Shown piece after piece: positions 1 to 64,000 of a stretch of DNA of 64,000 nucleotides. The position numbers and the translations under genes were made by a program. The stretch covers positions 2,232,001 to 2,296,000 of the forward strand of contig NZ_CP035806.1 of NCBI RefSeq assembly GCF_004208635.1, written 5' to 3'. Origin of the DNA: Leucobacter triazinivorans. GTDB lineage: Bacteria > Actinomycetota > Actinomycetes > Actinomycetales > Microbacteriaceae. How positions within the stretch are numbered: the stretch's first letter is position 1; the number at the start of each line of letters is the position of its first letter. The notes under the pieces were generated by a model. The model searched no databases and was not told the DNA's origin. It saw only the letters and a list, made by a program, of their open reading frames with translations.

Positions 1-3000
1 GTGGGCGACATCGTGCTGCTCGAGCGTCTCGAGCGCGGTGACGAGTTCGCCGTGCACCTCTACGAGCCCGAGAAGCACGAGGGCGGCAAGAGGTACCTCA
101 CCGTCGCTTCGCGCCACGAGTACCCGTTGACGCAGGTGCTTCCGGTGCTCACGGATCTCGGTGTCGATGTGGTCGACGAGCGCCCCTACGTCGTCACGAT
201 CGCGGGCGACGGCACGAGGCACATCTCTGATTTCGGCCTCGTGGCCTCCGGCCCCGAGCTGTGGGACGACCCCGCGTGGGGCGCCGAACTGGAGGAGGCC
301 TTCCACGCGGTGTGGACCGGCGCGGCCGAGAGCGACCGCCTCAACGCACTGGTGCTGCTCGGCGGCCTCGATTGGCGCCGGATCGTGATCCTGCGCGCGA
401 TCAGCATGTATCTGCGGCAGATCGGATCGGCCTTCTCGGTGGAGTACATCGAGCAGGCGCTGATCGAGAATCCCGGCATCGCGGCGGATCTGGTGCGGCT
501 GTTCGAGGCGCGCTTCGATCCCGCGGTCGACACCGAGGGCGGCCGCGAGGGCGGAGACCGCGAGGGCGGAGACCGCGAGACCCGCACCGCCGAGCTCGGG
601 GCGTCGCTGCGCAGGGCGCTCGACGACGTGTCGAGCCTCGACCACGATCGCATCCTGCGCTCGATCATCGGCGTCATCGAGGCGACCTGGCGCACCAACT
701 TCTACCAGCCGGCCGCCGATGGCGGCGCGAAGCCGTGGGTGTCGATGAAGCTCGACTGCGCGCGCGTGCCCGGCCTGCCGAAGCCGCACCCCATGGCCGA
801 GGTCTGGGTCTACTCGCCCGAGGTCGAGGGTGTGCACCTGCGCTTCGGCAAGGTGGCCCGCGGCGGCCTGCGCTGGAGCGACCGGCGCGAGGACTTCCGC
901 ACCGAGGTACTGGGACTCGTCAAGGCGCAGATGGTGAAGAACGCGGTGATCGTGCCGACCGGCTCGAAGGGCGGATTCGTGGCGAAGCGGCTGCCGCCGC
1001 CCACCGACCGCGCCGTCTGGCTCGAGGCGGGCAAGGCCGCCTACCGCACCTTCATCCGGGGCCTGCTCGACGTGACCGACAACCGCGACGGCGGCGAGAT
1101 CCTGCCGCCCGAGCGAGTGGTGCGCCACGACGGCGACGACCCCTACCTCGTCGTCGCGGCCGACAAGGGCACCGCCTCGTTCTCGGACATCGCGAACGCC
1201 ATCTCCGAGGAGTACGGCTTCTGGCTGGGCGACGCCTTCGCGTCGGGCGGTTCGGCCGGGTACGACCACAAGGGCATGGGCATCACGGCCCGCGGCGCCT
1301 GGGAATCGGTCAAGCGGCACTTCCGCGAGCTGGGCCACGACACCCAGACGCAGGACTTCACCGCGGTCGGCATCGGCGACATGTCGGGCGACGTGTTCGG
1401 CAACGGCATGCTGCTCTCGGAGCACATCCGCCTCGTCGCCGCGTTCGACCACCGGCACGTCTTCGTCGATCCGGATCCCGACGCGGCCGCGTCGTTCGCC
1501 GAGCGCCGCAGGCTCTTCCAGCTGCCGGGGTCGTCGTGGGACGACTACGACCGCACGCTCATCTCGGCGGGCGGCGGGGTGTTCCCGCTGTCGGCGAAGT
1601 CGATCCCCGTGAGCCCCGAGATGGCCGCCGCGCTCGGGCTCGACGCTGCGACCGCGTCACTGACGCCGGCCGAGTTGAAACGGGCCGTGCTGCTGGCCCC
1701 GGTCGACCTGCTCTGGAACGGCGGCATCGGCACCTACATCAAGGCGAGCACCGAGACCAACGCCGAGATCGGAGACCGCGGCAACGACGCCATCCGCGTC
1801 GACGGCGACGAGCTGCGCGTGCGGGTGGTCGGCGAGGGCGGCAATCTCGGGGTCAGCCAGCGCGGCCGCATCGAGGCCGCGCTCTCGGGGGTGCGGATCA
1901 ACACCGACGCGATCGACAACTCGGCGGGCGTGGGCACCTCCGACCGCGAGGTGAACATCAAGATCCTGCTCGGCGCTGTGGAGCGCGACGGCCGGCTGGA
2001 CCGCGAGGCCCGCGACGAACTGCTGCGGTCGATGACCGACGAGGTGGCCGTGCAGGTGCTGCGCGACAACTACGAGCAGAACGTGCTCCTCGGCAACTCT
2101 CGGGAGAACGCCGCGGACATGCTGCCGTCGCACGAGCGGCTGATCGAGTGGCTCGAGAAGCGCGACGAGTTGGATCGCGAGCTCGAGTTCCTGCCGAGCA
2201 CGACCGAGATCCAGACGCGCATCGCCGAGGGGCGCGGGCTCACCCGCCCCGAGTTCGCGGTGCTCGTGGCCTACGCCAAGCTGGCGCTGAAGGCCGATCT
2301 CGCGGCCACCGACCTCGCCGACGATCCGTGGTTCGCGCGCACCCTGGCCGACTACTTCCCCGGCCCCATCCGCGAGCGCTACACCGAGGATCTCGCGTCG
2401 CACCCCCTGCGCTCCGAGATCATCGTCAACTCGGTCGTCAACTCGATGGTCAACCGGGGCGGCATCACGTTCGCGTACCGGGCCGCCGACGAGACCGGCG
2501 CGTCGAGTCGGCAGATCGCCCGCGCCTACGTCGTCGCGCGGGAGGTCTTCGACCTGCAGGGCTTCGTCGTCGCCGTCGAGGCGACCGACACGGTCGTGCC
2601 CGCCGCAGTGCAGACCGATCTCTATCTCACGTTCCGCCGGCTGCTCGACCGTGCCACGCGCTGGTTCGTGCACCACCGTGCCGGCACGATCGACATCGGT
2701 GCTGAGATCGAGCTGTTCCAGGAGCGCGTCGCGCGCCTCTCGGGAACGCTGGGCGAGTTGCTGCAGGGCGAGGAGCTGCAGCGCTTCCAGGCCCGCGTGG
2801 CCGAGCTCGAAGACGCGGGGGTGCCCGCCGCGCTCGCGCGCCGCGGTGCCGGGCTGCTGGCCTCGCTCCCGCTGCTCGACATCGTCGAGCAGTCGCGGGT
2901 GCGCGACTGGAGCCTCGACGAGGTGACCGAGGTGTACTTCGACCTCTCGTCCCGCATGCGGTTCGACGAGCTGCTGAGCGGGGTGACCGCCCTGCCGCAG

Positions 3001-3258
3001 GACGATCGCTGGGGGTCGATGGCGCGCGCCGCGATGCGCGACGACCTCTACGCCGTGATGATCGGGCTCACCGCATCGGTGCTCGAGCAGACCGAGGCGG
3101 GCGCGGCGGGCGAGCGCATCGACGCGTGGCTCGAGCAGGGGGCCGCGTCGGGCCGGCGCGTGCTCGAGGAGGCGCTCGACGCGGTGTGCTCGAATGCCGA
3201 CGCGGGTCTCGCGACGCTGTCGGTGGCGCTGCGGCGGCTGCGGTCGCTCGTGCGCTGA
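1..3258 (+). CDS. NAD-specific glutamate dehydrogenase, large type (5'-truncated by window edge)
   Basis: Oxidatively deaminates glutamate to 2-oxoglutarate with NAD, linking amino acid catabolism to the TCA cycle in the cytoplasm. The 1085 residues match the central and C-terminal parts of the very long bacterial GDHs (about 1600 residues), so about 500 N-terminal residues should lie left of the window and the GTG at base 1 is not a supported start. The catalytic core shows GGLRWSDRREDF (about residue 286), then VPTGSKGGF (about 317), the Gly/Lys-rich substrate region, and a dinucleotide region around VVGEGGNLGVSQRGRIE (about 608). A charged GGDRE-type tandem insertion (about residues 179-195) comes from a 15-bp coding repeat. 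The gene ends with TGA at 3256-3258, before a GC-rich repeat and the clpB promoter. Confidence 0.9.
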   Translation: MGDIVLLERLERGDEFAVHLYEPEKHEGGKRYLTVASRHEYPLTQVLPVLTDLGVDVVDERPYVVTIAGDGTRHISDFGLVASGPELWDDPAWGAELEEAFHAVWTGAAESDRLNALVLLGGLDWRRIVILRAISMYLRQIGSAFSVEYIEQALIENPGIAADLVRLFEARFDPAVDTEGGREGGDREGGDRETRTAELGASLRRALDDVSSLDHDRILRSIIGVIEATWRTNFYQPAADGGAKPWVSMKLDCARVPGLPKPHPMAEVWVYSPEVEGVHLRFGKVARGGLRWSDRREDFRTEVLGLVKAQMVKNAVIVPTGSKGGFVAKRLPPPTDRAVWLEAGKAAYRTFIRGLLDVTDNRDGGEILPPERVVRHDGDDPYLVVAADKGTASFSDIANAISEEYGFWLGDAFASGGSAGYDHKGMGITARGAWESVKRHFRELGHDTQTQDFTAVGIGDMSGDVFGNGMLLSEHIRLVAAFDHRHVFVDPDPDAAASFAERRRLFQLPGSSWDDYDRTLISAGGGVFPLSAKSIPVSPEMAAALGLDAATASLTPAELKRAVLLAPVDLLWNGGIGTYIKASTETNAEIGDRGNDAIRVDGDELRVRVVGEGGNLGVSQRGRIEAALSGVRINTDAIDNSAGVGTSDREVNIKILLGAVERDGRLDREARDELLRSMTDEVAVQVLRDNYEQNVLLGNSRENAADMLPSHERLIEWLEKRDELDRELEFLPSTTEIQTRIAEGRGLTRPEFAVLVAYAKLALKADLAATDLADDPWFARTLADYFPGPIRERYTEDLASHPLRSEIIVNSVVNSMVNRGGITFAYRAADETGASSRQIARAYVVAREVFDLQGFVVAVEATDTVVPAAVQTDLYLTFRRLLDRATRWFVHHRAGTIDIGAEIELFQERVARLSGTLGELLQGEELQRFQARVAELEDAGVPAALARRGAGLLASLPLLDIVEQSRVRDWSLDEVTEVYFDLSSRMRFDELLSGVTALPQDDRWGSMARAAMRDDLYAVMIGLTASVLEQTEAGAAGERIDAWLEQGAASGRRVLEEALDAVCSNADAGLATLSVALRRLRSLVR

Positions 3259-3287
3259 GCCGCGGCGCCGCCGCCCCCGCTGCGCCG

Positions 3288-3370
3288 CCGCTCCCGCTGC
3301 GCTGCCGCTCCCGCTGCGCTGCCGCTCCCGCTGCGCTGCCGCTCCGCCGCGCTGCCGCTCCGCCGCGCCG
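3288..3370. repeat. 17-bp GC-rich tandem repeat between gdh and clpB
   Basis: A unit of CCGCTCCCGCTGCGCTG occurs three times perfectly at 3288-3338 and continues as degenerate 15-16-bp units to about 3370. It lies between the dehydrogenase stop codon and the clpB HspR box. There is no A/T tail, so it is not a canonical terminator. It looks like slippage-prone low-complexity DNA. Confidence 0.8.
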
Positions 3371-3414
3371 TCCCCGGACACTACACCTAGCGCTGCGCGC
3401 CGCTTCGCGGTAAA

Positions 3415-3435
3415 CTTGAGTCATCATCACTCAAG
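3415..3435. promoter_or_regulatory. HAIR operator (HspR binding site) upstream of clpB
   Basis: CTTGAGT, seven bases, ACTCAAG: a perfect match to the actinobacterial HspR-associated inverted repeat. It overlaps the likely -10 (TAAACT, 3411-3416), so HspR bound here would block RNA polymerase. The same TAAACTTGAGT context recurs in front of dnaK at 53187. Confidence 0.93.
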
Positions 3436-3519
3436 TTTGAGTGTCGGGCCGGGAGGCGCCCTCGCCCCCGGCCCGCAGGATCGGCGGGGACGCACCCCGC
3501 CCGCAGTCGGAGGAGGACC

Positions 3520-5778
<2,259 letters not shown>

Positions 5779-5782
5779 TCCG

Positions 5783-5821
5783 GACGCCCCGTCCCGCGCG
5801 CATCTCGCGGGACGGGGCGTC
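5783..5821 (+). terminator. Strong hairpin after clpB
   Basis: GACGCCCCGTCCCGCG pairs perfectly with CGCGGGACGGGGCGTC across a 7-nt loop (16-bp stem), starting 5 nt after the clpB stop codon. There is no T-run, as is common in high-GC actinobacteria. Confidence 0.8.
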
Positions 5822-5966
5822 GTCGCATCCGCGGCGCCCCGGTTCCGGGCTCTGCCCCGGCTCCGGTCCCGGGGCAGGCCCCGGCTCCGCGCCGCACCCG
5901 CGCCCCCTCCCGCGCTGCTCCCGCCCCGCCCCTCGTCGTACGCCCTTCCCGTGCCCCACCCGCATT

Positions 5967-6021
5967 CGCGCGTCAGTTGATGTCACCAAAACAGCCGCGA
6001 GGCCGCAACTACTGGCGCGCG
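5967..6021 (+). repeat. 55-bp dispersed hairpin repeat, copy A
   Basis: The left arm CGCGCGTCAGTTGATG and right arm CAACTACTGGCGCGCG are nearly complementary (two mismatches plus a G-T pair). The asymmetric 23-nt centre carries TGTCACC and GAGGC. Copies B (39547-39601) and C (45331-45385) have the same length, orientation and flanking ATT/CTT. It lies between the clpB terminator and the next gene; the rest of the 5779-6173 stretch is GC-rich filler. Confidence 0.85.
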
Positions 6022-6124
6022 TAGCGCAGGGGCCACGGGAGGGGCGGGGGCGCCTGCGCGGAAGCGCTCGAGCCCGCCTCCGTGCCCCCGCGCAGAAAGA
6101 TCACAAAACGGTAACGAACTTCGC

Positions 6125-6130
6125 TATGCT
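6125..6130 (+). promoter_or_regulatory. Possible -10 element for the phosphodiesterase gene
   Basis: TATGCT in an unusually AT-rich patch (AAAACGGTAACGAACTTCG just upstream), 43 nt before the ATG. No good -35 is visible at 16-18 nt, so the call is tentative. Confidence 0.35.
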
Positions 6131-6173
6131 GTGAGGCACCGCGCGACGAAGCGCGGCGCGAGGAGGCTCCGGC

Positions 6174-7055
6174 ATGAGGGATGCGGCCACCGGTTGGGGG
6201 CGCGGTGCGCTGCGCACCGGGCTGCTCGCATGGACGCTCACGACCCTGCTGCTGGTGCTCTGGGGGGCCACCCCGCACGCGGCGGCCGCGAGCAGCATGC
6301 AGATGCACGGCGCCCTGCACCGCGACGGCGCGGTCGGCATCATCTCGCACCGCGGAGCCGCCGCGATCGCCCCGGAGAACACGCTCGCCGCCATGCGGGT
6401 CGCCATCGATCGGGGCGTCGAGTTCGTCGAGACGGATGTGCAGTTGACGGCCGACGGGGTGCCGATCCTCATGCACGATCCCACGCTCGACCGCACCACG
6501 AGCGGCAGCGGCCCCGTCGCACTCCGCAGCTTTGACGAGATCCGAGCGCTCGACGCCGGCAGCTGGTTCTCGCCCGAGTTCGCGGGCGAGGTCGTGCCCA
6601 CGCTCGAAGAGTTCCTCGACGCGCTCGAACCGTCGACCACGCGCGCGCTCGTCGAGCTGAAGGGGGAGTGGGCGATCGAGCAGCTGGAGGCCGTCACCGA
6701 GTTGCTGCGGTCGCGGTACATGGTCAATCGCGTGGCGCTGCAGTCCTTCGAGACGCCGACGCTGGAGGGTCTGCAGCAGGTGGCGCCCGAGTTCGCGCGC
6801 GTGCTGCTGACCCGGGAGTGGGACGAGGGCACCGTGCAGCAGGCGACGGAGCTGCAGGTCTCGGCCGTGGGTGCGCGCACCAAGCTGTACGACCGGCGCC
6901 CCGAGCTGCTGCAGCGACTGCGCGCCGTCGGCATCGGGTCGCTCGTCTACACACTGAACACCGAGAAGCGCTGGGACCAGGCGAGCCGGCGGGGCGTCGA
7001 CCTCGTCGTCACCGACGACCCGGTGCGGCTGGCCGTCTGGCGCGACGCGGCCTGA
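6174..7055 (+). CDS. Secreted glycerophosphodiester phosphodiesterase (GDPD/GlpQ family)
   Basis: Hydrolyses glycerophosphodiesters to glycerol-3-phosphate and an alcohol, scavenging carbon and phosphate outside the cytoplasm. Residues 1-40 form a signal peptide (hydrophobic LLAWTLTTLLLVLW, then PHAAAASS). The mature start SHRGAAAIAPENTLAAM contains the family's HRG and PENT motifs, followed by GVEFVETDVQLTADGVPILMHDP with the metal-binding E-x-D and the catalytic HD. The C-terminal GSLVYTLNTEKRWDQA matches the barrel end (usually V-W-T-V-N). At 293 residues the protein is full length. The ATG has a GAGGAGG Shine-Dalgarno 9 nt upstream. It is monocistronic, between the hairpin repeat and an aldo/keto reductase gene. 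Confidence 0.9.
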   Translation: MRDAATGWGRGALRTGLLAWTLTTLLLVLWGATPHAAAASSMQMHGALHRDGAVGIISHRGAAAIAPENTLAAMRVAIDRGVEFVETDVQLTADGVPILMHDPTLDRTTSGSGPVALRSFDEIRALDAGSWFSPEFAGEVVPTLEEFLDALEPSTTRALVELKGEWAIEQLEAVTELLRSRYMVNRVALQSFETPTLEGLQQVAPEFARVLLTREWDEGTVQQATELQVSAVGARTKLYDRRPELLQRLRAVGIGSLVYTLNTEKRWDQASRRGVDLVVTDDPVRLAVWRDAA

Positions 7056-7179
7056 CCGGCGCCCAACCGCGGCCCGACCGCGGCCCGCCGTCTCACAGCG
7101 TCACGCGGGCCGCAGGTCGCGGCGCGGCTGGTAGCGTCGGATCGGATCCGGCACCCCATTCCGAAGGAGCACTGCAGCG

Positions 7180-8145
7180 ATGAGCACACAGACACAGGCC
7201 CGCACCGTCATCGGCGACTCGGGGATCGAGATCGCGCCGCTCGCGCTCGGCGGCAACGTATTCGGCTGGACCGCCGATCGCGAGACCTCGTTCGCCGTGC
7301 TCGACGCCTTCGTCGCGGGCGGCGGAGACTTCGTCGACACTGCCGATGGCTACTCCCACTGGGTGCCGGGGAACTCCGGCGGCGAGTCCGAGACGATCAT
7401 CGGTCAGTGGCTCGCGTCGGGTCGGGATCGCGACGGCGTGGTCATCGCGACGAAGGTGTCGACGCACCCCGAGTTCACGGGGCTCGCAGCGGCGAACGTG
7501 CAGGCCGCCGCCGAGGCATCGCTGCGACGGCTGCAGACCGACCGGATCGACCTCTACTACGCCCACTTCGACGATGCGGAGGCCCCGCTCGAGCACACGG
7601 TGGCTGCCTTCTCCCGCCTCGTCGACGAGGGCAAGGTGCGCGCCATCGGCGTCTCCAATTACACGGCGGATCGCATCGCGGAGTGGTTCCGCATCGCGCG
7701 CGAGGGCGGCTACCACCTGCCCGTGGCCCTGCAGCCGCACTACAACCTCGTGGAGCGCGACTTCGAGACGAACGGTCTGCGCGAGGTCGCCGCGCAAGAG
7801 TCGCTCGCGGTGTTCCCCTACTACTCGCTGGCGAAGGGGTTCCTCGCCGGCAAGTACCGCGAGGCGGCCGACGCCACCGCTCCCGGCGCCAGCGCCCGCG
7901 CCGAGGGGGCGGCAGCCTACCTCGACGATCGCGGGCGCGCAGTGCTGGACGCCCTCGACGCGGTCGCGACGGCGCACGGCGCGCCCGTCGCATCGGTGGC
8001 GCTCGCCTGGCTGCGTCAGCAGCCCACGGTCGCGGCGCCCATCGCGAGCGCGCGCAATACCGAGCAGCTGCCCGCGCTGCTCGCGGCGCTGTCGCTCGAG
8101 CTCTCCCCGGAGGAGATCGCGGACCTCACCGCTGCGTCGGCGTAG
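7180..8145 (+). CDS. Aldo/keto reductase
   Basis: NADPH-dependent (beta/alpha)8-barrel carbonyl reductase of unknown substrate. All four catalytic residues are visible: Asp and Tyr in FVDTADGYSHW (about residues 51-57), Lys in VIATKVS, and His in DLYYAHFDD. The C-terminal coenzyme region has IASARNTEQL. The length (321) is normal for the YajO/Tas-like subgroup. GAAGGAG lies 9 nt before the ATG. No operon partner is evident: the gene downstream is on the other strand, so the substrate cannot be deduced from context. Confidence 0.9.
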   Translation: MSTQTQARTVIGDSGIEIAPLALGGNVFGWTADRETSFAVLDAFVAGGGDFVDTADGYSHWVPGNSGGESETIIGQWLASGRDRDGVVIATKVSTHPEFTGLAAANVQAAAEASLRRLQTDRIDLYYAHFDDAEAPLEHTVAAFSRLVDEGKVRAIGVSNYTADRIAEWFRIAREGGYHLPVALQPHYNLVERDFETNGLREVAAQESLAVFPYYSLAKGFLAGKYREAADATAPGASARAEGAAAYLDDRGRAVLDALDAVATAHGAPVASVALAWLRQQPTVAAPIASARNTEQLPALLAALSLELSPEEIADLTAASA

Positions 8146-8285
8146 GGGCACCCTCGCCGGGTGAGCGAGCGGAGCCCGGGGTGTCGACTCGCAGCGCTCG
8201 CCCAACCGGCGGTACGGGTCTGCTCCCGCTGATCAAGCAGAGGCGAAGCCGGAGTCGAAATCGAAACCCGGAGCGGCCACCGCGC

Positions 8286-9473
8286 TCACCCGCCGAGAGC
8301 GGCCGTGATGCGCTCGGGCGAGAGCGCCGCGTCGATCGCCAGCTGCGCAGCGCCGAGGATCGCGGCGTTCGCCGCGGCGCGCGACGGCGCGATCGTCAGG
8401 TGCTCGGTGGAGAGCGGGATCGAGCGGGCGTAGACCACCTCGCGCACTCCGGCCACCAGGTGCTCGGCCGCCTGCGCCATGGTGCCGCCGATCACGATGG
8501 TCGACGGGTTCATGAGACTGACGCAGGCGGTCAGCACCTCCCCGATATCGCGGCCGGCCTGCCGGATCGCCTGGATCGCCGCGACGTCGCCGCTCTTCGC
8601 GAGCGCGACGACCTCGCTCGGGCGCTCGATGCGTCGCTCCGGCGTGCTCAGCGCCCGCGCGAGGGCGCGGCCCGAGGCCACCGCCTCGATGCAGCCGCGG
8701 TTGCCGCAGGGGCACGGAGTGTCGGCGGCGCGGGCGAGGGCGACGTGCCCGATGTCGCCGGCCGCGCCGTGGGCCCCGCGGCGCAGGGTGCCGCCCGAGA
8801 TGACGCCGGCGCCGATGCCGCTGGCGACCTTCACGAAGATGAGATCGGTGACGCCGGGCCAGGAGGTGCTCAGCTCGCCCAGCGCCATGATGTTGACGTC
8901 GTTGTCGACGAGCACGGGGGCATCGATCTCGGCCCGGATCGCGGCGGGGATGTCGAAGCGGTCCCACCCGGGCATGATGGGCGGGTTGATCGGCCGGCCG
9001 GTGGAGAACTCCACGGGGCCGGGCACCCCGATCCCGATGCCGGCGACGTGGTCCGCCGTGTACCCGAGATCGGGCAGCAGGGTCTGCGCGGCGCGCAGGA
9101 TCCACGTCATCGCCGCCTCGGGCCCCTCGGCGATGTCGCGCGGGGAGGAGACCTCCGCGAGCAGTTCGCCGTCGAGATCGGTGACCGCGACACGGGCGTG
9201 CAGCGCACCGAGGTCGGCGGCCAGCACGACCCGCGCGCGGGGGTTGAAGGCGATCTGCGAGGACGGGCGGCCGCCGGTGGACGCCGCGTCCTCGACCGGG
9301 GCGATGAGGCCCAGGTCGAGCAGCTGATCGATGCGCTGGGTGATCGTGGGGCGGGAGAGCCCGGTGATCTGCGCGAGCTTCGCCCGCGTGCGGGGCCGCC
9401 CGTCCCTCAGGAGCTGCAGGAGCCCGCCCGCCGTGGAGATCGCGGAGCCGTTCACCGGATGGGGCAGAGTCAC
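8286..9473 (-). CDS. ROK-family transcriptional repressor of the adjacent sugar locus
   Basis: 395 residues. The N-terminal winged helix (about 10-70, [29 protein letters not shown]) precedes a ROK sugar-kinase-like fold with [18 protein letters not shown] and the zinc-binding signature [11 protein letters not shown] (about residue 258). Such proteins (NagC, Mlc, XylR types) bind a sugar or sugar phosphate and leave the operator. It is transcribed divergently from the dehydrogenase/ABC transporter operon, so autoregulation plus repression of that operon is the natural inference. The GTG start at 9473 has no Shine-Dalgarno; TTTACT lies six bases upstream, so the mRNA may be leaderless. Confidence 0.88.
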
Positions 9474-9499
9474 ACTTTCAGTAAATCACAGATGAAAGT
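9474..9499. promoter_or_regulatory. Candidate ROK operator
   Basis: ACTTTCA, 12 bases, TGAAAGT: a perfect 7-bp inverted repeat in an AT-rich 94-bp divergent region. It touches the ROK start codon and covers the proposed -10 (RC of 9480-9485). The centre-to-centre geometry suits a winged-helix dimer. This is inferred from position and symmetry. Confidence 0.55.
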
Positions 9500-9530
9500 T
9501 GATAACAGTTTGATCACTTATGAAAACAGA

Positions 9531-9561
9531 TTGACAAAAGTAGGGTGGCCGGGAACAGAAT
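9531..9561 (+). promoter_or_regulatory. Promoter of the sugar operon
   Basis: A perfect -35 TTGACA (9531-9536) and a CAGAAT -10 (9556-9561) are separated by 19 bp. The ATG at 9568 lies six bases after the -10, giving a leaderless transcript. Confidence 0.6.
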
Positions 9562-9567
9562 AGACAC

Positions 9568-10662
9568 ATGCAGACGACGTTGTCTCGCCGCCCCATGCAG
9601 GTCGGCATGCTCGGAGCCGGGTTCATGGCGCGCACCCACACGGCCGCGGCCCGTGCCGCCGGAGCAGAGCTCGCGGCCATCGCCTCGTCGTCCCCGGTGC
9701 GCGCCGCCGACGCGGCGGCGGTGCTCGGATACGCGCGGGCCGTGCCCGCGGACGAGCTGCTCGCCCAGGGGCTGCCCGTGGTGCACGTGTGCACCCCCAA
9801 CCAGAGCCACGTCGAGTACGCGCGCGCCGCACTGCGCGCCGGCTCCGACGTCATCTGCGAGAAGCCCCTCGCGACGAGCGGGGCCGAGGCCCGGCGGCTG
9901 GCGGAGGAGGCCGAGGCGGCCGGGCGCTTCGGAGCGGTCCCGTTCGTCTACCGGTACCACCCGATGGTGCGGGAGGCCCGCGCTCGGATCGCCGCGGGCG
10001 AGGCGGGAGCGGTGCTCACGATCGCGGGGCTCTACCTCCAGGACTGGCTGCTCGACCCCGACGACGACAACTGGCGCGTGGGGGCCGGATCGGGCGGCCC
10101 GTCGCGCGCATTCGCCGACATCGGCTCCCACCTCGTGGATCTCGTGGAGTTCGTGAGCGGCGACCGCATCACCCGCCTCGTCGCGACCACGCGCACCGTG
10201 CACCCCGAGCGCGCAGGGCAGCCCGTCGACACCGAGGACGCCGTCGCGCTGACGCTCGAGCTCGCGGGCGGCGGCATCGGTGCGCTGCTCGTCTCGCAGG
10301 TCGCCCCCGGCCGGAAGAACGGCCTCGTGCTCGAGGTCGCCGGCTCACGGGAGAGCCTGCGCTTCGAGCAGGAGGATCCCGAGCGCCTCTGGGTGGGCCG
10401 GCGCGGCCACTCCGTGCTGCTCCGCCGGGACCCCGAAACACTCGCGGCCGACGCGGCGCGCCTCTCGCCCCTCCCCGCTGGGCATCCGCAGGGATACCAG
10501 GACGCGTTCAACGCCTTCGTCGCCGACGCCTACGCCGTCGCCGCCGGCGAGCGCCGCGAGGGGGTGCCGACCTTCGCCGACGGGGCGAGGGCGGCCGGGA
10601 TCACCGACGCCGTGCTCGAATCGGCTCGCACCGGCGGCTGGGCGGAGGTGAGCGACGCATGA
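9568..10662 (+). CDS. Gfo/Idh/MocA-family NAD(P)-dependent sugar dehydrogenase
   Basis: Oxidises or reduces a sugar or cyclitol (family examples: glucose-fructose oxidoreductase, inositol dehydrogenase). 364 residues: the Rossmann domain begins VGMLGAGFMARTH, then HVCTPNQSHVEYA and the family signature CEKPLATS (Lys in EKP, about residue 107). The C-terminal substrate domain holds DIGSHLVDLVEF with the catalytic Asp/His pair. The ATG at 9568 is chosen because the promoter implies leaderless initiation; an internal ATG at 9595 has no Shine-Dalgarno. First gene of an operon with an RbsABC-type transporter, so the substrate is probably the imported sugar. Its TGA overlaps the next ATG (ATGA). 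Confidence 0.88.
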   Translation: MQTTLSRRPMQVGMLGAGFMARTHTAAARAAGAELAAIASSSPVRAADAAAVLGYARAVPADELLAQGLPVVHVCTPNQSHVEYARAALRAGSDVICEKPLATSGAEARRLAEEAEAAGRFGAVPFVYRYHPMVREARARIAAGEAGAVLTIAGLYLQDWLLDPDDDNWRVGAGSGGPSRAFADIGSHLVDLVEFVSGDRITRLVATTRTVHPERAGQPVDTEDAVALTLELAGGGIGALLVSQVAPGRKNGLVLEVAGSRESLRFEQEDPERLWVGRRGHSVLLRRDPETLAADAARLSPLPAGHPQGYQDAFNAFVADAYAVAAGERREGVPTFADGARAAGITDAVLESARTGGWAEVSDA

Positions 10663-12224
10663 CCGGGATCGACGCGCCCGCCGCCGGGCCTCCGGGGGCC
10701 TCCGCGGTGCGCGACGCGACAGCGCCCGCGGTCGCCCCCGTGCTCTCCGCCGTCGACGTGCGCAAGCAGTTCTTCGGGGTCGAGGTGCTGCACGGCGTCT
10801 CGCTCGATCTCGTGCCCGGAACGGTCCACGGCCTCGTGGGCGAGAACGGCGCGGGCAAGTCGACGCTCATGAAGATCATCGCCGGCGTCTATCGGCGCGA
10901 CGGGGGCGAGGTGCGGCTCGACGGCGAGACCGTGGACTTCGGGCACCCGGTGGCCGCCGCGCGCGCCGGGGTGGCGACCGTGTTCCAGGAGTTCAACCTG
11001 CTTCCGGATCGCACGGTCGCGCAGAACGTCTTCCTGGGGCGCGAACCCGCGCGCTTCGGTCTCGTCGACGTCGCGGCCATGCGGCGCTCGACGCAGGAGC
11101 TGCTCGACGGCCTCGGCATCGCGGGCATCTCGCCCGACGCCACGGTGGGCGGACTCACCGTCGCCGAGCAGCAGATCGTCGAGATCGTGAAGGCGCTCTC
11201 GGTCGACGCGCGTGTGATCTCGATGGACGAGCCCACCGCGGCGCTCGCCGATCACGAGGTGTCGATCCTCTACCGCGTGATCCGGCGCCTGCGCGAGCGC
11301 GGCGTCGCGATCCTGTACGTCTCGCACCGGTTGCAGGAGATCTTCGACCTGTGCGACACCATCACGGTGCTGAAGGACGGATCGCTCGTGTCGTCCGGAC
11401 CCGCGGCCGAGCTGGATCAGCCGACGCTCGTGCGCCGGATGGTCGGCCGCCCCATCAGCGCGTTCTTCCCCGACGCCGAGCCGGGCACCGAGCTCGGTGG
11501 ATCCCTCGTGACCGTGCGCGGCGGGGGGAACGCGCAGCTCGACGGCATCGACCTCGACCTGCGCGCCGGCGAGGTGGTCGGAGTCTCCGGCCTGCAGGGA
11601 TCGGGCCGCACCGAACTGGTCGAGGCGATCTTCGGCGCGGCGCCCTTCACCCGCGGGGAGCTGCGCCTCGACGGGGCCCGGGTCTCCATCCGGCAGCCGC
11701 GTCAGGCGGTGCGGCGCGGCATCGCGCTCGTCACCGAGGACCGCAAGCGCACGGGACTCGCGCTGCACCAGTCGATCCTCGACAACGCGCTGCTCGCGAT
11801 CCGCAGCGTCTTCCCCCGCCGCACTCGCTCGAAGCGCGCCGAGATCCCCGGCGTCTTCACGGCGCTCGAGCTCGTGAGCCGGGGGCCGGGCCAGGAGGTG
11901 CAGGCGCTCTCGGGCGGCAACCAGCAGAAGGTGGTGCTCGCGAAGTGGCTCGCGACCGCGCCGCGGGTGGTGCTGCTCGACGAGCCGACCCGCGGTATCG
12001 ACGTGGGCGCCAAGATCGCGGTGTACCGGCTGATCCGAGAGCTGGCGAAGCGGGGGGTGGCGATCCTGTTCGTCTCGAGCGAGCTGCCCGAGGTGATCGG
12101 CATGGCGGATCGGATCGTCGTGATGCGCGACGGACGCATCGCCGGCGAGCTGCCCGCGGGATCGTCGGAGGAGACCGTGCTGGGGCTCGCGACGGGCGCC
12201 GCCGACGAGAGGGGAGGCGCGTGA
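10659..12224 (+). CDS. Sugar ABC transporter ATPase with two ABC domains (RbsA/MglA type)
   Basis: 521-residue fused tandem ATPase energising monosaccharide uptake at the inner face of the membrane. Domain 1: GENGAGKSTLMKII (about residue 63), Q-loop in VFQEFN, and VISMDEPTAAL. Domain 2 has a degenerate Walker A, GLQGSGRTELVEAI, as is typical of this family, plus signature LSGGNQQKVVLAKWLA and LLDEPTRGIDVGAK. An Ala/Pro-rich N-terminal extension of about 30 residues precedes the first domain. The start ATG overlaps the dehydrogenase stop (ATGA at 10659-10662) and the stop TGA shares its A with the next ATG, so translation is coupled on both sides. Confidence 0.93.
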   Translation: MTGIDAPAAGPPGASAVRDATAPAVAPVLSAVDVRKQFFGVEVLHGVSLDLVPGTVHGLVGENGAGKSTLMKIIAGVYRRDGGEVRLDGETVDFGHPVAAARAGVATVFQEFNLLPDRTVAQNVFLGREPARFGLVDVAAMRRSTQELLDGLGIAGISPDATVGGLTVAEQQIVEIVKALSVDARVISMDEPTAALADHEVSILYRVIRRLRERGVAILYVSHRLQEIFDLCDTITVLKDGSLVSSGPAAELDQPTLVRRMVGRPISAFFPDAEPGTELGGSLVTVRGGGNAQLDGIDLDLRAGEVVGVSGLQGSGRTELVEAIFGAAPFTRGELRLDGARVSIRQPRQAVRRGIALVTEDRKRTGLALHQSILDNALLAIRSVFPRRTRSKRAEIPGVFTALELVSRGPGQEVQALSGGNQQKVVLAKWLATAPRVVLLDEPTRGIDVGAKIAVYRLIRELAKRGVAILFVSSELPEVIGMADRIVVMRDGRIAGELPAGSSEETVLGLATGAADERGGA

Positions 12225-13261
12225 TGGCCGCACTGGGCGCACGACTGCGAGCACTGGACACGACCGCGATCGTCTTCATCGCCCTGATCGCGGTGCTCGT
12301 GCTGAGCGCCGTGCTCGTCGCGATCGCCGGGCGCAATCTGTTCAGCCCCGGCAGCATCCGCGACATCCTCACCGGCATGAGCGTGCTCGGGTTCGTGGCC
12401 ATCGGGCAGACGCTCGTGATCCTGGGCGGGTCGCTGGATCTCTCGGTGCCCTACGTGGTGAGCCTCACGAGCCTCATCGCGGCGCAGACGATGGACGGAC
12501 GCCCCGGCATGATCGTGCCGGGCGTGCTGCTCGCGCTCGGCGTCGCCGCGCTCATCGGGCTCGCGAACGGCCTCATCGTCACCTTCCTCAAGGTGCACGG
12601 CTTCATCACCACGCTGGGCGTCGGACTCATCCTCAAGGGATACCTCGACACCAACTACAAGGGCACCGCGGGATCCGTGCCGTGGGAGTTCCAGCTCTTC
12701 GGGGCCACCGGCATCGGGCCGGTGCCGGTGTCGACCGTCGTGATGCTCGCGCTGGCCGCGGCGGTGGCGTTCCTCCTCGCGCGCGGCCGCTTCGGGCACC
12801 ACCTGTTCGCGGTCGGCGGCAACGCCGAGGTCGCCCGCCTGTCGGGCGTGCGCACGCGGCGCCCGCTCATCTGGGCGCACGTGCTCTGCTCGGCGTTCGC
12901 GGGCGCGGCCGGTCTGCTGCTCGCGAGCCGGCTCGGCGTCGGCAGCCCGACGGTCGGGGTGCAGGGCGGATACGACCTGCTCTCGATCGCCGCCGTCGTG
13001 CTGGGCGGCACGCTGCTGGCCGGCGGGCGCGGCTCGATCTGGGGCACCATCGGCGGCGTCGCGATCTTCGCCGTGCTCGACAACCTCATGAGCGTGCTGC
13101 AGGTCAACCCGTTCCTGAAGGACGTGGTGCGCGGGGCGGTCATCGTGATCGCCGTGGCCGTCTACTCCCGGCGGCGCCTCGTGGTGCGCCGCGAGCGCTT
13201 CACGCGCACCGGAGCCGATGCCGTGCCGGTGGAGGCCGCGAGCCGAGGAGGTGCGCGATGA
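12224..13261 (+). CDS. Sugar ABC transporter permease 1 (RbsC type)
   Basis: 345-residue integral membrane permease of the BPD_transp_2 family with roughly ten hydrophobic segments, beginning TAIVFIALIAVLVLSAVLVAIAG. Family landmarks are GGSLDLSVPYVVSLTSLIAA in the second to third helices and the ATPase-facing GGNAEVARLSGVRTRRPLIWAHVLC. GAGGGGAGG lies upstream of the ATG at 12224, which overlaps the ATPase stop (TGATG). Paired with the following permease it would form a heterodimeric channel. Confidence 0.92.
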   Translation: MAALGARLRALDTTAIVFIALIAVLVLSAVLVAIAGRNLFSPGSIRDILTGMSVLGFVAIGQTLVILGGSLDLSVPYVVSLTSLIAAQTMDGRPGMIVPGVLLALGVAALIGLANGLIVTFLKVHGFITTLGVGLILKGYLDTNYKGTAGSVPWEFQLFGATGIGPVPVSTVVMLALAAAVAFLLARGRFGHHLFAVGGNAEVARLSGVRTRRPLIWAHVLCSAFAGAAGLLLASRLGVGSPTVGVQGGYDLLSIAAVVLGGTLLAGGRGSIWGTIGGVAIFAVLDNLMSVLQVNPFLKDVVRGAVIVIAVAVYSRRRLVVRRERFTRTGADAVPVEAASRGGAR

Positions 13262-14388
13262 GCCCGGCGCAGCGCGGATCCGGCGAGCTCGCCCGCGTCG
13301 CCCGCGCGCTCATCAGCCCGCGCGGCGCCGTCTACCTCCTGCTGGTCGTGCTGCTCGTGGTCGTCGCCGTGCTCAACCCCTCCTTCGCCGAGCCGGGGCA
13401 GTTCGTCCGCTACATCCAGCGGGTCGCCCCGATCGCGATCGTCGCGATCGGGCAGTACTTCGTGATCGTGAGCGGCGAGTTCGATCTCTCGCAGGGGTCG
13501 CTCGTGACGACGCAGGTGGTGCTCGCGGGCACCCTCATCGGCCAGGACGACGACAAGGCGCTGCCGGTGCTCCTCCTGCTCCTCGTGCTCGGCACCGTCG
13601 TCGGCATCGTGAACGGCCTCGTGACGACGCTGCTCCGGGTGCCGTCGTTCATCGTGACCCTCGGCATGATGCTGGTGCTCTACGGCGGGGTCATGTGGTG
13701 GACGGGCGGCGCGGCGACGGGCAATCCGGCGGATTCGTTCCGCCAGATCGGTCGCGGCGGGATCACGGGGCTGCCCGTGATCGGCGTCCTCCCCTGGGCC
13801 GTCGTCACGCTGGCTGCGGTGGTTGCAGTGGCGGCCTGGCTGTCCCGCCGACCGTTCGGGCGCACCCTCATCGCGATCGGCGACAACCCCGCGGCCGGCG
13901 CCTTCGCCGGCGCATCGGTGTGGCGCACGAAGACCGCCGCCTTCGTCATCTCCTCGCTGTGCGCGACGGTCGCCGGGGTGCTGCTCGTCGGGTACGCCGG
14001 CGTGCACCCCTCGGTCGGCCGGGGCTACGAGTTCACGGCCATCACGGCGGTGGTGCTCGGCGGGGTCGTGCTCGGCGGCGGCCGGGGCTCGGTGTGGGGA
14101 GCGCTCGCCGGGGCGTTCGCGCTCGAGACGCTCTTCACCCTGCTGAACTTCACCGCGGTGCCCTCCACCATGCGCGACGCCATCCAGGGGGCGATCATCA
14201 TCGCGGCCGTGGCCTACTCGGGCGTCGTGTTCGGAGCCATCAGGCGCCGCGCGCTCGCCGACGGGGCCGACGGCGCTGCACGACCACCCGGGACCACCGG
14301 GCCAGAACCGGCGGGGAGCGCCCCGCCACCAGATCCCGCCGGCGGCGTTGCCGCGCGGGCCACACACACGAAGGAGAATCGATCATGA
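13258..14388 (+). CDS. Sugar ABC transporter permease 2 (RbsC type)
   Basis: 376 residues, paralogous to the previous permease: VSGEFDLSQGSLVTTQVVLAGTL and GDNPAAGAFAGASVWRTKTAAFV are the equivalent landmarks. The last 55 or so residues are a cytoplasmic Gly/Pro/Ala-rich tail (PPGTTGPEPAGSAPPPDPAGG) not needed for the fold. It starts in an ATGA overlap with permease 1 and ends in an ATGA overlap with the binding-protein gene, whose Shine-Dalgarno AAGGAGAA lies inside this tail. Having two different permeases is less common than the single RbsC homodimer but occurs in other sugar systems of the class. Confidence 0.92.
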   Translation: MSPAQRGSGELARVARALISPRGAVYLLLVVLLVVVAVLNPSFAEPGQFVRYIQRVAPIAIVAIGQYFVIVSGEFDLSQGSLVTTQVVLAGTLIGQDDDKALPVLLLLLVLGTVVGIVNGLVTTLLRVPSFIVTLGMMLVLYGGVMWWTGGAATGNPADSFRQIGRGGITGLPVIGVLPWAVVTLAAVVAVAAWLSRRPFGRTLIAIGDNPAAGAFAGASVWRTKTAAFVISSLCATVAGVLLVGYAGVHPSVGRGYEFTAITAVVLGGVVLGGGRGSVWGALAGAFALETLFTLLNFTAVPSTMRDAIQGAIIIAAVAYSGVVFGAIRRRALADGADGAARPPGTTGPEPAGSAPPPDPAGGVAARATHTKENRS

Positions 14389-15596
14389 AACGATCGTTGA
14401 GGATCACCGCGGGGCTGGTGGGCGCCGCATCGCTGATCCTGCTTGCGGGGTGCACGACCGACCCGTCGGTGGAGGCGCCGCCCGAGCAGGAGACGACCGA
14501 GGAGACCGAGGGGTCGGGCGAGTGGTTCGATCAGGCGCTCTTCGACAAGCAGTTCGACGAGCGATCGGTGGTGCCCGAGGGCCCCGCCGACGAGCCCTAT
14601 CTGCAGACCATCAACGCCGAGATGCGCGACACCTCGGAGTACGCCTCCGAGGGCGCGAAGAAGCTCTGCTTCGCCAACGCGTCGATCTCGAACCCGTGGC
14701 GTCAGACGGGCTGGATCACCATGAACGAGCAGTTGCAGGTGCTGCAGGATTCGGGCGCCTTCTCCTCGATGGAGACCCGCGATGCGAAGGACAGCGATGA
14801 CACGCAGATCGCGGACATCGACTACTTCATCGCCGAGGGCGACTGCGACGGGTTCATCATCTCCCCCAACTCGACCGCGGCGATGACGCCGGCGGTGGAG
14901 CGCGCCTGCGAGACCGGGAAGCCGGTCGTGGTCTTCGACCGCGGCGTGCAGACCGACTGCGCCGTGACGTTCATCCACCCGATCGGCGGCTTCGCCTGGG
15001 GCATCGACACGGCGGAGTTCCTGATCGACAACCTGAATGAGGGCGACAAGGTGGTGGCGCTGCGCATTCTGCCCGGCGTCGACGTGCTCGAGCAGCGCTG
15101 GGCCGCTGCCGACAAGCTGTTCGGCGAGGCCGGCATCGAGGCGGTCGACTACTTCACCGGCGCGGATCCCGCGGAGATCAAGAAGATCATCTCGGACGAG
15201 CTGGCGAAGGGCGACGTGCAGGGCATCTGGATGGACGCGGGCGACGGCGCCGTGGCGGCGATCGAGGCGTTCGAGGACGCGGGTGTGGACTACCCGGTGA
15301 TGACCGGTGAGGACGAGCTGAGCTTCTTGCGCAAGTGGAAGGAGACCGGGCTCACGGGTCTCGCTCCCGTCTACTCGAACTTCCAGTGGCGCACGCCGCT
15401 GCTCGCGATGGAGAAGATCTTCGCCGGCGAGGAGGTGCCGCAGGAATGGGTGCTGCCGCAGAGCCCCATCACTGCGGAGGAGCTCGACGAGTACCTGGCG
15501 CTGAACGACGGCATGCCCGACGGCCACTACGCGAAGTTCGGCGGCGAGAATCTGCCGGGCTACCCGCAGGTCTGGCAGGATCGGGTCATCCCGTAG
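14385..15596 (+). CDS. Sugar ABC transporter substrate-binding lipoprotein
   Basis: 403 residues. The lipoprotein signal ends in LILLAGC (lipobox, Cys about residue 23), followed by an acidic linker and a periplasmic-binding-protein-4 fold: KLCFANASISNPWRQTGWITMNEQ, then CDGFIISPNSTAAMTPAVERACETGKPVVVFDRGV and VQGIWMDAGDGAVAAIEAFEDAG. These are the ribose/galactose-binding strand and hinge motifs, resembling the YtfQ group. It captures the sugar outside the membrane for the upstream transporter. It is last in the transporter block, followed by a short stem-loop and a repeat array, so the epimerase genes after the array may be on a separate or read-through transcript. Confidence 0.92.
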   Translation: MKRSLRITAGLVGAASLILLAGCTTDPSVEAPPEQETTEETEGSGEWFDQALFDKQFDERSVVPEGPADEPYLQTINAEMRDTSEYASEGAKKLCFANASISNPWRQTGWITMNEQLQVLQDSGAFSSMETRDAKDSDDTQIADIDYFIAEGDCDGFIISPNSTAAMTPAVERACETGKPVVVFDRGVQTDCAVTFIHPIGGFAWGIDTAEFLIDNLNEGDKVVALRILPGVDVLEQRWAAADKLFGEAGIEAVDYFTGADPAEIKKIISDELAKGDVQGIWMDAGDGAVAAIEAFEDAGVDYPVMTGEDELSFLRKWKETGLTGLAPVYSNFQWRTPLLAMEKIFAGEEVPQEWVLPQSPITAEELDEYLALNDGMPDGHYAKFGGENLPGYPQVWQDRVIP

Positions 15597-15605
15597 ATCG
15601 GATCT

Positions 15606-15632
15606 GAGGCCGTCCTGCTCAGGGGCGGCCTC
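15606..15632 (+). terminator. Weak stem-loop after the binding-protein gene
   Basis: GAGGCCG and CGGCCTC form a 7-bp stem around a 13-nt loop, 10 nt after the stop codon. It may work together with the palindromes that follow. Confidence 0.4.
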
Positions 15633-15634
15633 GG

Positions 15635-15853
15635 GTCATCCTGCGCGAGGAATGTCCCCGATCATCCTGTGCGAGGAATGTCCCCGTCATCCTGCGCGAG
15701 AAGCGTCCCCGTCATCCTGCGCGAGGAACGAGTCGCAGGATCCATCCCCTGCGCGAGGAATTTCCCCGTCATCCTGCGCGAGGAACGAGTCGCAGGATCC
15801 ATCCCCTGCGCGAGGTGGATCCTGCGACTTCGCGCAGGATGACCGGGTGCGAT
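15635..15853. repeat. Palindromic repeat array (GTCATCCTGCGCG family), cluster 1
   Basis: Copies of GTCATCCTGCGCGAGGAA begin at 15635, 15661 (variant), 15686, 15711 and 15768. The last two belong to a 57-bp direct repeat that also holds GAGTCGCAGGATCCAT. The array closes with the opposite orientation, GATCCTGCGACTTCGCG, then CAGGATGAC. It occupies most of the 304-bp gap between the transporter and epimerase genes. Members of the family recur near 21.7, 40.8, 57.5 and 63.7 kb. Confidence 0.88.
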
Positions 15854-15900
15854 CTCGCGCGGACACGACGAATGAGCAATGATTCTGTAAGGGGAGCGAT

Positions 15901-16767
15901 ATGCAGCGACAGCTCGGAGTGAACACCTGGGTCTGGGCCTCGCCGCTCGACGACGCGTCTCTGCACGAGATCGCGCATCGGGCGCGCGGCATCGGCTACG
16001 AGCTGCTCGAGCTGCCCGTGGAGTCCCCGGGGGGCTGGTCCCCGGCGCTCGCCGCCGAGCGGCTCGGCGAGCTCGGCATGGGCGCACGCGTCGTCGGCGC
16101 TATGGGCGCGGGGCGGGACCTGCTCGACGAGGCGCTGCGCGCGGCCACGCAGGACTACCTGCGCCACTGCGTCGACGTCGCCGTGGCCCTCGGATCGCCG
16201 ACGGTCGCCGGGCCTTTCACCGCGCGCACGGGACGCGTCTGGCGCATGGACGCCGCCGAACGCACGGCGGCGGTCGCAACGCTGCGCCGCGCGCTGCGGC
16301 CGGTCGCCGAGTACGCCGCGGAACGGGGCGTGACGCTCGCGATCGAGCCGCTCAACCGCTACGAGACGAGTCTCATCAATACGGTCGACCAGGCGCTCGA
16401 CGCCCTCGGGCCGCTGCTCGGCGCGGGGGTCGGGATCGCGCTCGACGCCTACCACCTGAACATCGAGGAGCGCTCGCCCGCGGCCGCCATCCGTGCGGCC
16501 GGGCCGCACGTGGCCGTGGTGCAGGTCTGCGGCAACGACCGCGGACCTGCGGGGCCCGACCACACCGACTGGGAGGGCTTCCTCGATGCGCTCGACGCCG
16601 TGGGCTACACCGGGCCGCTCACGCTCGAGAGCTTCACGGGCGACAACGACACGATCGCCACGGCGGCCTCCATCTGGCGGCCGCTCGCCGAGAGCCAGGA
16701 CGCACTCGCCCGCATCACGTTCGATTTTCTCACCGATGCTCAGCAGCGAAGGAGCCGCAGATCATGA
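15901..16767 (+). CDS. Sugar phosphate isomerase/epimerase-like TIM barrel, 1
   Basis: 288 residues of the AP_endonuc_2 (xylose isomerase-like) fold, as in D-tagatose/D-psicose 3-epimerases. Metal-ligand landmarks of that group are LAIEPLNRYETSLINT (Glu, about residue 155), GIALDAYHLNIEE (Asp and His), VQVCGNDRGPAGPDHTDW and GPLTLESFTGDN (final Glu). AAGGGGAG precedes the ATG. It probably interconverts the imported sugar or its keto derivative. It overlaps the next gene by ATGA. The exact substrate cannot be assigned. Confidence 0.85.
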   Translation: MQRQLGVNTWVWASPLDDASLHEIAHRARGIGYELLELPVESPGGWSPALAAERLGELGMGARVVGAMGAGRDLLDEALRAATQDYLRHCVDVAVALGSPTVAGPFTARTGRVWRMDAAERTAAVATLRRALRPVAEYAAERGVTLAIEPLNRYETSLINTVDQALDALGPLLGAGVGIALDAYHLNIEERSPAAAIRAAGPHVAVVQVCGNDRGPAGPDHTDWEGFLDALDAVGYTGPLTLESFTGDNDTIATAASIWRPLAESQDALARITFDFLTDAQQRRSRRS

Positions 16768-17846
16768 CGCACGACGTCTCGCACCCCGTCACCCTGTTCA
16801 CCGGGCAGTGGGCCGACCTGCCCCTCGAGGAGGTGGCGAGGCTCGCCGCCGAGTGGGGCTATGACGGCCTCGAGATCGCCGCGTCGGGCGATCACCTCGA
16901 TCTGGCCCGGGCCGACGCGGACGACGCCTATCTGCGCTCGCGCCTCGAGATCCTCGATCGCCACGGTCTGCGGGTGTGGGCCATCTCCAACCATCTCGCC
17001 GGGCAGGCGGTCTGCGACGATCCCATCGACTTCAGGCATCGCGCCATCGTGCGTCCCTACATCTGGGGCGACGGCGATCCCGAGGGCGTGCGTCAGCGCG
17101 CGGCCGAGGACATGCAGCGCGCGGCGCGGGTGGCCCGCAAGCTCGGCGCCGAGGTCGTCACCGGCTTCACCGGGTCGAAGATCTGGCCTTACGTGGCGAT
17201 GTTCCCGCCGGTGCCCGCCGAGGTGATCGACGACGGATACGAGGATTTCGCGCGGCGGTGGAACCCGATCCTCGACGTGTTCGACGCCGAGGGCGTGCGG
17301 TACGCGCACGAGGTGCACCCGTCCGAGATCGCCTACGACTACTGGACGACGGTGCGCGCCCTCGAGGCCGTCGACCACCGGCACGCGTTCGGTCTCAACT
17401 GGGATCCCAGCCACATCGTCTGGCAGGGCGTCGATCCCGTCGGATTCATCGTCGACTTCGCCGATCGCATCTGCCACGTCGACTGCAAGGACACGCGCCT
17501 GCGCCCGCAGACGGGTCGCGCCGGGATCCTCGGATCGCATCTGCCGTGGGGAGACCCCCGGCGGGGGTGGGACTTCGTCTCCACCGGGCACGGCGACATC
17601 CACTGGGAGGACGCGTTCCGGGCCCTCGGCTCCATCGGGTACGCGGGGCCGATATCGATCGAGTGGGAGGACGCCGGGATGGATCGGCTGCACGGCGCGG
17701 CCGAGGCGGTGACGAGGATCCGTTCGCTGCTCTGGAAGCGCCCCGACGCGTCGTTCGACGCGGCCTTCTCCCAGCAGGAGCCGGGCGCCCCCCGGTCGAG
17801 CGCCGCGGAGCCGGCGCCCGGCAACTCTCAGACACCCCGAACGTAG
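16764..17846 (+). CDS. Sugar phosphate isomerase/epimerase-like TIM barrel, 2
   Basis: 360 residues of the same superfamily but a different subgroup, longer at the C terminus. Visible metal-site strands are VRYAHEVHPSEIAYDYWTT, FGLNWDPSHIVWQGVD, ICHVDCKDTRL and GPISIEWEDAGMD. Proteins like this commonly accompany Gfo/Idh/MocA dehydrogenases in inositol-like or keto-sugar pathways. AAGGAG precedes the ATG, which overlaps the preceding stop (ATGA). The last 35 residues (QQEPGAPRSS and on) are a disordered tail. It closes the sugar locus: a new leaderless promoter follows at once. Confidence 0.85.
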   Translation: MTHDVSHPVTLFTGQWADLPLEEVARLAAEWGYDGLEIAASGDHLDLARADADDAYLRSRLEILDRHGLRVWAISNHLAGQAVCDDPIDFRHRAIVRPYIWGDGDPEGVRQRAAEDMQRAARVARKLGAEVVTGFTGSKIWPYVAMFPPVPAEVIDDGYEDFARRWNPILDVFDAEGVRYAHEVHPSEIAYDYWTTVRALEAVDHRHAFGLNWDPSHIVWQGVDPVGFIVDFADRICHVDCKDTRLRPQTGRAGILGSHLPWGDPRRGWDFVSTGHGDIHWEDAFRALGSIGYAGPISIEWEDAGMDRLHGAAEAVTRIRSLLWKRPDASFDAAFSQQEPGAPRSSAAEPAPGNSQTPRT

Positions 17847-17849
17847 AAT
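17844..17849 (+). promoter_or_regulatory. -10 element of the cytochrome c maturation operon
   Basis: TAGAAT followed by exactly six bases and the GTG at 17856. This predicts a leaderless mRNA. The hexamer overlaps the stop codon of the upstream epimerase gene. Confidence 0.6.
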
Positions 17850-17855
17850 GGTGGT

Positions 17856-18500
17856 GTGAGCGACAAACTGCTGCATCTGGTGCGCCACGGCGAGGTGCAC
17901 AACCCCGACCGTGTGCTGTACGGCCGCCTGCCGGGGTTCCGGCTCTCCGAGCTCGGTCACCGCATGGCCGAGGCGGCGGCGCTCGAGCTTGCCGGCAGCG
18001 ACCGCATCGTCGCCCGCCTCATCGCCTCGCCGCTCGAGCGCACGCGGCAGTCGGCCCGTCCCATCGCGAGTGCGCTGGGCCTCGAGGTCGCGGTCGACGA
18101 GCGCATCGTGGAACCGGAGAATGCGTTCGAGGGCATGGTCAACGTCGGCCCCGACTCGGCATTCCGCCAGCCGCGCTACTGGTACCGGTTCCTGAACCCG
18201 TTCCGCCCCAGCTGGGGCGAGCCGTACCGCCGGGTGGCGTCGCGCGTGCGCGAGGCGATGGACGAGGCCTGGGAGGCGACGCGCGACGGCGACATCGTGA
18301 TGGTGTCGCATCAGGCGCCCATCTGGATCGCTCACCTCGACGTCGCGGGCAAGCCGCTGTTCCACAACCCTGCCGCGCGGCGCTGCGAACTCTCGAGCAT
18401 CACGAGCTTCGAGAAGCGCGGAGAGCGCTGGTTCGAGGTCGACTACCGCACGCCCGCTGCCGGTCTGCTCGACGACGCCGTGGATGTGGGGGCGGTATGA
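17856..18500 (+). CDS. Histidine phosphatase family protein (phosphoglycerate mutase-like)
   Basis: 214 residues. The phosphohistidine motif LVRHGEVHNP is at the N terminus, RLIASPLERTRQSARPIA gives the second Arg, and DIVMVSHQAPI provides the second catalytic His. It heads the phosphatase-TlpA-CcdA-ResB order, the same order as Rv0525-Rv0528 in Mycobacterium tuberculosis, although its role in cytochrome maturation is unknown. Leaderless GTG start. The stop overlaps the tlpA-like ATG (ATGA). Confidence 0.88.
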   Translation: MSDKLLHLVRHGEVHNPDRVLYGRLPGFRLSELGHRMAEAAALELAGSDRIVARLIASPLERTRQSARPIASALGLEVAVDERIVEPENAFEGMVNVGPDSAFRQPRYWYRFLNPFRPSWGEPYRRVASRVREAMDEAWEATRDGDIVMVSHQAPIWIAHLDVAGKPLFHNPAARRCELSSITSFEKRGERWFEVDYRTPAAGLLDDAVDVGAV

Positions 18501-19162
18501 GCGCCCGTCGTGTTCGGGCCGCACTGGCCCTGCCGTTCGCCGCGCTGCTCCTGCTCGCCGGCTGCAGCTCCGGCGACGGCGATCTCGCGGCCGAGTGGAA
18601 CGAAGCGAGCGGCAAAGGATACGTGTCCGGCGACGGATCCTCCCTGAGCATCGCTCCGGAGCAGCGCACGCTGCCCGTCGAGTTCTCGGGAGAGACCGAG
18701 AGCGGAGACGACTACGGTTCGGATGACACCCTCGGCAGCGTCACCGTGGTCAACTTCTGGTACGCCGGCTGCGCCCCGTGCCGAGCCGAGGCGCCGGACC
18801 TCGTGGAGGCATTCGACGAGTTCTCCCCGCAGGGCGTCAAGTTCGTGGGAGTCAACACGCGCGATCAGGTCGCGCAGGCGCGCCAGTTCTCCGAGCGCTT
18901 CGACATCGAGTACCCGTCGATCATGGACAACGCCGGGGGACGCGCGGTGCAGCGCGCGTTCGCCGGGCAGGTGCCGCTCAACGCGGTGCCGACCACGCTC
19001 GTGCTCGACGCCGAGGGGCGCGTGGCCCACCGGGTGCTCGGTCAGCTCGCCGGCGCATCGCAGCTGCGCACGCTGATCGGCGAGACCCTTGCCGAGGCGG
19101 GCGACGGGTCCTCGGATCCCGCGTCCGATCCCGCGCCCGCGGACGAGACGACCGAGCAGTAG
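18497..19162 (+). CDS. TlpA/ResA-like thiol-disulfide lipoprotein
   Basis: 221 residues. Signal peptide with lipobox LLLLAGC (Cys about residue 24). The thioredoxin fold carries active site NFWYAGCAPCRAEAP (CAPC, about residues 93-96) and the cis-Pro in LNAVPTTLVLD. It keeps apocytochrome c heme-binding cysteines reduced on the outer face of the membrane, using electrons passed by CcdA. The tail is Asp/Pro-rich. Translationally coupled to the phosphatase gene and separated by 2 nt from ccdA. Confidence 0.9.
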   Translation: MSARRVRAALALPFAALLLLAGCSSGDGDLAAEWNEASGKGYVSGDGSSLSIAPEQRTLPVEFSGETESGDDYGSDDTLGSVTVVNFWYAGCAPCRAEAPDLVEAFDEFSPQGVKFVGVNTRDQVAQARQFSERFDIEYPSIMDNAGGRAVQRAFAGQVPLNAVPTTLVLDAEGRVAHRVLGQLAGASQLRTLIGETLAEAGDGSSDPASDPAPADETTEQ

Positions 19163-19164
19163 CG

Positions 19165-19980
19165 GTGGACGTGCAGCACCTCGTCGCCGACGGGCAGTTG
19201 CTCGTCGCCTCGGCGATCGCGCTCGCGGCCGGAGTGATCTCCTTCCTGTCGCCGTGCGTGCTGCCGCTCGTGCCCGGCTACCTCGCATACGTGAGCGCGA
19301 CCGCGGACGCCCCGCGGAGCGCCGCGAGGGCGCGCGGCGCCGCGGGCGGCGGTGCGGACCGAGAGGCGGAGCCGGCGAGCGCCGCCGTCGGCGGGCCGCC
19401 GGCGCGCGGGCGCCTCGTGCTCGGCTCGCTGCTGTTCGTCGCCGGGTTCACCGCCGTGCTCGTCGCCTTCCTCGCCGCGGCGGGCACCGTCGGCGTCTGG
19501 CTGCTGGAGTGGGAGCAGCTCATCACCCGGGTCATGGGTGCGGTGGTGATCCTCATGGGGCTCGTGTTCATCGGCGGGATCGGGATCATGCAGCGCACCA
19601 CGAAGCTGCGCGTGAAGCCGCGCACCGGGCTCATCGGCGCCCCCCTGCTCGGGGTGGTCTTCGCGATCGGGTGGACTCCGTGCCTCGGCCCGACCCTCGC
19701 CGCCATCATGACGCTGAGCGTGCAGCAGGGATCGGTGGGCCGCTCCGTCGTGCTCGCGCTCGCCTACTGCCTCGGGCTCGGCCTGCCGTTCGTGCTCGCG
19801 GCCTTCGGCTTCGGGTGGATGACGCAGACCATGACCTTCTTCAAACGGCACATTCGCACCGTGAACCTGATCGGCGGCGCGCTGCTGATCCTCATCGGTC
19901 TCCTCATGGTGACCGGACTCTGGAGCCAGATGATGTACGCACTGCAGGCGGTGATCGGCGGATATGTCACGCCCCTCTGA
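19165..19980 (+). CDS. ccdA: CcdA-type cytochrome c biogenesis transmembrane reductant conduit
   Basis: 271-residue membrane protein that relays electrons from cytoplasmic thioredoxin to TlpA. The two redox cysteines are in SFLSPCVLPLVPGYLAYVS (about residue 30) and IGWTPCLGPTLAAI, the hallmark of the short CcdA/DsbD family. About six helices are visible. The loop after helix 1 holds an Ala/Gly/Arg-rich insertion. GTG 19165 is chosen because it lies 2 nt after the upstream stop and fits the conserved N terminus. The 3' end overlaps resB by 17 bp. Confidence 0.9.
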   Translation: MDVQHLVADGQLLVASAIALAAGVISFLSPCVLPLVPGYLAYVSATADAPRSAARARGAAGGGADREAEPASAAVGGPPARGRLVLGSLLFVAGFTAVLVAFLAAAGTVGVWLLEWEQLITRVMGAVVILMGLVFIGGIGIMQRTTKLRVKPRTGLIGAPLLGVVFAIGWTPCLGPTLAAIMTLSVQQGSVGRSVVLALAYCLGLGLPFVLAAFGFGWMTQTMTFFKRHIRTVNLIGGALLILIGLLMVTGLWSQMMYALQAVIGGYVTPL

Positions 19981-21628
19981 TTACGACGACGGAACGGGCG
20001 CCGGCGGAGCGCTGCGCGCGGAATCGCCCGAGCTCGGGCTGCGGGGCTGGCTGCGGTGGTTCTGGCGGCAGCTCACCAGCATGCGAGTGGCCCTCATCCT
20101 GCTGCTGCTGCTCGCCGTCGCGGCGATCCCCGGCTCGCTCGTGCCGCAGCGCGGCGCCGACCCCAACGGCGTGGTGCAGTACGAGCAGGATCACCCGGAG
20201 CTGTTCCCGATCCTCGACGCGTTCCCCATCCAGGCGTTCGACGTCTACGGATCGGTGTGGTTCTCGGCGATCTACCTGCTGCTGTTCATCTCGCTCATCG
20301 GCTGCGTGCTGCCCCGGATCGCGCACCACTGGAAGGCCTGGCGGGGCCGGCCGCCCAAGACGCCCGTGCGGCTGCAGCGCATGGCCGGGTTCTCCGAGCT
20401 GCGCCTGTCGAATCCGGATGCGACGCCGGCCGAGCGCGAGGCGTTCGCCGCGCGCGCGATCGACGAGGCCGCAGCCGTCCTACGGCGGATGCGCTACCGC
20501 GTCGAGGTGCAGCGCGCCACCCGGCGGGGGGTCGAGGAGGTATCGGTGTCGGCGGAGCGCGGATATCTGCGCGAGACCGGCAATCTGCTGTTCCACGTCT
20601 CCCTCCTCGGGGTGCTCGTGAGCGTGGGCCTCGGCGGAGTCTTCACGTTCAACGGCCAGAAGGTGCTGATCGAGGGCGAGACGATGGTCAATCAGCTCAT
20701 CGACTACGACACGGCCACCTCCGGCCGCTCCTTCGACAGCTCCAGCCTCGAGCCCTTCAGCCTGCGCCTCGACTCGCTCGACGTCACGTACAACACCCCG
20801 GACGACGGCAACGTGCAGGCCATCGGGCTGGTCAAGGACTACACGGCCAACATGACGCTCATCTCGCCCGAGGGCGAGGAGTCGGGGCACATCATCCGGG
20901 TGAACCATCCGCTGCGCGTGCACGGATCGCCGGTCTACCTCATCGCCAACGGCTACGCGCCGAGGATCACGATCCGCAACGCCGAGGGAACCGTCGTCTA
21001 CAGCGAGGCGATGCCGTTCATCCCGCAGGACAATCTGAACATGACCTCGCTCGGCGTGGTGAAGGTGCCCGACGGGATCGTCGACGCGTCCGGCGAGCCG
21101 GTGCAGATCGGCCTGCGGGGCTTCTTCTATCCCACCAAGGTCGATCTCGATACTGGGGCGTACACGTCCAACTACCCCGACCTGGAGAACCCGGTGCTCA
21201 CCCTCGACGTGTTCGAGGGCGACCTCGGCATCGACCAGGGCATTCCGCAGTCGGTGTACGCGCTCGACACGAGCGGCATGGAGCAGCTGACGGGGCGCGC
21301 GGTCGACGTCGACTCCATCGAGCTGCGTCCCGGCGAGCAGGCGGAGCTGCCCAACGGCTTCGGCACGATCGAGTTCGAATCGGTGCCGCGCTACGCCTCG
21401 TTCGACGTGATGCAGAATCCGGCTCAGGTCTGGATCCTGGTGTTCGCGGTGCTGGCGCTCGGCGGCCTCATGTGGTCGCTGTTCGTGCCGCGCCGCCGCA
21501 TGTGGGTGAAGGCGCTGCCGTCGGAGGACGGCCTGGTGCTGCAGTACGCGGCGCTGGCGCGGGGCGACGATCCGGCGCTGGAGCGCGCCGTCGAAGAGCT
21601 GCGCGACCGCCACCGCGAGCAGCTCTAG
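19964..21628 (+). CDS. resB: ResB-like cytochrome c biogenesis protein
   Basis: 554 residues. ResB partners CcsB/ResC in System II heme delivery to apocytochrome c. N-terminal helices include MRVALILLLLLAVAAIPGSLVPQ and AIYLLLFISLIGCVLPR. A third (ETGNLLFHVSLLGVLVSVGLGG) precedes a large extracytoplasmic domain, and a last helix (WILVFAVLALGGLMWSLFVPRRR) lies near the C terminus. The expected ccsB does not follow; a repeat array and an IS110 element occupy that position. Confidence 0.92.
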   Translation: MSRPSDYDDGTGAGGALRAESPELGLRGWLRWFWRQLTSMRVALILLLLLAVAAIPGSLVPQRGADPNGVVQYEQDHPELFPILDAFPIQAFDVYGSVWFSAIYLLLFISLIGCVLPRIAHHWKAWRGRPPKTPVRLQRMAGFSELRLSNPDATPAEREAFAARAIDEAAAVLRRMRYRVEVQRATRRGVEEVSVSAERGYLRETGNLLFHVSLLGVLVSVGLGGVFTFNGQKVLIEGETMVNQLIDYDTATSGRSFDSSSLEPFSLRLDSLDVTYNTPDDGNVQAIGLVKDYTANMTLISPEGEESGHIIRVNHPLRVHGSPVYLIANGYAPRITIRNAEGTVVYSEAMPFIPQDNLNMTSLGVVKVPDGIVDASGEPVQIGLRGFFYPTKVDLDTGAYTSNYPDLENPVLTLDVFEGDLGIDQGIPQSVYALDTSGMEQLTGRAVDVDSIELRPGEQAELPNGFGTIEFESVPRYASFDVMQNPAQVWILVFAVLALGGLMWSLFVPRRRMWVKALPSEDGLVLQYAALARGDDPALERAVEELRDRHREQL

Positions 21629-21643
21629 GCTCGGGCGGCGGAT

Positions 21644-21826
21644 CGTGCTCCTGCGCGGGGCGGGCGATCCGTCCTGCCCGGTCATCCTGCGCGGGGCGGG
21701 CGATCCGTCCGACCCGGTCATCCTGCGCGGGGCGGGCGATCCGTCCGACCCGGTCATCCTGCGCGGAGCGAGCGATCCGTCCGACCCGGTCATCCTGCGC
21801 GGAGCGAGCGCAGCGAGTGCAGTCGC
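21644..21826. repeat. Palindromic repeat array, cluster 2 (36-bp tandem units), left of the IS
   Basis: Four GGTCATCCTGCGCGG starts at 21680, 21716, 21752 and 21788 define an exact 36-bp period; a degenerate unit precedes them. The last unit runs CGCAGCGAGTGCAGTCGC and then stops at the IS boundary. Its expected continuation AGGATCCA appears on the far side of the element at 23235. Confidence 0.85.
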
Positions 21827-21871
21827 TGTGAGTCTTGGGGTGGCTGGTCTGGGACTGGCTGGCAGGGTAGA

Positions 21872-22085
21872 TATCGGCCGTTACTTCCCTGAGGGTGTGG
21901 CTCTCTCAGTCGCTGACCCCGGCCCGTTGTTGTGATCGGGTGGGTGTCTGGATCCTGATTTGTCCACCCTGTGGGCGGAGGCGCGGTCGGTGCTGCCCTG
22001 CCCACTCCAATGACTTGATCAGAAGAACGCCCGCCCCGGGTGAGAAGGGGTGTGGCTCGTCACAGTGTTGTCTTGGCGTGAATTT
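21872..22085 (+). ncRNA. Predicted IS110 bridge RNA with target and donor guides
   Basis: Two loops lie in the order known for IS621. Target loop: closing stem AGGGTG (21892-21897) with CACCCT (21965-21970); upper stem ACCC/GGGT (21916-21919, 21942-21945) and CCCG/CGGG (21923-21926, 21937-21940). Left guide CAGTCGCTG (21907-21915) is identical to the left junction 21820-21828. Right guide TGGATCCTGATT (21949-21960) is complementary to the right junction 23231-23242. Donor loop: outer stem CCAATGAC/GTCTTGG (22007-22014, 22070-22076, one bulge). Left guide AGAAGAA (22021-22027) equals the right IS end 23226-23232; right guide TCACAG (22060-22065) is complementary to the left IS end 21826-21831. 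All four guides sit in internal loops. Confidence 0.85.
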
Positions 22086-22150
22086 TCCCCAGGTCAGCAC
22101 CGGCCGCGTGACGGTCGGTACCGATCCTTTGGAAGAAAGACACCACCGCC

Positions 22151-23218
22151 ATGACTATTGTCGCGCATCAGCATCCGTATGTGATTGGGGTCGATACCCA
22201 CGCCCGTACGCACACCTACGCGGTCCTGTCCCCGCTCGGGGAACTCCTGGACATCGCCCAGTTCCCGACGACGACCGCGGGGATGCAACGAGCAATCTCG
22301 TGGGGTGCGCGCCGCACTGGTGGTGATCTCGACACGCTCTGGGTGATCGAAGGCACCGCTTCCTATGGCGCACGATTGGTGATGCTCGTCGCGAGCACCG
22401 GATACGAAGTCGTGGAAGCGCCGGTGACGCCTGGGCGGGTGCGGGCCGGGAAAGGGAAATCGGATCCGTTCGATGCCCGCCAGATCGCGGCTGCCGCACT
22501 CCCGCTGCAGGAGATAGAGTTGCGTCGTCCTCGGGCCGGGCACGGGTATCGTCTGGCATTGCGTGTGCTATTGACCGCGAGAGATGATCTCACGCACGAG
22601 CACACGCAGAAGATGAATGCGCTCACGGCATTGCTGCGAGTGCATGATCTCGGCATCGATGCCCGCCGCCCACTCACACGTACCCAGGTCGCACAGATCG
22701 CGAAGTGGCGATGTCGCTCGGAAGAGATCGCGCTGCAGATCGCGCGTGCAGAAGCTGTTCGGCTTGCGAAACGATTGAGCGAGCTCGCGTTGGAGATCCG
22801 TTCAAACCAAGACCAGATCCATACCCTGCTCCAGGCCACACCAGCGAGCGAGTTGCTCGAGATCACAGGAATCGGTCCCATCGGGGCGGCCGTGATCTAC
22901 ACGGCCTGGTCGCATCAGGGGCGGGTTCGTTCGGAAGCATCGTTCGCGGCACTGGCGGGGGTGTCCCCGGTTCCCGCGTCGTCGGGGAACACCGTCCGGC
23001 ACCGATTGAACCGCGGCGGGGATCGGAGAGTGAACCGGGCACTACATCTCGCCGCGGTCACCAGAGCGCGTTGCGACGAAGAAACCAAAGCATATATTGC
23101 GAAACGGACCGCGCAAGGACGCACCCCGAAAGAGATTCGCCGCTGCCTGAAACGCTACCTCGCACGCCGCGTCTACAAGATCCTCAACGCAGCAACAACA
23201 CCCCCGACCCCGAATTGA
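22151..23218 (+). CDS. IS110-family transposase/recombinase
   Basis: 355 residues. The N-terminal RuvC-like DEDD domain shows IGVDTHARTHTYAVL (first Asp), LWVIEGTASYG (Glu) and GKSDPFDARQIA (two Asp). A coiled-coil region (about 180-215) precedes the transposase_20 domain with LLEITGIGPIGAAVIY and FAALAGVSPVPASSGNTVRHRLNRGG; the SSGN segment is where the catalytic Ser lies. The C terminus RRCLKRYLARRVYKIL is typical. With the bridge RNA it should excise and insert the circular element. The ATG follows GGAAGAAAG. Base composition is less GC-rich than neighbouring genes, consistent with recent arrival. No frameshift is visible, so it may be active. Confidence 0.95.
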   Translation: MTIVAHQHPYVIGVDTHARTHTYAVLSPLGELLDIAQFPTTTAGMQRAISWGARRTGGDLDTLWVIEGTASYGARLVMLVASTGYEVVEAPVTPGRVRAGKGKSDPFDARQIAAAALPLQEIELRRPRAGHGYRLALRVLLTARDDLTHEHTQKMNALTALLRVHDLGIDARRPLTRTQVAQIAKWRCRSEEIALQIARAEAVRLAKRLSELALEIRSNQDQIHTLLQATPASELLEITGIGPIGAAVIYTAWSHQGRVRSEASFAALAGVSPVPASSGNTVRHRLNRGGDRRVNRALHLAAVTRARCDEETKAYIAKRTAQGRTPKEIRRCLKRYLARRVYKILNAATTPPTPN

Positions 23219-23248
23219 CAAACATAGAAGAATCAGGATCCACACCGC

Positions 23249-23272
23249 CGAGTGCGGCGTCGCGCGCACTCG
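23249..23272 (-). terminator. Hairpin after the CHAP gene
   Basis: CGAGTGCG and CGCACTCG form an 8-bp perfect stem with an 8-nt loop, about 30 nt past the stop codon of the minus-strand gene and just outside the IS right end. Confidence 0.5.
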
Positions 23273-23301
23273 AACCCGACGCGGCCCGCGCCGCAACCGC
23301 C

Positions 23302-23931
23302 TCAGAAACGCCAGACGGCGGCCTGGAAGCCCGCCGGGGGCGCTGGCGTCCAGCTCTCGTTCTTGCCGACGAGACCGGAGCCGCCCGGGTTGTTCGACTC
23401 GATGATGGTGAAGGTGCCGTCGTCGTGCACCTCGGTGATGAGCACGGTGTGCACGCCGGTGACCCACGAGGTGGGCGACGCGACGTACTCGTATTGGATG
23501 ACGTCGCCGGGCTCGGCCGCGGCGAGCGTCACCCGCGTGGCGCCGTCGTAGTTGGAGACGGGGTCGCCGCCGCCGCCCCAGTTGCCGCCGCCCGCGCGGA
23601 TCCAGCGCTGCGCCGACATGATGCATTCGCCCGGCTGGCTCCAGCCCGTGGGGCGGCTCGTGCCGACCTCGCTCTCGGCCAGCGCGATCGCCGCGTCGAC
23701 ATCGTAGCCGTGGGCCACGTGGGCGACGTCGTCGATGCTGAGCACCGAATCGATGGGGGCTCCGGCCAGCGCGTCGCCGGTGTCGAGGGTCTGCGACGCC
23801 GTCGTGACCGGCTGCACCGAGGCCACCGAGAAGTCCTCGATCGGGGCATCTGCGACGGCCGGGGCTGCGCCGAAGGCGAAGGTGACCGATGCGACCAGGC
23901 TCACTGCGAACGCCTTGGCAGATACTCTCAC
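23302..23931 (-). CDS. Secreted CHAP-like amidase/peptidase
   Basis: 209 residues from the GTG at 23931, which has GGAG 8 nt upstream; a TTG at 23958 would add 9 residues and has no such site. The signal peptide AKAFAVSLVASVTFAFGAAPAVADA is followed by an unstructured segment. The C-terminal domain has the CHAP-type triad in order: Cys in QPGECIMSAQRW, His in WVTGVHTVLITEV, and Glu/Asn in FTIIESNNPGGSG. Such enzymes cut peptidoglycan cross-bridges or stem peptides. The promoter with paired GTAAC boxes fits cell-wall hydrolases of the MtrA regulon. Confidence 0.75.
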   Translation of the reverse strand: MRVSAKAFAVSLVASVTFAFGAAPAVADAPIEDFSVASVQPVTTASQTLDTGDALAGAPIDSVLSIDDVAHVAHGYDVDAAIALAESEVGTSRPTGWSQPGECIMSAQRWIRAGGGNWGGGGDPVSNYDGATRVTLAAAEPGDVIQYEYVASPTSWVTGVHTVLITEVHDDGTFTIIESNNPGGSGLVGKNESWTPAPPAGFQAAVWRF

Positions 23932-23991
23932 GCGAAAAACTCCGGGGTTGTCCAACAAAAAACGCCGGGCCGTGGCCCGTGCGCCTCAACC

Positions 23992-24020
23992 AGTATGCGT
24001 TACCGTTCTGTTACTTTCAA
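23992..24020 (-). promoter_or_regulatory. Promoter of the CHAP gene with MtrA-like direct repeats
   Basis: Reading the minus strand: -35 TTGAAA (24015-24020), 17-bp spacer, -10 CATACT (23992-23997). The spacer carries GTAAC (24010-24014), six bases, GTAAC (23999-24003), an 11-bp-period direct repeat resembling actinobacterial MtrA boxes. Confidence 0.6.
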
Positions 24021-24117
24021 GTCCAGAGGCGAAATCGCGCGTTCATGCGGCAAGCTCGGAGGCTGCGTTCAGGCGGCGCTCGGGCGGGCCGGGTTCGGTT
24101 CCGCGGTGAGAACCCGC

Positions 24118-24123
24118 TAGACT
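24118..24123 (+). promoter_or_regulatory. -10 element of tRNA-Ser
   Basis: TAGACT lies 27 bp before the mature tRNA 5' end, with a possible TTCGGT -35 at 24094-24099 (18-bp spacer). Confidence 0.5.
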
Positions 24124-24150
24124 GGTGCGCGCCGGCTTCGCGGCCAGTGA

Positions 24151-24235
24151 GGAGGATTCGCCTAGCGGCCTATGGCGCACGCCTGGAACGCGTGTTGGGT
24201 TCACGCCCTCGGGGGTTCAAATCCCCCATCCTCCG
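24151..24235 (+). tRNA. tRNA-Ser(GGA)
   Basis: 85 nt. The acceptor stem GGAGGAT pairs with ATCCTCC, the discriminator is G, the anticodon arm CACGCCT-GGA-ACGCGTG puts anticodon GGA at 24185-24187, and a long serine-type variable arm precedes the T arm GGGGGTTCAAATCCCCC. CCA is not encoded. The 3' part (24201-24235) overlaps the end of a minus-strand coding sequence. Confidence 0.95.
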
Positions 24236-24944
24236 CTCCGAGCCCCGTCGCATTCGCGGCGGGGCTCTTCGCATGCTGCGGCAGTGCGAGCGCCGCGGCG
24301 GCGAAGAACGCGATCGCGCCGATGAACGTGCCCCAGTTCGCGAGGGCCGCGTTCTCGGGGGCGCCGTCGGCGAGCACGTAGGCGCCGACGGCCGAGCCGG
24401 CGAACGCGACGCAGCCGATCGCGTTGAGGAGCGCGGCCCACCACGCCGGACGGCTCGGCTCCCACGCCGTCCCGCGTTCCCGCGCATACGCGACGGAGGT
24501 CAGGGCCGCGCTGATGAGGAATGCCGCGGAGCCGCCGGCGTCGGGCCTCCACACGAGACGATCGTCGGCGCTCACGGTCGCGGCGGTCAGCGCGGCACTC
24601 GTGCTGACATTGAACAGGATGGTGCCGAGGCTCTGCGTCGCCGCCGCCGCCCACTCGGCCCGCACCCTCGGCCGGGCGCCCACGGCGCTCCGTGCGCGCA
24701 CAGGCCCGCTCGCGGCGAGCTGCATGAGCCCTGCCGCGGTGAAGAACCAGGCGCCGATGAAGCAGAGCGCATTGGTGAGACGCGCGCTTCCCGGATCCCA
24801 GATGCTTGCGGCGGCCCCCACCGCGAACAGTGCGGCGCCGATCATGAACGCCGTGCTCTGCACGATCAGGGCGACGGACGACGAGCGGTGCGCCGCTCGA
24901 TCGTCGCCGGTGTGCGATGGCACGGGAATGGCCCCTCCCTGCAT
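24201..24944 (-). CDS. Six-helix membrane protein of unknown function
   Basis: 247 residues, starting ATG at 24944 (MQGGAIPVPSHTGDD). Hydrophobic segments form two similar halves: SVALIVQSTAFMIGAALFAVGA with LTNALCFIGAWFFTAAGLMQLA, and WWAALLNAIGCVAFAGSAVGAYVL with NWGTFIGAIAFFAAAALAL. The N-C-F-I-G and N-W-G-T-F-I-G patterns recall YrhK-type domains, but that is a weak resemblance. The last 18 or so residues (ending DGGFEPPRA) are encoded by the complement of the tRNA-Ser terminator and 3' end, and the stop codon lies inside the tRNA gene. It is 44 nt downstream of gadB and may be co-transcribed with it. Function unknown. Confidence 0.65.
   Translation of the reverse strand: MQGGAIPVPSHTGDDRAAHRSSSVALIVQSTAFMIGAALFAVGAAASIWDPGSARLTNALCFIGAWFFTAAGLMQLAASGPVRARSAVGARPRVRAEWAAAATQSLGTILFNVSTSAALTAATVSADDRLVWRPDAGGSAAFLISAALTSVAYARERGTAWEPSRPAWWAALLNAIGCVAFAGSAVGAYVLADGAPENAALANWGTFIGAIAFFAAAALALPQHAKSPAANATGLGAEDGGFEPPRA
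24240..24267 (+). terminator. Terminator of tRNA-Ser
   Basis: GAGCCCCGTCGC and GCGGCGGGGCTC form a 12-bp stem with one G-T pair around ATTC, starting 5 nt after the tRNA and followed by TTC. It lies inside the coding sequence of the opposite-strand membrane protein. Confidence 0.75.
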
Positions 24945-24988
24945 GCGAGCCGCCGGGCCGGAGCGCCGAGCGCGCCGGCCCCCGGGCC

Positions 24989-26389
24989 TCAGTGCGTGAA
25001 ATTGGTGCGCGGCGCATCCCGCGGGATCGGGGCGGAGAGCCGCTCGAGGAAGTCGACCTCTTCGCGGATCGCGGTCAGCAGCAGCTCTGCGAGATCGCGG
25101 CTCAGTCCCATCCGCACGACGATGCGCTGCACGACGAGATCGCTCAGAGCGTCCGGCATCGGGTAGGCCGGTACGAGCCAGCCCCGCATGCGGAGTCGAT
25201 CCGCCAGGTCGTAGAGATCCCAGTTCCGCTCGCCGGGCACGAGCTTCCACGCGAACACGGGGATGGTGTCGCCGGTGCTGACGAGCTCGAACGGGGGCAG
25301 CTCGGCGATCGCCGAAGAGAGGTAGGTCGCGACGTCGATCGACGCCTGCTGCACGGCGCGGTAGCCCTCGCGCCCCAGCCGCAGGAACTGGTAGTACTGC
25401 AGCAGCACCTGCGCGCCGGGTCGCGAGAAGTTGAGGGCGAGGGTCGGCATGTCGCCGCCGAGGTAGCTGACGTGGAAGATGAGGCTCTCCGGGCAGGCCG
25501 CGCGGTCGCGCCAGACCACCCAGCCCACGCCCGGGTAGACGAGCCCGTACTTGTGCCCCGAAGTGCTGATGGAGTTGACGCGGTCGACGGCGAAGTCCCA
25601 GGTGAGGTCGGGCTGGCAGAAGGGGGCCACCATGGCGCCCGAGGCGCCGTCGACGTGGATCTTGACGTCGACGCCCGTGGCCTCCTGGATCTCGTCGAGC
25701 TTCGCCGCGATCTGCTGCACCGGCTCGTACAGGCCGGTGTAGGTCTGTCCGAGGATCGCGACGACGCCGATGGTGTGCTCGTCGACGTACTGCTCGAGCT
25801 CGTGCCCGTCGAGCACCAGGTGGTCCTCGGTGACGGGGACGTAGCGCGCCTCGACGTCCCAGTAGTTGCAGAACTTCTCCCACACGACCTGCACCCCGGC
25901 CGACAGCACCAGGTTGGGCGTCTCGGTCGACTGTCCGGCCGCTCGGCGCCGCTCCTGCCAGAGACGCTTGAGGGCGAGGCCGCCGAGCATGCACGCCTCG
26001 GAGGATCCGATGGTCGAGGTGCCGATCGTGTTGTCCGGATCCCGCACGTGCCAGAGGTCGGCGAGCATGCGCCAGCAGCGATCCTCGATCGCGGCCGTCG
26101 CCGGGTACTCGTCCTTGTCGATCATGTTCTTGTCGGCGGCCTCGGCGTAGAGGCGCTGCGCGTTGTCGTCCATCCACGTCGACACGAACGTCGCGAGGTT
26201 CAGCCTCGAGTTGCCGTCGAGCATCGCCTCGTCGTGCACGATCTGATAGGCCGTGTCGCTCGCCATCATGGCCTCGGGGAGCTCGAACCGGGGCAGTGCG
26301 GTGGCTTCGCCGGGACGGGCGAATACCGGATTGATCGTGAGCACGGCCGCGTCGGATCGCGCTGCGGCGTCTCGGTACATCTCGGACAT
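24989..26389 (-). CDS. gadB: Glutamate decarboxylase
   Basis: 466-residue PLP enzyme converting glutamate to GABA and CO2 with consumption of a proton, used in acid resistance. The PLP lysine is K280 in SISTSGHKYGLVYPGVGW, preceded by KIHVDGASGAMVAPF (Asp pairing with the pyridine nitrogen). TSTIGSSEACMLGGLALK and NTIGTS are further GadB signatures. Length and motif positions match Escherichia coli GadB (Lys276). The C terminus ends TNFTH, with a His near the position of the E. coli pH-gating His465. GAGG lies 7 nt before the ATG. No GABA antiporter gene is adjacent. Confidence 0.95.
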   Translation of the reverse strand: MSEMYRDAAARSDAAVLTINPVFARPGEATALPRFELPEAMMASDTAYQIVHDEAMLDGNSRLNLATFVSTWMDDNAQRLYAEAADKNMIDKDEYPATAAIEDRCWRMLADLWHVRDPDNTIGTSTIGSSEACMLGGLALKRLWQERRRAAGQSTETPNLVLSAGVQVVWEKFCNYWDVEARYVPVTEDHLVLDGHELEQYVDEHTIGVVAILGQTYTGLYEPVQQIAAKLDEIQEATGVDVKIHVDGASGAMVAPFCQPDLTWDFAVDRVNSISTSGHKYGLVYPGVGWVVWRDRAACPESLIFHVSYLGGDMPTLALNFSRPGAQVLLQYYQFLRLGREGYRAVQQASIDVATYLSSAIAELPPFELVSTGDTIPVFAWKLVPGERNWDLYDLADRLRMRGWLVPAYPMPDALSDLVVQRIVVRMGLSRDLAELLLTAIREEVDFLERLSAPIPRDAPRTNFTH

Positions 26390-26555
26390 GTGATCCTCGT
26401 TTCTCTCCGGAGAGGTGGCGGGCTCGCGAGGGCCGACTGCTTCGAGACTATGGGCAGCGGGCGGGCGAGTTCAAGGAACGCGCTGAGCCGTGAGTCGAGC
26501 CGCGACGCGCCGCGCTGAGCCGCGGGTCGCGCCGCGAAGCGCCGGGCGGTCGATG

Positions 26556-28025
26556 CTACGCGGCGCCGCGCCCGCCCTCCGGCAGCGAACGGAGTTCTGC
26601 CTCCTGGAACCGCTTCGGCGAGCGGCCGTGGGCGCGCGTGAACGCGCGGGTGAAGGCGGCCCCATCGGCGTATCCCACGCGGCGCGCCACCCGGGTCGGG
26701 GGTTCGCCCTCGCGCAGCATGCGCCGCGCCCACGACATCCGGGCGCGCGCCCGCCACGTCGAGAGCGTGGTGCCGGTGAGCTGCTCCACCGCCCGTCGCA
26801 GCGCGGCGGGGGCCACGCGGGCCTGTGCCGCGAGCGCCTCCGATGAGCGGCCGTCCTCCGGTGCGCGGGCGAGGCGGGCCAGCACCTCGTAGGCGGCCCG
26901 GGTGGTCTCGGGGTCGAGCGACACGGGATCGTCGACGCCGAGCGCCGTCTGCAGCGCCGCACGAGCCTCGCCGGCGCCCAGCGGCCCGACGCCCGCATAC
27001 TCCCAGGCCGCCAGGCGGATCAGCGTCTCGTGCGCCTCGGGGCCGACCCGGGAGACGACCCCGCGGCCCAGCTCGCATCCGCCCGGCAGCCATCCGATCG
27101 GCATCACCGCGGAACCCGCGTCGGCGCGGAGCGCAACGGTCGAGCCGGCCGGCAGGCACGCGATGTCGCTCGCGCGCAGCGGCTCCTCCGCGCCGTCGAT
27201 CTCCAGTCGGGCCGTGCCGGAGGCCACCCAGACCACCACGTGGTAGCCGTTGCACTGCGGGCCGAGCACCGCGACGCGGCGGTCCACCGGTGCGGGGGTC
27301 GGGTGGTCCCGCAGCAGGTCTCCCGGGGTCGCCCCCCACTCGCGGCGGAACGCGCGGGCGAAGGCCTGCGGGCTCCCGTACGCCGTGCCGGCCACGCCCG
27401 CGGCGACGCTCCCGTCGACCAGGATCCGCTCAGCGGCCCGCGCGAGCACGTGTCTCGCGCGCCAGCGCACCGGCGTCCACCCGGTCTCGGCGCGGAACCG
27501 TCGTGCGAGCACGCTGCCGCCCATCCCGTGCGACGCCCCGATCTCGGCCGGTGAGCGAGACGGGTCCTCGAGCAGCTCCTCGGCGACTCGGCGCAGTTCG
27601 GGGGAGCGCGGCAGCGCCGGGGGCTGGGCCACGGGGCAGCCGTGCCCGATCCAGGCGAGGATGGCGGTCGCTCGCACGCCGCCGCCGCGCAGCACGCCGA
27701 GACTGCGCATGAACGCCGCGAGCAGCGCGTCCCGCGAGCGGGCGGGGACGGTCACTCGGGTGGGCGCGGTCGGTCCCGCGGCGCGATCCGCGCTCCGCAC
27801 CCGGATCGGCAGCACGCAGGAGTCGGAGGCCCCCCGCACCTGGGCGCGCCGCCCTGCGGGGATCCAGAGCGCTTCGCCGGACGCGAGGCGCCAGTGGCCG
27901 GAATCGAGCGCCGCCGACGCACTGCCGGCGACGACCCACAGGAGCACCGGCGCATTCCCGTCCAGGGTCGCTCGGGTCGGCCAGGCGGGGATCGCCGTGA
28001 GGTCGAAGGAGCGGAGTGAGGACAA
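26556..28025 (-). CDS. Tandem (double) AraC-family regulator
   Basis: 489 residues built from two AraC-like modules in one chain. Module 1: cupin-like sensor about 20-90 (VLLWVVAGSASAALDSGHWRL) and two helix-turn-helices about 140-235 (SPAEIGASHGMGGSVLARRFR, AGVAGTAYGSPQAFARAFRREWG). Module 2: sensor about 250-340 (YHVVVWVASGTARLEIDG) and helix-turn-helices about 390-475 (SSEALAAQARVAPAALRRAVEQ, RVARRVGYADGAAFTRAFTRAHG). It is divergent from the ferric-siderophore operon and shares its iron-box region, so it is the likely ligand-responsive activator of that operon. The only in-frame start near the promoter is TTG 28025, without a Shine-Dalgarno; start uncertain. Confidence 0.8.
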   Translation of the reverse strand: MSSLRSFDLTAIPAWPTRATLDGNAPVLLWVVAGSASAALDSGHWRLASGEALWIPAGRRAQVRGASDSCVLPIRVRSADRAAGPTAPTRVTVPARSRDALLAAFMRSLGVLRGGGVRATAILAWIGHGCPVAQPPALPRSPELRRVAEELLEDPSRSPAEIGASHGMGGSVLARRFRAETGWTPVRWRARHVLARAAERILVDGSVAAGVAGTAYGSPQAFARAFRREWGATPGDLLRDHPTPAPVDRRVAVLGPQCNGYHVVVWVASGTARLEIDGAEEPLRASDIACLPAGSTVALRADAGSAVMPIGWLPGGCELGRGVVSRVGPEAHETLIRLAAWEYAGVGPLGAGEARAALQTALGVDDPVSLDPETTRAAYEVLARLARAPEDGRSSEALAAQARVAPAALRRAVEQLTGTTLSTWRARARMSWARRMLREGEPPTRVARRVGYADGAAFTRAFTRAHGRSPKRFQEAELRSLPEGGRGAA

Positions 28026-28051
28026 GAATGCGCCGATCTGGGTGCAAGAAG

Positions 28052-28070
28052 TTAGGTAAGCCCATCCTAA
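28052..28070. promoter_or_regulatory. DtxR/IdeR iron box
   Basis: TTAGGTAAGCCCATCCTAA closely matches the 19-bp DtxR/IdeR consensus TTAGGTTAGCCTAACCTAA. It sits in the divergent region between the double AraC gene and the siderophore uptake operon, so Fe-loaded repressor could shut both. Confidence 0.88.
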
Positions 28071-28163
28071 CCTCGATGGAGAGCACGCCGCTCAGCGCCG
28101 AAGTCGACGCGCGTCATCCCGCGATCGCGGACGACTGCCCGTCGGCCTCCCGCCGGCGGAGCG

Positions 28164-29168
28164 ATGAAAGGAATCATGAACACACACGCAACCGTGCGCC
28201 GCCGCGCCGTCGCCATGCTCGGTCTGGCCCTGACGGGCGCGATCGCCCTGTCCGGATGCGCCGCCCCCGCGGCCGAGGAGACCGCGCAGGCCGATGCGCC
28301 GGCGGCGGCCGCGGAGTGGCCCCGCACCTTCGAGAATGCGGACGGGACGACCACCGAGATCCCCGAGCAGCCCGAGCGCGTCGTCTCGACGGCGGTCTCG
28401 GTGACCGGCACCCTGCTCGCCATCGACGCCCCGGTGGTCGCGAGCGGCTCGCAGGTGGGCGGCGTCTGGTTCGATCAGTGGGCCGACGTCGCCGATGAGC
28501 GCGAGGTCGACAACCTCTGGAGCGTCGGCGAGTTCGACCTCGAAGCCGTGATGGCGAGCGATCCCGATCTCATCGTCGTCGCGACGAGCGGTCGTGACGC
28601 GCTCACTGACCAGGTCGCCGACCTCCAGTCGGTGGCGCCCACCGTGGTCGTCGACTACGGGGCGCAGACCTGGCAGGATCTGGCGCTCGAGCTCGGCGCG
28701 GCCACGGGGCTCGAGAGCGAGGCGGAGGGTGCCGTCGACGACTTCGACGCCCTCGTCGGCGAGACCGCCGCCGCGATCGACGTGCCCGACGGCACCGCCA
28801 ACATCGTCTCGTTCAACGGCCCCGGGCAGGACAACCCGATCGGCCGGGTCGGCGGCTCGCACGCCGACCTGCTCGAGTCGCTCGGCTTCACGGTCGAGGA
28901 TCCCGATCCGAGCTGGCACACGCAGGCGCAGGGGCGTTCCGACTTCGTGTGGGCGAGCTACGAGATGCTGCTGCAGCTGACGAGCGAGACGACGTTCATC
29001 CTGTCGGCCGACGACGAGATGGCGCAGGGCTTCGCCACGGATCCGGTGCTGGCGAACGTCCCGTCGGTCGCGGCCGGCCAGGTCTACGGGCTGGGCGTCA
29101 ACTCGTTCCGCATGGACCCCTACAGCTCGGCCGAGATCGTCGAGCACGTGCGGGACCTGTTCTCCTGA
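28164..29168 (+). CDS. Ferric-siderophore ABC transporter binding lipoprotein (FepB-like)
   Basis: 334 residues. The signal peptide ends in a lipobox IALSGC (Cys about residue 32), then a class III binding fold: EIPEQPERVVSTAVSVTGTLLAI, SVGEFDLEAVMASDPDLIVVATSGRDAL, and DEMAQGFATDPVLANVPSVAAGQVYGL. It binds a ferric siderophore at the cell surface. Two starts are possible, ATG 28164 or ATG 28176 (after GAAAGGA); the second leaves a more typical signal peptide. First gene of a six-gene operon behind the iron box. A long hairpin separates it from the permease gene and could raise its relative mRNA level. Confidence 0.9.
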   Translation: MKGIMNTHATVRRRAVAMLGLALTGAIALSGCAAPAAEETAQADAPAAAAEWPRTFENADGTTTEIPEQPERVVSTAVSVTGTLLAIDAPVVASGSQVGGVWFDQWADVADEREVDNLWSVGEFDLEAVMASDPDLIVVATSGRDALTDQVADLQSVAPTVVVDYGAQTWQDLALELGAATGLESEAEGAVDDFDALVGETAAAIDVPDGTANIVSFNGPGQDNPIGRVGGSHADLLESLGFTVEDPDPSWHTQAQGRSDFVWASYEMLLQLTSETTFILSADDEMAQGFATDPVLANVPSVAAGQVYGLGVNSFRMDPYSSAEIVEHVRDLFS

Positions 29169-29179
29169 ACCCATGCGTC

Positions 29180-29208
29180 GGCCGGCCGCAGCTGCTGCGG
29201 CCGGCCGC
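29180..29208 (+). promoter_or_regulatory. Intercistronic hairpin between binding protein and permease genes
   Basis: CGGCCGGCCGCAGC, one base, GCTGCGGCCGGCCG: a 14-bp perfect stem 11 nt after the stop codon. Such stems often stabilise the upstream binding-protein mRNA or attenuate the downstream genes. It contains no start codon. Confidence 0.65.
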
Positions 29209-29220
29209 GCTGCGCGAACC

Positions 29221-30306
29221 ATGACTGCCACCGCATCCCCCGCCGTTCCTCGTACTCCGGCGCCCGCCGTCGGCGACACGGCGCGTCGCGCCGACGGGCC
29301 GCCGGCCACCCGGCGTCGCGCCGCCGCCGTGCTCATCGTCGCCGGTCTGCTCGTCGGCGCGCTCGTCGTGCTGAGCTCTCTCGTGGGCACGCGCATGCTC
29401 GTGCCGTCGGACCTCTGGCGCGTCGTCGCCGACTTCGATCCCGCCGACGACGCGCACCTGCTGCTCGTCAACCGCCGTCTCCCGCGCGCCGCGCTGGCGG
29501 TGCTCGTGGGGGCGGGGCTCGGCGCGGCAGGCGTCGTCATGCAGTCGCTCACCCGCAACCCGATCGCCGAGCCCGGACTGCTCGGTGTGAGCGCCGGGGC
29601 GGCCGTCGCCGTCGCCGTGGCGATCGCTCTGGCGGGCATCGTCGCCCCGATCGCCTACTTCGGGGCGGCCCTCGTGGGCGCCGCCGCAGCGGGAGCGCTC
29701 GTGATGCTGCTCGGCGGCGTGCGCCGGGGATCGGACCCCGTGCGCCTCGTGCTCGCGGGTGCCGCGCTGGCCGTGGTGCTCGGGGCGCTCGCGCAGATCG
29801 TCATCGTCAACGGCGACGAGCAGGTCTTCGACCGCTACCGCGCCTGGGCGGTCGGCTCGCTCGCGGGCCGCGACCTCGAGGTGCTTCCGCTCGCCGCGGC
29901 GTGCATCGGCGCGGGGCTCGCGCTCGCCGCCGCGCTGTCGCGAGCCCTCGATGCCGCAGCGCTCGGGCCGGAGACGGCGCGCGCGCTGGGCTCGCGCCCC
30001 GCCGCGGTCTGGGCGGTGGCCGGTCTCGCGGTGGTGGTGCTCTCGGGCGGTGCCACCGCGGCCGCCGGCCCGATCGCCTTCGTCGGGCTCACCGCGCCGC
30101 ACATCGCCCGCCTGCTGGTGGGCTCGGATCACCGCCGCATGCTGCCCGTGGCGATGGCGCTCGGCGCCGCACTCGTGCTGATCGCAGACGTGCTGGGCAG
30201 GGTCGTGGCGCCGCCGGGCGAGGTCGGCGTGGGGATCATGGTCGCCCTCCTCGGCGGGCCATTCTTCGTCGCGCTCGTGCGACGTCGGCGATTGGCGCCG
30301 CTGTGA
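29221..30306 (+). CDS. Ferric-siderophore ABC permease (FepD/FecCD family)
   Basis: 361 residues from ATG 29221; an in-frame ATG at 29173 would translate through the hairpin and is less likely, though neither start has a good Shine-Dalgarno. FecCD landmarks: LLLVNRRLPRAALAVLVGAGLGAAGVVMQSLTRNPIAEPGLLGVSAGA and GPIAFVGLTAPHIARLLVGSDHRRMLPV (the ATPase-contact region). About ten helices. It forms the channel with the next permease. Its stop overlaps the next GTG (GTGA). Confidence 0.92.
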   Translation: MTATASPAVPRTPAPAVGDTARRADGPPATRRRAAAVLIVAGLLVGALVVLSSLVGTRMLVPSDLWRVVADFDPADDAHLLLVNRRLPRAALAVLVGAGLGAAGVVMQSLTRNPIAEPGLLGVSAGAAVAVAVAIALAGIVAPIAYFGAALVGAAAAGALVMLLGGVRRGSDPVRLVLAGAALAVVLGALAQIVIVNGDEQVFDRYRAWAVGSLAGRDLEVLPLAAACIGAGLALAAALSRALDAAALGPETARALGSRPAAVWAVAGLAVVVLSGGATAAAGPIAFVGLTAPHIARLLVGSDHRRMLPVAMALGAALVLIADVLGRVVAPPGEVGVGIMVALLGGPFFVALVRRRRLAPL

Positions 30307-31382
30307 ACCGCCTCGCGGCGCACCGCCCCCCGGGCGGGCGGCGCGTCCTGCGCCTCGGGACGCTCTCGCTGCTCGTGCGCCCCCGTACCGCTCTCGTCGC
30401 GATCGCGCTGGTCGGAGTCGCCCTGCTCGCGGGCGCCGCTGCGCTGACGGTGGGCAGTCTGCCGGTGCCCTTCGGCGCGGTGCCCGGGGCCGTGCTCGGA
30501 ATCGCCGACGACGCGACGGTCGTGCGCGCGGTGCAGGGCGTTCGGCTGCCGCGGGTGCTCAGCGCGCTCGGGGCGGGCGCTGCGCTCGGCATCTCCGGGG
30601 CGGTCTTCCAGTCGCTCTCTCGCAACGCCCTCGGATCGCCCGACGTGATCGGGTTCACGACGGGCGCGGCCACGGGTGCGCTCGTGCAGATCGTACTCTT
30701 CGGGGCGCAGCCGACCCAGGTGGCGCTCGGCACGGTCGTGGGCGGCGCCGTCGCCGCCGGGCTCGTGCTCCTCCTCGCGCGCCGCGGCGGCGGGATGGCC
30801 GGGCGGCAGATGATCCTCGTCGGGATCGGCATCGGGGCCATCGCCTCGGCGATCAACGGTCTGCTGCTCGTGCGGGGCACGATCGACGCGTCGAGCCAGG
30901 CCAATCTCTGGCTCTCCGGATCGCTCGACGCCCGTCAGTGGGGGCATGCCCTGCCGGTGCTGCTCGGGGTCGCGGTGGTGCTGCCGGTCGTGCTCCTGCT
31001 CTCCCGTCGCGCGACGCTGATGGAGCTCGGCGACGACGTCGCCGAGCAGCTCGGGGTGCGCACCGAGCGCACCCGGCTCGCGCTCGTGATCTGCGCCGTC
31101 GCGCTCGCCGCGCTCGCCACCGCGGCGGTCGGGCCGATCGCGTTCGTCGCGCTCGCCGCGCCGCAGCTGGTGCGGCGCCTGATGCGGGCCGATGCGCCTC
31201 CGGTCGTCGGCGGGGCCGCGATGGGGGCGGTCCTGCTGGTGATCGCGGATCTCGCGACCCAACTGCTTCCGGTGACTTTCGCGGTGCCGGTCGGCCGGAT
31301 GACGGGTGTCATCGGGGGCCTGTATCTGCTGTGGCTGTTGCTGCCGGGTCGTGGCTCGGCAGAAGGAAGGGGATGGCGCTGA
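30303..31382 (+). CDS. Ferric-siderophore ABC permease (FepG/FecCD family)
   Basis: 359 residues, the second FecCD permease: VQGVRLPRVLSALGAGAALGISGAVFQSLSRNALGSPDVIGFTTGA and GPIAFVALAAPQLVRRLMRADAPP match the family blocks seen in its neighbour. GTG start in a GTGA overlap. The last codons overlap the ATPase start region, where AAGGAAGGGG acts as the Shine-Dalgarno. Confidence 0.92.
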   Translation: MNRLAAHRPPGGRRVLRLGTLSLLVRPRTALVAIALVGVALLAGAAALTVGSLPVPFGAVPGAVLGIADDATVVRAVQGVRLPRVLSALGAGAALGISGAVFQSLSRNALGSPDVIGFTTGAATGALVQIVLFGAQPTQVALGTVVGGAVAAGLVLLLARRGGGMAGRQMILVGIGIGAIASAINGLLLVRGTIDASSQANLWLSGSLDARQWGHALPVLLGVAVVLPVVLLLSRRATLMELGDDVAEQLGVRTERTRLALVICAVALAALATAAVGPIAFVALAAPQLVRRLMRADAPPVVGGAAMGAVLLVIADLATQLLPVTFAVPVGRMTGVIGGLYLLWLLLPGRGSAEGRGWR

Positions 31383-32230
31383 TGACCGATTCGCTCGAGG
31401 CGCAGGGACTCACGCTGCGCTACGATCGGCGCACGATCGTGGAAGAGCTCGACGTGCGGCTGCCCGAGGGGCGCATCACGGTGATCCTGGGCGCGAACGC
31501 GTGCGGCAAGTCGACGCTGCTGCGCGGGCTCGCCCGGCTGCTCGTGCCCGCCGAGGGACGGGTGCTGCTCGACGGGACGGACGTGCGCGAGTTGGGTCCG
31601 AAGGCGCTCGCGCGCCGCGTGGGGTTCCTGCCGCAGGCGGCGTCGGCGCCGGGCGGGGTGACCGTGGCGGAGCTCGTCGCGCGCGGGCGGTACCCGCACC
31701 AGCGCGTGCTGCAGCAGTGGTCTGCGGAGGACGCCGACGCGGTGAACGACGCGATGCGCGCGACGGGGGTGTCCGCGCTGCACGATCGCCCGATCGACGA
31801 GCTGTCGGGGGGCCAGCGGCAGCGGGTCTGGATCGCGATGCTGCTCGCCCAGCAGACGTCCGTGATGCTGCTCGACGAACCCACGACCTATCTCGACATC
31901 GCGCATCAGCTCGAGGTGCTGGAATTGTGTCGACGGCTGAACCGCGAGGAGGGCCGCACCGTGGTGCTCGTGCTGCACGATCTCGACCAGGCCTGCCGCT
32001 ATGCCGACCACCTCGTGGTGATGTGCGACGGGCGGATCCTCGACGCCGGGCCGCCGGCCGGGGTGATGACCGAGCGGCTGATCGCGGAGGCGTTCGGGCT
32101 GGAGGCGCTGGTGCAGGCGCATCCCGTCACCGGGAGCCCCATGATCGTGCCGATCGCCCCGATCGCCCCGATCGCCCCGATCTCGCGGGACGCCCCGGCG
32201 GCCGCCGGCGCAGCGGAGGCGATCGCGTGA
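31373..32230 (+). CDS. Ferric-siderophore ABC transporter ATPase (FepC-like)
   Basis: 285 residues. Walker A GANACGKSTLLRGL, Q-loop FLPQAA, signature LSGGQRQRVWIAMLL, Walker B SVMLLDEPTTYLDIAHQ, H-loop LVLHDLDQA, all typical of FecE/FepC. ATG 31373 overlaps the permease gene; ATG 31382 (TGATG) is an equally good start 9 nt after GGAAGGGG. The C-terminal tail contains a four-fold IAP repeat from 9-bp coding repeats (about 32150-32180), likely slippage. GTGA overlap with the next gene. Confidence 0.93.
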   Translation: MALMTDSLEAQGLTLRYDRRTIVEELDVRLPEGRITVILGANACGKSTLLRGLARLLVPAEGRVLLDGTDVRELGPKALARRVGFLPQAASAPGGVTVAELVARGRYPHQRVLQQWSAEDADAVNDAMRATGVSALHDRPIDELSGGQRQRVWIAMLLAQQTSVMLLDEPTTYLDIAHQLEVLELCRRLNREEGRTVVLVLHDLDQACRYADHLVVMCDGRILDAGPPAGVMTERLIAEAFGLEALVQAHPVTGSPMIVPIAPIAPIAPISRDAPAAAGAAEAIA

Positions 32231-33348
32231 CCCTCCTCACCGGGTTCACCGCGGCCCCCACGTGGATGCGCGGCCAGGCGTGGCGGCGGGCCGACTCGCG
32301 GGTCGAGGAGCTGCTCTCGGGCGCTCCGATCGTCGACGCGGTGGTGCTGGCCGAGCAGGCCGGCTTCGACGCGGTCTTCCGCCCGGACGCGCTCACGCTG
32401 CCGATCGACACGATCCGGGAGGATCCGGCGCATCTCGGGCTCGACCCGGTCGTGCAGGCCGCCCAGCTCGCCGCGGCGACGCATCGGATCGCGCTCATCC
32501 CGACCGTGTCGGCGACGTTCTCGGAACCCTATCCCGTCGCGCGGCAGCTCGTCTCGCTGGAGCATCTGGCACCCGGGCGGATCGGCTGGAACGTGGTGAC
32601 CTCGAGGACGGGCGACGGCCAGTTCTCGGTCGCCCGCCTGCCGGATTCCGCGGCCCGGTGGCGGCGCGCCGAAGAGCTCATCGACGCGGTGGAGTCGCTC
32701 CGCGCGGGATTCCCCGCCGCGGCCCTGCGCGCAGACCGCACGGACGGCACTCTCGTCGATCCGGCCCTCGTGCGACCGAGCGATCATGCCGGCGAGCACT
32801 TCCGGGTCGCCGGTCCGCTGCCCCTGCCGGGTGCGGTTCCCGAGGCGGGCGCCGCGCCGCGCCGACTCCCCCTGCTGATCGCCGGCGGCGGCCCGGCGCA
32901 GGCGCTCGCGGGCCGTCGCGCCGACGCCGTGTTCGCCGCCGCCGTCGAGCCGATGGCCGGTCGCGCGCAGCGCTCCGCGATCCGCGACGCCGCAGCCGCC
33001 GCCGGCCGCGCGGATCCTCCCCGATTGCTGCCCGGGCTCAGCCTGCTGCTCGCCGACACGCGCGAGCAGGCGCGCGAGCTCGCGCGCACGAGCGCCCCCG
33101 CGGGAGCAGGGCGCCCTCCGGGTGGGCCGCACTGGACCGTGATCGGCACGCCCGAGGACGCCGTAGCCTCGATCGCGGAGCGGGCGCGGCATGGCGGGCT
33201 CGACGGCTTCATCGTGTTCCCCATCGGATGGTGGCGATCGGTGGAGCTCGTCTGCGGAGCCGTCATGCCCCGGCTCCGTGAGCTCGGGCTGATCGCCTCC
33301 GAGCCCCATCCCGACCCGTTCACGACACGACAGGAGACGCACGAATGA
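32227..33348 (+). CDS. LLM-class FMN-dependent monooxygenase (NtaA/SnaA-like) in the siderophore operon
   Basis: 373 residues of the bacterial luciferase-like fold: VVLAEQAGFDAVFRPDALTLP, THRIALIPTVSATFSEPYPVARQLVSLEHLAPGRIGWNVVTS, and RLPLLIAGGGPAQALAGRRADAVFAA. The region FSEPYPVARQ...GWNVVTS is the signature of the nitrilotriacetate/EDTA monooxygenase subgroup, which oxidises N-substituted compounds with reduced flavin. It lies between the transporter ATPase and a siderophore-interacting reductase with overlapping stop/start codons on both sides, suggesting a role in modifying or degrading the imported chelator. No flavin reductase gene is adjacent unless the SIP serves. Confidence 0.85.
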   Translation: MTLLTGFTAAPTWMRGQAWRRADSRVEELLSGAPIVDAVVLAEQAGFDAVFRPDALTLPIDTIREDPAHLGLDPVVQAAQLAAATHRIALIPTVSATFSEPYPVARQLVSLEHLAPGRIGWNVVTSRTGDGQFSVARLPDSAARWRRAEELIDAVESLRAGFPAAALRADRTDGTLVDPALVRPSDHAGEHFRVAGPLPLPGAVPEAGAAPRRLPLLIAGGGPAQALAGRRADAVFAAAVEPMAGRAQRSAIRDAAAAAGRADPPRLLPGLSLLLADTREQARELARTSAPAGAGRPPGGPHWTVIGTPEDAVASIAERARHGGLDGFIVFPIGWWRSVELVCGAVMPRLRELGLIASEPHPDPFTTRQETHE

Positions 33349-34241
33349 CCAGCACCGCGAAGACGCACCCGATCGAGGGCGCGAACCGCTCCGGACAGAC
33401 CCGGGTGGCGCTGCTCCCGACCGTCGGCCGCCGCCTGCTGCGCGTGCAGCGCACGGAGCGCATCACGCCGCGCTACCGGCGCATCGTGTTCGTCGGAGCG
33501 GATCTCGGCGCGGACTTCCCCGTGCGCCGCTTCGCGCCGACCGACCATGTGAAGCTGTTCTTCCCACACCCGCGGACCGGTGAGCTGGTGCTCCCGATGA
33601 TCACGGAGCGCGGCTGGGAGCTTCCGCAGGACGCGGGCGATCCGATCTTCCGCGACTACACCGTGCGCTCGTTCGATGCGGCCGCTCGAGAGCTGGCCAT
33701 CGACTTCGTGCTGCACGACCACGGCGTGGCCGGTAGGTGGGCGGGCAGCGCGGGCCCGGGTGATGAGATCGGCCAGCTCGGCCCGCGGGGCAACGTGCTC
33801 TTCCCGGAGGACTACCCGCACTACCTCGCCGCCGGAGACGAGACGGCGCTGCCCGCGATCGCGCGATTCGTGGAGGAGGCGCCCCGGGGCTCGCGGGTGA
33901 CCGCGGTGATCGAGGTGGCCGACCTCGGCGAGGAGCAGAAGCTGCGCGCCGCCGACGGGGTCGAGCTGGATCTGCGCTGGGTGCACCGCGACCGAGCCCG
34001 GATCGGCGAGGGGCACCTGTCCGCGCTCGAGACCGCCGTGCGCGCGGCGGGGCTCGCGCCCGAGGAGCGCGTCTTCGCGTTCGTGGCCGGTGAGGCGAAC
34101 GCGCTCAAGCCGATCCGCCGCTTTCTGCGCCGCGAGCTCGGGTACGGCAAGGAGCAGGTCGACGTCGACGGGTATTGGAAGCGCGGTGTCGTGAATCTGG
34201 ATCACCACGCCGACGAGTCGGAGGAGCCGGACTCCGAGTGA
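33345..34241 (+). CDS. Siderophore-interacting protein (ViuB-like flavoreductase)
   Basis: 298 residues, FAD_binding_9 plus SIP domains. RITPRYRRIVFVG and FRDYTVRSFDAAARELAIDFVLHDHGVAGRWAGSAGPGD form the FAD-binding R-D-Y-T-V-R block; LAAGDETALPAIARFVEEAP begins the NAD(P)H domain, and AGEANALKPIRRFLRRELG ends it. It reduces Fe3+-siderophore to release Fe2+ in the cytoplasm. It begins in an ATGA overlap and is the last gene of the iron operon. Confidence 0.93.
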   Translation: MTSTAKTHPIEGANRSGQTRVALLPTVGRRLLRVQRTERITPRYRRIVFVGADLGADFPVRRFAPTDHVKLFFPHPRTGELVLPMITERGWELPQDAGDPIFRDYTVRSFDAAARELAIDFVLHDHGVAGRWAGSAGPGDEIGQLGPRGNVLFPEDYPHYLAAGDETALPAIARFVEEAPRGSRVTAVIEVADLGEEQKLRAADGVELDLRWVHRDRARIGEGHLSALETAVRAAGLAPEERVFAFVAGEANALKPIRRFLRRELGYGKEQVDVDGYWKRGVVNLDHHADESEEPDSE

Positions 34242-34246
34242 CGCGG

Positions 34247-34287
34247 GAGCCGGTGCGCGCCTGCGGTGCAGGCCTCGCGCGCGGCTC
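34247..34287 (+). terminator. Hairpin after the siderophore operon
   Basis: GAGCCG and CGGCTC with further GCGCG/CGCGC pairing and an inner CCTGC/GCAGG hairpin, 6 nt past the stop codon. Confidence 0.5.
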
Positions 34288-34420
34288 TGCGCCCGCATCC
34301 GTTCCCGCGGCGAATACTGTGGATGCGATGAACCGGCCGCACTTTCCTTCACGTGCCCGCACCGGGTGTGCCACACTCTTGATTGGGGATCCGAACTTGA
34401 TCTGACGCGAGGTGATGGCG

Positions 34421-35050
34421 ATGTCCGAGAGCCGGGAGAACGCGCCCCGAAGGCGCCAGCAGCGCGGCATCGAGACGCAGTCCGCCCTGCTCGAGGCGGC
34501 GGGTCGGGTGTTCTCGCGGATGGAGTACGACAAGGCGAAGTTGAAGGACATCTCCGATGATGCGGGGATCAGCCTGGGGTCGTTGTACTTCCATTTCGGG
34601 AACAAGGATGATGTGGCTGCTGCGGTGCTGGATGCGCAGCAGGAGCGGATGACCGAGGTGCTGTCGTCGGTGGTGGAGACGGAGGGGTCGTCTCTGGGGC
34701 GGTTGTTGGATCTGCTGGATGGTGTGGCGGAGTTGATCTCGGCGGATGCGCTGGTGCAGGCGGGGATTCGTCTGGTGGGTTCGTTGCCGGATGAGTTGAA
34801 GGATCGCGGGTACGGGTTCTACGAGGAGTGGCAGCGGGTGGCGGAGACGCTGATCCGCGAGGGCCTCGAAGACGGCTCCGTCACCACCGCGCGGCAGACC
34901 CCCGCGGAGCTCGCCGAACTCGTGAACGAGCTCTTCGTCGGCGCACAGGTGCTCGCGGGCATGAAGGACGGTTGGCAGACGCTGCCCGAGCGGATCCGCA
35001 GGATCCGGCCCGTGCTCGAGTCCGTGCTCGCGCCCTCGTCCGCGGCTTGA
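34421..35050 (+). CDS. TetR-family regulator 1, butyrolactone-receptor-like
   Basis: 209 residues from ATG 34421 (GAGG 8 nt upstream; GTG 34412 and ATG 34415 are alternatives). N-terminal helix-turn-helix about 15-62 with KDISDDAGISLGSLYFHFGNKDDVAAAVLDAQ. The ligand domain (LDGVAELISADALVQAGIRLVGSLPDEL, then AELVNELFVGAQVLAG) resembles ArpA/ScbR gamma-butyrolactone receptors. Bases 34484-34885 are identical to 36013-36414 in the second tetR gene, with sharp divergence on both sides. The shared core uses AT-richer codons (TTG, GAT, GGT, CAT, TTT) than its own flanks, pointing to gene conversion or transfer. The upstream region has CTTGAT repeated at 34378 and 34396. Confidence 0.85.
   Translation: MSESRENAPRRRQQRGIETQSALLEAAGRVFSRMEYDKAKLKDISDDAGISLGSLYFHFGNKDDVAAAVLDAQQERMTEVLSSVVETEGSSLGRLLDLLDGVAELISADALVQAGIRLVGSLPDELKDRGYGFYEEWQRVAETLIREGLEDGSVTTARQTPAELAELVNELFVGAQVLAGMKDGWQTLPERIRRIRPVLESVLAPSSAA
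34484..34885 (+). repeat. 402-bp identical block, copy 1
   Basis: Base-for-base identical to 36013-36414 (offset 1529). It covers the recognition region and most of the ligand domain of the TetR protein, and ends abruptly in codons for SVT. Outside the block the two genes are only similar. Confidence 0.95.
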
Positions 35051-35067
35051 GCCGCGCCGAGCGCATC

Positions 35068-35193
35068 ATGGATCCTGCGACGGTTCCCGCCCGACTCGCG
35101 CACAAGACCGACCGGAGCAACATGTGGCTCACGGAGGCCCTGCCGGGCGACGGCGAATCCGTCGCGTTCCGGTTCCGCGTGCCCGACGCGGTG
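35068..35193 (+). pseudogene. N-terminal fragment of an AfsA-type (hotdog) signal biosynthesis gene
   Basis: The ATG is 17 nt after tetR1. The frame reads TVPARLAHKTDRSNMWLTEALPG, then VAFRFRVPDA, resembling the first strand region of AfsA/ScbA A-factor synthases (V-P-x-x-L-x-H-K, then L-T). After about residue 42 the frame becomes Gly/Arg-rich nonsense, because it runs into an out-of-frame SDR gene. Full AfsA proteins are about 300 residues. The match is short, so identity is tentative; the position next to a butyrolactone-type receptor supports it. Confidence 0.5.
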
Positions 35194-35237
35194 CGCGTCG
35201 GCGGCGGCGTCGGGGGAACCAGCCGCCCCGGGCGCAT

Positions 35238-35873
35238 GATCTCGGCACGCCGGAGGGGATCGAGGCCGTCGCGGAGTGCGTGCGGGAGCTGCTGGAGCAG
35301 TATCCGCAGTACCGGCTGCGGGTACTGGTGAACAACGCCGCGAAGCTGCTCAGCCCGTCGTTCGCCGAGACCGAGTTCGCCGACTTCGACCGCTACTTCG
35401 CGGTCAACGCCCGGGCCCCGTTCTTTCTCGCGCAGCGACTGGTGCAGGTGATGCCCGAGGGCGGCTCGATCGTCAACGTCTCGTCTGCGTCGGCGCACTT
35501 CTCGAGCCCGGGGGACATCGTCTACGCGATGAGCAAGGCCGCGGTCGAGTCGCTCACGAAGAACATGGCCGAGGCGGTCGCAGCGCAGGGGATCCGCGTG
35601 AACGCCGTGATCCCGGGTTTCACCGACAACGGCCACCCCGGCTTCGGCAAGCCGGCCGTGCTGGAGTACATGTCGTCGTTCTCCGTGCTCGGCGGAGTCT
35701 CTCAACCGGAGACGGTGGCGGCCGCGGTCGCGTTCCTCGCTTCGGACGCGGCGGCGCGCACCACGGGAGCCCTGCTCGACGTGACGGGCGGCAGCATTCT
35801 CGGTGCGCGAGGATCGCGCAGCCACTCCGTGAAGGATCTGCTGGTGCCGGACGCAGGGCAAGCTCCTGGGTGA
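35238..35873 (+). pseudogene. Short-chain dehydrogenase/reductase lacking its N-terminal NAD-binding segment
   Basis: From DLGTPEGIEAV on, the frame is a good classical SDR: RVLVNNAAKL (N-N-A-A), GGSIVNVSS with the catalytic Ser region, YAMSK (Tyr and Lys), GIRVNAVIPGFTDN, and ASDAAARTTGALLDVTGG near the end. The usual TGxxxGIG cofactor motif and about 50 N-terminal residues are missing. The in-frame sequence upstream (from ATG 35124) is Arg/Gly-rich and is the afsA-like fragment read in the wrong frame. A deletion fusing the two genes around 35193-35238 explains this. Probably non-functional. Confidence 0.75.
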
Positions 35874-35904
35874 CGCGACTAGGAGCGATGGGAGACGTGT
35901 GGAA

Positions 35905-35928
35905 GAATCTCACTCACGGCCGAGATTC
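35905..35928. promoter_or_regulatory. Candidate operator upstream of tetR2
   Basis: GAATCTC, 10 bases, GAGATTC: a perfect 7-bp inverted repeat 28 bp before the GTG start, a plausible autoregulatory TetR site. Sequence-only inference. Confidence 0.45.
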
Positions 35929-35955
35929 GGCCTGGGGAGCTGAGGGAGAGCACCG

Positions 35956-36570
35956 GTGAACCGAGTGGGAGAAGTGCGTCGGAAGCAGCAGCGCGGGATC
36001 AGAACGCGCATGGCCCTGCTCGAGGCGGCGGGTCGGGTGTTCTCGCGGATGGAGTACGACAAGGCGAAGTTGAAGGACATCTCCGATGATGCGGGGATCA
36101 GCCTGGGGTCGTTGTACTTCCATTTCGGGAACAAGGATGATGTGGCTGCTGCGGTGCTGGATGCGCAGCAGGAGCGGATGACCGAGGTGCTGTCGTCGGT
36201 GGTGGAGACGGAGGGGTCGTCTCTGGGGCGGTTGTTGGATCTGCTGGATGGTGTGGCGGAGTTGATCTCGGCGGATGCGCTGGTGCAGGCGGGGATTCGT
36301 CTGGTGGGTTCGTTGCCGGATGAGTTGAAGGATCGCGGGTACGGGTTCTACGAGGAGTGGCAGCGGGTGGCGGAGACGCTGATCCGCGAGGGCCTCGAAG
36401 ACGGCTCCGTCACCTCGACTGCTCCGGCCCCCGAACTGGCGGAGGTCGTGCACGAGACCTTCATCGGCGCGCAGGTGCTCTCGGGCATGATGGACGGCTG
36501 GCAGACGCTGCCGGCGCGTATCGAGCGCGCGCGCCCGCGCTTGGAGGCGCTGCTCGCGCCCGAGGCCTGA
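35956..36570 (+). CDS. TetR-family regulator 2, butyrolactone-receptor-like
   Basis: 204 residues, GTG start 7 nt after GGGAG. The N terminus (NRVGEVRRKQQRGIRTR) and C terminus (TSTAPAPELAEVVHETFIGAQVLSGMMDGWQTLPARIERARPRLEALL) differ from regulator 1, while the central 134 residues are identical, encoded by the 402-bp duplicated block. The identical recognition helix implies both bind the same operator; the differing C-terminal helix-packing region could prevent or alter heterodimerisation. The SDR remnant lies between the two genes. Confidence 0.85.
   Translation: MNRVGEVRRKQQRGIRTRMALLEAAGRVFSRMEYDKAKLKDISDDAGISLGSLYFHFGNKDDVAAAVLDAQQERMTEVLSSVVETEGSSLGRLLDLLDGVAELISADALVQAGIRLVGSLPDELKDRGYGFYEEWQRVAETLIREGLEDGSVTSTAPAPELAEVVHETFIGAQVLSGMMDGWQTLPARIERARPRLEALLAPEA
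36013..36414 (+). repeat. 402-bp identical block, copy 2
   Basis: Second copy of the block at 34484-34885, same orientation, within tetR2. Direct repeats of this length can recombine and delete the 1.5 kb between them. Confidence 0.95.
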
Positions 36571-36615
36571 GCCCGAGCGGCCGGGGGCCGCGCGCGGCGG
36601 CCTCGATGGTGAGGC

Positions 36616-37599
36616 CTAGTCCGCGGGCGCCGCGATGCGCACCGACGCGAGCTGCTCCGCGCGTGTGGGCGCTGCGTGCACGGTGACGAGCTCATCGGCG
36701 TCGGCGAAGCGGGCGAAGGCCTCCAGCTCGTCGCGCACGCGATCGCGCCCGCCGATGGCGGTGTACTGCAGCATGCCGCGGATCTCGCGCCCCGCCGGGG
36801 TGTCGACCAGTGCCGAGGCCTCGTCAACGGTGAGCTCCTGCTCGCGGCCGCGGGAGAGGAAGCGCCGCACGCGGTCGACCTCCGTGCGCACGAACAGCGC
36901 CTCCGCCTCGGCATCGCTCTCCGCGGCGACGACGTTGACGCCGGCGCTGACGTAGGGCTCCGGGTGGGCGTGGCTCGGCACATAGTTCGCGCGGTAGTGC
37001 TGCACCGCACCCGTCAGCTGCTGCGGGGCGAAGTGCGAGGCGAACGAGTAGGGCAGCCCGAGTTGCGCGGCGAGGCTCGCGCCGAACAGGCTGGAGCCGA
37101 GGATCGTGAGCGGCACCCGCGTGCCGCGTCCCGGGTAGGCGTTGACCGCGTTACGGGGCAGCTCGTCGGAGAGGTAGCCCTGCAGCTCCAGCACATCGCT
37201 GGGAAAGCTCTCGGCCGCCTGATGGGTGCGGCGCAGCGCGCGGAACGTGGCGCCGTCGGTGCCCGGGGCGCGTCCGAGCCCGAGGTGGATGCGCCCGGGG
37301 TGCAGCTCGGCGAGCGTGCCGAACTGCTCGGCGACCACGAGCGGCGAGTGATTCGGCAGCATCACGCCGCCGGCGCCCAGCCCGATCCGTGAGGTGTGCG
37401 CGGCCACGTGCGCGATGAGCACCGCGGTCGCGCTCGACGCGATCGACGGCATGTTGTGGTGCTCGGCGTACCACATGCGCTGGTACCCGCTGGTCTCGGC
37501 GAGTCGCGCCACCGCCACGGAGTGCTCGAAGGCGTCGGCGATGCTGCCGTCGGCTTCCACGGTGGCGAGATCGAGGATCGAGAGCGGTGTCGAGGCCAT
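36616..37599 (-). CDS. LLM-class flavin-dependent oxidoreductase (MsnO8-like)
   Basis: 327 residues from ATG 37599. Luciferase-like barrel: [88 protein letters not shown]. These are the blocks of the MsnO8 subgroup of F420/FMN-like oxidoreductases; the substrate is unknown. The frame stays open upstream of 37599 but is Arg/Pro-rich there and unlike the family. Convergent with tetR2 (45 bp gap) and 58 bp downstream of the ABC permease gene on the same strand. Confidence 0.88.
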
Positions 37600-37657
37600 A
37601 CCGGGGCCAACGCGGATCGGCGCGGTGCTATTCCGCGCCGGCGGCGGGCGCCCCGGA

Positions 37658-38485
37658 TCAGACGACGTCGCGCCGCCAGCGCAGCGCCCACCCCGCGGCG
37701 ACGGCGATGATCGCATAGCCGAGCAGCACCAGCAGGCCACCCCAGATCCCGAGCGCCCCCGCACCGTCGGGGAGCGAGGGATCGAGCGACGACATGCTCG
37801 TCATGACGCTTGCGCCGACGAACGCGTCCGTCGCCGAGCCGGGGAGGAACTTGGCCACCTGGGCGCTCCACTCCCAGAACTGGGCGCCGGTGCGCAGGAC
37901 GGGCTCGACGAACTGGGTGAACACGAGCGCCAGCACGATGGCGAAGGCCTGATTGCGCACGAGTACGCCCACGCCGAACCCGATGATGCTCCACAGGCCG
38001 ATCGCGGCGAGCACGCGCACGACGAGCATCCAGGTGTCGCCCGAGTCGAGCATCGCCTCGCCGCCGGTCGCCGCCAGCACCGGCGCACCGACGCCGATGG
38101 CGCCGAGCAGTCCCGCGATCCCGAGCACGATCCCGAAGCCGAGCAGCACGACGGTCTTGCTGAGCAGCACGATCCCGCGCCTGGGCTCGAGGGTGAAGGT
38201 GAGAGCGAGCGTGCGGTGGCGCAGCTCGCCGGTCGCCATGAGCGCGCCGAGCAGCAGCGGGATCACGTAGCCGAAGGTCGAGACGGACGAGTAGACCATG
38301 TTCGCGGTCTGCTGCGGGGGCAGCGAGATGCCTCCCATTTCGTCGCTCATCGCGCCGAAGATGAAGGCGAACATGGCCGCCATCATGGCCGAGTAGAGGC
38401 CGAGGACGAGTCCGAGGATCCACCAGAGCTTCGTGGCGCGCACCTTGCGCCACTCGGCCGAGAGGCTGCGCATCAGGCGGTTCAT
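37658..38485 (-). CDS. ABC-2 type exporter permease
   Basis: 275 residues with about six helices: [58 protein letters not shown] (the G-E-x-R-H-x-T block of ABC-2 permeases), [23 protein letters not shown], and [23 protein letters not shown]. With the ATPase encoded just upstream (ATGA overlap at 38482-38485) it would form an exporter. The function (drug efflux, lipid or peptide export) is not determinable. Confidence 0.9.
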
Positions 38486-39441
38486 GCCGCACCCCCTTCC
38501 GTCGCGGGTGCTGCCGGCGGCTCGGCGCCCCGATCCTCCACCAGCTCCAGGAAGCTCTGCTCCAGTTCGCTCTGCTCGACGCTGAGGTGGGCGAGTGGGA
38601 TCGCGGCGCCGAGCGCCACGAGGCCCACGGCCGCGGGGTCCAGGCCCGTCACCCGCATCGTGCTGCCCCGGGCGCCGTGCACCTGGGCCCCGGCGGCCTG
38701 CAGCGCGCGCGCCAGTTCCGGCTGCTCGCCGGAATCGGGGCGGGCGACGCCGACGAGCACGGTGCGCTCGCCGGTGCCCCGCTGCAGCTCGGCGAGCGTC
38801 CCGGTGAACGCGAGTTCGCCGCGTCGGATCACCACCACGTCGTCGACCGTCTGCTGCACCTCGCTGAGCAGGTGCGACGACAGGAGCACCGTCTTGCCCT
38901 CGCCGGCGAGGTGTCGCAGCAGCAGGCGGATCCAGCGGATCCCCTCGGGGTCGAGGCCGTTGATCGGCTCGTCCAGCAGCACGACTCCGGGGTCGCCGAG
39001 CAGTGCGGCCGCCAGGGCGAGGCGCTGGCGCATGCCGAGCGAGTACCCGCCGGTCTTGCGGTCGGCGGCGTCGGCCAGGCCCACGAGTTCGAGCTTCTCG
39101 TCGACCGCGCTCCGGGGGACGCCGATGGCGCGCCGCACGATGTCGAGGTGCGCGCGGCCCGTGTGCGCGGGATGGAAGTCGGCCGAGAGCGAACTGCCCA
39201 CCGTGAGTGCCGGGCGCTCGAGCGCGGCGTAGGGGACGCCCCCGATCGTGGCGGTGCCGTGGTCGGGGCGGGTGAGGCCGAGCACCATCGAGAGGGTGGT
39301 GGTCTTGCCCGAGCCGTTCGGCCCGAGGAACCCGGTGACGCGCCCCGGTTCGGCGGCGAAGCTGAGCCCCCGTACGGCCTGCACGGCGCCGAAGCGCTTG
39401 GAGAGCTCCGACACCTCCACGCGTATCGCTTGCTGAGCCAT
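38482..39441 (-). CDS. ABC exporter ATP-binding protein
   Basis: 319 residues. Walker A GPNGSGKTTTLSMVLGL (about residue 40), signature YSLGMRQRLALAAALLG, Walker B VVLLDEPINGLDPEG, H-loop SSHLLSEV. The C-terminal extension of about 100 residues follows the DrrA/CcmA-like group. GAGAGG precedes the ATG. The upstream palindrome suggests local regulation by a PadR- or GntR-like repressor not encoded next to it. Confidence 0.92.
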   Translation of the reverse strand: MAQQAIRVEVSELSKRFGAVQAVRGLSFAAEPGRVTGFLGPNGSGKTTTLSMVLGLTRPDHGTATIGGVPYAALERPALTVGSSLSADFHPAHTGRAHLDIVRRAIGVPRSAVDEKLELVGLADAADRKTGGYSLGMRQRLALAAALLGDPGVVLLDEPINGLDPEGIRWIRLLLRHLAGEGKTVLLSSHLLSEVQQTVDDVVVIRRGELAFTGTLAELQRGTGERTVLVGVARPDSGEQPELARALQAAGAQVHGARGSTMRVTGLDPAAVGLVALGAAIPLAHLSVEQSELEQSFLELVEDRGAEPPAAPATEGGAA

Positions 39442-39476
39442 GTGATCCTCTCGCCGGCGCGGTCGCTGACATTAAC

Positions 39477-39491
39477 TCTATCTCAGATAGA
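39477..39491. promoter_or_regulatory. Operator-like palindrome upstream of the ABC exporter
   Basis: TCTATCTCAGATAGA is a perfect 7-1-7 palindrome in an AT-rich patch 36 bp before the ATP-binding protein start. The regulator is unknown. Confidence 0.55.
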
Positions 39492-39546
39492 ACTAATGGC
39501 GCGGATCCTTCGCTCGACCGGTCTTCACCCCGGCGTGCGCCCCCTT

Positions 39547-39601
39547 CGCGCGTCAGTAGATGTCGCCACACCCGACGCGAGGCAGCAACTACTGGCGCGC
39601 G
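39547..39601 (+). repeat. 55-bp dispersed hairpin repeat, copy B
   Basis: CGCGCGTCAGTAGATG at the left and CAACTACTGGCGCGCG at the right, with centre TGTCGCCACACCCGACGCG. Same length and orientation as copies A and C. It lies between the ABC exporter promoter and the 3' end of the oxidase gene. Confidence 0.88.
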
Positions 39602-39635
39602 TAGGCGGAGGGGCGGTGATATCGGGTGCCGAGGA

Positions 39636-40808
39636 TCAGTGCCCGCCGCCGGTGTAGGGGCCGCGCTCGGCCAGCACCTTCATGCGCTCGGGTAGCGCGA
39701 AGCGCGGATCCACCGTGCTCTCCTCGCCCGCGACCAGCTGCGCGGCCCACTCGCCGAGCTGCGGCGAGAACTTGAAGCCGTGGCCCGACAGCCCCGCGAT
39801 CGTGACGAGGCGGCCGCTCGCGCTGCGGTCGACCACCGGGAGCCGATCCGGCGTGTACGCGCAGTGGTGCACGCTCTCGCGCACCGGCTCGGGGTTGAGC
39901 CCCTCGAAGAGCTCGGCGGCGCGCTGCCCGATCTTGATGAGCTCCTCGCGGGTGTGGTGCGTCGGCACGTCGGCCACGTCGCGGAACACCGGCCACTCGG
40001 GGTTGGTGCAGGCCTTGAACGCGTAGCCGTCGAAGCTCGGCGCGCCGAAGAAGTGCACCGGGCCCGCATCGCGCAGGAACGCGGGGAACTTCTCGGGCAC
40101 GAACAGGCCGGGCTCCTTCGGCATGAACCAGGTGAGGCCGAGCACCTGCAGGCGCAGCAGATCGTCGAGTTCGGGGGAGAGGCGGGTCGACCAGGATCCC
40201 GACGCGAGCACCACCGTGTCGGCGAGCCAGGATCCCTGGGTGGTGCGCACGACGACCCCGTCGGAGCGCTCCTCGATCCCGATGACCGGGGTGTTGAAGA
40301 AGAGCCGGGCGCCGTTCGCCTCGGCCAGGTCGAGCGCGCTCATCACGGCGACCTCGGGGCGCAGCCCGCCGCCGTGCTCGTCGAGCAGGCCCACGTCGCC
40401 GTCGAAGATCGTGTGCTGCGGGAACTCCTTCCGCAGCTCCTCGGTGCTGAGGGTGCGGTGGGGGATGTCGTACTCGCGCACCGTGCCGAGTGCGGTCTCG
40501 AGATCCGGGAAGCCCTCGGGCGCGATGCTCAGGCAGCCGACTTCGGAGTAGATATCGCGGCCCGATTCCTTCTCCAGCTCCCGCCACAGATCCCGGGAGC
40601 GCTGGATCATGCGCACGTAGGTGCCGCCCTCGTGCACCGCGGTGCGGAATACGCGCGACTCCCCGACGTACGATCCGTGCGCGTGCACGCGGCCGTACTG
40701 CTCGATGCCGACCACGTCGAGCCCCTCGCGCTTGCTCAGCTGCCACAGCGCCATCGAGCCGACGGTTCCGGCGCCGATCACCAGCGCATCAGTCTTCTGC
40801 AGGTCCAT
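39636..40808 (-). CDS. N-methyl amino acid / sarcosine oxidase-like flavoenzyme (SolA-like)
   Basis: 390 residues. The FAD dinucleotide fold starts DALVIGAGTVGSMALWQLSKR; then GVVVRTTQGSWLADTVVLASGSWS, and a C-terminal SVHHCAYTPDRLPVVDR whose Cys matches the covalent FAD attachment of monomeric sarcosine oxidase and N-methyltryptophan oxidase. TIAGLSGHGFKFSPQLGEWAAQLV is the final FAD-contact block. It oxidises secondary amines with O2 to an aldehyde, amino acid and H2O2. It lies downstream of the ornithine-cyclodeaminase-like gene on the same strand, 144 bp apart with a repeat in between. The true substrate is unknown. Confidence 0.88.
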   Translation of the reverse strand: MDLQKTDALVIGAGTVGSMALWQLSKREGLDVVGIEQYGRVHAHGSYVGESRVFRTAVHEGGTYVRMIQRSRDLWRELEKESGRDIYSEVGCLSIAPEGFPDLETALGTVREYDIPHRTLSTEELRKEFPQHTIFDGDVGLLDEHGGGLRPEVAVMSALDLAEANGARLFFNTPVIGIEERSDGVVVRTTQGSWLADTVVLASGSWSTRLSPELDDLLRLQVLGLTWFMPKEPGLFVPEKFPAFLRDAGPVHFFGAPSFDGYAFKACTNPEWPVFRDVADVPTHHTREELIKIGQRAAELFEGLNPEPVRESVHHCAYTPDRLPVVDRSASGRLVTIAGLSGHGFKFSPQLGEWAAQLVAGEESTVDPRFALPERMKVLAERGPYTGGGH

Positions 40809-40830
40809 TCGATCCTCTATCTCGAGTCGG

Positions 40831-40924
40831 GTCGTCCTGCGCGAAGTCGCAGGATCTCGATCGTTCGTTGTCTCTGATGCGCCGTTCTCCCCGAGTGGGA
40901 TTCTGCGACTGCGCGCAGAATGAC
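40831..40924. repeat. Palindromic repeat pair, cluster 3
   Basis: GTCGTCCTGCGCGAAG then TCGCAGGATC (40831-40856) and the inverted form GATTCTGCGACTGCGCG then CAGAATGAC (40899-40924) face each other across 42 bp, able to form one long stem. They lie between two co-oriented genes. Confidence 0.8.
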
Positions 40925-40952
40925 GGAGAAGTCCGTGCGCCGGGGCGAGGGC

Positions 40953-42101
40953 TCAGGCCAGCGCCGGCTCGTCCCACAGCTTGAGCTTGGTGCCGATGCC
41001 GTCGCGCACCGCGTTGCGGTAGACCTTCGTCGCCCACGCCACGTCCTCGACGGGCATGCCGCCGACGGAGTAGATGAACACCTCGTCGTCGTTGCGGCGC
41101 GCGGGGGTGAGGCCCTGGATAATCTCGCCCATGTCCTCGAACTGCTCAGGGGTCATGCGACCGTCGCGCACGCGGTCGACGAGGTGCATGCCCCAGATGC
41201 CGACCGTCTCGTGGGCGGGGGCGGGGATCTCCTCGGCCCAGGCCTGGTAGATCTTGCGCGCGTCGGCAACGTGGCGCGACCGCAGCACGAGGCTCTCCTC
41301 GACCGCGAGGTGCGCCGAGCAGCAGATGAACGCGCCGGGCTTGACCCACTCGTCGCGCACGGTCGGATAGTGCTCCGATCCCATGGGGCTGGGCACGGCG
41401 ATGCTCACGATGTCGGATCCGCGCACGGCGGCCTCCATATCGGGCACCTGCTCGATCGTGGTGATCTGGGGGAACTTCTCCCTCGCCCACGCGATGAAGG
41501 TGTCGATGCCGGCCTGGCCGCGACCCGAAACCTTGACGGTGTCGATGCCGGGGCGCACGGCCATGAACGACTCGAGCGAGGTGCGGTTCATGGGGCCGGG
41601 GCCGACGATGCCGACGACCCTGGCGTCCTCGCGGGCCAGGTAGCGGGCGCCGACGCCGGGAATGGCGCCGGTGCGGTAGGCGCTCAGCAGGTTGGCGCTC
41701 ATGATCGCGAGCGGGGCGCCGGTGTCCTTGTCGTTCAGGGTGAACATGAGGATGGAGCGGGGGAGTCCCTGCTTCTTGTTCTCGATGTTGGAGCCGTACC
41801 ACTTGCAGCCGGCGACCTGGTAGTCGCCGCCGAGGTAGGCGGGCATCGCCATGAAGCGGCGATCCGGGCCGTCGACGGGCATGCCGGGAAACTCTTCGGT
41901 CTCGGGGAAGAAGATCTGCGCGCCGTGCGAGTTGTTCTCGCTGCCGGCCATGCGGTAGTCGCCCTGCGCGAAGAGGCCGAGCATGTCGCTCATCGTGTCG
42001 ACGCACTCGGCCATGTCCGTGACGCCGGCGCGGATCATGTCGGGCTCGTTGAGGTACAGGAATTCGATCGTGGTGTCCGGCACGGCGGTGTGTCCCTTCA
42101 T
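40953..42101 (-). CDS. Ornithine cyclodeaminase/mu-crystallin family protein (tyramine oxidase subunit B-like)
   Basis: 382 residues. IEFLYLNEPDMIRAGVTDMAECVDTMSDML at the N terminus, FMAMPAYLGGDYQVAGCKWYGSNIENKKQGLPRSI in the substrate domain, and the NAD fold VVGIVGPGPMNRTSLESFMAV. This close arrangement is the type annotated as tyramine oxidase subunit B, although true cyclodeaminase or imine/ketimine reductase activity is equally possible. Paired with the SolA-like oxidase, it may handle the imine or amino acid product. The palindrome at 42169 lies about 68 bp upstream and is probably bound by the TetR encoded next door. Confidence 0.82.
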   Translation of the reverse strand: MKGHTAVPDTTIEFLYLNEPDMIRAGVTDMAECVDTMSDMLGLFAQGDYRMAGSENNSHGAQIFFPETEEFPGMPVDGPDRRFMAMPAYLGGDYQVAGCKWYGSNIENKKQGLPRSILMFTLNDKDTGAPLAIMSANLLSAYRTGAIPGVGARYLAREDARVVGIVGPGPMNRTSLESFMAVRPGIDTVKVSGRGQAGIDTFIAWAREKFPQITTIEQVPDMEAAVRGSDIVSIAVPSPMGSEHYPTVRDEWVKPGAFICCSAHLAVEESLVLRSRHVADARKIYQAWAEEIPAPAHETVGIWGMHLVDRVRDGRMTPEQFEDMGEIIQGLTPARRNDDEVFIYSVGGMPVEDVAWATKVYRNAVRDGIGTKLKLWDEPALA

Positions 42102-42168
42102 CGGTGCGTCGGGCGGCTGCGCCCGGAGAGGGATCCGGTCGCGATCCGCTCGGTAGCGTCAGCCTAAA

Positions 42169-42186
42169 ACTATCCATCTGGATAGT
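42169..42186. promoter_or_regulatory. Operator-like inverted repeat upstream of the amine oxidation genes
   Basis: ACTATCC, four bases, GGATAGT: a perfect 7-bp inverted repeat in the only AT-rich segment of a 386-bp intergenic region, at promoter distance from the gene starting at 42101. A TetR gene lies next to it (42488-43027). Confidence 0.6.
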
Positions 42187-42360
42187 CAAGGGCGGATTTT
42201 GGGATCGCCGGCCGGCGGTCGGCCGACGCGCGGAATCGCTACCGGCCTTCGCGCACCGATTTACCGCAGAGCGCGTGGGAATGCGGGAAAGGAGGTGTTT
42301 TCCGGCACATCGGTGCGCGAAGAGTGAGCGGGGGCGGGGAGTGAGGGGGTCGGGGTCGAG

Positions 42361-42441
42361 GGAGCCGGGGTGTGGGACAGGGGCGCGGGAGCCGGGGTGT
42401 GGGACAGGGGCGCGGGAGCCGGGGTGTGGGGCGGGGCGCGG
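42361..42441 (+). repeat. 27-bp G-rich tandem repeat with G-quadruplex potential
   Basis: Units beginning GGAGCCGGGGTGTGGG start at 42361, 42388 and 42415 (27-bp period; the third is slightly degenerate). The G-runs GGGG, GGG, GGGG, GGG have 2-3 nt spacers and satisfy the G4 pattern. The rest of the 42187-42487 gap shows no gene or clear terminator. Confidence 0.8.
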
Positions 42442-42487
42442 GAGCCGAGGTGCGAGAGAATCCCGCGACTCCGCCGACTCCGCCGAC

Positions 42488-43027
42488 TCAGGCGGACTGC
42501 GCGGCCGCGACGAGGGCGCGCATGCGGCGCATCGCGGGAGCGACGTCCTCCGGGGCGACGAGCTGCTTGAACACGATCCCGTCGAGGGCGAACCAGATCA
42601 GCTCGGTCAGGTCGGCGTCGTCGACTCCCAGGCGCGCCAGCTGACGGGCGATCGCCTCGCGGTAGGCGCGGTAGTGCTGCTCGGCCAGCGGACGCAGCTC
42701 GGGGCGCCGCCGTGATTCGAGCAGCAGCTCGTACTGAAACGACTGGATGCCGGCCTCGCGATCCGCGAGCGACTCGATCCCGGCGGCGAACTCCTCCGCG
42801 GTGAGCGCGCTGCTGAGCATGTTGGATCCGCGCAGGCTCTCGTCGATCGCGAACTCCATGGCCTCGGCGATGAGCTGATCCCGTGAGCCGAAGTGGTGCC
42901 GCACGAGACCGTGCGAGACCCCGGCCTCGGCGGCGACCGCTCGATAGGTCAGCGAGCGCAGGCCGCCCGCGGCCACGACGACAATGGTGGCCCGCAGCAG
43001 GGCGGCGCGGCCGGAGGGGTGACTCAT
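42488..43027 (-). CDS. TetR-family regulator (BetI-like)
   Basis: 179 residues from ATG 43027. Helix-turn-helix LTYRAVAAEAGVSHGLVRHHFGSRDQLIAEAMEFAID, then a ligand domain with FQYELLLESRRRPELRPLAEQHYRAYREAIARQL and TELIWFALDGIVFKQLV. Architecture and length match the TetR_C_6/BetI-like group, often tied to amine or choline metabolism, which suits the neighbouring amine-oxidation genes. A TACGCT -10 lies 7 nt before the ATG, so it is leaderless and divergent from ada (start 43116). Confidence 0.85.
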   Translation of the reverse strand: MSHPSGRAALLRATIVVVAAGGLRSLTYRAVAAEAGVSHGLVRHHFGSRDQLIAEAMEFAIDESLRGSNMLSSALTAEEFAAGIESLADREAGIQSFQYELLLESRRRPELRPLAEQHYRAYREAIARQLARLGVDDADLTELIWFALDGIVFKQLVAPEDVAPAMRRMRALVAAAQSA

Positions 43028-43034
43028 GCACACG

Positions 43035-43040
43035 AGCGTA
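43035..43040 (-). promoter_or_regulatory. -10 of the TetR gene (leaderless)
   Basis: TACGCT on the minus strand, seven bases before the ATG at 43027. Confidence 0.5.
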
Positions 43041-43115
43041 GCGAGTGCCGGGCGCTCCCACTGCCAGGTCCGTTTTCCGCGTGCGTCGCCGGCGGCGGCG
43101 CGGAACAATGGTTCC

Positions 43116-44690
43116 GTGACCAGCCAGCCCCCCGCTCTCGACTTCGACGCCTGCTATCGAGCTGCGTCGGGGCGTGATCCGCGCTGGGATGGGCGCGTCT
43201 ATCTCGGCGTGACGAGCACCGGGATCTACTGCCGCCCGTCGTGCCCGGCGCGCAAGCCGCGCCCCGAGAACTGCCGCTTCTTCCCGAGTGCGGCGGCGTG
43301 CGTGGCCGCGGGATTCCGCGCGTGCAAGCGCTGCCGACCCGACGCGCTGCCCGGCACGCGCGACTGGGACGTGCGCGGCGATCTCGTGGCGCGTGCGGTG
43401 CGCCGCATCCGGGACGGCGCCGTCGACGCCGTCGGGGTGGCGGGCCTCGCGGCCGAGCTCGCCGTCAGCGAGCGGCACCTGCGGCGCATGATGGTCGACG
43501 AGATCGGCGCGAGCCCGCTGCAGCTCGCCCGCACGCGGCGGGCCCACGCGGCGCGCGCCCTCATCGAGGAGACGGATCTGCCGCTGGCCGACATCGCGTT
43601 CGCCGCGGGTTTCGGCAGCGTGCGCCAGTTCGGCGACACGATGCGCGAGGAGTTCGGGATCGCGCCGTCGCGCATGTCGCGGCGTCGTGGCAGTGCGGCG
43701 GATCCGCTCGGTCCGGTTGATCCGGTCTCCGATCCAGCCTCCGGCCCGGTCTCCGACGAGCGTCCGAGGCTCGCGCTGCGTCTGCGCACCCGGGCCCCGT
43801 TCGGCGCGGTCGCGATCCGGGCGCACCTGGAAGCGCACGCCGTTCCCGGCCGCGACGTCATCGATCCCGACGGCTCGACGGCCCACGCCGTCGATGTGCC
43901 GGGCGGCACCGCGATCGTGCGCATCGATTGGGCCGAGGTGCCGCCCCCGGCGGCCCAGTCGCACGGCGGTGCGGCGGTGGTGGGCGTGCCCGTCGTGCTC
44001 ACCCTGCCGCGGCTCGCCGACGCCATGCCCGCGATCCAGACGGTGCGCCGCATGCTCGACCTCGACGCGGATCCCGCGCAGATCGCCGAAGCGCTCGAGC
44101 GCGACCCCCGGCTCGGCGGGCTGCTCGCGCGCAGGCCGGGGCTGCGGCTGCCCGCGGCGCGTGAGCCCCGGGAGTTCGCGCTCGGCACTGTCCTGGGGCA
44201 GCAGGTCTCGCTCGCGGCGGCGCGCACTCTGCAGGGGCGGCTCGCGGCCGCGTTCGCGCGCTCGGGCGCGCTCGCCGCACCCGGCTTCCTGGCCGGGCCG
44301 GATCCCGAACGCATCGCCGCCTGCGACGCGCAGGAATTGCGGGATCGCCTCGGGCTCACCCGGGCCCGGGCCGAAACGCTGCGCTCGCTCGCGGGCGCGC
44401 TCGCCTGCGGTCTCGATGTGGGTCCGGGCGCCGACCGCGACCGGGCGCGGGCCGAGCTCGCCGCGATACGCGGGATCGGCCCCTGGACCGTGGAGATCGT
44501 CGCCCTGCGCTCGCTCGGCGATCCCGATGCCTACCCCGCGGGCGATCTGATCCTGCGCCGCGCCCTCGGAGTGGCCGCCGGAAGCGAGGCCGAGCGCCTC
44601 GCCGAGACCTGGCGGCCCTTCCGGGGCTACGCCACCCAGCACCTCTGGGCCGACTTCCTCGAGGCGGCCGCACGAAAGGACACCCCATGA
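43116..44690 (+). CDS. Ada-AlkA fusion: methylphosphotriester sensor/activator plus 3-methyladenine DNA glycosylase
   Basis: 524 residues in three parts. The N-terminal Ada zinc domain (about 1-75) has four Cys in GIYCRPSCPARKPRPENCRFF and RACKRCRPD; one Cys accepts methyl groups from DNA phosphotriesters. The AraC-type helix-turn-helix (about 95-185) includes LAAELAVSERHLRRMMVDEIG and DIAFAAGFGSVRQFGDTMREEFG. The AlkA glycosylase domain (about 210-520) has GTVLGQQVSLAAARTL and helix-hairpin-helix AAIRGIGPWTVEIVALRSLGDPDAYPAGDL with the catalytic Asp. It senses alkylation and activates its own operon with ogt (ATGA overlap). The GTG start is preceded by AACAAT six bases upstream. Confidence 0.9.
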   Translation: MTSQPPALDFDACYRAASGRDPRWDGRVYLGVTSTGIYCRPSCPARKPRPENCRFFPSAAACVAAGFRACKRCRPDALPGTRDWDVRGDLVARAVRRIRDGAVDAVGVAGLAAELAVSERHLRRMMVDEIGASPLQLARTRRAHAARALIEETDLPLADIAFAAGFGSVRQFGDTMREEFGIAPSRMSRRRGSAADPLGPVDPVSDPASGPVSDERPRLALRLRTRAPFGAVAIRAHLEAHAVPGRDVIDPDGSTAHAVDVPGGTAIVRIDWAEVPPPAAQSHGGAAVVGVPVVLTLPRLADAMPAIQTVRRMLDLDADPAQIAEALERDPRLGGLLARRPGLRLPAAREPREFALGTVLGQQVSLAAARTLQGRLAAAFARSGALAAPGFLAGPDPERIAACDAQELRDRLGLTRARAETLRSLAGALACGLDVGPGADRDRARAELAAIRGIGPWTVEIVALRSLGDPDAYPAGDLILRRALGVAAGSEAERLAETWRPFRGYATQHLWADFLEAAARKDTP

Positions 44691-45229
44691 CTTCCCCGAC
44701 GCCCCTCTCCTCCGCCGTGGTCGACGTCGTCGGCCGCCCGTTCCGCGCGATCTGGACCCCCGAGGACGGCGCCCTCCGGGCCGGAGGGTTCGCGACCGAC
44801 GCCGATCCCGGGGCCGACCGCCTGATCGCGCGGCTCGAGCGGCTCGATCCCGCGCTCGCGGCGCGCGGCCTCGCCGCCGCTCCTGCGACCGACGGCCCGG
44901 TCGTCGATGCGCTGCGCGCCTACGCCGGCGGCGACCTCACCGCGATCGACGCGATCCCGGTCGCGCAGCCGGAGACGCCGTTCCGCGGTGAGGTGTGGCG
45001 CGCGCTGCGGCGGGTGCCCGGCGGCCGCGCCGTGACCTATACCGAGCTCGCGACGCTTGCGGGCCGCCCCGCGGCCGTGCGGGCCGCCGCCTCGGGCTGT
45101 GCGAACAACCTCGTGGCGCTCGTGGTGCCGTGCCACCGGATCGTGCGCGCGGACGGCGGGCTCGGCGGGTATCTCTTCGGCGCCGACCTCAAGGAGCGCC
45201 TGCTGCGCCACGAGGGCGCGCTGCGCTGA
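44687..45229 (+). CDS. ogt: Methylated-DNA-protein-cysteine methyltransferase
   Basis: 180 residues. The suicide enzyme that removes O6-alkyl groups from guanine. Active-site loop ALVVPCHRIVRADGGLGGY (PCHR, Cys about residue 149), helix-turn-helix GRAVTYTELATLAGRPAAVRAAASGCANN, and N-terminal RNase-H-like domain. Translationally coupled to the Ada-AlkA gene. The last gene before the tRNA-Gly region; hairpin repeat copy C follows about 100 bp downstream. Confidence 0.93.
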   Translation: MTSPTPLSSAVVDVVGRPFRAIWTPEDGALRAGGFATDADPGADRLIARLERLDPALAARGLAAAPATDGPVVDALRAYAGGDLTAIDAIPVAQPETPFRGEVWRALRRVPGGRAVTYTELATLAGRPAAVRAAASGCANNLVALVVPCHRIVRADGGLGGYLFGADLKERLLRHEGALR

Positions 45230-45330
45230 GGCCGAAGCTGCGGCGAAGGCGCGAGGACGCGAGTCGTCTTCGCGTGGCCCGGCCCGGCCTGCCCCGGCCC
45301 TATCCACGGGACGCCCAGGACCCCGACATT

Positions 45331-45385
45331 CGCGCGTCAGTAGTTGTCACCAAACCTGACGGGAGGCAGCAACTACTGACGCGCG
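45331..45385 (+). repeat. 55-bp dispersed hairpin repeat, copy C
   Basis: The most symmetric copy: CGCGCGTCAGTAGTTG at the left is perfectly complementary to CAACTACTGACGCGCG at the right (16-bp stem), around a 23-nt centre with TGTCACC-like and GGGAGGCAG segments. It is the best representative of the family. Confidence 0.92.
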
Positions 45386-45446
45386 TGGGGAGTGGGCACC
45401 GGAGGCCGGGGTCCCTCAACGAGAGGAATGGGGGCTGAGAGCAGGC

Positions 45447-45525
45447 TTCCCGGAGGCCCCGAAGCACGAAGCCCCCTGCCGCGAGGCAGAGGGCTTCAGT
45501 GGAGGGACCGACGGGAATCGAACCC
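45447..45525 (-). repeat. Duplicated 3' end of tRNA-Gly with its trailer hairpin (tRNA fragment)
   Basis: Identical over 79 bp to 45611-45689. On the minus strand it contains the last 23 nt of tRNA-Gly plus CCA and the downstream terminator hairpin (45468-45497). Upstream sequence (45526-45610) does not fold into the rest of a tRNA. This geometry is that of a duplicated attachment site or a partial tRNA duplication. Confidence 0.8.
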
Positions 45526-45631
45526 CGGCCGGTCGCTTGGGGCGACGCGTCAGCGTTGCGCGGCCACGCCGCATGGCGCGCCCTCGCGCCATGTTTCGGG
45601 TTCTCAGAGATTCCCGGAGGCCCCGAAGCAC

Positions 45632-45661
45632 GAAGCCCCCTGCCGCGAGGCAGAGGGCTTC
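45632..45661 (-). terminator. Terminator of tRNA-Gly
   Basis: Minus strand GAAGCCCTCTGCC, TCGC, GGCAGGGGGCTTC: a 13-bp stem with one mismatch, 2 nt after the encoded CCA. Confidence 0.8.
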
Positions 45662-45663
45662 AG

Positions 45664-45737
45664 TGGAGGGACCGACGGGAATCGAACCCGCGTTCTCAGC
45701 TTGGGAAGCTGATGTCTTACCATTAGACGACGATCCC
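45664..45737 (-). tRNA. tRNA-Gly(CCC)
   Basis: 74 nt including encoded CCA. Acceptor GGGATCG/CGGTCCC, D arm with GTCTAATGGTAAGAC, anticodon arm CAGCTT-CCC-AAGCTG, T arm GCGGGTTCGATTCCCGT. The anticodon is CCC. Confidence 0.95.
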
Positions 45738-45798
45738 AGGGCGATGGCGCCGCCCCAACTATAGCAGGGGAACGAGGTGCCGAATCACCGCTCTCCGC

Positions 45799-47046
45799 CT
45801 ACTGGCAGACGGCGCCCTCCTGCAGCGCAGCGACCTGCTCATCTGCCGTCCACGGCAGCTCGGGTGCTGCTCCCGTCTCCGACGAGATCGAGGCGAGTTG
45901 GAAGGCGAGCGCCCTGACGAACGACGCGCCTGCTGCGGAGTTGTTCAGGGCCACGACCACTGAGTATCCCGACTCGGGGTCGTGATAGGCCGCGGTGAGC
46001 GTGCCCGTGATCGCCCCGCTCCGGCCGTAGAGCGGGCCCATCTTCTCCGTGCCGAACGTCCACTGGCGGCCCCCCTCGGCGGGCTCCTCGGTCGGGGTGC
46101 CCTCTTCGTCGCGCTTCGGGTTCTGCGCGGGGAACGCGTCGGTGACGATCGAGGCGGCGTCCCCGCCGAAGTCGCCGTCGAAGTAGTGCTCGTAGAAGTT
46201 CTTGAGATCGGTAACCGTCGTGACGGTGGCGCCGGCGCCGGAGAGCATCGACGGGGAGACCTCCGGCACATCGACCGGACCCGCATCGCACACCGCAGCG
46301 CCGCCGCTCAGCGGATAGTTGGTGCCGGCGAGCGTCGGCTCGGCGACGGTCGTGCTCGAGAGCTCGGGGAACGAGCTCGACGGCATCCCGGCCTTCGCGA
46401 AGACGTGCTCCGAGAGCAGTTCCGACACGTCCTGGCCCGTCTTCACCTTCAGCACACGCGCGAGCAGCACCGCGTTCGTGTCGGACTCGTGCATGTCGAG
46501 GCCGGGCCACGACAGGGGGGAGTGGGCGAGGCCCTGGGCGAGCAACTCCTGCTCGGGCCAGAATCGCGTGGGGTTGTTGGCGAACAGGGTGCCGAAGCCC
46601 TGCTTGAAGTCGGCGAGGCCGGATCGCATGTCGCAGAGTTGGCGGTAGGTGATGCCCTCGATCCCCGACTGCCGCGTGAGGTCCTTCGAGATCTCGCGGT
46701 CCAGGTCGACCCGGCCCTCCTCGACCAGATCGAGCAGCAGCGCGCACATCACGGGTTGCGTGGCCTGCGCGCCGCGGATCCTGACCGAGCCGTCGACATC
46801 GCCGTATCCGTGCACGTACGCCTGCTCCCCGGACCAGACGCCCACGACCGCCTGGGTCGATCCGCTCAACGTCATCGCGTTCTCGATGGCGCCGTCGATT
46901 CCGGAGGCGAGAGCTTCGTCGACGGTGTTGACGTCACCCGCCGGCGCGGCAAGATCGCCGCCGGTGCATGCGGTGAGCCCGAGCGCCGTCGTCACGAGCA
47001 GTGCGGTCGCGACGAGGCGCGATCGATGTGCAAGCTTCGGGATCAC
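45799..47046 (-). CDS. Serine-hydrolase/beta-lactamase-fold lipoprotein without the catalytic SxxK
   Basis: 415 residues from GTG 47046, chosen because it gives a clean lipoprotein signal (LVATALLVTTALGLTAC); GTG 47088 would add 14 polar residues. The fold is class C beta-lactamase/DD-peptidase-like: QAVVGVWSGEQAYVHGYGDVDG, LLLDLVEEGRVDLDREI, YRQLCDMRSGLADF, LLARVLKVKTGQDVSELL. At the position of the usual S-V-T-K the sequence is RGAQATQPVMC, with neither Ser nor Lys. The Y-S-N motif reads HESDTN, and the H/K-T-G position reads GRSG. It is therefore probably a binding or scaffold pseudoenzyme at the cell surface. Confidence 0.8.
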   Translation of the reverse strand: MIPKLAHRSRLVATALLVTTALGLTACTGGDLAAPAGDVNTVDEALASGIDGAIENAMTLSGSTQAVVGVWSGEQAYVHGYGDVDGSVRIRGAQATQPVMCALLLDLVEEGRVDLDREISKDLTRQSGIEGITYRQLCDMRSGLADFKQGFGTLFANNPTRFWPEQELLAQGLAHSPLSWPGLDMHESDTNAVLLARVLKVKTGQDVSELLSEHVFAKAGMPSSSFPELSSTTVAEPTLAGTNYPLSGGAAVCDAGPVDVPEVSPSMLSGAGATVTTVTDLKNFYEHYFDGDFGGDAASIVTDAFPAQNPKRDEEGTPTEEPAEGGRQWTFGTEKMGPLYGRSGAITGTLTAAYHDPESGYSVVVALNNSAAGASFVRALAFQLASISSETGAAPELPWTADEQVAALQEGAVCQ

Positions 47047-47132
47047 ACTCAACCGCCAATCTGATTGCGTCGTAGGGGCGCAGAACACGCCAGAGTCTAC
47101 TGCGTGCCGCTGGGAGCAATGCGCGCGGGGCG

Positions 47133-47151
47133 CGAAGTGAGGCTGACCTTA
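47133..47151. promoter_or_regulatory. Possible iron box upstream of the heme oxygenase gene
   Basis: CGAAGTGAGGCTGACCTTA agrees with the DtxR/IdeR consensus at 13 of 19 positions, with the right half AGGCTGACCTTA strong. It abuts the -10 (47153-47158), suiting iron repression of heme iron release. Confidence 0.5.
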
Positions 47152-47152
47152 C

Positions 47153-47158
47153 TAGACT
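47153..47158 (+). promoter_or_regulatory. -10 of the heme oxygenase gene (leaderless)
   Basis: TAGACT, six bases, then GTG at 47165. Confidence 0.6.
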
Positions 47159-47164
47159 GGAGCG

Positions 47165-48238
47165 GTGACGAGCTTTAGTGCAGACGTGATCGCGGGCGTG
47201 ACCGGACACATGAACGGCGACCACGCCGAAGACAACCTCCTGATCGCGCGGGCCTTCGGGCACCCCGAGGCGACGGCGAGCCGCATGATCGACGTGACCA
47301 CCGAGAGCGGTGTCTGGCTGATCGCGGATCCGTCGGGCGAGCACGAGCTCGCGGTTCGGTGGCCGACCGGCCCGATCGCGGAGCGCCCCGAGATCCGCCG
47401 CGAGGTCGTCGCCCTGTACCGCGCGGCGTGCGAGGAGCTGGGGATCGAGCCGCGCGAGGAGCATGCCACGCAGGGCGGTGCCGAGGTGGGCGCCGGCCAC
47501 CACGACAACCACGGGCGCCGCGGGCGCCACGCGCACCACGCAGGCGAGGCGTCCGAGGGCGAGAGCGCCGATGCGCTCGAGAGCGACAAGCCGTTCTCGG
47601 TCGTGGTGCGCGAGAGCTCGTGGTCCGATCACTCCGACAGCGAGGGCGCCTCCTTCATGGAGGAGATCATGCGCGGCCGCGGCACGATGCAGGACTACAT
47701 CGACCTGGTCGCGCAGCACTACTTCATGTACGAGGCGCTCGAGGAGGCGGCGGCGCGGTTCGCGGACGATCCTCGCTTCGCGTCGTTCCACAGCGATGCG
47801 CTGCTGCGCATGCCGGCGCTCGAGGCCGATCTCGCCCACCTCGTCGGCGACGACTGGCGGGATCGCGTCGAAGCGGTTCCGGCGACTGCAGCGTACGCTG
47901 CGCGCATCCGCGAGGTGGCCGAGGAGGGTTGGGTCGCGGGCGTCGTCGCGCACCACTACACGCGCTACCTCGGCGACCTCTCGGGCGGGCAGATGATCGC
48001 GCGGCGGGTCGCCAAGCAGCACGGGCTCGAGCGCGATGGCATCGCCTTCTACGACTTCTCGGAGCTGGGGTCGCTGACCGAGTTCAAGAACGGCTACCGC
48101 GCAGCGCTCGACGCGTTGGGCACCGGTCTCGACGACGCCGAGCAGGCGCGCATGCTCGACGAGGTGCGGGCGGCCTACGGCTTCAACACCGCGGTCTTCG
48201 TCGACCTCGGGAAGCAGAAGGCCGCGGCGAGCGCCTAG
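47165..48238 (+). CDS. DUF2470-heme oxygenase fusion protein
   Basis: 357 residues. N-terminal DUF2470/HugZ-like domain (about 1-95: VTGHMNGDHAEDNLLIARAFG, which carries the heme-contact His-rich segment in HugZ proteins). A linker about 100-130 is rich in His (GHHDNHGRRGRHAHHAG), and a classical biliverdin-forming heme oxygenase follows (about 140-350). The proximal His is in SWSDHSDSEGASFM, aligned with HmuO His20, and the distal helix is HHYTRYLGDLSGGQMIARR. It opens heme to release iron. Leaderless GTG start. No heme importer is adjacent. Confidence 0.9.
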   Translation: MTSFSADVIAGVTGHMNGDHAEDNLLIARAFGHPEATASRMIDVTTESGVWLIADPSGEHELAVRWPTGPIAERPEIRREVVALYRAACEELGIEPREEHATQGGAEVGAGHHDNHGRRGRHAHHAGEASEGESADALESDKPFSVVVRESSWSDHSDSEGASFMEEIMRGRGTMQDYIDLVAQHYFMYEALEEAAARFADDPRFASFHSDALLRMPALEADLAHLVGDDWRDRVEAVPATAAYAARIREVAEEGWVAGVVAHHYTRYLGDLSGGQMIARRVAKQHGLERDGIAFYDFSELGSLTEFKNGYRAALDALGTGLDDAEQARMLDEVRAAYGFNTAVFVDLGKQKAAASA

Positions 48239-48268
48239 CGCTCGGCGGCTGCGGCGTGCGCCGCGAGG

Positions 48269-49555
48269 TCAGTCAGACGTCGTCTCGCTCGCCGTCCGCT
48301 CGTTCATGAAGCGCACCACGTTGGGGTCGACGATCACGTCCCGGGGCTGCAGCGGCCGCTGCAGGTAGAGGCCGTCGAGCGAGCGCACACGGCTGAGCGC
48401 GACGTAGGTCTGGCCCGCGCTGAACGCGCGCGGGCCGAGATCCACCACCGCCGCGTCGTAGGTGTGTCCCTGCGACTTGTGCACGGTCACCGCCCAGGCG
48501 AGGCGCAGCGGGAACTGCTCGAACTCGGCCACGACTTCCTTCTCGAGCTTCTTCGTCTCGGCGTCGTACCGGTACCGGTAGCGCTCCCAGACGGTGGGCT
48601 CCACCTCGAACTCCTCGCGATCCACCTCCACCCAGACGGTCCCCTCGATGCGCGACACCGTGCCGATGGTGCCGTTGACCCAGCGCCCGTCGGAATCGTT
48701 GCGCAGGAACATCACCTGGGCGCCGGGCTTCAGCTCGAGCACCTCGTCGGCCGGATATGTGTTCTCGCGGAACTCGCCGTTGACCTCGGCGACGGCGCGC
48801 AGCGATGAACCGCCGATCTCGGCGAGCCGCTGCGCGTTGATGCGGTTGACGGTCGCGTTGGTGGTGGCCAGTGTGATCACGTCGCGCGGTGCGGGCCGCG
48901 CCCCGGCCGAGTTGAGCTCCTCCGCCTGATCCTCTTGCACCATTCCGTGCCGCACGGCGCCGAGGATCTGCTTGAAGCGATCGTCGCGCTGGCGGTGCAC
49001 CTCGCTGAGCTCGATCACCGCCAGCGGGGATGCGGCCCACACCTTCGCGTCGAAGAACCAGAGCGAGCGGTAGGTGTCGGCGAAGTAGGCGCGCTCGTGC
49101 GGATCGCGCGGGGGCACCGGCGGCAGCTGGAACGGGTCGCCGAACATGATGATCTGCGCACCGCCGAAGGGATCGTGCTTCTTCCCGCGGGCCAGGCGCA
49201 GCGAGCGGTCGATCGCGTCCATGAGGTCTGCCGAGACCATCGAGATCTCGTCGATGACGAGCGTGTCGATCGAGGCGAGCATCTTCTTCAGCTCTGCGGG
49301 CTGGTCGAGATCGTGATCCGCGATGATGCCGGTCGGCAGGCGCAGCAGCGAGTGGATCGTCTGCCCGCCGACGTTCAGCGCGGCGACACCGGTGGGCGCG
49401 CAGACCGCGATGATCTTGCTCGTGTTCCAGGCGAGATGGTTCAGGATCGTCGACTTGCCGGTGCCGGCGCGGCCGGTGACGAAGATGTGCTCGCGGGTGT
49501 GCTCGATGCGCTCGTAGACGGCGAGCTGCTCGGGGGAGAGCGGGGGATTCGGCAC
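48269..49555 (-). CDS. PIF1-like SF1B DNA helicase
   Basis: 428 residues from GTG 49555 (a TACGAT -10 six bases upstream gives a leaderless start; the frame continues upstream without homology). Motif I VTGRAGTGKSTILNHL, motif Ia APTGVAALNVGGQTIHSLL, motif II DTLVIDEISMVSADLMD, motif III IIMFGDPFQLPPV, motif V VTVHKSQGHTYDAAVVDLG, motif VI GQTYVALSRVRSLDGLYL. These are the complete PIF1/RecD-like set. It unwinds 5'-3' and may resolve G-quadruplex or R-loop structures. Function in bacteria largely unknown. Confidence 0.9.
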   Translation of the reverse strand: MPNPPLSPEQLAVYERIEHTREHIFVTGRAGTGKSTILNHLAWNTSKIIAVCAPTGVAALNVGGQTIHSLLRLPTGIIADHDLDQPAELKKMLASIDTLVIDEISMVSADLMDAIDRSLRLARGKKHDPFGGAQIIMFGDPFQLPPVPPRDPHERAYFADTYRSLWFFDAKVWAASPLAVIELSEVHRQRDDRFKQILGAVRHGMVQEDQAEELNSAGARPAPRDVITLATTNATVNRINAQRLAEIGGSSLRAVAEVNGEFRENTYPADEVLELKPGAQVMFLRNDSDGRWVNGTIGTVSRIEGTVWVEVDREEFEVEPTVWERYRYRYDAETKKLEKEVVAEFEQFPLRLAWAVTVHKSQGHTYDAAVVDLGPRAFSAGQTYVALSRVRSLDGLYLQRPLQPRDVIVDPNVVRFMNERTASETTSD

Positions 49556-49561
49556 TCCAAC

Positions 49562-49567
49562 ATCGTA
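49562..49567 (-). promoter_or_regulatory. -10 of the PIF1-like helicase gene (leaderless)
   Basis: TACGAT on the minus strand, six bases before the GTG at 49555. Confidence 0.55.
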
Positions 49568-49599
49568 GCCTGCGGGCCGAGCCCTCGGCCGCTCCTGGA

Positions 49600-50913
49600 T
49601 CAGGCCGGGGCTTTGACGGGCAGCAGCAGGAGCAGGCCGAGCAGCAGCACGAGGGAGACGCCGATGATGCCGAAGATGGTGGTGCCGCCGAGCGCGACCG
49701 CGGCGGTGAAGGCCGCCGGCGCGAGGAAGGAGACCGCGCGGCCCGTCGTGGCGTACAGGCCGAAGATCTCGCCCTCGCGTCCGGGCGGGATCAGCCGGGA
49801 GAGGAAGGAGCGGGAGGCCGACTGCACCGGGCCCACGAATACCGAGAGCGTCAGGCCGAAGACCCAGAAGACCCAGCTGCCGAGCGGGTTCAGCAGGAAC
49901 AGCAGCATGCCGCAGACCACCATGAGCACGATCGAGGCGAGCATCACCGTCTTCGCGCCGATGCGATCCTCGAGCACCCCGCCGGCGATGGTCGCGGCGC
50001 CTGCCACGACGTTCGCGACGATGGCGAACAGGATGACGGTCGTACTGTCGAAGCCGAAGCTGCGGGCGGCGATGACGCCGGCGAAGGTGAAGACGCCCGC
50101 GAGGCCGTCGCGGAACACGGCGCTGGCGATCAGGAAATGGAGGGTATGGCGCGCGGTGCGCCACAGCGTCGCGATGCTGCGGAAGAGCTCGCGGTACCCC
50201 GTGAGGAGGCCCTTCCCGGTGCTCGGAGCGTTCGGGTCGGCCGGAATCTCGGGCACGGCGAAGAAGACGGGGATCGCGAAGAGGCCGAACCAGGCCGCGG
50301 AGACGACCATGGCGACGCGGATGTTCCAGCCGCCGTCCGACGTGACGCCGAACCAGCCGACCTCCGGGAACACGAACCCGATGAGCAGGATGGCGAGCAG
50401 GACGATGCCGCCCAGGTACCCCATGCCCCATCCGAATCCGGAGACCTTGCCCACGTTGCGGCTGTCCGAGACCTGCGAGAGCATCGCGTTGTAGCTGACG
50501 CTCGCGAACTCGAACGCGACGTTGCCGATGGCGAGCAGGATCAGGCCGAGCAGCAGGTACTGCTCCTCGGGGGCGACGAGCACCATGAGCGCCGTTGCGG
50601 CCACGACCACGGCGGTGTTGACGCCCAGCCAGGTCTTGCGCCGGCCGGCCGCGTCGGTGAGCCGGCCGAGCACCGGTGCGACCAGGGCCACCACGACGCC
50701 GGCCACGAGCAGCGCGATGCCGAGCTTCGTCGAGACCTCGGCTTCATCACCGAAGGGGGCCGAGGTGAGGTAGACGGTGAAGACGAAGGTGGTCACGACC
50801 GCCTGGAAGGCGGCCGATCCCCAGTCCCAGAGCGACCAGGCGAGGATCGTGCGCTTCTGCACGTGTGACGGCTGCGCGGTTGTGGCGGCGTGCACCGCGC
50901 TGTTCTCGCTCAT
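49600..50913 (-). CDS. MFS transporter, UMF1 (Atg22-like) family
   Basis: 437 residues, about 12 helices. The N-terminal ILAWSLWDWGSAAFQAVVTTFVFTVYL is the W-D-W-G/S-A-x signature of UMF1/Atg22 proteins. PVLGRLTDAAGRRKTWLG is the MFS A-motif loop, and ASRSFLSRLIPPGREGEIFGLYATTGR is the equivalent in the second half. The substrate is unknown (yeast Atg22 exports amino acids from the vacuole). Leaderless ATG 50913. Confidence 0.9.
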   Translation of the reverse strand: MSENSAVHAATTAQPSHVQKRTILAWSLWDWGSAAFQAVVTTFVFTVYLTSAPFGDEAEVSTKLGIALLVAGVVVALVAPVLGRLTDAAGRRKTWLGVNTAVVVAATALMVLVAPEEQYLLLGLILLAIGNVAFEFASVSYNAMLSQVSDSRNVGKVSGFGWGMGYLGGIVLLAILLIGFVFPEVGWFGVTSDGGWNIRVAMVVSAAWFGLFAIPVFFAVPEIPADPNAPSTGKGLLTGYRELFRSIATLWRTARHTLHFLIASAVFRDGLAGVFTFAGVIAARSFGFDSTTVILFAIVANVVAGAATIAGGVLEDRIGAKTVMLASIVLMVVCGMLLFLLNPLGSWVFWVFGLTLSVFVGPVQSASRSFLSRLIPPGREGEIFGLYATTGRAVSFLAPAAFTAAVALGGTTIFGIIGVSLVLLLGLLLLLPVKAPA

Positions 50914-50919
50914 GTCGCC

Positions 50920-50925
50920 AGCGTA
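50920..50925 (-). promoter_or_regulatory. -10 of the MFS gene (leaderless)
   Basis: TACGCT on the minus strand, six bases before the ATG at 50913. Confidence 0.55.
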
Positions 50926-50965
50926 CTGCCATACCGGGGTGCGCCGCCGGGTGTTTCCTCTCGCG

Positions 50966-53110
50966 CTACCCGACGGTCGCCAGCGCGAACGGGAGCACCG
51001 CCGCGGCCCCGGCGGCGATGAGCGCTCGGGACGCGACGGTGACGGTCCAGCGGCTGTCGACGAGGTCGTCGACGAGCAGGAGCGGGCCGGGAGCCTGCTC
51101 GACGGAGGCCGCGAGCTCGGCGGACACGCTGAAGCGCCGCCACACCGAGGCCAGGCGGAACGCGCTGTTGCCGCCGGGGCCCGTGACCGCCACGTCGGGG
51201 TCGACGTCCAGCGTGCCGAGCAGGGGCAGCCGACCGAGGCGCGCGATCTCGGCGGCGGTGCTCGACACGAGGCGTGGCCGCGTGAGCGAGGGCATCGCGA
51301 CGACGCCGACGGGGCGCTGCTCCCACGGCCAGTCTCGCAGCGCCGCGACGACGCCCGTCACGAGCCGATCGTCGATCTCGCGATCGACGGCGCCGGCGGC
51401 GAAGAGTTCGCGCAGCGGACCGCCCCACCCCAGGTCGGTGAGTCGCGCGAGCGCGCGGCCCTCGAGGGGTCGTTCTGCGACCGGAATCCGCCCCTTCACC
51501 GGGACTCCGCGGCGGTCGGCGCCGCTGGGCCACTGCGCGCGCGGCTCGATCGGCACGCCCGCGCGCCGCAGTCGCGCTGCCGCCTGCTCTGCGGCTGCCG
51601 CGGGGACCTCCGACGGCATCCAGGGCCCGGCGCACACGTCGCACCGGCCGCAGGGCGCGGCGGTGGTGTCGTCGAGCTGCCGCTGCAGCGTCTCCATGCG
51701 GCACCGCTCTCCCCGCTCGTAGTCGAGCATCGCGCGCTGCTCTGCCGTGCGAGCGGCCGCGATCCGCCCGTACCGCTCCGCGTCGTAGCTCCAGCCCTGA
51801 CCCGTCGACACCCACCCGCCGCTCACCCGCCGCACCGAGCCGTCGACGTCGAGCACCTTCAGCAGCAGCTCGAGCGGCGTCCGTTTGATGTCGACGCGCG
51901 CCTCGATGGCGGGCGTCGAGAGCGGTGCGCCGTCTGCCGCGTCGAGCGCGGCGAGCACGGCCGCGGCCCGCTCGGGGTCGGGCATCGACGCGGTCGCGAA
52001 GTAGTGCCAGACCTCCTCGTCCTCAGCGCCGGGAAGCAGCAGCACATCGGCGTGGGCGGTGCCGCGACCGGCGCGGCCCACCTGCTGGTAGTAGGCCACC
52101 GGGGATGAGGGGGCGCCGAGGTGCAGCACGAAGCCGAGGTCGGGCTTGTCGAATCCCATGCCGAGCGCGCTGGTGGCCACGAGCGCCTTCACCTCGTCGG
52201 CCTTGAGCGCCGCCTCGAGGCGCTCCCGCTCCTCGGGATCGGTGCGTCCCGTGTACGGCGCGACCGCATGGCCGGCCTCTCGCAGCACCTGCGCGGCATC
52301 CTCCGCGGCCGACACCGTCAGCGCGTAGACGATGCCGCTGCCCCGCAGCTCGCCGAGGTGGGCCGCGAGCCAGGCCAGGCGGTCCTGCGCGGAGGGCAAG
52401 CGCAGGCAGCCGAGCCGCAGGGAGTCGCGGGCGAGGCTGCCCCGCAGAGTGAGCACGTCGTCGCCGAGCTGCTCGACGACGTCGCTCACCACTCGCTCAT
52501 TGGCGGTCGCGGTGGTGGCGAGTACCGGGACGCCGCGCCCGAGCGCGGCGAGGAGCGCGGCGATGCGCCGGTAGTCGGGGCGGAAATCGTGTCCCCAGTC
52601 CGAGATGCAGTGCGCCTCGTCGATGACGAGGAGGCCCATGCGCGCGAGCAGCTGGGGCAGTCGGGTCTCGCGGAACCGGGGGTTGTTGAGACGTTCGGGG
52701 GAGACGAGCAGCACATCGAGGTCGTCGGAGTCGAGGCGCCGTTCGATCTCCGCCCACTCGTCTGCCGTCGCGGAGTTGATGGCGGCTGCGCGCACACCGG
52801 CGCGCTCCGCGGCGGATACCTGATCGCGCATCAGGGCGAGCAGCGGCGAGACGAGGAGGGTGGGGCCTGATCCTCTCGCTCGCAGCAGCGCGGTGGCGAC
52901 GAAGTAGACGGCCGACTTGCCCCACCCGGTGCGCTGCACCACGAGCGCTCGCCGGCGCTCGTCGACGAGCGCGCCGATGGCCTCGAACTGGCCGGGGTGG
53001 AACGCGGCGTCGACGCGCCCGGTGAGGCGGCGGAGCACGTCGAGTGCTTCGGCGCGTGTGGAGTGCTCGCTCGAGTGCATGGCTCCGATGATGCCAGCCG
53101 CCTCCGACAT
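50966..53110 (-). CDS. RecQ-family helicase with C-terminal phosphoribosyltransferase-like domain
   Basis: 714 residues from ATG 53110; ATG 53080 (MHSSEHS) is also possible. Helicase core: motif I QRTGWGKSAVYFVAT (unusual TGWGKS), LLVSPLLALMRDQV, DEAH box LVIDEAHCISDWGHDFRPDYRRI, ALVATSALGMGFDKPDLGFVLHLGAP, YYQQVGRAGRG, and a zinc cluster of four Cys in CRMETLQRQLDDTTAAPCGRCDVC. There is no HRDC domain. Residues about 560-714 are a separate domain ending LLLVDDLVDSRWTVTVASRALIAAGA, the PRPP-binding loop of type I phosphoribosyltransferases (ComF-like). It is divergent from dnaK, and the first HspR-type inverted repeat starts 16 bp from its ATG. Confidence 0.88.
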   Translation of the reverse strand: MSEAAGIIGAMHSSEHSTRAEALDVLRRLTGRVDAAFHPGQFEAIGALVDERRRALVVQRTGWGKSAVYFVATALLRARGSGPTLLVSPLLALMRDQVSAAERAGVRAAAINSATADEWAEIERRLDSDDLDVLLVSPERLNNPRFRETRLPQLLARMGLLVIDEAHCISDWGHDFRPDYRRIAALLAALGRGVPVLATTATANERVVSDVVEQLGDDVLTLRGSLARDSLRLGCLRLPSAQDRLAWLAAHLGELRGSGIVYALTVSAAEDAAQVLREAGHAVAPYTGRTDPEERERLEAALKADEVKALVATSALGMGFDKPDLGFVLHLGAPSSPVAYYQQVGRAGRGTAHADVLLLPGAEDEEVWHYFATASMPDPERAAAVLAALDAADGAPLSTPAIEARVDIKRTPLELLLKVLDVDGSVRRVSGGWVSTGQGWSYDAERYGRIAAARTAEQRAMLDYERGERCRMETLQRQLDDTTAAPCGRCDVCAGPWMPSEVPAAAAEQAAARLRRAGVPIEPRAQWPSGADRRGVPVKGRIPVAERPLEGRALARLTDLGWGGPLRELFAAGAVDREIDDRLVTGVVAALRDWPWEQRPVGVVAMPSLTRPRLVSSTAAEIARLGRLPLLGTLDVDPDVAVTGPGGNSAFRLASVWRRFSVSAELAASVEQAPGPLLLVDDLVDSRWTVTVASRALIAAGAAAVLPFALATVG

Positions 53111-53125
53111 TCGTCCCAATGGCTG

Positions 53126-53152
53126 AAAGTTGAGTGAATTCGACTCAACTTT
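53126..53152. promoter_or_regulatory. HAIR-like inverted repeat, recQ side
   Basis: AAAGTTGAGT, seven bases, ACTCAACTTT: a perfect 10-bp inverted repeat with the HAIR spacing and core TTGAGT-N7-ACTCAA; only the outer C/G pair differs from consensus. It lies between the recQ start and the dnaK -35. Confidence 0.75.
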
Positions 53153-53164
53153 TTCCGGCGTGAC

Positions 53165-53190
53165 TTGACTCGGCCGCGACGTCGCGTAAA

Positions 53191-53192
<2 letters not shown>
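53165..53192 (+). promoter_or_regulatory. dnaK operon promoter
   Basis: -35 TTGACT (53165-53170), 16-bp spacer, -10 TAAACT (53187-53192). The -10 overlaps the second HAIR box, as at clpB. Confidence 0.65.
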
Positions 53193-55139
<1,947 letters not shown>

Positions 55140-55141
55140 CG

Positions 55142-55822
55142 ATGGTCGACAAGGAACAGCGCACGCCGGGCGAGGATCCCGATCGCGACGATGTTCCTGC
55201 GGGGCCGGCTCGGGACGATGCGCCACGCGCGTCGTCGCCGGGATCGGCCGGCTCACCAGCCGCGGGGCCGGAGGCGGATGACGCTTCCGGCCCCGCGCCG
55301 CAGGAGGACGCCGACGGCGACCTGACCGTCGACGACATCCTGGGGGCGGAGCAGAGCGCCCACGCCGCGGCAGCCGAGGGCGCCGCGGACGGCGGCGAGA
55401 CTGCCGACAGCCCGTACCTCGAGGATCTGCGCCGGCTCACGGCGGAGTACGCGAACTACCGCAAGCGCACCGAGGCGAACGCCGAGCGCGACAAGCAGCG
55501 CGCCACCGCAGCGGCGGTGACCCCGCTGCTGACCGTGCTCGACGACCTCGACCGCGCCGAGCAGCACGGTGATCTCGCCGACGGGTCCGCGTTCGCGACC
55601 ATCGCGCAGAAGATCCGGGGCACCATGGAGCGACTCGGTCTCGAGGGCTTCGGCGAGAAGGGCGAGCCCTTCGACCCGCAGCTGCATGAGGCGATCGCCC
55701 AGGTGCCGGTTCCGGGCACCGAGCAGCACACCATCCTGGACGTGATCGAGCGGGGGTACCGCATCGGCGATGTCGAACTGCGCCCCGCCAAGGTAGCGGT
55801 GGCGGTGGGGGCTGATGGCTAG
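55142..55822 (+). CDS. grpE: Nucleotide exchange factor GrpE
   Basis: 226 residues. A disordered acidic N-terminal half (about 1-90) is followed by the long helix [25 protein letters not shown], and the beta domain ends [55 protein letters not shown], the family signature. It drives ADP release from DnaK. Overlaps dnaJ by 8 bp. Confidence 0.96.
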
Positions 55823-56774
55823 TCAGGATTGGCTCGAGAAGGATTTCTACCAGATCCTCGGCGTGTCCAAGGACGCGAGCGACGCCGAGCTGAAGAAGAC
55901 CTACCGCAAGCTCGCCCGCAAGTATCACCCGGATTCGAATCCGGGTGACACCGCGGCCGAGGCGAGGTTCAAGGAGATCAGCGAAGCCTACTCGGTGCTC
56001 TCCGATCCCGAGCAGCGCGCCGAGTACGACCAGATCCGCGCCATGGGTGCGGGCGGAGCCCGCTTCACCGCCGGCGGCGGGGGAGCGCAGGGCTTCGAGG
56101 ACGTCTTCGGCGGCATGTTCGGGGGCGGCCGCGGCGGCACCCACTTCAGCTACCAGCAGGGCGGCGGCCAGGGCTTCGAGGACATCTTCGGCGGCATGTT
56201 CGGAGGGGGCGCGCCGCGCGGACCCCAGCCCGGTCGCGACATCCAGGCGTCGACCACGCTCGATTTCGAGACCGCGGTGCGCGGCGACACGGTCACTCTG
56301 CAGGCCCCCAACGGGCCGGTGAAGGTGAAGATTCCCGCGGGCGTCTCGGACGGCCAGAAGATCAAGGTGCGCGGCAAGGGCGAGCCGAGCCCGAGCGGCG
56401 GGCCGGCCGGCGACATCATCCTCACGATCAGCGTGCGCAAGCACCCGGTCTTCGAGCGCGACGGCCAGAACCTGCGCCTCAAGCTGCCGGTGACGTTCTC
56501 CGAGGCGGCGCTCGGCGCGACCGTCGAGGTGCCCACGCTCGAGGGGGCGCCGGTGAAGCTCAAGGTGCAGCCGGGGACGCCGAGCGGCCGTGTGCTGCGC
56601 GTCAAGGGGCGTGGCGTCAAGAGTGCGAAGGGCACCGGCGACCTGCTGGCCGAGGTGCAGGTGGTCGTGCCGTCGCACCTTTCGGATTCGGCACGCGAGG
56701 CGCTCGAGGCGTTTCGCGCCGTCGAACCGCAGGAGAATCCGCGAGAGGATCTGCTCGCGCGGTCGCGCGGCTAG
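55815..56774 (+). CDS. DnaJ-type cochaperone without zinc fingers (class B)
   Basis: 319 residues. J domain 8-75 with the HPD motif in [11 protein letters not shown], a Gly/Phe-rich region with two [12 protein letters not shown] repeats (about 95-140), and two beta-sandwich substrate domains ([31 protein letters not shown] and on). The CxxCxGxG zinc repeats found in mycobacterial and streptomycete operonic DnaJ1 are absent, giving a CbpA-like layout. It stimulates DnaK ATPase. GGTGGGGG upstream of the ATG serves as Shine-Dalgarno inside grpE. Confidence 0.94.
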
Positions 56775-56936
56775 CGGATCCGGGCCGCTCGGCAGGTGCT
56801 CCCGTCGAGCGGCCCGTCACCCGGGTCGGGTGGAGCGTCACCCGGTCGGTCGGAGCGAGCACCGGGCTGAGCGCCTCGCGCAGCGACGAGTCGTCTCTGT
56901 GAACACCCCACCGGATCCCTCACGAAAGGACATCTC

Positions 56937-57359
56937 ATGGCGGCGCCCCAGATGGATCGCTACACGCCCGTCTTCGCGATCGCGGCGGCGGCAGAACTCG
57001 CCGAGATGCACCCGCAGACGTTGCGGCAGTACGACCGCATCGGGCTGGTGTCGCCCCAGCGCACCCGGGGCAACACGCGCCGCTACTCTCTGCACGACGT
57101 CGCGCGGCTGCGCGAGGTCGCCCGGCTCTCGGCCGAGGGGCTCAGTCTCGAGGGGATCCGCAGGGTGCTGCAGCTCGAGGATCGCGTGCGCGAGCTCGAA
57201 GGCCGTGTCTCCGAGCTCGAGCACGCGCTGACCGAGGAGCGGCTGCGACGCCCCGAGCGGCGCGTCTTCGCCGCGGGGGCGGCGGGCGGCGAGGTGATCA
57301 CGCTGCGACGCGGCACGCGGGTGCGGCGCAACGCCGAGATCGTCGTCTGGAAGCCGTAG
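56937..57359 (+). CDS. hspR: Heat-shock repressor HspR (MerR family)
   Basis: 140 residues. MerR winged helix about 12-80 with FAIAAAAELAEMHPQTLRQYDRIGLVSPQRTRGNTRRYSLHDVARLREV, then heptad helix LEDRVRELEGRVSELEHALTEE, and a basic tail RRGTRVRRN. HspR binds HAIR boxes with DnaK as corepressor. Its three candidate sites in the window are at clpB (3415), and at 53126 and 53191 in front of this operon. ATG 56937 has AAAGGA 7 nt upstream; 162 bp separate it from dnaJ. Confidence 0.95.
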   Translation: MAAPQMDRYTPVFAIAAAAELAEMHPQTLRQYDRIGLVSPQRTRGNTRRYSLHDVARLREVARLSAEGLSLEGIRRVLQLEDRVRELEGRVSELEHALTEERLRRPERRVFAAGAAGGEVITLRRGTRVRRNAEIVVWKP

Positions 57360-57458
57360 GGGTCCGCTCCGCGGGGTGGGCGGCGCTGCCGGAGCTGATG
57401 CATAGCGTCGCCTTGTTCGCGGAGCTCTCACCCGCTGCTGCTGTGGTGGTCCGTCCCC

Positions 57459-57540
57459 GTCATCCTGCGCGGAGTCGCAGGATCCATCCGCGCATTTCGC
57501 GGGAACGCTATGACATCAGGCGAGCCGCAGGATCCATCAC
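57459..57540. repeat. Palindromic repeat pair, cluster 4
   Basis: GTCATCCTGCGCGGAG followed by TCGCAGGATCCA (57459-57486), then a half copy GAGCCGCAGGATCCATCAC (about 57522-57540). It lies between hspR and the methyltransferase gene. Confidence 0.8.
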
Positions 57541-57565
57541 CGAGCGAATCGGAAGCCCGCGCCGC

Positions 57566-57571
57566 TAACGT
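57566..57571 (+). promoter_or_regulatory. -10 of the methyltransferase gene (leaderless)
   Basis: TAACGT, six bases, then GTG at 57578. Confidence 0.5.
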
Positions 57572-57577
57572 GGTGGG

Positions 57578-58723
57578 GTGAGCGCCGCCGAGACTTCTGA
57601 CTTCTCCGAGCTCTTCGCGGAGCTGTCGCGGGAGCCGGACTTCGATGCACCCGAGCTGCAGGCCCACGACGCCGCCGACGAGCTGATCCTCGCCACGGCT
57701 GCCGATGCGGTGCGCCGACTCGGGCACGGCGAGCTCGTGGTGATCGGGGATCGCCACGGCGCGCTCACGCTCGGCGCCGCAGGAGTGCTCGGCGCGAGGG
57801 GGATCCGTACGCACCAGGACCCGCTGCTCGGGGAGCGCGCGCTGGTCCGCAACGCGGAGCGCCTCCGACTGACGGACGCGTTCGCCTCGCACGCGCTCGA
57901 CGCAGCGCTGCTCGACGGTGCACGAGTGGTGCTGCTGCAGCTGCCGCGCGGGCTCGACGCGCTCGAGGAGATCGCGTCGTGCGTCGCGCGCTGGGCTGCG
58001 CCCGATGTGCGCGTCTACGCCGGCGGCCGCGTGAAGCACATGACTCGCGCCATGAACGAGGTACTCGGCCGATGCTTCGCGGAGGTCTCGGCCGGGCTCG
58101 GGTGGCGCAAGTCCAGGGTGCTCATGGCGCGGGGCCCGCGGGATCCCGGCCGCCCGTCGTTCCCGCGCTGGGGCGACGATGCGGCGCTTCCGTTCCGCGT
58201 GGCGGCGTACGGTGCGACCTTCGGGGGACCGACGCTCGACCACGGCAGTCGGCTCCTGCTCGCGGGGCTCGGGGATGCGGCACCGGGCGCGCGGCGGATC
58301 GTCGATCTCGGTTGCGGCAACGGCGTGCTCGCTGTGTCGGCCGCTCTCGCCCGCCCGGAGGCGGCCGTCGTCGCCACGGACCAGTCGGCCGCGGCCGTCG
58401 CGGCGACCCGGCTCACAGTCGAGGCCGCGGGTGTGGCCGAGCGCGTCGAGATCCACCGCGCCGACGCTCTGGACGCGGTGCCGGACGGATGGGCCGAGCT
58501 GATCCTGCTCAATCCGCCGTTCCACGCGGGCGCCGCGGTGCACGCGGGGGTGGCGCATCGCTTGATCCGGGCGTGCCGTCGCGCGCTCGCGCCCGGAGGC
58601 GAGCTGCGCCTGGTGTTCAACTCGCACCTGCGATACCGCGCGCTCGTCGAGCGCGCGGTCGGCCCGAGTCGCCAGGTCGCCCGCGACCGCACGTTCACGG
58701 TGCTGTCGGCGATTCGCGGCTGA
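57578..58723 (+). CDS. RsmC/RlmG-like SAM-dependent RNA methyltransferase
   Basis: 381 residues. The N-terminal degenerate methyltransferase-like half (ADELILATAADAVRRLGHGELVVIGDRHGAL) is joined to a catalytic half with FRVAAYGATFGGPTLDHGSRLLLAGL, SAM motif I RRIVDLGCGNGVLAVSAAL, and catalytic motif LILLNPPFHAGAAVHAGVAHRLI (N-P-P-F, for exocyclic amine methylation). This two-domain layout is that of RsmC (16S G1207) and RlmG (23S G1835) guanine-N2 methyltransferases; which rRNA site is modified cannot be told. Leaderless GTG. Confidence 0.88.
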   Translation: MSAAETSDFSELFAELSREPDFDAPELQAHDAADELILATAADAVRRLGHGELVVIGDRHGALTLGAAGVLGARGIRTHQDPLLGERALVRNAERLRLTDAFASHALDAALLDGARVVLLQLPRGLDALEEIASCVARWAAPDVRVYAGGRVKHMTRAMNEVLGRCFAEVSAGLGWRKSRVLMARGPRDPGRPSFPRWGDDAALPFRVAAYGATFGGPTLDHGSRLLLAGLGDAAPGARRIVDLGCGNGVLAVSAALARPEAAVVATDQSAAAVAATRLTVEAAGVAERVEIHRADALDAVPDGWAELILLNPPFHAGAAVHAGVAHRLIRACRRALAPGGELRLVFNSHLRYRALVERAVGPSRQVARDRTFTVLSAIRG

Positions 58724-58886
58724 GCGGCGCCGGCCCGGCCCGCCCCGCGCCGCGCCCCGCCCGCGCCGCGCCGCACCTCCACCGTGCCGCCACCGCCCCG
58801 CGCCTCCGCCGCGCCGCGCGCCGCGCGCCGCGCCTCCAGCGTGCCGCCACCGCGCCGCGCCCGCGCCGAGCGCAGGCGTGAAGTGC

Positions 58887-58935
58887 GAGTCGCGATATGC
58901 CGCTAATCCTGCGCCGAAGCGGCAGATCGCGACTC
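58887..58935. terminator. Long imperfect hairpin between the methyltransferase and XRE genes
   Basis: GAGTCGCGATATGCCGCT pairs with AGCGGCAGATCGCGACTC (18 bp, one mismatch) around a 13-nt loop; AGTG/CACT flanks extend it. It lies between convergent genes, so it may terminate both. The rest of 58724-59108 is CCGCGC-type low complexity and a 14-bp tandem repeat (ACGCAGGGCGCAGG three times at 58967-59008), with no gene seen. Confidence 0.6.
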
Positions 58936-59108
58936 CCACTCGTGCCGTGCCGAGGCAGGACGCAGGACGCAGGGCGCAGGACGCAGGGCGCAGGACGCAG
59001 GGCGCAGGAGGCAGAGGCATGAGGCAGGGGCACAGGCGGCAGGCGGGTGCGGGCGCCGGGGGTGGAACGCAGGCGCGAGTCGGCGCAGAACCTGCTCGTG
59101 CCGGGCGA

Positions 59109-59429
59109 TCAGCTCTTGCGGCGGTGCTGCTCGTCCTGCTCCGCGCGCGCTTTGATGAGATCCCGCGCCGAGAGCTGGTGCAGTCGCTGTCCGTAGTCGT
59201 CAGCGGTGATGCCGCTGAGGAAGGTGCCGGGATCAACGCCGAGCGCGCTTCCGATCCGCACGAGAGTTTCGGCCGTCGGACTCGAGGCTCCGCGCTCGAT
59301 CTTGCCGATGCTGGTCCAGCTGATCTCGGAGAGTTCGCCGAGATCTTCGAGCGAGATGCCGAGCCGGTGGCGGACTGCACGCACGCGCTGGCCGATCTGC
59401 AGCGCGGCGGACGAGTGGATCTTGGACAC
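59109..59429 (-). CDS. XRE-family transcriptional regulator
   Basis: 106 residues. Helix-turn-helix_3 about 12-65: IGQRVRAVRHRLGISLEDLGELSEISWTSIGKIERGASSPTAETLVRIGSALGVDP. The remaining 40 residues are polar (DDYGQRLHQLSARDLIKARAEQDEQHRRKS). The target is unknown, and no partner toxin or methylase is adjacent. It sits alone between low-complexity DNA and the DUF4229 gene. Confidence 0.85.
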   Translation of the reverse strand: MSKIHSSAALQIGQRVRAVRHRLGISLEDLGELSEISWTSIGKIERGASSPTAETLVRIGSALGVDPGTFLSGITADDYGQRLHQLSARDLIKARAEQDEQHRRKS

Positions 59430-59510
59430 CGGACTAGCGTGCTCGTCTCGGTTCCGAAGTGCCAGAAGTCAAACGCACTGGCTGAAAACGGCCAGTGCTT
59501 CAGGGGTCGA

Positions 59511-59972
59511 TCAGCTCCCCTCGGGGCCCTGCGCTCGGGCGCGCTCCGGAGCCGGAACGTCGCTGGTCGTCTGCGCTGCCGCAGCCGCCTCCGCCCCGGT
59601 GGACTCAGCCGTGCCCGAAGTCGCCGCGGCACGCGATGCGGGATCGGCGGGCTCGCCGGAGTGGGCGTCGGCAGAAGTCGGCCCGCCTGCTTCGGCGGCC
59701 GCGATCGCGTCGTCTTCGGCGATGTCGTCCGCCGTGCGATCGCGATTGCGCCAGTCGTAGATGCTGGCCGAGGCGGTCTCGCGCGGCTTCGAAAGCAGAA
59801 GCAATGAGAGCGAGACGCTGATGAGGGCCGCGAGCACTGCGGCGACGACCGCCGAGAGCATCGGCGAGAATCGCAGTGAGAGCCCGAGCAGGTAGATGAG
59901 TGCGAACGGCACCGCGAAGAAGAGCAGGCGCAGCACGGTGTAGGTGATCCAGGCGGAGCGGGGGGTCTTCAC
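59511..59972 (-). CDS. DUF4229 membrane protein
   Basis: 153 residues from GTG 59972. Two helices (ITYTVLRLLFFAVPFALIYLLGL and MLSAVVAAVLAALISVSLSLLLLS) are followed by RETASASIYDWRNRD and an acidic Ala-rich tail of about 80 residues. DUF4229 proteins are typically found beside PLDc_N and men genes in actinobacteria, as here, but their role is unknown. Leaderless, with TAGACT seven bases upstream. Confidence 0.85.
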   Translation of the reverse strand: MKTPRSAWITYTVLRLLFFAVPFALIYLLGLSLRFSPMLSAVVAAVLAALISVSLSLLLLSKPRETASASIYDWRNRDRTADDIAEDDAIAAAEAGGPTSADAHSGEPADPASRAAATSGTAESTGAEAAAAAQTTSDVPAPERARAQGPEGS

Positions 59973-59979
59973 GCGTGCG

Positions 59980-59985
59980 AGTCTA
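59980..59985 (-). promoter_or_regulatory. -10 of the DUF4229 gene (leaderless)
   Basis: TAGACT on the minus strand, seven bases before the GTG at 59972. Confidence 0.55.
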
Positions 59986-60065
59986 CTCGCGGCGCCTGAG
60001 CTGAAACCCGGCGTCTGCCCACCGCTCTCGGCTCCGTCCGGATCCCTGCCCCTTGCCGCCGGACC

Positions 60066-60143
60066 GCCGCTCCGGGCCGTCGCGCCGGGCCACCGCTCCG
60101 GGCCGCCGCTCCGGGCCGTCGCGCCGGGCCACCGCTCCGGGCC
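60066..60143. repeat. 39-bp GC-rich tandem repeat
   Basis: Two exact 39-bp units (60066-60104 and 60105-60143), each with GCCGCTCCGGGCC and TCGCGCCGGGCCACC, plus a partial third. It fills much of the 303-bp gap between the divergent DUF4229 and PLDc_N genes. Confidence 0.8.
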
Positions 60144-60263
60144 GCCGGCCTCAGTCCCGCCGGACGCTCCCCGGCCCCCTGTCTCGCCTCGCCCCGGGAC
60201 CCCATCCCGCACTCGAGAACACAGCGGCGCCGAGGCGACCAGCGGGAAGCCAGACACGGCCGG

Positions 60264-60269
60264 TACGAT
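60264..60269 (+). promoter_or_regulatory. -10 of the PLDc_N-menD operon (leaderless)
   Basis: TACGAT, six bases, then ATG at 60276. Confidence 0.55.
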
Positions 60270-60275
60270 GGGGGC

Positions 60276-60788
60276 ATGGTGCGAGTCGTGATTGTCGGGA
60301 TCGTCGTCGCCGTGGCGTTCACGCTGTACGCCCTGGTCGACGCGGCGATGACCGACGCCTCGCGTGCACGCGGGGTGAGCAAGCCGCTCTGGGTCGTGAT
60401 CGTCGTGCTGCTGCCGGTGATCGGCGGCGTGCTCTGGTTCGTGATCGGCAAGGGCGCCAAGTCGACCGCGGCGCGGCGTCCCGCTCCCGACGACGATCCG
60501 CGCTTCACCGGCACTCGCCTCTCGAACGAGGATCTCGACGCGCACATGCGCGATCTCGAGGAGCGGCTGCGGGAGCTCGACAACGAGACCTATCCGGGCG
60601 AGGGGCAAGCGGGGCCGGATCCCGAGCCGACCGCGGAGACGGAGCGCGAGACGACCGAGGGCGCCCGCGACCACGAGGCGCCCGATGAGTCGCGAGGCGC
60701 CGAAGACGCCGCAGGGCAGCCGGGCGGGGGCGACGAATCCGCCAACGGCAGCGACGCGCGCCCCGACGGCGACGCGGCGCAGAAGTGA
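60276..60788 (+). CDS. PLDc_N-domain membrane protein
   Basis: 170 residues. Helix 1 VVIVGIVVAVAFTLYALVDAAM and helix 2 LWVVIVVLLPVIGGVLWFVIGKGA carry the PLDc_N motif (Y-A-L-V-D, then P-x-I-G-x-x-x-W-F). No phospholipase D catalytic domain follows; the C-terminal 100 residues are charged and disordered. It is common in front of menD in actinobacteria and coupled here by a GTGA overlap. Function unknown. Confidence 0.85.
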   Translation: MVRVVIVGIVVAVAFTLYALVDAAMTDASRARGVSKPLWVVIVVLLPVIGGVLWFVIGKGAKSTAARRPAPDDDPRFTGTRLSNEDLDAHMRDLEERLRELDNETYPGEGQAGPDPEPTAETERETTEGARDHEAPDESRGAEDAAGQPGGGDESANGSDARPDGDAAQK

Positions 60789-62674
60789 GCCCCGCGCCAC
60801 GGCCCGCACCGGCGTCGATGTTCGCGGTCGAGTTGCTGGCCGAGCTCATCCGCCGCGGAGTGGAGGACGTGGTGCTGTGCCCCGGCTCGCGGTCGCAGGC
60901 GCTCGCGCTTGCGGCGGCCGCCGCGGAGCAGGTCGGGGCGATCCGGCTGCACGTGCGGCTCGACGAGCGGTCGGCAGCATTCTTCGCACTCGGTGTTGCA
61001 CGTGAAACCGGTATCCCGGCCCCCGTAGTGGTGACGAGCGGCACCGCGGTGGCGAACCTGATGCCCGCCGTCCTCGAGGCGCACGAGGGGCGGGTGCCGC
61101 TGCTGCTGCTCACGGCCGACCGGCCGGTCGAGCTGCGCGGGATCCGCAGCAATCAGACGACGGCGCAAGCCGGCGTTTTCGGTGGAGTCACCCGCCTGTG
61201 GCGAGATGTTCCGCCGCCCGAGGTCGCACCCGACGGTGATGTGCGCCGGGACGGCGGTCGGGATCCCGGATCCCTCGCCGTCGACGCGCTTTCCGCGGCC
61301 ACCGGCGTGCTCGGCGCGCTCCCGCCCGGCCCGGTGCACCTGAACCTGGCGTTCCGAGAGCCGCTCTCGGGTACCGAGGGATTCGATGAAATGGTCTCCG
61401 CGGGCTTCGCCGCCGCCGCGGAGGAGGCGGCAGAGCTGCGCACCTCGGGAGCGCACGCCGCCATCGGGATGCCGGTGAGCGGACTCGAGGGGCACGACGG
61501 CCGGGCCGATGGCATCCGGGCGAGCGGCGGCTCTGCCGGGGGAGTCGAGGTGCACGGCGACCGTGCGAGCGCGCGGTTCCCCGACGCGGACACCCATGTC
61601 CACCGGGGCGACGCGCTCGCCGTGGTGGTGGCGGGCGAAGGCGCGGGGCCCGAGGCCGAGGCGTTCGCGCACGCGGCGGGCCTGCCGCTGCTCGCCGAGG
61701 CTGTCAGCGGCGCCCGCTACGGGCGCGAGGCGATCACCGCATACGGCACGCTGCTCGACGATCCGTCCGTCGGCGCGCTCGTCGAGCAGGCGATCGTGTT
61801 CGGTCACCCCACCCTGACCCGGCAGGTGCCCGCCCTTCTGCGTCGCGAGGACGTCGACGTGATCGTGGTCGATCCCTACGACGAGGCCGACCACTTCGAT
61901 CCGGCTCGCGACGCGCGCGTGGTGCGCGCGGCGCGGGTGGCCGAGGATCACGATCCCCGTGCGCTGCGTCGCTGGCTGGGGGCGTGGGTGCAGCCGGACC
62001 GCGAGCTGCAGCGGCAGCGCAGTACGCTGCACGAGCCGGACCTCGACGCGGCGCTCGCCACCGGCTACAAGGAGCGGAGCGCCTACGCACGGGCCGAGGT
62101 GGCCGTGATGCGCGAACCCGTCTCGCGGGAGCTGCTCGTGGAGAGCGTCTGGCGCGCCACCTGGCCGCACGACCGTCTGGTGCTCGCGGCATCGCGCCTC
62201 GTGCGCGTGCTCGACGGACTCGCCCCCGCGCGCAAGCTGGAGGTGCGCGCGAATCGCGGTCTCGCCGGGATCGACGGCACCGTGGCGACCGCGCTCGGCG
62301 TGGCGGCGACGAGCCAGGCGAGCGACGATCCGGCGCGGGCGGCGGGCACCACGCGGGTGCTCCTCGGCGACCTGGCGCTTTTGCACGATGCGGGATCGCT
62401 GCTACTGCCCGAGCACGAGCCGCGGCCGCGCATCCAGCTCTTCGTCGGAAACGACGGCGGCGGCACCATCTTCGACGGTCTCGAAGTGGCCGGATCGGCC
62501 GAGCCTTCCGCATACGATCGCGTGATGTACACGCCCCAGGGGGTGCGCCTCGACGCGCTCGCCGAGGCGTACGGCTGGGCGTATCGGCGGGTCGCCACCC
62601 GGGGCGATCTCGAACGCCTGCTCACGGAGCCGGTCTCCGGACCGACGCTCGTCGAGATCCCGCTGAGCCGCTGA
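60785..62674 (+). CDS. menD: MenD, 2-succinyl-5-enolpyruvyl-6-hydroxy-3-cyclohexene-1-carboxylate synthase
   Basis: 629 residues. ThDP-dependent second step of menaquinone synthesis, joining isochorismate and 2-oxoglutarate. N-terminal pyrimidine domain DVVLCPGSRSQALALAAA and LDERSAAFFALGVARETGIPAPVVVTSGTAVANLMPAVLEA; LLLTADRPVELRGIRSNQTT; C-terminal pyrophosphate domain LLGDLALLHDAGSLLLPEH and LFVGNDGGGTIFDGLE. The middle domain has an Ala/Gly-rich insertion around residues 215-270. The end of the gene lies in a 9-bp GCTGAGCCG tandem repeat. The partner isochorismate synthase gene ends 1.1 kb downstream on the opposite strand. Confidence 0.96.
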   Translation: MSPAPRPAPASMFAVELLAELIRRGVEDVVLCPGSRSQALALAAAAAEQVGAIRLHVRLDERSAAFFALGVARETGIPAPVVVTSGTAVANLMPAVLEAHEGRVPLLLLTADRPVELRGIRSNQTTAQAGVFGGVTRLWRDVPPPEVAPDGDVRRDGGRDPGSLAVDALSAATGVLGALPPGPVHLNLAFREPLSGTEGFDEMVSAGFAAAAEEAAELRTSGAHAAIGMPVSGLEGHDGRADGIRASGGSAGGVEVHGDRASARFPDADTHVHRGDALAVVVAGEGAGPEAEAFAHAAGLPLLAEAVSGARYGREAITAYGTLLDDPSVGALVEQAIVFGHPTLTRQVPALLRREDVDVIVVDPYDEADHFDPARDARVVRAARVAEDHDPRALRRWLGAWVQPDRELQRQRSTLHEPDLDAALATGYKERSAYARAEVAVMREPVSRELLVESVWRATWPHDRLVLAASRLVRVLDGLAPARKLEVRANRGLAGIDGTVATALGVAATSQASDDPARAAGTTRVLLGDLALLHDAGSLLLPEHEPRPRIQLFVGNDGGGTIFDGLEVAGSAEPSAYDRVMYTPQGVRLDALAEAYGWAYRRVATRGDLERLLTEPVSGPTLVEIPLSR

Positions 62675-62780
62675 GCCGCTGAGCCGCTGAGCCGCCCGCC
62701 GGCCGAGCTGGGGCCGGGGAACCGAGTGGGCACCCGATGCCACGCCGTACAGTGGAAGTCATCCGAGCAGAGGAGACGGC

Positions 62781-63653
62781 ATGGCGCAGACGTTCTGGAC
62801 CGGGGAAGCGGCGGAGCTGCTGCGGGTCGGGCCGGGGTTCCGGCTGCAGGACGTGGATCCGGCGGCGACCCCCGGCACCGACGGCGGGAAGAGAGACGGC
62901 GCGGCCGAGCTGGCGCGTTCGGCGCAGCAGCTGCGCGGACTGCAGGAGAAGCTCTTCGCGCAGAGCCGTCTCGGGGCGCGGGAGCGGCTGCTCGTGGTGC
63001 TGCAGGCGATGGACGCCGCGGGGAAGGGCGGGATCGTGAACCACGTGTTCTCCCAGCTCGAGCCCTACGGCCTCGCGTTGACAGCATTCAAGCCGCCCAC
63101 GGAGGAGGAGCGCGCGCACGACTTCCTGTGGCGCATCGAATCGCGGGTCCCCGGTCCTGGCGTCATCGGCCTGTTCGACCGCTCGCACTACGAGGACGTG
63201 CTGATCCAGCGCGTACGCGGGTTCGCTCCGTCCGACGAGATCGAGCGCCGCTACGGCGCGATCCTCGATTTCGAGCGCCGCCTCGCCGACGATGGGGTGC
63301 GCATCGTGAAGATCATGCTGCACATCTCTCCCCAGGAGCAGGCCGAGCGGCTGCTCGCGCGGCTCGACGACCCGGAGAAGCACTGGAAGTACAACGCCGG
63401 CGATGTCGAGGAGCGCGTGCACTGGGCGTCGTACATGGAGGCCTTCCAGATCGCCATCGAGCGCACGACCGCCGATCATGCGCCCTGGTTCGTGGTGCCC
63501 GCGAACGCCAAGTGGTACGCGCGGGCGGCGGTGCAGCGCATCGTCATCTCCGAGCTGCAGCGGATCGATCCCCGATGGCCCGAGCCCGACTTCGACGTCG
63601 CCGCCGAGCGGGCCCGCGTCGCCGGGACGCTCGAGCTGCGCTGGCCGGCGTGA
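62781..63653 (+). CDS. ppk2: Polyphosphate kinase 2 family protein
   Basis: 290 residues. Uses polyphosphate to phosphorylate nucleotides. Walker A LLVVLQAMDAAGKGGIVNHVFSQLEPYG (about residue 77), lid region FKPPTEEERAHDFLWRI, Walker B FDRSHYEDVLIQRV, and DDPEKHWKYNAGDVEERVHWASYMEAFQIAI. This is the one-domain PPK2 type; class I, II or III cannot be fixed by eye. AGAGGAGA precedes the ATG. Confidence 0.93.
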   Translation: MAQTFWTGEAAELLRVGPGFRLQDVDPAATPGTDGGKRDGAAELARSAQQLRGLQEKLFAQSRLGARERLLVVLQAMDAAGKGGIVNHVFSQLEPYGLALTAFKPPTEEERAHDFLWRIESRVPGPGVIGLFDRSHYEDVLIQRVRGFAPSDEIERRYGAILDFERRLADDGVRIVKIMLHISPQEQAERLLARLDDPEKHWKYNAGDVEERVHWASYMEAFQIAIERTTADHAPWFVVPANAKWYARAAVQRIVISELQRIDPRWPEPDFDVAAERARVAGTLELRWPA

Positions 63654-63705
63654 CGCCATCCGCCGTGTTCCGGTTCCTCGCAGGTTCGTCGCTCAACGGG
63701 CGGTG

Positions 63706-63750
63706 GATCGTGCGACTGCGTTCGCTGCGCTCTCTTCGCGCAGGGTGACG
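63706..63750. repeat. Palindromic repeat half-copy, cluster 5
   Basis: CGTGCGACTGCGTTCGCTGC followed by GCTCTCTTCGCGCAGGGTGACGG, in inverted orientation relative to cluster 2. It closely matches the repeat unit interrupted by the IS110 element. It lies between the convergent ppk2 and menF genes. Confidence 0.7.
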
Positions 63751-63761
63751 GGGCGGACGCC

Positions 63762-64000
63762 CTACGGCGCGAACGCCTCGGTGATGGGCCGCAGTTTGGA
63801 GACCGTCTCGCCGAGCTCGTGCTCGGGATCCGAGCCGGCCACGATCCCGCCGCCGGCGCTCGCGACGACGGCGCGCTCCCCGGTCCCGGGATCTGCCGGG
63901 CTCACCTGGGCGCAGCGCAGCGCGATGACCCACTCGCCGTCGCCCTCGGCGTCGATCCACCCGACCGCGCCGGAGTAGCGTCCGCGATCGAACGGCTCGA
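63762..64000 (-). CDS. menF: Isochorismate synthase MenF (3' end; continues beyond window)
   Basis: The last 78 codons are visible. The frame reads EPFDRGRYSGAVGWIDAEGDGEWVIALRCAQV, then AVVASAGGGIVAGSDPEHELGETVSKLRPITEAF before TAG. R-G-x-Y-x-G-x-V-G-W and G-x-G-I-V-x-x-S-x-P-x-x-E-x-x-E-T are the terminal blocks of chorismate-binding enzymes, and W-I-D/A-L-R-C is typical of isochorismate synthases rather than anthranilate synthases. It converts chorismate to isochorismate for MenD. Confidence 0.9.
   Translation of the reverse strand, partial: EPFDRGRYSGAVGWIDAEGDGEWVIALRCAQVSPADPGTGERAVVASAGGGIVAGSDPEHELGETVSKLRPITEAFAP

Follow-up and report, generated by a model that had tools for sequence, protein, structure and literature searches.

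A probable bridge RNA with covarying guides in an IS110-group insertion sequence of Leucobacter triazinivorans

The 5' non-coding region of an IS110-group insertion sequence in Leucobacter triazinivorans (about 21846-22080 of the window, i.e. of the whole 64,000-nucleotide stretch that was analysed) is very probably the bridge RNA of this element, used by the recombinase encoded just downstream. This assignment, made by comparative sequence analysis, is drawn from exact guides, a second copy of the element, empty sites, covariation between guides and flanks in relatives, and a covarying two-loop fold. An earlier note on this DNA had predicted an RNA-guided, DNA-recombining system; the covariation of guides and fold, together with an intact protein, supports that prediction, and the element appears as a well-supported member of the recently discovered class of RNA-guided DNA recombinases. 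Its crossover site is apparently shorter than in the best-studied example.

Results

The element, its recombinase and its target site

Positions 21820-21826, + strand: left half of the target, CAGTCG plus C, as read in the empty sites.
Positions 21826-23234, + strand: IS110-group insertion sequence, delimited by a second copy with other outer flanks and by two empty sites.
Positions 22151-23218, + strand: IS110 recombinase, 355 aa, intact, with PF01548 and PF02371 above cut-off.
Positions 23215-23220, + strand: hexamer TTGACA, a possible -35 box that would be completed in the circle; it overlaps the recombinase stop codon.
Positions 23234-23242, + strand: C plus the right half of the target, AGGATCCA, as read in the empty sites.

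The limits of the element fall at 21826/27 and 23233/34, giving a length of 1408 bp with a one-base ambiguity. One end C (21826 or 23234) is a target base, and the element can be read as TGTGAG...GAATC or as CTGTGAG...GAAT, with one C common to element and target and no target duplication. Length, shared C and absence of duplication follow from the second copy and from the empty sites L006 and L007, which read GCAGTCG-C-AGGATCCA (fuller reading GCAGTCGCAGGATCCA). The host genome is a single 3.48-Mb contig in which two full copies were found. The second copy shows 1 difference over 1427 bases, at the position corresponding to 21894, and its outer flanks differ while the target core is identical on both sides.

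In the element, 325 bp precede the recombinase ATG and only 16 bp lie between the stop codon and the right end; the long non-coding region downstream of the gene that characterizes the IS1111 group is thus absent. Besides the guide match, no inverted repeats of at least 12 bases were found at the two ends (those of the IS1111 group are subterminal, 7-17 bp). TTGAC[AG] was present in 39 of 41 distinct right ends, and no clear candidate for a -10 box was seen at the circle junction. This junction had been given in the earlier note as AGAAGAA-CT-GTGAG, which lacks one T; the sequence gives AGAAGAAT-CTGTGAG.

The expectation of a single intact recombinase was borne out by a whole open reading frame. 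The protein has the DEDD (RuvC-like) domain and the Transposase_20 domain with the catalytic Ser that define the IS110 group of the IS110 family, and is homologous to the structurally solved IS621 and ISCro4 proteins. Residues D15, E67, D105 and D108 and the PASSGNT motif were invariant across 8 aligned proteins, and the DEDD residues and the Ser of PASSGNT align with those of IS621 (residue numbering of the latter inferred from a two-residue offset of the chain).

The target belongs to a dispersed repeat. Within one mismatch of CAGTCGCAGGATCC there are 150 genomic sites (72 forward and 78 reverse), 18 of them exact, and the reversed-pattern control gave 0 and 1 sites (forward and reverse, respectively). 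GAGTCG is the form of most one-mismatch sites among the matches listed. Both insertions are at the CAGTCG form, as spelled by the guide, and a guide preference for this form, with two insertion events, is only suggestive. Within the 64-kb window the repeat has 10 matches at up to 2 mismatches (1.3 expected), with extra copies at 15730-15830, 40844-40911 and 57472-57535, some as inverted pairs. A tandem array of 36-bp units (21649-21810, 4.5 copies, 96% matches) lies directly before the element; by eye, its units look like the outer part of the target repeat.

Relatives used for comparison

The recombinase was sought in three overlapping sets of 199, 398 and 396 genomes, of which 56, 23 and 37 had matches at E ≤ 1e-3, 1e-50 and 1e-60, respectively. 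We kept 77 fetched loci (62 distinct) with at least 44% identity to the window protein and both ends located by motif, and dropped those that were truncated or had other ends. Guide letters could be anchored in 60 of the 62 distinct rows (L114 and L116 failed), yielding 31 distinct guide pairs. A genome scan by protein patterns gave one relative. Plasmids gave 1022 records at E ≤ 1e-40, of which 4 had 60-80% identity; these records were not part of the guide tests. Clear ends were lacking in a more remote multi-copy group (five copies in G489), which was left out of the sample. Because the relatives share descent, the significance of all shuffles reported below is overstated.

One relative of the G169 type lies inside an ISL3-family transposase gene (L041:523-1089, PF01610, E 8.7e-37), and similar flanks were seen at copies in G201, G435 and G679, so that this gene, i.e. 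a gene of another mobile element, may be the target of the type. In the G561/G548 relatives (e.g. L106 and L094) a dispersed repeat of palindromic sequence, ACCTCGCGCGAGGT, serves as the target, and dozens of its copies are empty among the matches listed.

Target guides follow the flanks

Positions 21907-21913, + strand: left target guide, CAGTCG plus core C, equal to 21820-21826; in relatives left guides track left flanks.
Positions 21949-21957, + strand: right target guide, made up of 8 nt complementary to AGGATCCA and a G that pairs with the core C, from guide/flank matches.
Positions 21958-21960, + strand: handshake guide of the target loop, ATT, pairing with donor end positions 7-5 (23233-23231).
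Positions 22021-22027, + strand: left donor guide, AGAAGAA, matching donor positions up to 6 in the window element.
Positions 22060-22065, + strand: right donor guide, TCACAG, pairing with CTGTGA at the left end and its exact reverse complement in 34/34 distinct rows.
Positions 22066-22067, + strand: handshake guide of the donor loop, TG, facing target positions 7 (G, wobble) and 6 (C, Watson-Crick).

All four guide matches described in the earlier note are exact at their coordinates; the extent of the two target guides had to be revised. The nine bases 21907-21915 (CAGTCGCTG) do equal 21820-21828, but the part that reads the target is 7 nt (CAGTCG plus C), the following T and G being element sequence. 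Likewise 21949-21960 is the reverse complement of 23231-23242 over 12 of 12 bases, but only 8 target bases plus the core C are involved, the last three bases being a handshake stretch that pairs with the element's own right end. The lengths of 7 nt on the left and 9 nt (C plus AGGATCCA) on the right follow from the reading of the empty sites, and the division of the right match into 8 target bases, core and 3 handshake bases follows from handshake covariation in relatives. The whole 12-base match was rejected as a target guide: its last bases face the donor end and covary with positions 6 and 5.

When 21835-22150 was dinucleotide-shuffled 20,000 times, CAGTCGC turned up in 336 of the shuffled sequences, the reverse complement of AGGATCCA in 215 and the two together in 10; the match lengths had been fixed with the match already in view, and the count disregards order and position in the loops. 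Among the 31 distinct guide pairs, left guides matched their own left flanks at a mean of 5.94 of 7 positions and swapped flanks at 2.85 (highest of 2000 shuffles, 3.77). The corresponding values for right guides were 4.55 of 7, 1.73 and 2.58, the first being slightly low because the score of L020, whose flank is one base short, was omitted with the divisor still at 31. Weak left-guide rows were L056 (1/7), L118 and L042 (2/7 each) and L062 (3/7); in L118 and L042 a register shifted by one base escaped the fixed offsets. On the right, L118, L088, L113 and L064 were weak (3/7 each), most guides matched 4-6 of 7, and the window element matched 7 of 7 plus one base more. Target guides thus pair with the flanks and change with them, and the outcome that would have spoken against a bridge RNA, the same guide kept at unrelated targets, did not occur among the 31 pairs.

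These data also bear on whether the guide-like matches could be remnants of flanking target DNA captured in the 5' region, the target being recognised by the protein. Both copies in the genome do sit at the same type of site, as such capture would allow. Such an origin is nevertheless highly improbable, the matches falling in two fixed loops of a covarying fold, with the right guide reverse-complemented, and both guides changing with the site among relatives.

Donor guides and handshake guides

Guides for the element's own ends were found in the second loop. The left donor guide equals 23226-23232 over 7 of 7 bases, and the right one is the reverse complement of 21826-21831 over 6 of 6, both as first noticed. 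In the window element 22028 (C) mismatches T7 and 22029 (G) opens helix 7. The agreement between the right donor guide and the left end holds through three sequence versions (18, 13 and 3 of the 34 rows); guide and end were searched with limited alternatives, the informative part being this agreement of versions. The left donor guide equalled donor position 5 in 29/29 rows (shuffled mean 10.4) and position 6 in 3/29 (shuffled 3.1), the window element being among the three. Position 7 was T in both guide and donor in 27/29 rows and is uninformative, because T is invariant in guide and donor. Donor guides paired with both element ends are therefore in place, as in a bridge RNA of the IS621 type.

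Handshake guides, described for IS621 (PMC11208158), were likewise found paired with the other DNA. Of 29 rows, 28 had a Watson-Crick pair between the target loop and donor position 6 (mean of shuffles 11.9, highest 21), and 17 had one between this loop and position 5 (mean 8.1, highest 16). In the donor loop, such pairs were formed with target position 7 in 22 of 34 rows (mean 9.7, highest 19) and with position 6 in 26 (mean 8.6, highest 19).

A conserved two-loop fold

Positions 21846-21856, + strand: 5' stem-loop, helix 1, with covarying pairs and 99.0% of cells paired.
Positions 21861-22002, + strand: target-binding arm, helices 2-5 of the consensus fold, placed in the window by alignment-column map.
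Positions 22003-22080, + strand: donor-binding arm, helices 6-7 of the consensus fold, placed in the same way.

The two loops, target before donor and closed by stems, that had been proposed by eye proved to be conserved with compensatory changes in 26 relatives. Their consensus fold comprises 52 pairs in seven helices: a 5' hairpin is followed by a long target arm and a donor arm, each of which encloses an inner hairpin, and the guides sit in open internal loops. Over the 26 relatives and 52 pairs, 93.7% of cells were paired (shuffled mean 81.7), 41 pairs showed changes on both sides (22.9 when shuffled) and covariation was 0.454 (0.231 when shuffled); 0 of 500 shuffles reached any of five structure measures. 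When partners were slid by 1-3 columns pairing fell to 32-46%, a comparison that favours the real fold because the structure was derived from the alignment and then counted on it. Folded by itself at minimum energy, the window RNA has some of its left target guide in base pairs (read from the bracket string). Searched against Rfam release 15, region 21600-23500 yielded no hit with E up to 1.

A defunct element with a non-functional RNA is an alternative: the genome yielded two full copies, and the substitution of the other copy at 21894 would break one pair of helix 4. We consider this quite unlikely given the intact open reading frame, near-identical copies at two separate sites and exact donor and target guides.

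Position of the crossover

The IS621 donor and target have CT in common, and cleavage of the top strand follows T9 (PMC11208158). A two-base core CT of this kind was contradicted here by junctions and empty sites: donor and target share only the C, and CT is not present in all four guide pairings. Insertion was sequence-specific and without target duplication, with one C between the target halves in empty sites of the window element and of two other element types. Those of G037 read ACGCGCA-C-TATTGC at 2/2 sites. Those of G561/G548, counted on both strands because they are palindromic, read ACCTCGCG-C-GAGGT in nearly all listed, with four exceptions among the matches listed.

Of 55 distinct right junctions, anchored on ATAG[AG]AG only, 54 had TC at positions 7-8 and one had CC. 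The base after the C paired with the right target guide in 27 of 29 rows; target position 9 was A in 11, C in 9, G in 6 and T in 3 of the 29 distinct rows, G facing C having been part of the anchor for this count. In a relaxed survey, left junctions were CT in 40 of 48 distinct cases, and the other eight (GG three times, TC twice, GT, CG and AG) look like wrongly placed ends. At left junctions, the base before the C agreed with the left guide in 31 of the 36 cases that were informative; in the 24 with a guide base other than T, it followed the guide 19 times and was the donor T in none. At position 8 the left guide had C in 42 of 60 rows, T in 17 and A in 1, and therefore does not always spell the core. 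On the donor side, the helix 7 G of the left donor guide, where the core C would be matched, was paired in 26/26 relatives.

Inherited crossovers are placed on the single C because one C stands in the empty sites of three element types and in the junctions. The crossover would then lie right after this C, and a top-strand cut shifted by one base relative to IS621 is the simplest reading of the junctions. We tentatively suggest, as a possibility, that the bridge recombinase of this clade has a one-base core C, cuts the top strand right after it and leaves position 9 freely programmable via the right target guide. Equivalently, the core may be described as T in the donor, or any base in the target, followed by C, which amounts to a shift of the IS621 register by one position.

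A bridge RNA with the geometry of IS621 itself (core at positions 8-9, top-strand cut after 9), its unequal junctions arising from biased heteroduplex repair, is rather unlikely. It would accord with the mismatch repair in cells that is called possible for IS621 (PMC11208158), with the donor T9 kept in window-type elements and with the C found in 42/60 left target guides only, so that reading of the core C by both guides is not universal. However, this geometry predicts, on the top strand, a left junction with the target base at position 9 and a right junction with the donor T. The reverse is observed, in the predominance of CT at left junctions and in the guide-paired position 9, with its three T, at right junctions.

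Discussion

For the window element, we infer transcription, RNA-protein binding, circle formation and recombination as follows. The genomic target CAGTCG-C-AGGATCCA would be paired on its two strands by the first loop, and the joined element ends AGAAGAAT-C-TGTGA, again on both strands, by the second. After strand exchange, the handshake stretch in each loop would pair with the other DNA. The recombinase would excise the element as a circle, which would be inserted at a matching target without net duplication.

The clade offers a clean natural experiment, with one scaffold and protein clade carrying many guides at different sites, and it supports the rules for guides, handshake and fold outside the IS621 clade. 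A one-base core, if true, would widen the set of sites addressable by a bridge recombinase, and target choice would be less restricted than for IS621.

Comparison with known systems

Our literature search, the coverage of which excluded most subscription papers, returned no paper on the IS110 family in Microbacteriaceae. The ISCro4 recombinase (solved structure 9t56) is a distant homologue of the window recombinase and can be compared at the protein level only. The name ISAar29 points to an Arthrobacter host. This element, one of six for which a bridge RNA prediction with guides and core is drawn in PMC11208160, is alike in having such an RNA, as far as its figure legend goes. ISKrh6 of Kocuria rhizophila (PMC12500396) is also an actinobacterial IS110-family element; a seekRNA-determining region is marked in it by analogy, its guides and ends are not worked out in the accessible text, and it is compared by description only.

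The seekRNA of ISEc21 (Siddiquee 2024, PMC11187229), as far as the accessible part of that paper goes, shares with the window element an upstream non-coding location, a transposase in the 345-385 aa size cluster, a bottom-strand match 5' of the top-strand match, the absence of target duplication and the natural retargeting of a relative. Unlike the window element, it has another target and another host group, and that part of the source describes a 74-nt RNA with matches to the target, and no donor loop.

The closest parallel is with IS621 (Durrant 2024, PMC11208160; Hiraizumi 2024, PMC11208158), from the accessible parts of these papers: a 5' location, the target loop first, four guides reading both strands, handshake guides and a DEDD plus Ser recombinase. 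IS110 elements often target repetitive elements, as in the window, and some orthologues have longer right target guides (PMC11208160). The earlier claim of an IS621 architecture stands for the two loops and the four guides, but not for the core, of which one base is shared and which the left donor guide does not cover. Donor and target share C alone in the window clade and CT in IS621; a CT core in all four pairings is a feature of IS621 and its near relatives, not of the whole family. Position 9, an almost invariant T in IS621, varies here and is read by the right target guide. In contrast to IS621, the left donor guide of the window clade skips position 6 in 26/29 rows, a helix 7 G stands where the core C would pair, and the target-loop handshake may reach 3 bases.
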